Positions 1 to 64,000 of a DNA stretch of 64,000 bases are shown in pieces. A model generated the notes under the pieces. That model did not search any database. It saw only the letters and a list, made by a program, of their open reading frames with translations, and had not been told where the DNA came from. Source of the DNA: Lampris incognitus (taxonomy: Eukaryota > Chordata > Actinopteri > Lampriformes > Lampridae); contig NC_079224.1 of the NCBI RefSeq assembly GCF_029633865.1, positions 17,520,126 to 17,584,125 on the forward strand. The letters run 5' to 3'. A program made the translations under genes and the position numbers. The stretch's first letter is position 1. Each line of letters starts with the position of its first letter.

Positions 1-319
1 AATTGGCTGTGTCTGCGGGTGGGAAGCCGGATGTGGGTATGTGACCTGGTCACTGCACTAGCGCCTCCTCTGGTTGGTTGAGGTACCTGTTCGGGGGAAC
101 GGGGGGTAGCGTTATCCTCCCATGCGCTACGTCCCCCTGGTGAAACTCCTCACTGTCAGGTGAAAAGAAGCAGCCGGCAACTCCACATGTATCGGAGGAG
201 GCATGTGGTAGTCTGCAGCCCTCTCCGGATTGGCAGAGGGGGTGGAGCACAGACAAGGACGGCTTGGAAGAGTGGGTTAATTGTCCAAAATTCGATTGGG
301 GAGAAAAAGGGGGGGGGGT
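1..319 (+). mobile_element. tRNA-derived SINE (family A), left-truncated by window edge
   Basis: This is the body and tail of the commonest repeat in the window, called family A here. It shares with the other copies the segments gtgggaagccggatgtgggt, a CA-rich stretch, cctcactgtcaggtgaaaag, the ccctccccggat block and a terminal gagaaaaagggg tail. The tRNA-like head lies left of the window. It sits in an intron of greb1l upstream of the first visible exon. Similarity to the other copies was read by eye. Confidence 0.85.
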
Positions 320-451
320 GCTATGACTGTTTCTAGAATCTGGGTGGATAAATTGCCGATGTGCAAACTGTTGGATTTGTTGCCCATCATATCGACCTGT
401 TGCACTGATTCATGTGTGATTTTTGTTCTCGTCCCCGGCCTCGCCTGACAG

Positions 452-18286
<17,835 letters not shown>

Positions 18287-19458
18287 AATGCAGAGCAGCC
18301 CATAACCCCGACCCCCCCCACACCTCCCCTCTGTCCTCCCCCCACAGAAGCCCAATCAGAAGTAAGGACAGCCTTCGATTCTAAACCAGCTAGCAATCCC
18401 AATGCTTGCCACTCCCATTGGAATTATTAGAGGGAGTAACCTGGAGCACAACACCTACACTGCCCCCTTGCTAATGGAAATGTGAGCACAGGATGTGTTT
18501 CTGACTTGATGTATCTGCACCACCACAGTGCACTATGCCCGACGCTGAGGAGTGTCGGGGCATTTCTTAACTCTGACCTGTAGCTGGGCTCGTCCCAACC
18601 ACGGCGCCTTTTTGCAACTGAGACAGACTTTGCTGTGAAAAAGCAGAACAGCACAGTTGACAATGAACATTTTGCTGTTGTTGTTATATTAACATTTCGT
18701 TGTTATATTCCTGCAAAAACAGACTCCCTCTTATCGAATAATGTGACTGTTTGAAGATTGTATGTATACTTGGACTATGACTGTGGTATGTCCCATACCT
18801 GGATGTACATGTTTATCTCAGGGTTTTTAAAGAGAGGTACGACTGAGTCAGTTACAGGGGTAACTGCTTTTCTCCTTACTCATCCTTACTTACATCCTCT
18901 TTTCTTTTCTTTTTTTTTCTGTTATTCTTTGTCGTTACCCCACGTTGGTATCTCGGTTTAGCCCACCAAGGACAACCTCAGCTGCACATCGGCTCTGTCC
19001 TATGCTTCACTTCTCCCTCTCTCAACACCCCCAGCTCCCTGAAGCTCATCGGCAGTGAGAAGACACTTCACCACGTTGTTGAAATGTAATGCTTGCAGAA
19101 ATTGCTTTTGTTTCCCCTTAAGTGCTCCTGTCTTAAATGTTCTGTCATTACCACAGAGGTTTTGCGAGAGTCTCAAATTTAATGGTGTCCATAGGGTTAA
19201 AACAGCTCGTGGATATCTGACCTTCAGTGCAGCCACAAACAGAAAACCACTGAGGAAAGACTGTTTATTTATTTGGTGTCTCTTGTGATATTTTTGTCAC
19301 CCTTCTGACAAGGAATCGTAGGAGTTTTATGTTTTCAGATGAATGACATTTTCCAATCTACTGTAAGACTTCAAATCTGAGTCTTGCATAGATTCCTAGG
19401 CCAAAGAAGTTGTATGCTTTTCAGGTGACATATGACCTTTCAATTTCTTTATTGGGAT
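18287..19458 (+). other. greb1l: greb1l 3'UTR / downstream DNA
   Basis: No coding signal follows the stop. The polyadenylation site cannot be fixed: the clearest AATAAA clusters are at ~20303 and at 21626-21640 (overlapping AATAAA words), so the 3'UTR could be ~2-3.3 kb and include an antisense SINE. Confidence 0.5.
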
Positions 19459-20099
19459 TCCCCCCCCCTTTTTCTCCCCAATTGTATCCAGCCAATTATC
19501 CCATTCTTCCGAGCCGTCCCAGTCGCTGCTCCACCCCCTCTGCCGATCCGGGCAGGGCTGCAGACTACCACATGCCTCCTCCGATACATGTGGAGTCGCC
19601 AGCCGTTTCATTTCACCTGACAGTGAGGAGTTTCACCAGGGGGACGTAGCACATGGGAGGATCACACTATTCCCCCCAGTTCCCCCTCCCCCCTGAACAG
19701 GCTCTCCAACCAACCAGAGAAGGCGCCAGTGCAACGACCAGGACACATACCCGCATCCTGGGAGGGCTGCTGACTACCACATGCCTCCTCCGATACATGT
19801 GGAGTCGTCAGCCGCTGCGTTTCACCTGACAGTGAGGTGTTTCACCAGGGGGACGTAGCACATGGGAGGATCACACTATTCCCCCCAGTTCCCCCTCCCC
19901 CCTCAACAGGCTGTCCAATTGACCAGAGGAGGCGCCAGTGCAGCGATCAGGACACATATCCACATCCGGCTTCCCACCCGCAGATACGGACAATTGTGTC
20001 TGTAAGGACACCCGACAAAGCCGGAGGTAACGCGGGGATTTGAACCGGCGATCCCTGTGTTGGTAGGCAATGGGATAGACCGCTATGCTACCCGGATGA
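19459..20099 (-). mobile_element. tRNA-derived SINE family A with internal tandem duplication
   Basis: It is a family A copy in antisense. The segment from gggagggctgc through the CAG-to-cacataccc block occurs twice (about 19553-19753 and 19760-19967), so the element is ~200 bp too long. The tRNA head complement is at the right end (gtaggcaatgggatagaccg). Confidence 0.85.
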
Positions 20100-21870
20100 C
20101 CGACCTTTCAATTTCATATACAACTACAGTCATTTCGGCTGTTCAAAACCAACAAGGCAAAAAAACAAAACAGTGTTGTATGATTCTTTGTCAAAAGGTT
20201 CAGAACAGGTCAGTAGATGAATTCATTTGAGAGTATATTGGCTGATCAGATGGAGCATAGGAGATCAGGGAAGAAACAGGATAGGAGTATAGTTAACCAA
20301 TCAAATAAATTCTCATCGACATAAGTTTGCTGCATGTAAGCATCTACTGAATTACATGTCATGCATTGTACACATAATCCTTGTAATTCACTAAATGCAC
20401 TGTGCGACGGATGCGACATAATGAACAAGCCTCACTGCCAACTGTGCTGCTGTCGACTGTGCCTGTAATCTCCGCTATTGTAATGCTCAGCACACTGTGC
20501 CTATTGATGGGTTTTTTTTTGGTTTTTTTTGCAACTTCTCCCCCCATCCGATGTTGGATAATCAAAGGCAGGTGGTACTCTGTCAGCAGCAAAAGAACCA
20601 GGTCACTTCATATACTTGAAAATGGGCAGGAATGTTTTTATATGTTACTGTACAGGGTTGGCCAAAGAATATGCCTTATAGTGATGTTATTACACAGATG
20701 TCGCCGATCGCTCAAGTCACTCTTAATGGACCAATGAGAACGAAGAAACCAATTAGCCACGAGGGAAAGAAATATTGTTTGTCTGGGTCTGGCAAGAGGA
20801 AGATGAATTAATTGGACTACTGTGTGTTGTTTAAAGCATTGTTTACATTATTAATATATTATCACTGCTCTATAATACCTGAGGGTTAACAATATTTTTT
20901 AGTCTCGCGTAACTTTTACCCTTTTTTTTTTTTTTTTGGTCACTATGTTTTCTGCATTCTGTGTTTTGCGAAGGCAAGGAGAATCTACCTAGATGTGTTC
21001 TTACCGTGTGTTTGTATCCCTCACTGTTCATGTGTTAGATTTGTATTGAAAGTGAAAATCAGGTCTGTTAGGGGCTCTTATTTATTTGACAAGCATTTCG
21101 GGACTGATAATCATATCGAAGAGTAATATTTGACCACATGCTGAGCTTGCCTAAATCAAGGGGGTACATGTCCTCATCAAATCCATCCATGACGGCTTTG
21201 CACAAGACCCGAGTGAATGATTTAGACTTATATCTACTGAATGTTATTGCTACAGGGGGGGGTAGGAAATGTGAACTTGCACTATACAAATCGCCAGCAG
21301 CAAAAATATTTCCCTATTACATGAAATCAACATTGAGATCAAGCTCCCCAAATGCAAAGCTTACTCCATATGTTAAAAAAAAAAGACAAACCGTGGCGAT
21401 GTAACCCCGTCCCACTCATTGAAATCTAACAGCCTTAGTCGAGCGTGAAACTTAATATGCAACTTGCTTCTCACAATCTTCACTGAAGTGTCAACTGTTG
21501 TGCATTTTGGTAACAACCCTATCCTTGGCACCTGGGTGAGCTACCTCATGTTTACCATTGTGGTTGTGGGGCTGCGAACATATGACTCTGGAGCCATGCT
21601 TCTGTTGTTGGAAATTTATGAATGTAATAAATAAATAAAAAAGACACCGAGAATAATGAGGGTGTTAACGTGTTGCCTGTCCCTATCCAAACGCAACACC
21701 AAGACAATGACAGGTGGACTGCAAATACATAAATGCATGGATAGGACGCTGTACCGGCAGCGCTTGACGCCTTTAGGATTAAAAGTCCTCCATGCACACA
21801 TGCTTACTGGAACAATCTGTTCCTTGCAAACGATTTAGGCCCTCTGGCTTGTATTTTAGGAAAATCTCTC
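20100..21870. other. intergenic stretch without recognised features
   Basis: AT-rich DNA with homopolymer T runs (20511-20530, 20924-20938). Short ORFs show no domain. AATAAA-type words at 21626-21640 could be the greb1l poly(A) signal. Confidence 0.5.
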
Positions 21871-22020
21871 ACTCATTCACTCATGCTCTCTCTCACTCTT
21901 CCACTCTTTCTCACTCTATCTCACTCTTGCTATCTCTCACTCCTTCACTCACTGTCTTTCACTCACCCTCTCTCACTCACTCTCACTCTGTCTGTCTCAC
22001 CCTCTCTCTCTCTTGCTCGC
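21868..22020. repeat. degenerate (CTCA/TCTC)n tract
   Basis: About 150 bp of imperfect ctcactc/tctctc repeats. The overlapping Leu/Ser/His ORFs are artefacts. Confidence 0.85.
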
Positions 22021-23635
22021 CAGTATTTCAACCTTTCCATTTGTCCATTATTTACAACACAGTCAATCCCCAGCTTCCTAATATCAGGTCTTATGTCCAC
22101 GCTCATTTCTCAGTGACCACTTAACCATGCTATTGCACAACGAGTGTGTGAGTGTGTGGGGAGGTGCTGTTAGGGAACATGGGCATCATCAGTTTCGGTT
22201 CTTAGATGTGTCTATTTTAGTCTCTGGGTGGTAATATCAGAACACATTTTTCATCCACCTCTAACCCCTATGTGTTATAATGTCAGGCTATTTTCAGCCA
22301 GCTGCACAGGCCAGGATAAAATTCCTACACCTCTTAATTGCTCTTTTGGGAAATGGACATTTCTGTCAAAAGATTCTCTCTGCCTCATTGTGCTTTTTTA
22401 AAATGAATTGTTCAATATCTAAAAAAAGGGGCTGGGGGGTTAATTGACTCTTATGAATCCATCCTTATGTACAAGTCTTCATGTGTCCTTCTCTCAGATT
22501 ATTTCAATAGTTCTGATGGTACTAACGGTGTGTCTTCATCCTCCTATTCCTGTCATCTGTCTTTTTCCATCATGCATGCTTTTGGATAACCACCAAGACT
22601 CAGACAGGAAGAAGACACGGTGTGTGTCCTAGTGACTCCCACTGACACATTATCAGCTGTTCAGGCCTCGGGCGATGCTGTGATTAACATTACAGCACTT
22701 TTGAACACTGAGATGATTAGACATTAGATGATGTGATGTTTTACATCGAAGGAAAAACAAAAGCTCCATTTTAGCATATTATTTTAACACTTACTGAGTC
22801 TTAAAACCTTTTTCTTCTTGTTTATCACAACAGGTAACAAAATCCTCATGCCAGTGGGGTCTTAACACAAATTCATTCATATGAGAATCTCACAAATTAT
22901 ATTTTACAAGGTTCAATACACACTAGATTAAATTACTTGTTAAGATGGGGGTGTTCTGCCATGGAACTACGAAACACACAACCTCTGAATGTTGTGAGCT
23001 TTTTATATCAAATGATGCAGTAAACTACAGATGCAGTGTTTAGTCATTGAGGGGTAGTTGGTACATTGTGATGCAGAGACTGAGAATAAAATGATCTTCC
23101 TTGCACGTCTATTCTAATTTCTCCCTGCCTTTTGCAAACATTAAGCTGAAACCCATCTGTGTGCAGGCTTTATTGGAGGGCTGGGGTGAAGGGCAGGAAA
23201 GTAAAGGGTGGGGATGGGGATTATAGTTAGCTTTTGGTAGATTGGATTCACAACGGCAGCAAGGCACATATCCTATCAGCGACTTCAGCTAATGACCATG
23301 AGCCAATCCCCCCCCCCCAAAAAACCCCAACATTCATTCATTTACTCGTTGAGTCTTTACACTTGCCTTAATTCCTCCAGGACTTCAGCAAGCACCAAAC
23401 GTAAGGTGGGAAGCCGCTCCAAACAGATGCCAGCCCTCCACAGGACACACCTATACAACAGGCTATTTCACATGGGCATGCCCTGCAACTGTGGGAGTGA
23501 TGAAAAAACTATCTTATACAACATCTACGAGCAATAGAACACCTATGTCTCTCACCAACACAAATAATACTATATCTACCCAATTCACAAGACATTCTCT
23601 TTTTGTCACAAAAAACAAGCTTTTTAGATATTTAT
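22021..23635. other. intergenic stretch, one weak LINE-like fragment
   Basis: Mostly unassigned. At 23410-23535 (+) a short ORF reads LHRTHLYNRLFHMGMPCNCG, which resembles the zinc-knuckle end of some LINE proteins but is too short to assign. Confidence 0.35.
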
Positions 23636-23997
23636 AATTTCATTTATCAGACGCTTTTATCCAAAGCGACGTACATCTAAGAGTTAATACAACACAAGCA
23701 AGGATCTAGACAGGAGGCGACAACACAAGTGTTAAAACAGGCAGGGCACAAACGCAATCTGTAGGGTGCATAGAAGCATTTTTTATGCCATCAGGTGTGG
23801 AGGTGTTCCGTGAAAGAGCTGGGTCTTTAGTGTCTTCTTAAAGATGGAGAGGGACTCAGCGGATCGACTGGAGTTTGGTAACTCGTTCCACCATAAGGCA
23901 ACTACAGAAGAGAAGAGTCTTGCTTGTGACTCAGGGCCCAGTTGTGGCGGAAGTGCCAGGCGCCTTTCATTGGCAGAGCGTAGTGAGCGGGACTGAG

Positions 23998-24790
23998 GGG
24001 TTTTCAACATAAAACGGTAAAGTACTGTTGCGTTTTTGGCCGATCGTTCACACGAAAACTGCGTTTTGGGGGCCTGAAAACGCAAACTTTTGAAACCGGG
24101 TTCCAGAGTGAAATCTTTCGCAAACCGGTTCCTGCGAAAACGGTGACGTAAGGGCTCCACCTCGCACATGCGTAGTACGTTTTCAGTCAACTAGCCATGC
24201 GCGAGTAAGAAGACAACATTATCAATGGCGGATTACCGAGTTGTGTGTGTGCTGTCATCTCTGCTAAATTTATCAACGCTCCTTCAGCAAAGTGTGGATT
24301 TGCTGCACCATTACTGTGATCGGCGGAGGCTTATTATTTAAATTCTCGATCCACCTACACGTCGACGGAGAGCAACCAAAAGACGCTTTTGGACAAGACC
24401 TGGGGGGAAAAGCCGGTGGTGGGAAAACGTTATTAATGGCATTGTTGACGAGCGTGAATAGATGGAAACCTTTCGTATGTTCAAAGCCTTCCTCGTTGCC
24501 CTGAGCGAAGAACTTCGTCCTTACGTCGACGGGGGAAAGGTGGGAGCTTACTCACCGTTTTGGGTAGAAAGCGTTTGTGCGCAGGCGCGTGGTGTTTTTG
24601 GGTCCACCGGAAGGGCTCGCTCCTACAAAGTTTCAACGCCAACTACTGGCCTGACATGCATACTACAGCGTTTTCAGTCATTTTTTGCGGATCCGTGTGA
24701 ATGCGGATCGTATTCAAAATGATGTCGTCTGAACTTTTTAAAACGCTAAGGAAAAACTTTTCAAGACCATTGTCGCGTAAACGTAGCCTC
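23998..24790 (+). mobile_element. decayed PIF/Harbinger-like (or ISL2EU-like) element inside the LINE
   Basis: This block interrupts the LINE reading frame. It is rich in gttttc/gaaaac words (gcgttttggg, cctgaaaacgc, ttcacacgaaaac), typical of fish Harbinger/ISL2EU non-autonomous copies. The exact ends and the target duplication were not resolved. Confidence 0.5.
24225..24545 (+). pseudogene. Harbinger-like transposase N-terminus relic
   Basis: From an ATG at 24225 the frame reads DLLHHYCDRRR, then after an in-frame TAA (24339-24341) a basic patch RRRRATKRRFW and WENVINGIVDERE, then after an in-frame TAG (24459-24461) METFRMFKAFLVALSEELRP. The last part resembles Harbinger/HARBI1-type transposase N-termini. 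Two stops show that it is dead. Family assignment is from memory of motif style. Confidence 0.5.
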
Positions 24791-25260
24791 CTGGATGAGG
24801 CAGTTCAGGTAGGCGGGAGCTGTTTTCGTTGCTGTTTTGTAAGCCAGCATTAAGGTTCTGAATTTGATGCGGGCAACAACTGGGAGCCCGCGGAGGGATA
24901 TGAGCAGCGAGCGGAGTGACCTGTGCTGTTTTGGGTTGTGTTGAAGACCAGATGCACCGCCGCGTTCTGGGTCATTTGCAGAGGTTTGAAAGTGCATGCA
25001 GGGAGACCTGCCAGTCGGGAGTTGCAGTAGTCAATGCGTGATACAACAAGAGCCTGTACCAGGAGTCGTGATGCGTGCTCAGACAGGTAGGGTCTAATTT
25101 TCCTGATGTTGTACAGGGCAAATCGGCACGACCGAGCAATCGAGGCCACGTGAGCCTTAAAGGTTAGTTAGCCGTCAGTCATGACACCCAGGTTTCGGGC
25201 AAACTTTTGTGGACATGAGTTGGGTTGATCCGAGCTGGATATTGATCTGTTGATATCAAC

Positions 25261-25282
25261 ACACACACACACACACACACAC
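25261..25282. repeat. (AC)n microsatellite
   Basis: Eleven AC units. Confidence 0.9.
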
Positions 25283-25412
25283 AGAACCTACTGTGGTGTT
25301 TGTCAGTCTTTTTTGAATTATCAATGGAAATCAAAATAAAGTTGTCCGTGACAGGTGGTGTTGGACAAAAACAACAAAAACTGTGGTCCAGGAACCCACA
25401 GAGACACAATAT

Positions 25413-25569
25413 TGTAACGAATTCGGGGGACAACGCAACCACAGGAACTGCCGCGGCCGGGAAGCGAACCCGTATCGCCCTCACCGCAGGAGGCATCGTT
25501 AACCGCTCAACTAAAGGGTTAGAACCTCGAGCCAGCGGCCAGCGTGTCTTCTTATCCATGCACGTTACA
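25413..25569 (-). mobile_element. solo LTR of a TRIM-like element (copy a)
   Basis: On the minus strand it starts TGTAACGTGCATGG and ends GAATTCGTTACA: 157 bp with TG..CA termini. It is flanked by atat on both sides (25409-25412, 25570-25573). The LTR contains a tRNA-like module with box A-like ttagttgagcgg and box B-like ggttcgcttcc. It is almost the same length and sequence as the LTR at 26503-26659. Confidence 0.8.
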
Positions 25570-25573
25570 ATAT

Positions 25574-25856
25574 CGTAGCGAATTTGCTGGGGGCGGGGGG
25601 CAGCCAGGAACCGCTGCAGCCGAGACGCGAACCCGTAACCAGTCAACTAAAGGGTCCGACCCGTTAGCTAACTGGCTAGAGAGTCTATTCATCCGTGATC
25701 GTTACACTACCCCCCTCCTTCGGGAAGCCAGCGTACCAGCTCCCTCACGCCTCTGGGCGCACGCGCTTCCGATGGCCTCACGGTCTCACCATCCCATTTC
25801 TGACACCAATGTAGTGAATTCGGGGGGAAGCCGGGACGTGAACCCGGGTCGCCCGT
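25574..25856 (-). mobile_element. TRIM-like element (copy b), one LTR intact, the other truncated
   Basis: Minus-strand copy. LTR 25574-25706 (133 bp). Then the complement of a polypurine tract, ctacccccctccttc, a short interior 25707-25809 (103 bp), the complement of the primer-binding site (tttctgacacca, 25798-25809), and a truncated second LTR starting at 25810. The right LTR switches into plus-strand LTR sequence at ~25857, so the end is rearranged. Confidence 0.75.
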
Positions 25857-26245
25857 TAGTCGACTGGTTAGCGCAGTCGCCCTGGGTGCGTGTAACGATC
25901 ACGGATTACTAGACTCGCTTTAGCTTTAGCTTACTGGTTAGCGCAGTTCGCGTCCCGGCTGCGGTGGTTCTCGGCTGCCCCTGAATTCGCTACATTGGTG
26001 TCAAAAATGGAATGGGGAGACCGTGAGGCCATCGGAAGCGCGTGCGCCCAGAGGCGCGAGGGAGCCGGTATGCTAAAGCGTGAGGACGCGCTTCCCGAAG
26101 GGGGGGGGGTAGTGTAACGACCACGGGTGACTAGACTCGGTAGCCCTTGGCTAACGGGTTGGACCCTTTAGTTGACCGGTTAGCGCAGTCGCCCGTGGTG
26201 CGAGTGACCGGGGTTCGCTTCCCGGCTGCCCCTGAGTTCGCTACA
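25857..26245 (+). mobile_element. TRIM-like element (copy c), two LTRs
   Basis: LTR 25891-25994 (104 bp, internally deleted), primer-binding site tggtgtcaaaaatgg starting at 25996, 118-bp interior, polypurine tract gaagggggggggggtag, then LTR 26113-26245 (133 bp, TGTAACG..CTACA). The 3' LTR holds tagttgaccgg (box A-like) and ggttcgcttcc (box B-like) about 40 bp apart. Positions 25857-25890 are an extra piece of LTR left by rearrangement. Confidence 0.78.
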
Positions 26246-26248
26246 TAT

Positions 26249-26659
26249 TGTAGCGAATTCGGGGGACAACGCAACCACAGGAACTGCCGCAGCCGGGAAG
26301 CGAAACCGTATCGCCCGCACCGCAGGAGACACCGCTAACCGCTCGACTAGTTCCTGTGGTCGCGTTGTCCCCCGAATTCGCTACATTGGTGTCAGAAGTG
26401 GGAGGGAGCGACCGTAAGGCCATCGGAAGCGTAGGCGCCCTGAGGCGTGAAGGAGCTGATATGCTTAAGCGCGGGGACGCGCTTCCCGAAGGAGGGGGGT
26501 AGTGTAACGTGCATGGATAAGTAGACACGCTGGCCGCTGGCTCGCGGGTCTGGCCCTTTAGTCGAGCGGTCAGCGATGTCTCCTGCGGTGCGGGCGATAC
26601 GGGTTCGCTTCCCGGCCGCGGCAGTTCCTGTGGTTGCGTTGTCCCCCGAATTTGCTACA
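26249..26659 (+). mobile_element. TRIM-like element (copy d), best-preserved interior
   Basis: 5' LTR 26249-26385, primer-binding site ttggtgtcagaagtggga (26386-26403), interior to 26502, polypurine tract gaaggaggggggtag, 3' LTR 26503-26659 (157 bp). The primer-binding site is complementary to the 3' end (with CCA) of vertebrate tRNA-Leu as I recall it. atat lies on both sides. The 5' LTR is itself a fold-back: its first ~37 bases are inverted relative to its last ~37. No gag or pol is present; the interior is only 117 bp. Confidence 0.82.
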
Positions 26660-26775
26660 ATATATAAGCAGCACACAATGAGGGTGGGATCGAGTGGGAG
26701 ACTAGCTTTCCTTAGCGACAAGAGTGCTGACCAAACTCAGCATCACCAAACAGAAAACAAGAGAAAAGGGACGTT

Positions 26776-27069
26776 GTGGCTGAGCTGGTGGTGCCTCCTG
26801 ACCCTGCAGTACACCGAGCAAATGATTTAACTAACGCTTGCTGCAACCTGTCAGCTGATGCCTTGGTGTCTCCCGGGCTGAAGTCCACTGTGGATGTGAA
26901 CTTTAAATCTCACGTGAACAACGAGATTATATATCATCCAGGCGCAGATTTAAAATGGATCTGCGCTTCACTTAAACCCCCACTGATGAAAGCAGAAGTG
27001 AAACCAGAAAGTGAAGACAAGCAGAAAAAAAAAGAAACGTCACCGGAGACGATGTGCTCGGCAGGATGA
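26776..27069 (+). CDS. unrecognised 97-residue ORF
   Basis: It reads AELVVPPDPAVHRANDLTNA, HVNNEIIYHPGADLKWICAS and KPPLMKAEVKPESEDKQKKK before a stop. The composition looks like real protein rather than translated repeat, with a charged Lys/Glu-rich end. It begins ~110 bp after the TRIM-like cluster. No family was recognised. It could be a retrocopy fragment, an exon of an unknown gene, or part of an unlisted repeat. The ATG is arbitrary: the frame is open slightly upstream. Confidence 0.3.
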   Translation: MAELVVPPDPAVHRANDLTNACCNLSADALVSPGLKSTVDVNFKSHVNNEIIYHPGADLKWICASLKPPLMKAEVKPESEDKQKKKETSPETMCSAG

Positions 27070-27523
27070 AGACTGCTGACATGAGGTTTCTTACCTCAGC
27101 GGTCCATCTCATGTGGTCATTTAAGCAATGCGTTACAAGGAGGCAGACCATCTAGACTCTATTCAATAATTTATTAAATACAGCATTATACACTCCTGTT
27201 GATAATATGTGCATTTACTGTTACTTATACTATACAGACGGTTCTCAATTTTAAAATCTTATTGCTGCACATGTTAAATAGAATGGTCTTATTCATCAAT
27301 TCATTTGCTTTTTCATTATATGCCAGACGAGTTTTGATATACTATGAAACAAAAAAACACAAAACCATGTCCTTTGTGCTACAGGTTGAGAGAGTGATGT
27401 TAGTCGTAAGATTCAGGACATGAGGGCGTCGATGAGACACATGCTTCTCAACGGACACTTGGCAGAACAAACTGACGTAAAAAAAATCAAAAATAATCCA
27501 CAGGAACAGGAAATCATCATCCC
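27070..27523. other. unassigned intergenic DNA
   Basis: AT-rich, no coding signal. It contains minus-strand AATAAA (complement tttatt at ~27170), a distant candidate poly(A) signal for a minus-strand transcript. Confidence 0.4.
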
Positions 27524-27619
27524 TCATGCAGTGCATTGCTGAAAGCCAGGCTGCCAGATCTGTCTCTGCTTTATCAATGCCAACTCATATGCGGTAGCCA
27601 GCTCCTTTATCATCGTCGG
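27524..27619 (-). CDS. possible terminal exon of an unidentified minus-strand gene
   Basis: On the minus strand a long pyrimidine tract (27623-27650) ends in cag at 27622-27620. An open frame follows: PTMIKELATAYELALIKQRQ, IWQPGFQQCTA, then TGA. The residue pattern (alternating charged and hydrophobic, helix-like) and strong acceptor look exon-like. It lies ~1.6 kb downstream of the abhd3 stop, so it could also be an alternative abhd3 3' exon or chance. Confidence 0.3.
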   Translation of the reverse strand, partial: PTMIKELATAYELALIKQRQIWQPGFQQCTA

Positions 27620-27787
27620 CTGGAAAAGAAAAAGAAAAAAAAGAAAAACACAGAAGCCTGACAGCCAGGCTCCATTAATGATACTATGCACCTCGTGCAG
27701 CAACATCTGTCCTCCAAACAGTTCCTTTTTACAACCCCGTTTTCCCACCAATGTGCAGTTTTTTTAAAACATTTTTTGGAAAACTTT

Positions 27788-28219
27788 CCCCCTTTTTCTC
27801 CCCAGTTGTATCTGGCCAATCACACCACTCTTCCGAGCCGTCCCGATCGCTGTTCACCCCCGCTACCGATCCGGGGAGGGCTGCTGACTACTACCACATG
27901 CTTCCTCCATCATGTGGAGTCGCCAGCCGCTTCTTTTCACCTGACAGTGAGGAGTTTCGCCAGGGGGACGTAGCACATGGGAGGATCACGCTATCCCCCC
28001 CAGTTCCCCCTCCCTCTGAATAGGTGCCCTGACCGACCAGAAGGTGGCGCCAGCACAGCAACTATGACAAATACCCAACATCCGGCTTCCCGCCCACAGA
28101 CATGGCCAATTGTGTCTGTAGGGATGCCCGATCAAGCCGGAGGTTACATTGCGGATTCGAACCGGCGAGCCCCGAGTTGGTAGGCAACGGAATAGACCCC
28201 TACATTACCCGGATGCCCC
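27788..28219 (-). mobile_element. tRNA-derived SINE family A, antisense
   Basis: Full-length layout; head complement gtaggcaacggaatagaccc and box B complement ggattcgaacc at the right end. Confidence 0.9.
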
Positions 28220-28975
28220 ACCGACAGGTTAAGACCCGGTAAGCAGATCCTGTGACATCAGGACAAAATAATTCCAACAGTGGACCATTCAACAATAAGG
28301 GCGTAATCTCATATATCTAATGAAATCAAATGCCTTGCATGAAGGACTAAGAGGCATGGTAGTATCCATTAAATAGTGCAATTTCACATTCCTTGTCATT
28401 AATTCAGTATTTTTCCATATCATACAATTGCAGAACTATTTGGTGTAAGTAAAGGTAGACGTGTGAATAAAAAGCACATGCGGAAGAATTCAAGGAAACC
28501 GACGGTCAACTGGAGAGTAACATCTACCTTTTACATGACAGAACAAATATATTAATGGAAAAAACAGGATAGACAGAACAAAAGGCTGTTGGAAGGAATC
28601 ATGAGTAAATAAAGAAAATCCCTGAGGGCTAAAACACTACTGATATCAGTTGTAAATGACGCTTGATGGCGAGAAATGGACGGATTCACTCATTTCATAC
28701 AGTACTGTTAACTTAAAAAAAAGTGTCATTGCACAAGGTAATTTCACAATCATTAGCTAGCTAACCCAACTAAACAAGATGAGCACATATTTTAGCTTTT
28801 CAACACTGACAAGAACAGCTATGCTCGCGTTTTCAATAAGCATACCATTGACTGCATGGCTACATACATTAAGAAGTTAAATGTATGAAGGATTAAATAA
28901 AAGGACATGAAATGTTGCACGAACAACTGTTTCCATCAACAAGGTGTGCCCTTCAAATGAGAAAGAATGTTTTCT
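28220..28975. other. unassigned DNA downstream of abhd3
   Basis: AT-rich with no recognised repeat or coding signal; likely abhd3 3'UTR or flank. Confidence 0.4.
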
Positions 28976-29215
28976 TCTTTTTTTTTTTGCTTGTGATAGG
29001 AAGACGATTTAAAGGAGGGAGGAAGGGATGGCAAAGAGAGAAAAAAAATGGAAGAAGAAGGAATGAAAGAAATACGTAATCAAGGAAGGAGGAAGATGGA
29101 AAGAAGAATGGAGAAGTGTTGAGAAGAAAGAAGGAAAAGATGAAGGGGAAAGCAGGACAGATGGATGGACAGAAGAAGGGAGAAGGAGGAAACGGAGGGA
29201 TACGTGAAATAGAAG
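28976..29215. repeat. polypurine tract (+ strand) / polypyrimidine in abhd3 3'UTR
   Basis: About 200 bp that is nearly all G and A on the plus strand (gaagg, ggagg, aagaa units). It begins ~15 bp past the abhd3 stop on the transcript side, so the mRNA 3'UTR would be pyrimidine-rich there. Confidence 0.8.
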
Positions 29216-29230
29216 GCCGTGGTTCTCTTA

Positions 29231-29412
29231 TCAGGATAGGTCTGTCAGCCCACTGCCTTCCTCTATGACGGCCTTGGCAAACTGTTTGAAGACCCGGTCC
29301 ATGTAAGTGCTCTGTCGAGGCCACAGGCCTTCCAGGAAGCCAATATGGCCGCCGTGACAAGTGATGAGAAGGGCCAGGTTGGGATTCTGCTTAACAGCCT
29401 CCACTGGAATGG
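29231..29412 (-). CDS. abhd3: abhd3 exon 9 (catalytic His)
   Basis: It encodes IPVEAVKQNPNLALLITCHG, GHIGFLEGLWPRQSTYMDRV and FKQFAKAVIEEGSGLTDLS, then TGA. His375 is the catalytic histidine. The acceptor is ttttctgcag. Confidence 0.96.
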
Positions 29413-31072
29413 CTGCAGAAAACACACACACACATTCAGCTGCTGTCCTCCTGTTTGGAAACTCTTCACTATTACAGAAACATTTCTGTGCACAGCCGCC
29501 CCGGTCCAAATGACACCTATATATAATATGTGCTGATATACTCATAAGCAACTACTGGCAAAAACAATTGATTCAAAAAGATATTTGAAACTTTTTTTTT
29601 TTGGTAGGATTTCCCCCATTTTTCTCCCAATTGTACTTGGCCAATTACCCCACTCTCTGAGCCGTCCCGGTCGCTGCTCCACCCCCTCTGCCAATCCGGG
29701 GAGGGCTGCAGACTACCACACGACTCCTCCCATACATGTGAAGTCACCAGCCACTTCTCTTCACCTGACAGTGAGGAGTTTTGCCAGGGGGGACGTAGCG
29801 CGTGGGAGGATCACGCTATTTCCTCCAGTTCCCCCTCCCTCCCGAACAGGCACCCCGACGGACCAGAGGAGGCGCTAGTGCAGCGACCAGGACACATACC
29901 CACATCCGGCTTCCCACCCACAGCAAACATGGCAAATCGCGTCTGTAGGGACACCCGACCAAGCCGGAGGTAACACGGGGATTCGAACCGACGATCCCCA
30001 TGTTGGTAGGCAACGGAATAGACCACCCTGCCACCTGGATGCCCACATTTGAAACATTTTGATAAAAAGTAAAATCTGTTTGTGTTTTCTTTAGATGCAT
30101 TTTCTGGTCTTTTTTTTGTTTGTTTTTTTACAGAAAAGGCTGGATAGCAGAGCACACTTTTACAAGCTTAATGGATGTGTAATGGATGTGTAATGGATAT
30201 GTAAGAAGTCGGTAACGTTTTCCCCGGCAGCATTAAGCACATATTAAGTAACGGCTGTGGCAGGATCTCACCATGAGAGGGTGAGAAGACATCATCAGCA
30301 GCGTTCAGACACAGCATTGGCACCTGCACAGATTTCAGTCGGTGGATTGGGCTGGCATCGTGGTAGTAGTCATCGTTGGTGGGGTACCCAAACATTATGG
30401 AGGTGAACCTCTCATCAAACTCCCGGATCGTCTTCGCCTGAAAGGGGGGAGGTCGGTTAAAACAATGTAAGGCAAAGGGAAATCTGGGTTCAAATGGCAA
30501 TTATTAGCATGTCACAAATTGCCTCATTTTGTAACATTAGCCTACATGGACTGCCGAGCATAATCCTCACCTTCATGACGTGATCGATGTCATAGCTCTT
30601 TTCCAGCACTGGTCTGTGTCTGGTAGGGAGAGAAGAGATACAACTGTTACAAAATGCATGTCCGTACTTCTTGTGTTAAATGTACTCTGATAAAGTGTTG
30701 ACCATCCACAGCAACACAATATATTAATGATAATATCAGCCGTTTGTATGAGGTGCACAACAGTGCAGTCAATGTGCAGGTTTCATTAGCCATCCCTATA
30801 GTATGATGATGCACTTCTAAGGAAATATATGAATAAACATCTGTAAACAGTAAAATAAGGCAATTTTGAAGTAAAGTGCTACTGTGGTTTTTTTTTCTTT
30901 TCTGAAACGCTGTGACCTTTTTCCCCCATCTGGTGATGCTATAACTACACATTAGCGCAGCAATATTTTTGTCTGGTATGTCCAAGCCAACACTTTTATC
31001 AGCATATAAAAAAAGGGAAATCTGAGTGGTGGGAATTTATGCTGTAAAAAAAAAAAGAAAAAAAGACAGCAG

Positions 31073-31158
<86 letters not shown>

Positions 31159-34100
31159 CGTCGCTGGATGATTTCCAGAGTAGTTATCTAAACGCAGCTC
31201 CCCAGCCTCCCAAAACTAGGCCTGCAGCCACCGTGCCGGGGCCGGGCTGGCTGCTGGGCAATAGCCGCTAATCTGGGTTAATCTCGGTCTGGCCCTGTCA
31301 GACCTGTCCACAGAGGCTTGCAGGCAGCTGGTGAGGTAGGAGTTGAAGAGGAAGCGGTCCAGGGGTTTCTCCAGTGAGGCGGTGCACTCAAACACATCCC
31401 AGCCCGCTGAGAAAACCACCACTCCCCTCAGACAAGTCGCCCGGCCCTTGCGCCCCAAGTAGTTGGCCAGCATCATCCTGAATATGGGGGGGGGGGGCAA
31501 AGGAAGATTGCAAAATGTTTTTGAACCAATCCTTCACTTTATGGGATTAGCTCTATACTGGACACCTTGTATTAAGCATGACACACTGAAAGACTGCACT
31601 TAGGGAGCGTTATTATGAAAGCACTGCCGTGGTCTAGCTAATCTGACAACATTTACAACAAACCCTTGTGTCGTGTTTTAGAGCCATCTCCCGAGGTACA
31701 TGCTTTAAACACGCAACGGTTCACCTTGAAGTGACAGCACAGTATTTACAGCACATGTCAGATGGCAGTAAAGGACTCAGTTACCCGCCCATGGAGACTC
31801 CGGCAGCCATGATAGGAGCAGCTTCATGGGTCCTCTGGATGTGATCGATGACAGCCTCCAGGTCCTCTGTGTTGGCGGCACAGTAGGTTCTGGGAGTCTA
31901 GATAAGGCAAGGAGGGAGCGCAGTCAATCTTCTTTCTTTCTTTTATCTTCTCTTTCTTTCTTTGTATGTTTGTTTCCTTTAATTTCTCTAAGCATTAAAT
32001 GTATTAAATTGCAATAACCTTACTGACAACGGCTGAAAAAGACATTTTCAAAAAGTGCCTAAATTGCTTCTTTCTTTCCCTTGGCATAAAATGCATTAAA
32101 TTGAAATAACTTTGTTGCACAAATCCAAAACAGAGATGTTCAAAATCTGGCCTAAAACTAATTTCAAATGAAAACTCATCTCAGTTTTTTTCGTTTTGTT
32201 CTTTAGACCGTTACCAATCTGAGTTGGAGAGAATCCACCAGCAGAATTATCTCAGATAAATTGGGAAATGACAAAAGCCCTTCCAAAAACTTCTTTTTTT
32301 TTTTGGTCAGTATGTGTAAATCTCAAATATATAAACTAGATTAACAGGAAATACAAAAAACAGCAACAACAATAACGTTATTTTCTAACAAACAAAATGC
32401 ATACTTGGTTTTAAAATTAGAAGAGCTGGCTCTGGACATTACCCCTGCTGAGCTGAACTCATGCTTAATTAACCTGAGTACTATGTACAAAGAAGTAGGA
32501 AATACATTCATCCAACTGAAAATAATTCATAGATGGCACTGGACACCACAAAAATGTCATAGGAGGAATCTCATACTAGATGACTGCTGTTGGAAATGTA
32601 AGGGAGCTGAGGCCTCTATTTCACATATACTTTGGTTATGCCTGGCACTGAAGGACTGGTGGAATAACATTCAACAAGTGTTATTTGAAGTTGTTAAGAG
32701 GCAGTTCCCAACCATCGTAAAGCTGTTTATGTTGGGCTTAACGTTGAAACTCAAGGACTCTGGCCTCTCCTCCTTTGAAAAGAGGTGGATTATCCTGGCC
32801 ACCACAACTGCCAAACTTATACTATTGAGACACTGGAAAAAGGAATACGCCCCTCCCTATGAAGAGTGGGCTACAACTATGGTTCAGCTGGCTAGCTATG
32901 AGAGGGTCTCATACTCTCTTTTGGACAAGATGGGCCAATTTGAGCTTACCTGGGGCCCATTTGTGGCTTGGTCAACAAGGACATAGAGGTGGAATTGTGT
33001 ATTGAATGCTGTATATGGTATTGTTACTGAATTTTGAGGGGCAATTCCATCCATTATCTGAACCGCTTATCCTGCTGTCAGGGTCGTAGGGATGCTGGAG
33101 CCTATCCCAGCAGTCATTGGGCGCCAGGCAGGGAGACAACCCTGAACAGGCTGCCAGGCCTGTGATGGGGTAATTTTATTTATTTATATTTATTTTATTA
33201 TTATTACTTCTTTTTCTATCCTGTCTTTCTCTTTGAAAAACTTTAATGAAATTGTTCATTGCAAAACTAGAAGAGTGCACTCAGAAGGGTGCAGGGGTTC
33301 TTCATCATACAGTCATAACTGTACACACAAAAAAAAATTTTTAGGCTGATAGGTATGGTAGATTGCGAGATTATCCGCGACACACACACACTAAAACAAG
33401 TACTTTAAGTTGTCACAAAACTTATTGTAACCCTGATAATAAGTGCTATAGTGTGTAAGTAAGTCGAAGTCTCCTGTCAGAGCACACGAGTTCAGAGAAC
33501 ACATACATGACCGATGCATACTCACTGTATAGGAGTGACCATATGGGAACACTCCAACACACGGATCATAGATACGCACACTTGGACAGAAATAGCATGC
33601 AATACTGTAATTGTATGCAACCCATCCCCTTGTAAAGGGTACATACGAGGAGAATTACATTAGCACTGTGTTGTCATCTTGAGAAATGTGAGGCCTCGTG
33701 TTAATGCCTGAGTCAGGAGCCTTGCAATTTACAGTGAGTTGCCACAAGAAAATCCATTAGACTGCATTAAAGAGTGGACATATACCAAGCCCTCTATAAT
33801 GGCTGCAAGAAAAATGATGTCAGGCAATGGGTTTTTTTTTATGCCATCAGAACAATCAATGGCTGGATGCAGGCACACATCTGACCAATGCAAATGAACC
33901 TAATATCCTCCAACAATAACATGACTATATTGAGGGTTAAAACTGGCCAAACATGACTTATTTTTGGAAAATAACACCATACAAACGAATGGATACAATA
34001 TCTTATAGGATAACCAGCACAATTGTTGTTTTTCATGGCAAATATGCAACATGGTGCTGCAAATTGCAGCTTTCCTCATCCATTCATCCATTATCCAAGC

Positions 34101-37100
34101 CACTTATCCCAATCGGAGTCGCGGGATGATGGAGCCTATCCCAGCAGGCATTGGGTGGCAGGAGGGAAGACACTCTGGACAGGCCACCAGTCCAGCTCAG
34201 GGCCAAAACACACACACATATTCACACCTAGGGACAATTTAGGTCAGGTGACCTACATGTCTTTGGACTGTGGGAGGAAACCGGAACACCCGGAGGAAAC
34301 CCACGCAGACATGGGGAGAACATGCAAACTCCACACAGAGGACGACCTTGGATGACCCCCAAGGTTGGACAACCCCTGGGGTTCGAACCCAGGACTTTCT
34401 TGCTGTGAGGCGACCGCGCTACCCACTGCACCACCGTGCTGCCCCAGCTTTCTTCACCACCTACATAATCACAGGAGAATAAAACTCAGCACAACAGCAG
34501 GAAGACCAGACAAGTAAACGCATGCGGGACAGTGAGAGACTGGCCATAGCGCATGATACTCAGCATTGCATCCAATAAATAGATGCTCTACTTAAATAGT
34601 TTCTTTCTTGTTTTAAACAGAAAAGAAATGGAAGTGAAGGGTCTCTATGTTTAATATAGACAACACACGTCACTGCAGCATTGATGTCTGTTGTCAGCTT
34701 ATTTATTGAGAGGTGACACTTTCTACCAAAAATACTTCTGGCCAACTTCTGGCCAATATAATTGCACTTCCAAATCCTGATACTGGTTTTGGAAGTACTG
34801 GTCTCTTTCTGTGGGGGAAATAGGGGGAAATCCTTTCCAACTTGAAACAAAGTCTCAGGCAATGCAGGTTACTTAACATACACGACAAATCACCTCTTGC
34901 TTGGAGTAGGCCGTTTAGCAAGACCCATTTCTCAGGATGCCGTTAAGTCTCTTCAACCGCAGTCCTTCATTAAAATTCAAGCAGAAAACCTGTTTTCTGC
35001 ACTCCGGTTATGTTCTTCTCACAGCATGAAGACTTTGCAGTGACACTAACCATGGCACAAAATACATAAGCAAACCTACTGACAACTACTGAAGGCTATG
35101 AAATGATTTTAGGGAACACTGCTTCTTGCATTTAGACCTTTTGAGGAAAACTACAGAGCGAACAGTTAGGATGATATGGCCTGAATACAAATGCGAAGTG
35201 ACTCAAGCCAACAGTGCTGTACTGTAAAGATGTACTGTAACTGATATCAGTGAGCATCAGGGCTCCACCAGAAAGGTCTCCTAGGCAGAGGGCATCTCTC
35301 ACACAGCAAGCCATTCTAACGCACTGGCCTATTTAAACAATGAGGAGTATTCACACGAGCTGGCTGCAGAGAAAACACTCACGAAAGCGTATGCATGCTA
35401 AACCATTTGCATAAAATGTAGCTCAACTCCCTTGCTCAAGATAAAGAACAACATTTCTGCCTTGCTGCCATCACCGCCATGCCAAGGTTACAGAACTGAA
35501 AACTTTTTTTTTTTTTGAGCACAGATGAGCTCACTAAATCCTGGATATGACCTAGATTAGAAGTTGAAAATCAGAGTTAGCGAACTGGCTAACGTTTTCA
35601 ACATGCACCGGATTTTGCCCCTTTTTTTTTTCCAGAGCCTGTCTGTTTCTGAGCGGCAGGGAAGGGACCCCGCGTTACTAAGACAGTATAGCAGATCAGC
35701 TATTGAGGAAGAGGAGGAACATTGGGATGATTGTTGCTCAAACCCTGGCTGAAATAAAACACTGTTTGTCACTGAATGAGCTCTTGGTGTGACAGTGATG
35801 GTATGACCAGATCCTAATGATGCTGTAACATGGAAGGCGCATGCCTCCTTTCAGAAGGGCAGGCAGAGTTGATAGGACAATGGGCATACTATGCACAAGA
35901 GCTTAGACCCATTTTGTTGCCTAAATATAACTAGGAGAGGACAGATAAAGCCAGGTGTCAGCACTGCACGTGCCCAACAAGGTCATATTCCAGCGGATCG
36001 GCATTAAAATACATCTATCCACCTGCAATTTAATCCCTGCTATGTGACAACACTGTCTGCCTGTGCAGTGTCTGCTTTGGCCTCCTGTGGGATCAACATG
36101 ACACGTGTGCCACGGACATGCTTTGAGCTAGATGAAGCGCTAAAAAAGGACATCTATATACCAGAGAGCTGCCATACTGATGAAGGGGGTGAAATGCAGT
36201 TAGAGCTGGGCAATAATGAAATATTGTGGTTTATCGCCTCTCGACGGTATCGTATCAGAAGGAAACTCAGATATTGTGATAACATGATGCACAGTTCTGT
36301 GATCAGAATTATAGGTGATGGGAATTTCTTACCTAAAATTTCTCACAGTATGAGGTGTGAAATATTTGAGGGTGTATTGTTTGAAAACTAGTTTTGGTTG
36401 GATATTAGATTTTACATTACCAGTTAAATGTGATGAGCCTCAGTTGGTAAACTTGATATTATGGCATATGTACGCAGAAATTGTGATACATATCAATATT
36501 GTGTAATGTTCAGGATCACATTATTTTCTCCATATTGCCCAGCACCAAGCTTCTGTACGTAGCAGATCCATTGAACGCATTACGTTTCTTTCTTTCTTTC
36601 TTTCTCCCCCCCCCCTTTTTTGGCGTTTTCCCCTTTTTCCTCCCCAACTGTACTTCGCCAATTATCCCATTTTCCGAGCCGTCCCGGTTGCTGCTCCACC
36701 CCCTCTGCCGATCAGGGGAGGGCTGCAGACTACCACATGCCTCCTGGGATACATGTGGAGTCGCCAGCCGCTTCTTTTCACCTGACAGTGAGGAGTTTCA
36801 CCAGGGGGACATAGCGCGTGGGAGGATCACGCTAACCCCTCTCCCCCCCAAACAGTCGCCCCGACCGACCAGAGGAGGCGCTAGTGCAGCGACCAGCACA
36901 CACACCCACATCGGCAGCGTCCGAGTGATGTCACAGCATTGCTGTCGCTATGGACGCATCACAGGAAGTCAGACATGGGGAGCACGTTAGACAGTACAGC
37001 ATGGCTGTGTTTACAACTCAAGTATATGCTGCCATATATCCGATAATATTAAATTACGCAACAAAAATAAAAAACGAAGAAAATTACAACAAACTGCTTA

Positions 37101-40100
37101 CTTCTAATGTAGTCTAGTGCATCCGATGTCTGACTTCCGTTTGCTGCGAAGCTTCCGCTTCCGCTCGAGAAGGGCTAAGAATAGCTCATGGCTGCTGCCC
37201 CATTGTCTGTAGGGACACCCAACCAAGCCGGAGGTAACGCGTGGATTCGAACCGGCGATCCCCGTGTCGGTAGGCAACGGAGTAGACCGCCACGCTACCC
37301 GGAAGTCCCGACGTGTCACATTTCTACCATATTTCCCGTATCGACCAACACCGTTTGCAACGACGAGTATGTGTGACTATAAATAGAAACTGGGAGCAAG
37401 GTTAGATTCTTACCAATAGTGTTTCCCCGGAGACGCCTCTATTGTTGAACACCACGCATCTGGGGGGAAAAGAAGTGAAAGAGAAACATTCAGAAAGCGC
37501 GATAAAGTCTCATATTTCTCAAACGATTGCAGGAATAACCACATCAGTGTTTGTATTTCTCGCCGGCACATGTTCAGCCTCTACCTTTTCATGTGTACAT
37601 TATAACTTCACGTTCCCAAAGTTACATGAGTTTGAGCCTGTTAGTCACGACAGTTCACCGGCTCGCTGGAGCTCGTTCCAAAAGAACACGTCGCCCCAAA
37701 TTGGGTGGGGTGTTTTTTTTTTCTTTTTTTTTTGCAAAATATTCATCACTTTATAAAAAGGGAACTGAGAATTGTATGATGAGGTATGCAAAGTCAAACA
37801 GCTGCGTGAATAGAATCAGCATCTACCCCCCCCCCCCCCCCCCCCCCCCCCAGCGAGTCCCATCTCTCGCAAGTCATCTATTAGTATCTGGCAAAGTCAG
37901 ACATGCCTGCTGTTTCTATCATGACTCACCGGCAGGGTGGGGCCAGAAGTGCGTGTGCGTGCGTGTGTGTGGGGTGTGGTGTGGTGTGCTGACTTACACC
38001 CGCTACAGCAGCATAGACTGGGAAGCTGGTCTGGGCTAAGCTGCAAAGCTTGTACAAAGATAAGCTGTAATTTATTAAGCTACGCAGACGGGGGCAAAGG
38101 GTGGAAGATGCTGAGTTTGCCTGCCCTCTTCCCATGCCCCTCCCCACCCACACACGCGCACGCACGCACACACGCACACACCCACACCAATCTGAAAGAA
38201 TGAGAGCAGAGGAACACGGAAAGGGCCTTTTGGAAAAGGGAGAAAGGCAAGACAAACTGCCTCCCTCCGCATCTCTCAAAGCTTGTGCTGCGCCTGCTTG
38301 TTTACAGAAGCAGCTTCAGACACAGACAGGGAAGAATCGACATCACCTGCTGAGTCCACCTGCTTACCTGAAGTAACCCCGGACCTCGTCGCAAAAAAAG
38401 AGACCCCTTACATAAAAGTCACATGAGGATTACAAAAGCAGATGCTGGATTGGTTTTTTTAAACTTCTCACCTTCCCTCGTGCCTCTTAATGCCTGAATT
38501 ATCGCTATCATCGCTTTAGCAGCTATTCTAATGTGTTGATAATAGTGATCAGAGCAAAGCTGTCGTATCTGTGAATGTCATATCACCCCCCCCCACCCCA
38601 CCCACAACATAAGGTACAGAATGCATCACGTGTGTGAGTCAGGGCTCTGCGTGCACACCAGAGCGCTGGGCTGCAGCCAGTGTCTCCGGCCAGGGCCACC
38701 CACCTATAACCCAGATCTCGGCTCTGCTGGACCATGTGTAGGATGTAGGACTCTCGGCTGGTGCCGGTGAGACCGGGGAGAAGGAGCACCGTGGGCCTGG
38801 TGGCAGGGTCAGTGTGAGAGCGGCTGTCGTCGTTGTCAAACCAATCCAAAGAGATCTGTCCTCCATCTGCTGCCTTAATGAGCTCACTGCAGAGGCAAGC
38901 GGGACACGCAACTCAGCAACGGGGATCTTTCCGACCATCGGCTTCTCTCCTTTAGTGTCTCTCTCTCTCTCGCTCTCGCTCTCGCTCTCGCTCTCGCTCT
39001 CGCTCTCTCGCTTTCTCTCTTCCTCTTTGAAACATGCACATGCACACCAGCTCACGTGCAGTACAATACTGTTATGACACAAGTTTATCGCATTATGTTA
39101 AATTTCATCAGTTGAATCAATTCAAGTTCATCTTCAAGTGTACGGTCAGCCAGCTAAGCGTTGCCCGTGCTGAGGAATTGTCTTGGTTTGATTGACATGA
39201 AAAACAAGAGTGACAATACAGCATTTAAAAGTAGATTTAAACCCCCCCCCCAAAAAAAACAATTTATAATGGGGTTTTCCCCTTTTTCTCCCCAATTGTA
39301 CCCGGCCAATTACCCCACCATTCCGAGCCATCCCGGTCGCTGCTCCACCCCCTCTGCCGATCCGGGGAGGGCTGCACACTACCACATACATGTGGAGACT
39401 CCAGCCGCTGGAGTTTCGCCAGGGGGACGTAGCGCGTGGGAGGATCACGCTATTCCCCCCAGCCCCCCCCTCCCCAATTCCGCCCCGACCGACCAGAGGA
39501 GGCGCTAGTGCAGCGACCGGGACACATACCCACATCCGGCTTCCCACCCGCAGACACGGCCAATTGTGTCTGCAGGGACGGCCGACCAAGCCGGAGGTAA
39601 CACGGGGATTCGAACCAGAGAGCCCCTTGTTGGTAGGCAACGGAATAGACTGCCCACTAATATCTAATGTTGTCTATATAAAAGTATCTCCACTAGCTAA
39701 GATTATTGAAATATCTTAACATCTCATGAGTGAGGAAGGACGTAGGGAGTAGTAGAGTATTTTTCTGTAAAGAATCACAAACCCACATCACAGACCGGTA
39801 AAACGTGGTAAATAAAAAGTCCTGTTTACCAAGGCTGTGAACTTATTGTTAGAAAGCAACACACATTGTTGTCTCTTGTTCAGTTCTCTGCATTATTACG
39901 CTCGCTGTTCGGCTGCAGGTAGGATTACTCCAGGGCATCAATCATCGAGCATTGTCAAACGGCATTTCAACGTCAGTAGTGGGCTCCCAACTGACCACAA
40001 CTGACCACAGCTCAGTGACAGCTGCTTCGTTTCCCTCGTGATCATCTTGTCAGTGTGCTGCTCAAGAAATAGCAAGTTAAGAGAAGGTGTGTGTCTGTGT

Positions 40101-43100
40101 GACACACAGACACACACACACACAAGTGAGCCAGCCTTCGCCGGTCCGTTGGCATGAAATTACAGAACCACCATGAAATATGCACCTGAGGCCAGACTTG
40201 GGAGTCAATGAGGGCCAATCCGGAGTGACCAACCTTTTTTTTTCAGACATGCTAATCCTTTGCTCTGACAACAAGACGGACGAGTGGAATTTCACTTAGT
40301 CGGCCTTGTGCAAGTAAACTGGGCTGCTTGCAAGGGTCTCTGTCCTTGGGCAAACCTTGGCTAACTTGATTACGGGTGTATGTCCCGTCCACCCTTGGTG
40401 GAGATGTGATAATAATCAGTGAATGTCAGCGCAAGAGTTGCTCCAGGTTGGCCAAGAACACAATGGCCCAGTCCACATGCATTACAGGGACTTGTTCAAG
40501 GAGATGCATGGCAGTCAAAGGCGATGGTTGGTTGAGTGTCCTTTGCGTAGACAACACTGAAAATGCAACTAACAAGTCAGGGTTATGAGTCCATAATGGA
40601 GCCAACTACTTTAACTGTCAGGGCAACAGAGGCAACCAAGTATTCATCTGCATGCATTTATTCAACATAAACCACAGATTCCTGGAAAATATGCAGCAAC
40701 CAAATCACTATAGTGCAGATTAAGAAAATTTGAATTTTTGGATTCCAATATCTTCCTTTTCTACTTTTCTTTTTTTCTTTTTTTGGTGTCCTCTATAAAC
40801 TTTCCACTCACGTAACTTGCCCATGAATGGAACCACAGCAGCATAACCATAGGAGCACCCTTGGCACAGGTAGGGAGATAACTGTCCTCACTTTGACACC
40901 TTGTGGAGGAGTACCTTGATGTTCACCTCGCTTAGTTGGCTTCTGTCTCTCATGGGAGTCAAACCACTGACCTTCCAATCGTGGGAGGATTTCTCCATCT
41001 ACAGGGACATAGCTGCAAAAGCCATTGGGTCTACGGATTCATGCATCGGCGTCGCCAGGTCATTTTGCCGGGGCTTAAGCCCCGAAAGTTTTGAGTGTAT
41101 AATCTTGAATTTAAGCCTATATGTGAAGCCTGACAGACAACGTAAAGTGTGTGAATGTCTGATAGTCTTCGTAACATCACAGCCCGTCAAAATAAATGCA
41201 GGTCTCTAAACTAACTCAGTGCGTGCGCATGCGTGCGCGTGCCGCTAAAGCAGGAGGAGACGAGGTGAAATGGCAGAGCGTGCGGGGGGGGGGGGGACTG
41301 GATCTTTTTGGATTTTTTTCCCAAGAGAGAAGGGAGGGTAAGAATTTAGCCTATGTAGCAACTTTTCAGTAATGGCGGAAATTGTCTGTTGATTTAATGA
41401 TATGAATTGGATCCGGCACCCACAATCACAATGAAGAGGAATCCTCTTCATCATGATTGTAGGCGCCGTTTAGCTAGCGGGCCATACTCGTCTGACCCCA
41501 CAGCATACTGTTATTGTCCTTTAGCAGGGTTTCCCTCGCAAATAAACCAAATTTCCATAAAACAAACTAAAACGGTAACAACTCGTTCATTTTACTATAG
41601 GCCACTAACAAAAGTTAACCATCATATTGGTTTAAATCTAAATGAACTTCAAGTAAATAAACAATCAACTTTACGCCATTATGTGTGGGAGGATTGTTTA
41701 GATACAGTTAGATCATTAGAATGCAAACCAATCCAGTTATGAATCCAACTCTGAGTTTCATTTAAGTTGATTTCATGGTTTTGCAGAGGGCAGCAAAGAC
41801 GAGCTCCAGCAGCAGCAGCAGCCGCTGCCGCCGCCGCCGCCGCCGCCGAGTCAGAATCAGGCGTGGAAACTGGTTCAACAATTTGGTCTTACTTTGTGTG
41901 TTTGTGTCAGAGTCAAAGAGTGAAACACATTTTGATTAGCTAAAATGCTAATGCTACTCATGCCTGTACACTGGAATGACTTTAGTCAACTGACAGGTCA
42001 ACGTCACGGTGTGCCTTTCAAAGTTACACTGAAATAACAAACATTTTCATTTTAGCTCATTTTATCATGCCATTGTGGAGTTAGAAAACAACGAGACAGG
42101 AGACGTGAGAGTAGACGTAGTCGAGGTAGTTTACTAGCTCCAACTTAGCATGTCATACATTCGACAACGACACTGAACTGTGAACCGGAAGCGGAAGTGC
42201 AATATCTGACCCCTCGCCTCTTCTCTTAAAGGTACACCGTCCTCTTAGGTGAATGTCTCTCATTATATAGATGTGGGTCACCACACCATACACCATTTTG
42301 ACAATTTATGTCAAAAAAGTTTAAAAAAATGTAAAAAAAAAATTTTTTTTGATTTCCTGAAAAACATATAAAAATATAACTCTTTTGTGGTGACTTCATT
42401 GTAATGTGTATGTCAAGGTACAAGAAAATACCTACAAGAGTAGGAGTAAACAACAGTTTTTGAGGTACGCATTTAGATGTTTCAATGATTAACACATGTA
42501 CTTTGAATGTAAATAAGGTGCCAGAGGGCATTTTAAAAAAGCATCAAAATAGAGAAAGTTTATCACAAAAAAAAAACAACCCGGGGAATGATCCCGCCGG
42601 ACCCCCCTACAGAAGTCCAGGCTAAGTCCTCAAATCCTGGAAACGCGCCTGGATTCATGTTCAAGTTAAATGGAGTCCACCTGAAAACTCACTAAGAAAA
42701 GTAAACATTAACTCCAGCTAATACCAATAGTGATGATACACACACACACACACACACATCCTAGCAAAGCACATTTTTTCATTAATTTCAAACCTCTTCA
42801 TGAACAGAGGAGGTGGGGAGCATGGAATGCGCTGCCCATTAATCTCCAACAGAAGGCACCCTAAGAGAAGCCAGGGTGGCTCAAGCCTCCACTGTGACAC
42901 AAAAGACCACTTTCACCTTTGAGTCTTGGCAATGAACAAGAGTGGGATTTGTTTCCAATTGTGAAACTCGGATAAAGGCAATGAAGGAACAGGCAATGGC
43001 GGTTGCTCAGTAACCAAGCCAATTTATCAAGCTTGGTGATAAATCCGCCCATTGTTGGCCTGGAATAATTCTATCAAAAGGTAACTTTTTTTCCCCTCAA

Positions 43101-46100
43101 GTATTTACCGACTCCAGCAGGAAACTGGGGAAGTGTACAGCCGCATATTTGTTAGTGTACTTTGTAACACACGTGCCTCAAACTTATTCGTTTTTAGCTG
43201 CATAGGCGCAATTTCACACTTGACCCGGGGACATCGTGCCCGCTTTCAAAACGAAATACCGTGGAGTTTAGGGCGAAATTGATATGCTGTAGCTGTTATT
43301 AGCGTGAGTGTGTCAGTCCCGGTGGTCTGAGTACTTACTTTCTGTAGCTGACCCCAGGTTTGGCTGTGACAAAGGGTCTCAGCAACGTCTGGATGCGACT
43401 CTCCCAGCACCAAAAAGTGGGGTAGTAAGTCTCTGATACCACCGGACATTGTTCCCTCAGAAACTGGTAGAATTTCTTACCCCCGGAGATGAGCTGAGGT
43501 TTCTGTTGACACAAAATTAACCAAGGTGTGTGACTGTTCTTAAAAATGATGCTTTCAAAAGAGAGACAGGTAAAAGGGGTAGTAAAACATATTGTAACGT
43601 GCATGGATAAGTAGACACGTTGGTCCTTAACTAACGGGTCGGACCCTTTAGTCGACTGGTTAACGTTGTCGCTTGCGGAGTGGGAGACCGGGTTCGCGTC
43701 CCGACAGTAGCGGTTCCCGGACTGCCCCCTAAATTCGCTACAAAATGTAACTGATGTGTTACTGCTTTTAAATTAAATGGTGGTTCCCTGGGGCTTTTAT
43801 GTCATCATGTCGAATTTGCTGATAATATCAAATTATCACCAATATCTCAGGGATAACAAAACACCATTTATTTACTATAAATTGTGGAACAAGGTTATCC
43901 AGAAGCCTAAATTAGTTTGTATTCTTGTATATGTAGAACTGTTTCAAAGATCCAGTATTTCAAAAAAGAAAAATAAACTCAACACATATGCTAAACATTT
44001 GACAAAAAGGAAACGGTACCATGTTGTTAAACGTAATAAAGAACTTGCCAATAACCAATTGTAATGGAAAGGAAGGTCCTCACAGGGAGTGAGCTGTAGC
44101 CTATTTAATGCACTGTCTCGGGGATAAATGAGCTCAGCAGAACACATCTGCAAGAACCTTCATCACTGGCTTTTTGCTGGGGCGTAATTTCCACTGGGGA
44201 TGGGGGGGCATGCCCCCCCTCTTTTCAAAATCCCATTTGTGTCGTCACCACTTTCAAAATCTTTTTATTATGTTTTTTAACTGTGCTTAATAAGCTACTT
44301 TTTGGCCAGTCGTCAGATTCTGGCTGAGAATGTGAACTGAGCTGCTGATTGTAAGGCCCTGATATGCTTGGAAAGTTTCCCAGGGAAGAGTAACGGACAC
44401 GGACAGCGTGCCTACGCGGGCGGTTCTGTGGTATATTTTGGCGTCTGTGGGCGCCGACGTGTTCCACGCATGCGCACTTGAAAAAATTTGCTCACTAGAT
44501 GAGCAAGCGGCAGTTCGTAAAAATGAAACGCCAGCAGCCCAGGGTAATCACATGTTCTGTCTAGACCTGTTGATGCTAGGCTAACATCGACTGAGGCAAC
44601 TCGTGCTAGGTCATGTTGTTGCTATTACTGACGTTGACTGGCGAGCGAAATGGTCACCAGCCCGTCACATATTTCCAAAGAGAGAAAAAAAAGCGATTTT
44701 GTCAAACTAAATATTTAAGGTGGTTTTAAAATAGCATGATTTTTCTATTAACCTGTGTAACTTGAAAACGAGTCCACCGGCTCAATAGTCTAACTCGACT
44801 CTGCTTTCATGAGGGTGGAGACAGGTAGGGCGAGGCAGGGAGAGTTGCAGGTAGGTTATATGTGTTATATAAAGGGTTAGGAGATGTTTGTTTGTTGATA
44901 ATGAGAGGGCCCTGTGAAGGCCTGGCGGCCTGCCCAGGGTGTCTCCCCGCCTGCCGCCCAATGACTGCTGGGATAGGCTCTAGCATCCCCGCGACCCTGA
45001 GAGCAGGATAAGTGGTTTAAATAATGGATGGATGGATGGATAATGAAAGGAAGGAGTGAACATGATAAGAAGCGAACAAGGTTGAATTAAAAATAAAGTA
45101 CGCTAATAATAATTATACTCTTCATAAGTATATAGCCATACGTAGCGAATTCGGGGGGGGGGGCAGCCCGGGAACCGCCACAGCCGGGACGCGAACCCGT
45201 ATCTTCCGCAACACGGGCGACTATGTTAACCAATCGACTAAAGGGTCGATTTGTGTTCGTTACATACCCCCGTCGTTCGGCGCATCAGCTCCCTCATGCC
45301 TCCGGGCGCACGCGCTTCCGATGGCCTCACCATCCTACTTCTGACACTGATGTAGTGAATTCGGGACGACAGCCCGGGAACCGCCGCAGCCGGGACGCGG
45401 ACCCGGATCTCTCGCTCCACGGGCGACAACGTCAACCAGTCGACTAAAGGGTCCAACTCGTTAGCCAAGGGCTACCGAGTCTAATCATTCGTCATTACAT
45501 ATATATGTATTATATAATTGAATAACTCATCATGTGAAGTTCAGTAAAGTTGTGGGTTAAACAATACAGAAAGTAAGGCAGCTTCGTCTTATGCATATTT
45601 AGTACTATTCTGGCAGAATTTAGCATGATGACCAACTTCAGTAAAGGTCTTCTTCTACTACTACTATTAATTTCATTATTTCCCAGATTTTATATTGGTT
45701 ACCATAGTCCCTAAATGCATGTAGAAATGCAGGAAATGGGATTCAAATCACTTTTTTTCTAGTGGAGGACCCCCAGACCCTCCGTTTTATTGTGCCCCCT
45801 ACCCCCACCCCCAGCGCAAAGTTGCGCGCTTGGCTTTCAGTATGAAACAAACTGATTGATTTAACAGTAAGCTTTACTAAGCACGGTGTGCAAGTTTAGA
45901 CAGAATACAATACATCCATCAGTCGTGGCATAAGAATTTAAGGATCAAAACTAATCGTATAATGTGGAGATGTGCCCAAAGCCACCCTCTGGGGGTGGGG
46001 GTTAAAGCTGACCTAACTGGCAATACAGCTTTCAGTTGCATTCTATTGTATTCTACTGTATTCTACTGTATTATGTTCTATTCTAATTAAGCTCCGTTAT

Positions 46101-46826
46101 TTTGATCCGCATATTTTCTTTTCCTTAACTCATCGGTGTAGGCTAGACGTTAGCACCTTAGGAATAGTCAGTAACAGCGCCGATCTTTTTTTCTTTTTTC
46201 TTTCTTTCCTTTGAGCACCTTGGCAACAAGGGCGGCAGCATTGCATAAAGACATCTACCGGCATTTATGGCCTAGCTTAACCAGTGCCAACCGATTGGGC
46301 AGTGAGATTTAGTGATGCTCTCACACAGACTCGCTTAATGCAACCACGGTGTTATCGCATATCCTACTGCAGGCTATTAATTTTAGGGCCTACGTCGCAA
46401 TTCAAGTACACAGGCTTTAACCCTTTGCCTTTTTGAACTGCCACCAGTCGAACATGTGCAGACGTGCAGCCCACAGGGCGAGAGATGCAGCCTAATCGAA
46501 ATCTCCGTCCGCCAAAGCGCCGGTCGCTTCTGCGCAAAACGCAACAATATCCCTCACAGGAACGACATGCCCCTCTCTTAAAAAAAAAAAAACCGCCACG
46601 AAAGTCGACTGGACTGTATCTAATGACGAATATAAAACAGGTGCTCTCCGGGGTCATAACTTACCTTGGCGACGGAGATCAAGTAGTAGCAGGTGTATGC
46701 CGCGCTGAAGCCCAGCACCAGAGACAGTCCTACTCCAGATCCAAATAGACCAACTTTCACTTGATTTTCCAGATACAGTGACAGGTCCCTTGTCAAAACG
46801 TTAAAATTAAAGTCCAGGGAGATCAT
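29231..46826 (-). CDS. abhd3: phospholipase ABHD3 (alpha/beta hydrolase domain 3), complete
   Basis: Nine exons on the minus strand, in transcript order: 46826-46665, 43502-43339, 38886-38704, 37459-37414, 31897-31785, 31477-31304, 30619-30571, 30437-30272, 29412-29231. They sum to 1239 nt, giving 412 residues plus TGA, close to the ~409 of mammals, and every phase matches. Residues ~25-52 form one membrane anchor (FGSGVGLSLVLGFSAAYTCY). The hydrolase fold follows: PTVLLLPGLTGTSRESY, the nucleophile elbow GVSMGG with Ser220, Asp346 in LNAADDVFSP and His375 in HGGHIGFLEG. These are the expected catalytic triad positions. ABHD3 hydrolyses medium-chain and oxidised phosphatidylcholines at the membrane. 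The introns hold SINEs, an L1-like fragment, hAT elements and TRIM-like copies. Confidence 0.96.
29611..30044 (-). mobile_element. tRNA-derived SINE family A, in abhd3 intron 8
   Basis: Same strand as abhd3. Full layout with head complement gtaggcaacggaatagacca at the right end and the C-rich tail complement tttcccccatttttctccc at the left. Confidence 0.9.
30272..30437 (-). CDS. abhd3: abhd3 exon 8 (catalytic Asp)
   Basis: It encodes AKTIREFDERFTSIMFGYPT, NDDYYHDASPIHRLKSVQVP and MLCLNAADDVFSPSH. Asp346 is the catalytic acid. The acceptor is ccctttcag and the donor atg/gtgaga. Confidence 0.95.
30571..30619 (-). CDS. abhd3: abhd3 exon 7 (49 nt)
   Basis: It encodes HRPVLEKSYDIDHVMK. The acceptor ctccctaccag was chosen because it alone completes the split arginine codon from exon 6. 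The donor is aag/gtgagg. Confidence 0.88.
31075..31156. repeat. (GA)n microsatellite
   Basis: About 41 uninterrupted GA units in abhd3 intron 6. The Arg/Glu ORF over it is an artefact. Confidence 0.97.
31304..31477 (-). CDS. abhd3: abhd3 exon 6
   Basis: It encodes MMLANYLGRKGRATCLRGVV, VFSAGWDVFECTASLEKPLD and RFLFNSYLTSCLQASVD. The acceptor atattcag follows a C run; the donor is cag/gtctga. Confidence 0.95.
31785..31897 (-). CDS. abhd3: abhd3 exon 5 (catalytic Ser)
   Basis: It encodes TPRTYCAANTEDLEAVIDHI, QRTHEAAPIMAAGVSMGG. Ser220 is in the GxSxG elbow. The acceptor ttatctag gives phase 0 and supplies TPR; a second AG 11 nt further in would break the frame. Confidence 0.94.
32405..32986 (+). 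mobile_element. L1-like LINE ORF2 C-terminal fragment (open, 193 codons)
   Basis: An uninterrupted frame reads KIIHRWHWTPQKCHRRNLIL, a zinc-knuckle-like CWKCKGAEASISHILWLC and KLILLRHWKKEYAPPYEEWA before a TAG at the end. This is the usual C-terminal layout of fish L1-type ORF2. RT and endonuclease regions are absent. It is antisense to abhd3 in intron 4. The assignment rests on recalled motif style. Confidence 0.65.
33046..33175 (-). repeat. SINE family B tail fragment, antisense
   Basis: It holds ccattatctgaaccgcttat and gagcctatcccagcagtcat, the complement of the tail seen in the fuller family B copies. Confidence 0.8.
33176..34079. other. abhd3 intron 4, unassigned
   Basis: AT-rich; no coding signal or recognised repeat seen. 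Confidence 0.4.
34080..34445 (-). mobile_element. tRNA-derived SINE (family B), antisense, near full length
   Basis: Reading on the minus strand: a tRNA-like head (ggcagcacggtggtgcagtg, box B gggttcgaacccc), then a body with agtttgcatgttctccccat and gtgggtttcctccgggtgtt. The tail is ctgggataggctccatcatc followed by a ggatgaatggatg-like end. This is a very common teleost SINE layout. It is in abhd3 intron 4. Confidence 0.88.
34446..36200. other. abhd3 intron 4, unassigned
   Basis: No coding signal; short T runs and no recognised repeat family. Confidence 0.4.
36201..36547. mobile_element. hAT-like MITE
   Basis: Inverted ends tagagctgggcaataa and tattgcccagcacca enclose ~350 bp. No matching target duplication remains, so it may be old or its ends mis-set. 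The same terminal family recurs at 52788-53144. Confidence 0.55.
36606..37306 (-). mobile_element. tRNA-derived SINE family A, split by ~290 bp of unrelated DNA
   Basis: The body and tail complement lie at 36606-36911 and the tRNA-head complement (gtaggcaacggagtagaccg, box B complement ggattcgaacc) at 37200-37306. About 25 bp of SINE are missing at the break. The intervening DNA begins ggcagcgtccg and ends gctgctgcc, a weak inverted match. Confidence 0.8.
37414..37459 (-). CDS. abhd3: abhd3 exon 4 (46 nt)
   Basis: It encodes CVVFNNRGVSGETLL, the conserved strand-loop of ABHD1/2/3 hydrolases. The acceptor is ccccccag and the donor ttg/gtaaga. Confidence 0.93.
37826..37851. repeat. poly(C) run of 26
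   Basis: Uninterrupted C homopolymer on the plus strand in abhd3 intron 3. Confidence 0.95.
38704..38886 (-). CDS. abhd3: abhd3 exon 3
   Basis: It encodes ELIKAADGGQISLDWFDNDD, SRSHTDPATRPTVLLLPGLT and GTSRESYILHMVQQSRDLGY. PGLTGTSRESY is the oxyanion-hole region. The acceptor is gcctctgcag and the donor tatag/gtgggt. Confidence 0.95.
38957..39012. repeat. (CT)n/(CTCG)n tract
   Basis: Imperfect ctctcg repeats 70 bp upstream (transcript sense) of abhd3 exon 3. Confidence 0.85.
39275..39654 (-). mobile_element. tRNA-derived SINE family A, in abhd3 intron 2
   Basis: Same strand as abhd3. Tail complement tttcccctttttctcccc at the left; box B complement ggattcgaacc at the right. The outermost head bases are missing. 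Confidence 0.88.
39655..41043. other. abhd3 intron 2, unassigned apart from a small palindrome
   Basis: No coding signal. A 15-bp inverted repeat with a 1-nt spacer lies at 40087-40117 (arms gtgtgtgtctgtgtg). The rest has no recognised family. Confidence 0.5.
41044..42651. mobile_element. hAT element, 1.6 kb, with perfect 8-bp target duplication
   Basis: The ends catcggcgtcgccagg and cctggaaacgcgcctg are inverted repeats. Both sides carry gattcatg (41036-41043, 42652-42659). The interior has no long transposase ORF. It includes a (CAG)n-(CCG)n triplet run at ~41808-41848. It lies in abhd3 intron 2. Confidence 0.85.
41808..41848. repeat. (CAG)n(CCG)n triplet tract
   Basis: About five cag units then about eight ccg units, inside the hAT element. 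Confidence 0.85.
42738..42759. repeat. (CA)n microsatellite
   Basis: Short ac repeat of eleven units in abhd3 intron 2. The surrounding 42652-43338 is otherwise unassigned. Confidence 0.85.
43339..43502 (-). CDS. abhd3: abhd3 exon 2
   Basis: It encodes KPQLISGGKKFYQFLREQCP, VVSETYYPTFWCWESRIQTL and LRPFVTAKPGVSYR. The acceptor is gtcaacag and the donor gaaa/gtaagt. Confidence 0.96.
43593..43742 (+). mobile_element. solo LTR of the TRIM-like family
   Basis: TGTAACGTGCATGGATAAGT at the start and AAATTCGCTACA at the end, 150 bp. The tRNA-like module holds tagtcgactgg (box A-like) and ggttcgcgtcc (box B-like). The left flank is atat; the right flank does not match, so the target duplication is lost or absent. 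Plus orientation, antisense to abhd3, in intron 1. Confidence 0.78.
43743..44168. other. abhd3 intron 1, unassigned
   Basis: AT-rich, with a 95-codon ORF at 43777-44064 that shows no domain and low-complexity Lys/Asn content; treated as chance. Confidence 0.4.
44903..45042 (+). repeat. SINE family B tail fragment
   Basis: ctggcggcctgcccagggtg, tgactgctgggataggctct and a (ggat)n end. Head and body are absent. Confidence 0.82.
45141..45499 (-). mobile_element. TRIM-like element with two LTRs
   Basis: Minus-strand copy. LTR 45351-45499 (149 bp, 5' LTR), primer-binding-site complement tacttctgacac at 45337-45348, 86-bp interior, polypurine complement tacccccgtcgttc, LTR 45141-45264 (124 bp). 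The 5' LTR carries a box A-like (complement of aaccagtcgacta) and the G/C module seen in other copies. Flanks are cata and tata. There is no coding capacity. Confidence 0.78.
45833..46664. other. abhd3 intron 1 (5' part), unassigned
   Basis: Contains repeated tattctactgta words at ~46040-46080. No coding signal on either strand with a recognisable domain. Confidence 0.4.
46665..46826 (-). CDS. abhd3: abhd3 exon 1 (start codon, membrane anchor)
   Basis: It encodes NVLTRDLSLYLENQVKVGLF, GSGVGLSLVLGFSAAYTCYY and LISVAK. The ATG at 46826-46824 is the first in the exon frame and gives the usual N-terminal length. The donor is aag/gtaagt. Confidence 0.95.
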
Positions 46827-48751
46827 TGCAAGGACCCTGTTATCCCCAGTTCTCCGAGGATAGCGGCCGGCTCAAGCGAGAATTCAGCTCTCGGATGCCT
46901 GCGATCGCTCTGTGAAGGAGACAGTCAAGGGGACTTGTGCAGAGCCGATCTATATATGTATTATACACACACATATATATATAGTGGCGGATGATGGCGC
47001 TCTTTGACCAGCTATACTTTGACTAGGCACTGCTTGGCAACTCAGGTCATGATAGGACGCCCTCTACAGTCCACAGGACCAGTATACACATTACGGAGCT
47101 ACACAGGCCCATTGTGTTGCGTTATCCTCCTCCTCGGTGGCAAATTCAGCAGACAAAGAATGAAAATGAATTAAATCAAGATTAAACGGGGACTTTTTTG
47201 ATAGTGCTCAAATGGAGTGGATGTAACTCTGTAAAAGGAACAGTTCCTTGGCTCGTACAGCTGTTGTTCTCAACAACATTATATCTTCAAAGCATCGCAT
47301 GGGGATCGGTTCAGTAGTCTGAACCAATACCCATGCCACCCATCCCTTAAGTGATGAGGAGATCCATGCAGTGAGAATTTACTATTTGGAGGGGCACACA
47401 AATAGGGCTTGGCCCAGCCAAAAAATTATGGGATTAACAATTCAGGACAAGAATAGCTCGCAGAGCAACAGAATAAATACTGCAGTTCAGTGATCACAAT
47501 ACTGTATTTGCATGCTGCCGATCCAAATAACATGGTTTTACATTTATCTGGATTAGATTTATCTAAATGTCTGACCACATAAAATCTTCAGATATTAAAA
47601 CCCACTGTTGTACCTCTTCTTCTGGGACGTCCCCCCCTCTTCTTAACTGTATATATTACTGTATGATGTCGAATTTCAGATTATAAGTGATAAGACTTTG
47701 GAATGCTATTCTCACTGTAAAACTACAGGCTTCTTTAAAACGTAACCAGATGTGTACGAATTAGGATCTGGAAAGTGCTGAACGACTCAAAAGATTGTGA
47801 AGTGGACAGAGGATTCATTTTTCACATCAAGGATGAATAGCTGATCGTTTGTTCTTGGTAACTCTGTCTCTGCATATGGATGAAACTCAAATAAAAACGA
47901 TAGAGCGCCTCAATATTGTTTTATCGAGCTAGTAGTAATGGATAGTCAGGAGCGTGTAGCTAATTGTGAATGCTAATTTCTTTGAACCCTGGGGCTCTCC
48001 CCTCTGTCGGGCTCTCTTTGCCCCGCCCCTTGACTGTCTGTCAAATGACGCTCCAATCGCTGGCCAAACAAAGTTTTTTTCCCTCAAGCTAAGCGTCTTC
48101 GTACGTCGCTGTCTGCCTCCGTATCCGTTAACGAGTCGGTTGGTCGAACGGTGATTGACAATAATGGCGACGCATATGTACTGAGTTGACTCTAGGGGAA
48201 CCATTTGGCAAAGGAAACATCTTGGATAGAAATTCAGTATCTCATACAATGCCCGTGAACATGAGTCTACGCCCAAAACAACTGCTTCTGCCTGAAGGAA
48301 AAGGGACTTGCTACACGGAGTTAGCTTGCTAGCTCGCTCGTTACATTTAAGCTAGGCACTCGGCTAAACTCGCTAAGTTGAAGAGGTGGCATTATTGTGT
48401 GTGTATGTTGGGGGTGAAGGGGCAATCCAGCTCGCCTTCGAAGATCTTTGCTATTTATCACCTAGGCTGCTTTGAGCATCTGTCGGGTGATCGCTTCTCA
48501 TTTGGATAATCAAAACTGAGAGACGACTCTGACGCTAGCCGTTGTAGTTTTCGAAAGAAAGTGCACTCTGATCAACAGCCTCTTGAGGCGGCTAGCTCCT
48601 TAGCAAGCTAGCCATTGTTGACCTCCTTCCTGTCGGAACTTGCTCGCGTTTGCCTCTGAGATCACCCGACAACGCACTGGCAGCTGGCTAGCATAGGCTG
48701 CTAGCTAGCTAACATAATAATTTACTGTGGTATTACGATCTCATTCCGTCA
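46827..48751. promoter_or_regulatory. divergent abhd3/mib1 promoter region
   Basis: About 1.9 kb separate the two start codons, which point away from each other. A tatatata stretch at ~46974-46983 lies ~150 bp upstream of the abhd3 ATG and could be its TATA box. The mib1 side (47980-48750) holds a locally richer C/G stretch and many ctagc/gctag words (48300-48720). Transcription starts cannot be placed from sequence alone. Confidence 0.5.
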
Positions 48752-62740
<13,989 letters not shown>

Positions 62741-63096
62741 GGCATGGTGGCGCAGTGGTTAACGTGGTTGCCTCACAGCAAGAAGGTCCTGGGTTCAAAC
62801 CCTGAGGTTGTCCAACGTTGAGGGTCTTCCCAGATCGTCCTCTGTGCGGAGTTTGCATGTTCTCCCAGTGTCTGCGTGGGTTTCCTCCGGGTGCTCCAGT
62901 TTCCTCCCACAGTCCAAAGACATGTAGGTCAGCTGAATCGGCCATACTAAATTGTCCCTAGGTGTGAATGTGTCAACCCTGTGATGGGCTGTCCAGGGTG
63001 TCTCCCCACCTGCCACCCAATGACTGCTGGGATAGGCTCCAGCATCCCGCGACCCTAGTTGGGATAAGTGACTTGGATAATGGATAGATGGATAGC
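62741..63096 (+). mobile_element. tRNA-derived SINE family B, full length
   Basis: Head ggcatggtggcgcagtggtt, box B gggttcaaaccc, body agtttgcatgttctcccagt, tail gggataggctccagcatccc and (ggat)n-like end. Sense to mib1, intron 3. Confidence 0.9.
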
Positions 63097-64000
63097 TGTG
63101 ATGGTACCCTTGCCATCAACTCCTAGAAATGTTAATGACAACTCGTCAGCACTTCCCTACTTTATTTTTATCATTTTTATTTTTCCTATAGCCAAAAAGC
63201 ATTGCGAATTTCTACATAACATTTCAGGAATGTGTTAAAATGTGGATTGCTACTCCTGCATTGGTGTTGACTTTTAATGTGTGTTTGACAAGTATGTGTG
63301 TGTTAAATGACAAGTGAAATCTTAATATCTCCCCTGTCAGACTGTGAGTTGAAGTGACACTAGTATCACATTGTACAAATGGCGAAGCTACAACCTAATT
63401 CGGTCCAGGGCAGGGACATTACATTCAAAATGGTCTCATGGAAAAAAAACATGCAGTTGTGTTAATGATGACAATTTTCTGTCTTGAGAATCCCAGAAGG
63501 GAGAGAGACTAGATGGGTTGACAGTCTCCAAACTGACCTTGATGTCCAATAATATCCAGGATTTTTCAGGAATGAAACTATCGCTCTGTACACAGGTATT
63601 TTAGATTAGCAGGTGATTTCACTGAATCCTGACAGCACTGTACACACACACACCCACACACACAAAGAAAGAGAGGGCGTATTTAGCAATGGAATATGGT
63701 CCATATAGCCATATGTTCTGTTAATGACAATCTAGGATGTAGTTGTATGCACACTACCATTATTTTATGACCCAGTGAAAGGTTGAAATTAAATTATAAT
63801 ACTAACATGATAGAAAAGTGCATCGTTCTTTTGCTGTAAGAACGTCACCTGTGTGCAAAATGCTAGCGAAGTGCAGTGTCCCATTAAATGTCGGCAGGGC
63901 ACAGATACTACATTTGTTGGTTTCATTATTTTATTTGTATTGATTACTATCTTGTTTCTCAATTGATGTGAACAACATTTAGAACAGTTTATCAATTTAC
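63097..64000. other. mib1 intron 3 to window edge, unassigned
   Basis: Only a short (AC)n at ~63643-63664 stands out. Confidence 0.5.

Follow-up and report, generated by a model that had tools for sequence, protein, structure and literature searches.

A cluster of short repeats lying in both orientations occupies positions 25413-26659 of the window (the whole stretch of 64,000 nucleotides of DNA that was analysed) and raises the question of what kind of element built it, and of what the tRNA-like stretch in its repeats is for. The anatomy of the copies makes it very probable that they belong to a miniature LTR family of the Helenus kind, i.e., TRIMs whose LTRs contain tRNA-derived sequence (Kojima 2024, PMC10886601), moved by the LTR route. 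The original prediction placed the family at 25413..26659. The cluster is real, but blastn of the LTRs and interiors against the window revealed two further family sites, 43593-43742 and 45141-45499, and the family therefore goes on at 43.6 and 45.1 kb. Nor is the cluster the simple row of copies first described, since it includes inverted and fold-back units (Table 1).

Anatomy of the LTRs and interiors

An LTR profile mapped 12 pieces at E <1e-5 and yielded 3 further weak rows, antisense or overlapping, at E 0.0003-0.011; made from those same 12 pieces, it is a map and no independent test of the repeats. LTR lengths are 157 bp for S1 and for the 3' LTR of D, and 133, 104, 133, 150, 124 and 149 bp for the others, the longer LTRs being of 133-157 bp and the shortened ones of 104 bp and 124 bp, together with fragments. 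They start with TGTAACG (TGTAATG in one) and have TG..CA termini, replaced by ..CG in two LTRs. Interiors measure 103 bp (A1), 118 bp (A2), 117 bp (D) and 86 bp (F), and the two-LTR copies remain under 1000 bp, with 355 bp for A2, 359 bp for F and 411 bp for D. Direct repeats with TG..CA ends around a small interior had been foreseen and are indeed present, with LTRs of 104-157 bp and interiors of 86-118 bp. The same is true of the lack of coding capacity: three frames of 129-155 aa are open over the cluster by chance, and none of these three (at least 120 aa each) has a Pfam match.

Table 1. Positions of the family members and of their parts in the window.
Feature	Coordinates	Strand	Details
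S1, solo LTR with flanks	25409..25573	-	LTR 25413-25569, 157 bp
S1 flanks	25409-25412 and 25570-25573		ATAT and ATAT, exact 4-bp duplication
S1 boxes	box A 25503-25513, box B 25460-25470	-	
A1	25574..25855	-	3' LTR 25574-25706, truncated 5' LTR 25810-25855
A1 interior	25707-25809	-	PPT 25707-25721, PBS 25792-25808 (1 mismatch)
LTR fragment	25852..25889	+	begins 5 bp upstream of box A (25857-25867)
Joint of LTR fragment 25852..25889			about 4 bp common with inverted A1 LTR, read by eye
A2, two-LTR element	25891..26245	+	5' LTR 25891-25994 with internal deletions, 3' LTR 26113-26245
A2 interior	25995-26112	+	PBS 25996-26012 (3 mismatches), PPT 26097-26112
A2 3' LTR boxes	box A 26169-26179, box B 26212-26222	+	
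D fold-back unit, replacing the 5' LTR	26249..26385	.	37-bp inverted ends
D fold-back, left arm	26249-26349		inverted LTR positions 157-57
D fold-back, right arm	26349-26385		LTR positions 121-157, joint at first base of box A
D interior	26386..26502	+	PBS 26387-26403 (17/17 to tRNA-Leu(CAA)), PPT 26488-26502
D 3' LTR	26503-26659	+	box A 26559-26569, box B 26602-26612
D flanks	26660-26663		ATAT; matching ATAT 26245-26248
solo43, solo LTR 43593-43742	with flanks 43589..43746	+	flanks ATAT / AAAT, 3/4
solo43 boxes	box A 43649-43659, box B 43691-43701	+	
F, old two-LTR copy 45141-45499	with flanks 45137..45503	-	flanks CATA / TATA, 3/4
F LTRs	5' LTR 45351-45499, 3' LTR 45141-45264	-	
F interior	45265-45350	-	PBS 45333-45349 (3 mismatches), PPT worn

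The PBS starts one base past the LTR in all four interiors. Its match to the 3' end of tRNA-Leu(CAA) extends over 17 (A1), 15 (A2), 17 (D) and 15 (F) of 18 positions, those of D being consecutive, and this tRNA came top among 12 in every interior, with a runner-up of at most 12 of 18; ARAGORN called 11 of the 12 comparison tRNAs as intended. With up to 3 mismatches allowed, the 17-base TGGTGTCAGAAGTGGGA occurs at four window sites, all within these elements, against 0.34 expected, and none of 100 shuffles contains four such sites. At the other end of the interior, the purine tract gaaggaggggggtag abuts the 3' LTR, exact in two interiors, slightly changed in a third and worn in F. Both signals had been anticipated, and both were recovered: the tRNA-Leu PBS one base after the LTR in 4/4 interiors (15-17 of 18 positions) and the purine tract before the 3' LTR in 3/4.

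Likeness to the other three copies is 84-87% for the D interior but only 73-79% for the D LTR. The interior core may hold a packaging signal or a signal derived from a partner element.

Elsewhere in the window, pieces of a GREB1-like gene, a vertebrate gene, lie at 409-7133 and 14343-16068; four frames match cpSF2-GREB1 and two match TAGT, one of the latter below the Pfam cut-off. The host is most likely a ray-finned fish, and its repeat types suggest that it may fall outside Ostariophysi. Likely LINE remnants with zf-RVT matches just under the Pfam cut-off are found at 11830-12489 (+) and 54481-55278 (-), and a 209-bp unit is present in two tandem copies (91% matches) at 19546-19969.

The tRNA-like module and its possible role

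Every LTR piece that covers the region (10 of 12) has a box A-like TRGYNNANYGG at the expected place, a pattern drawn up after inspection of the copies. It begins with TAGTY in 9 of these pieces and TRGCY in one, and YGG is kept in all 10. Box B keeps its GGTTC in 7 of 10 covering pieces, and C stands at the canonical A position in all 10. Box A and box B had been expected in every well-preserved LTR, some 40 bp apart; the covering pieces show box A in 10/10 and GGTTC in 7/10, and the spacing is 42-43 bp in 5 LTRs.

The likeness of the LTRs to tRNA was scored as the best local score against 11 vertebrate tRNAs, all read as intended by ARAGORN; leaving out a tRNA-Arg sequence that ARAGORN read as another tRNA weakened the likeness of the A1 3' LTR, the A2 5' LTR and both F LTRs, for which it had been the best match. 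On the sense strand the score was matched by 1 (S1), 0 (A2 3' LTR), 0 (D 3' LTR) and 1 (solo43) of 1000 shuffles. The D fold-back (13), the F 5' LTR (21) and the F 3' LTR (34) exhibit a weaker likeness, while the A1 3' LTR (342) and the A2 5' LTR (241), both with deletions in the tRNA-like stretch, are at shuffle level. Among nine LTRs, the likeness is hence clear in four, weak in three and lacking in two. The corresponding antisense counts per 1000 shuffles are 42 (S1), 201 (A1 3' LTR), 51 (A2 5' LTR), 955 (A2 3' LTR), 435 (D fold-back), 57 (D 3' LTR), 932 (solo43), 923 (F 3' LTR) and 278 (F 5' LTR). Intact LTRs are tRNA-like in the same sense as their PBS and PPT.

Across the window, 32 of 2554 slices score at least 28 for tRNA likeness. 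Eleven of them lie on family LTRs in the sense direction and two are antisense at 26301-26500, where the reversed PBS is itself a tRNA-Leu end; the remaining 19 fall at seven other places, and several score above the LTRs. Six of these places were read by eye as tRNA-derived SINEs, the seventh being 19951-20150. By eye, 34250-34500 (-), 62650-62900 (+) and 49350-49600 (+) form one SINE family with the head GGTGGCGCAGTGG..GGTCCTGGGTTC, and 29850-30100 (-), 28050-28250 (-) and 10150-10350 (-) another tRNA-like one, which has CGGTTCGAATCC and a common tail.

tRNA detection, proposed along with the original prediction, came out negative, with no tRNA called by ARAGORN across the window. Rfam gave no match at gathering scores, and its tRNA model is unmatched even at E 10 in 25350-26750 and 43500-45600. 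At E <=10, five other matches appear in the first of these regions and one in the second, all far below gathering scores; the best, MIR1437 (E 1.7e-05, 42.5 bits vs a gathering score of 168), falls on the hairpin 26249-26385, and all are attributed to chance or to this hairpin. What stands of the tRNA-like promoter that had been put forward is a sense-strand tRNA-like stretch in intact LTRs, but not an Rfam tRNA match. The conservation of box A and box B (0.895) exceeds that of the rest of the LTR (0.838) by a borderline amount, since 7% of random window pairs (1266 of 17263) reach the same level, or 6% (947 of 16817) when the six long LTRs alone are considered. TTTT is absent from the sense strand of all 12 LTR pieces and of six out of six units, as it is from 137-298 of 500 shuffles.

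We consider it fairly probable that the tRNA-like stretch of the LTR serves as an internal Pol III promoter. An ordinary Pol II TRIM, whose LTR merely retains a decayed tRNA or SINE insertion with no promoter role, competes with this step only. The unmatched Rfam tRNA model, the C for canonical A in 10/10 boxes B and the borderline conservation of the boxes are all in its favour; yet the tRNA-like stretch is sense-oriented and can be made out in the intact LTRs of either subfamily (e.g., the 3' LTRs of A2 and D, 75% alike), and neither TATAAA nor AATAAA occurs on the sense strand of the 12 LTR pieces, and we hold a Pol II origin of the transcript to be unlikely. It is extremely improbable that tRNA-derived SINEs, in tandem or inverted, make up the units in place of LTR elements. 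The tRNA-like stretch, the inverted arrangement within the cluster and the apparent ordinary tRNA-derived SINEs of the window would suit such an origin, but the PBS-interior-PPT order is constant in all four units (PPT worn in one), the ends are TG..CA and a solo LTR carries an exact duplication. The TRIM-like anatomy originally proposed is upheld by this same order, by the TG..CA ends and by the exact duplications.

For a Helenus-kind TRIM with a Pol III step, the tRNA-like stretch of the LTR would derive from a tRNA or a tRNA-derived SINE, and the internal promoter would probably start the RNA near box A of the 5' LTR. tRNA-Leu would then prime first-strand DNA at the PBS and the purine tract would prime the second strand, while an autonomous Gypsy element may supply the reverse transcriptase and the integrase, the latter two leading to 4-bp duplications and a liking for ATAT. 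A scan of 40 of the window's 46 frames of at least 120 aa gave no match to a reverse transcriptase core, integrase or gag. Three exact patterns had no match in viral contigs, nor one in bacterial and archaeal genomes, collections in which few would be expected.

Target sites, fold-back units and cluster history

Exact 4-bp ATAT duplications flank two of the five insertions (S1 and D), and three of four bases agree in solo43 and in F; the A insertion matches at one of four bases unless one terminal base is shared. At the spacing of S1, a 4/4 match is found at 0.56% of positions, and at 8.7% (61/699) of those with all-A/T flanks; at that of D, the values are 0.51% and 7.0% (42/602). Each exact duplication alone is consequently modest evidence, because chance would give it at about 0.5%, or 7-9% with all-A/T flanks. 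ATAT is present at 308 of the 64000 window positions and stands directly before the element at two of three separate places (the cluster and solo43), a pattern suggestive of a preferred target.

The LTRs of S1 and D are 92% alike (145/157), and the D fold-back is the same as D's own LTR at 96 of 101 positions. LTR pairs within an element agree at 86 of 101 (A2) and 96 of 115 positions (F), i.e., they are 15-17% different. On the simplest reading, A1 and A2 would be the older pair, inserted into an ATAT site, with S1 and D added later at the flanking copies of ATAT. Against this putative order of insertions, the right border of A fits only with one terminal base shared with the ATAT of D.

Both fold-back joints were located by eye. 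In D, inverted LTR positions 157-57 are joined to 121-157, position 57 being the first base of box A. The joint in A links an inverted LTR end to LTR sequence that starts at about position 52, 5 bp ahead of box A. As there are only two joints, their closeness to box A carries little weight. Such units were reasonably likely made after integration, when head-to-head insertions would have lost the LTR 5' portions lying between them by deletion. Opposite-strand neighbours are present in the cluster (S1 and A1 vs A2 and D), and about one deletion for each unit would be enough. D, however, terminates in an LTR 3' end on either side and is bordered by ATAT left and right, as expected for entry as one molecule, and neither joint is more than about 5 bp away from box A, a weak argument with two cases.

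On another reading, units A and D would be aberrant reverse transcription products, in which the growing minus strand jumped to the 3' end of another strong-stop cDNA: the latter would be copied to the primer end, so that the molecule ended in an LTR 3' end on either side, and integrase could still insert the product. We regard such strand jumping as quite improbable and favour the deletion reading. If strand jumping were nevertheless true, the joints would record the RNA 5' end at box A and so preserve a trace of a Pol III-type start in the genome, and the fold-backs of the family could serve to map TRIMp3 start sites. Fold-back units offer a testable idea on the RNA start of such elements.

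Relation to Helenus and other known elements

Helenus elements have been listed in six animal phyla, with PBS and PPT, 4-bp duplications and Gypsy-like PBS regions in animals, and tRNA-His, -Leu and -Lys as primers in vertebrates (PMC10886601). Zebrafish LTR-11_DR, with 5575 LTRs, 2618 interiors and tandem arrays, is one of the fish families (PMC10886601). The present family shares with Helenus, especially with such fish families, the short LTRs with tRNA-derived sequence and the tiny non-coding interior, as well as PBS and PPT, 4-bp animal duplications, a Leu primer, solo LTRs and arrays; the likeness to LTR-11_DR is by description, not by sequence. Most Helenus families have box A TRGCY..YGG and GGTTC in box B (PMC10886601), whereas 9 of 10 pieces here have TAGTY in box A. 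Fold-back units seem to be undescribed for Helenus, 'inverted' and 'palindrom' being absent from the main text of PMC10886601. A 2026 meeting report counts Helenus and Ajax among newly discovered elements using small RNA-derived sequences (PMC12859917). Among the matches listed in a search of the open-licence literature, no further paper describes tRNA-like LTRs in fish by title or summary.

Plant Cassandra likewise bears a stretch derived from a Pol III gene in its TRIM LTR, but this is a 5S rRNA promoter, unlike the tRNA-like module of the present animal family; the comparison of Cassandra with Helenus was already made by Kojima 2024 (PMC10886601). The animal counterpart of Cassandra that had been predicted does have a tRNA-like module in a TRIM LTR, but its kind already bears the name Helenus (PMC10886601). 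tRNA-derived SINEs (SINE2) also possess a tRNA-like promoter module, yet they are without LTR, PBS and PPT and are moved by LINEs. The LTRs of Steamer, a Gypsy element of bivalves, start with TGTAACA, and its PBS is TGGTGTCAGAAG (PMC8905726). Steamer and related Gypsy elements share the LTR start TGTAAC and the tRNA-Leu PBS TGGTGTCAGAAG with the family described here, which fits a Gypsy partner, although Steamer is autonomous, coding and almost only found in bivalves (PMC8905726). A Steamer-related Gypsy is a possible kind of partner and not the element itself.

The window copies are a fresh set of elements of the Helenus kind, described in 2024, and add to it insertions of differing age and, at a single location, an ATAT site that seems to have been hit more than once. 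The fish groups in Table 1 of Kojima are coelacanth, sturgeon and paddlefish, and three ostariophysan orders (PMC10886601); if the host lies outside them, the known range of Helenus widens.
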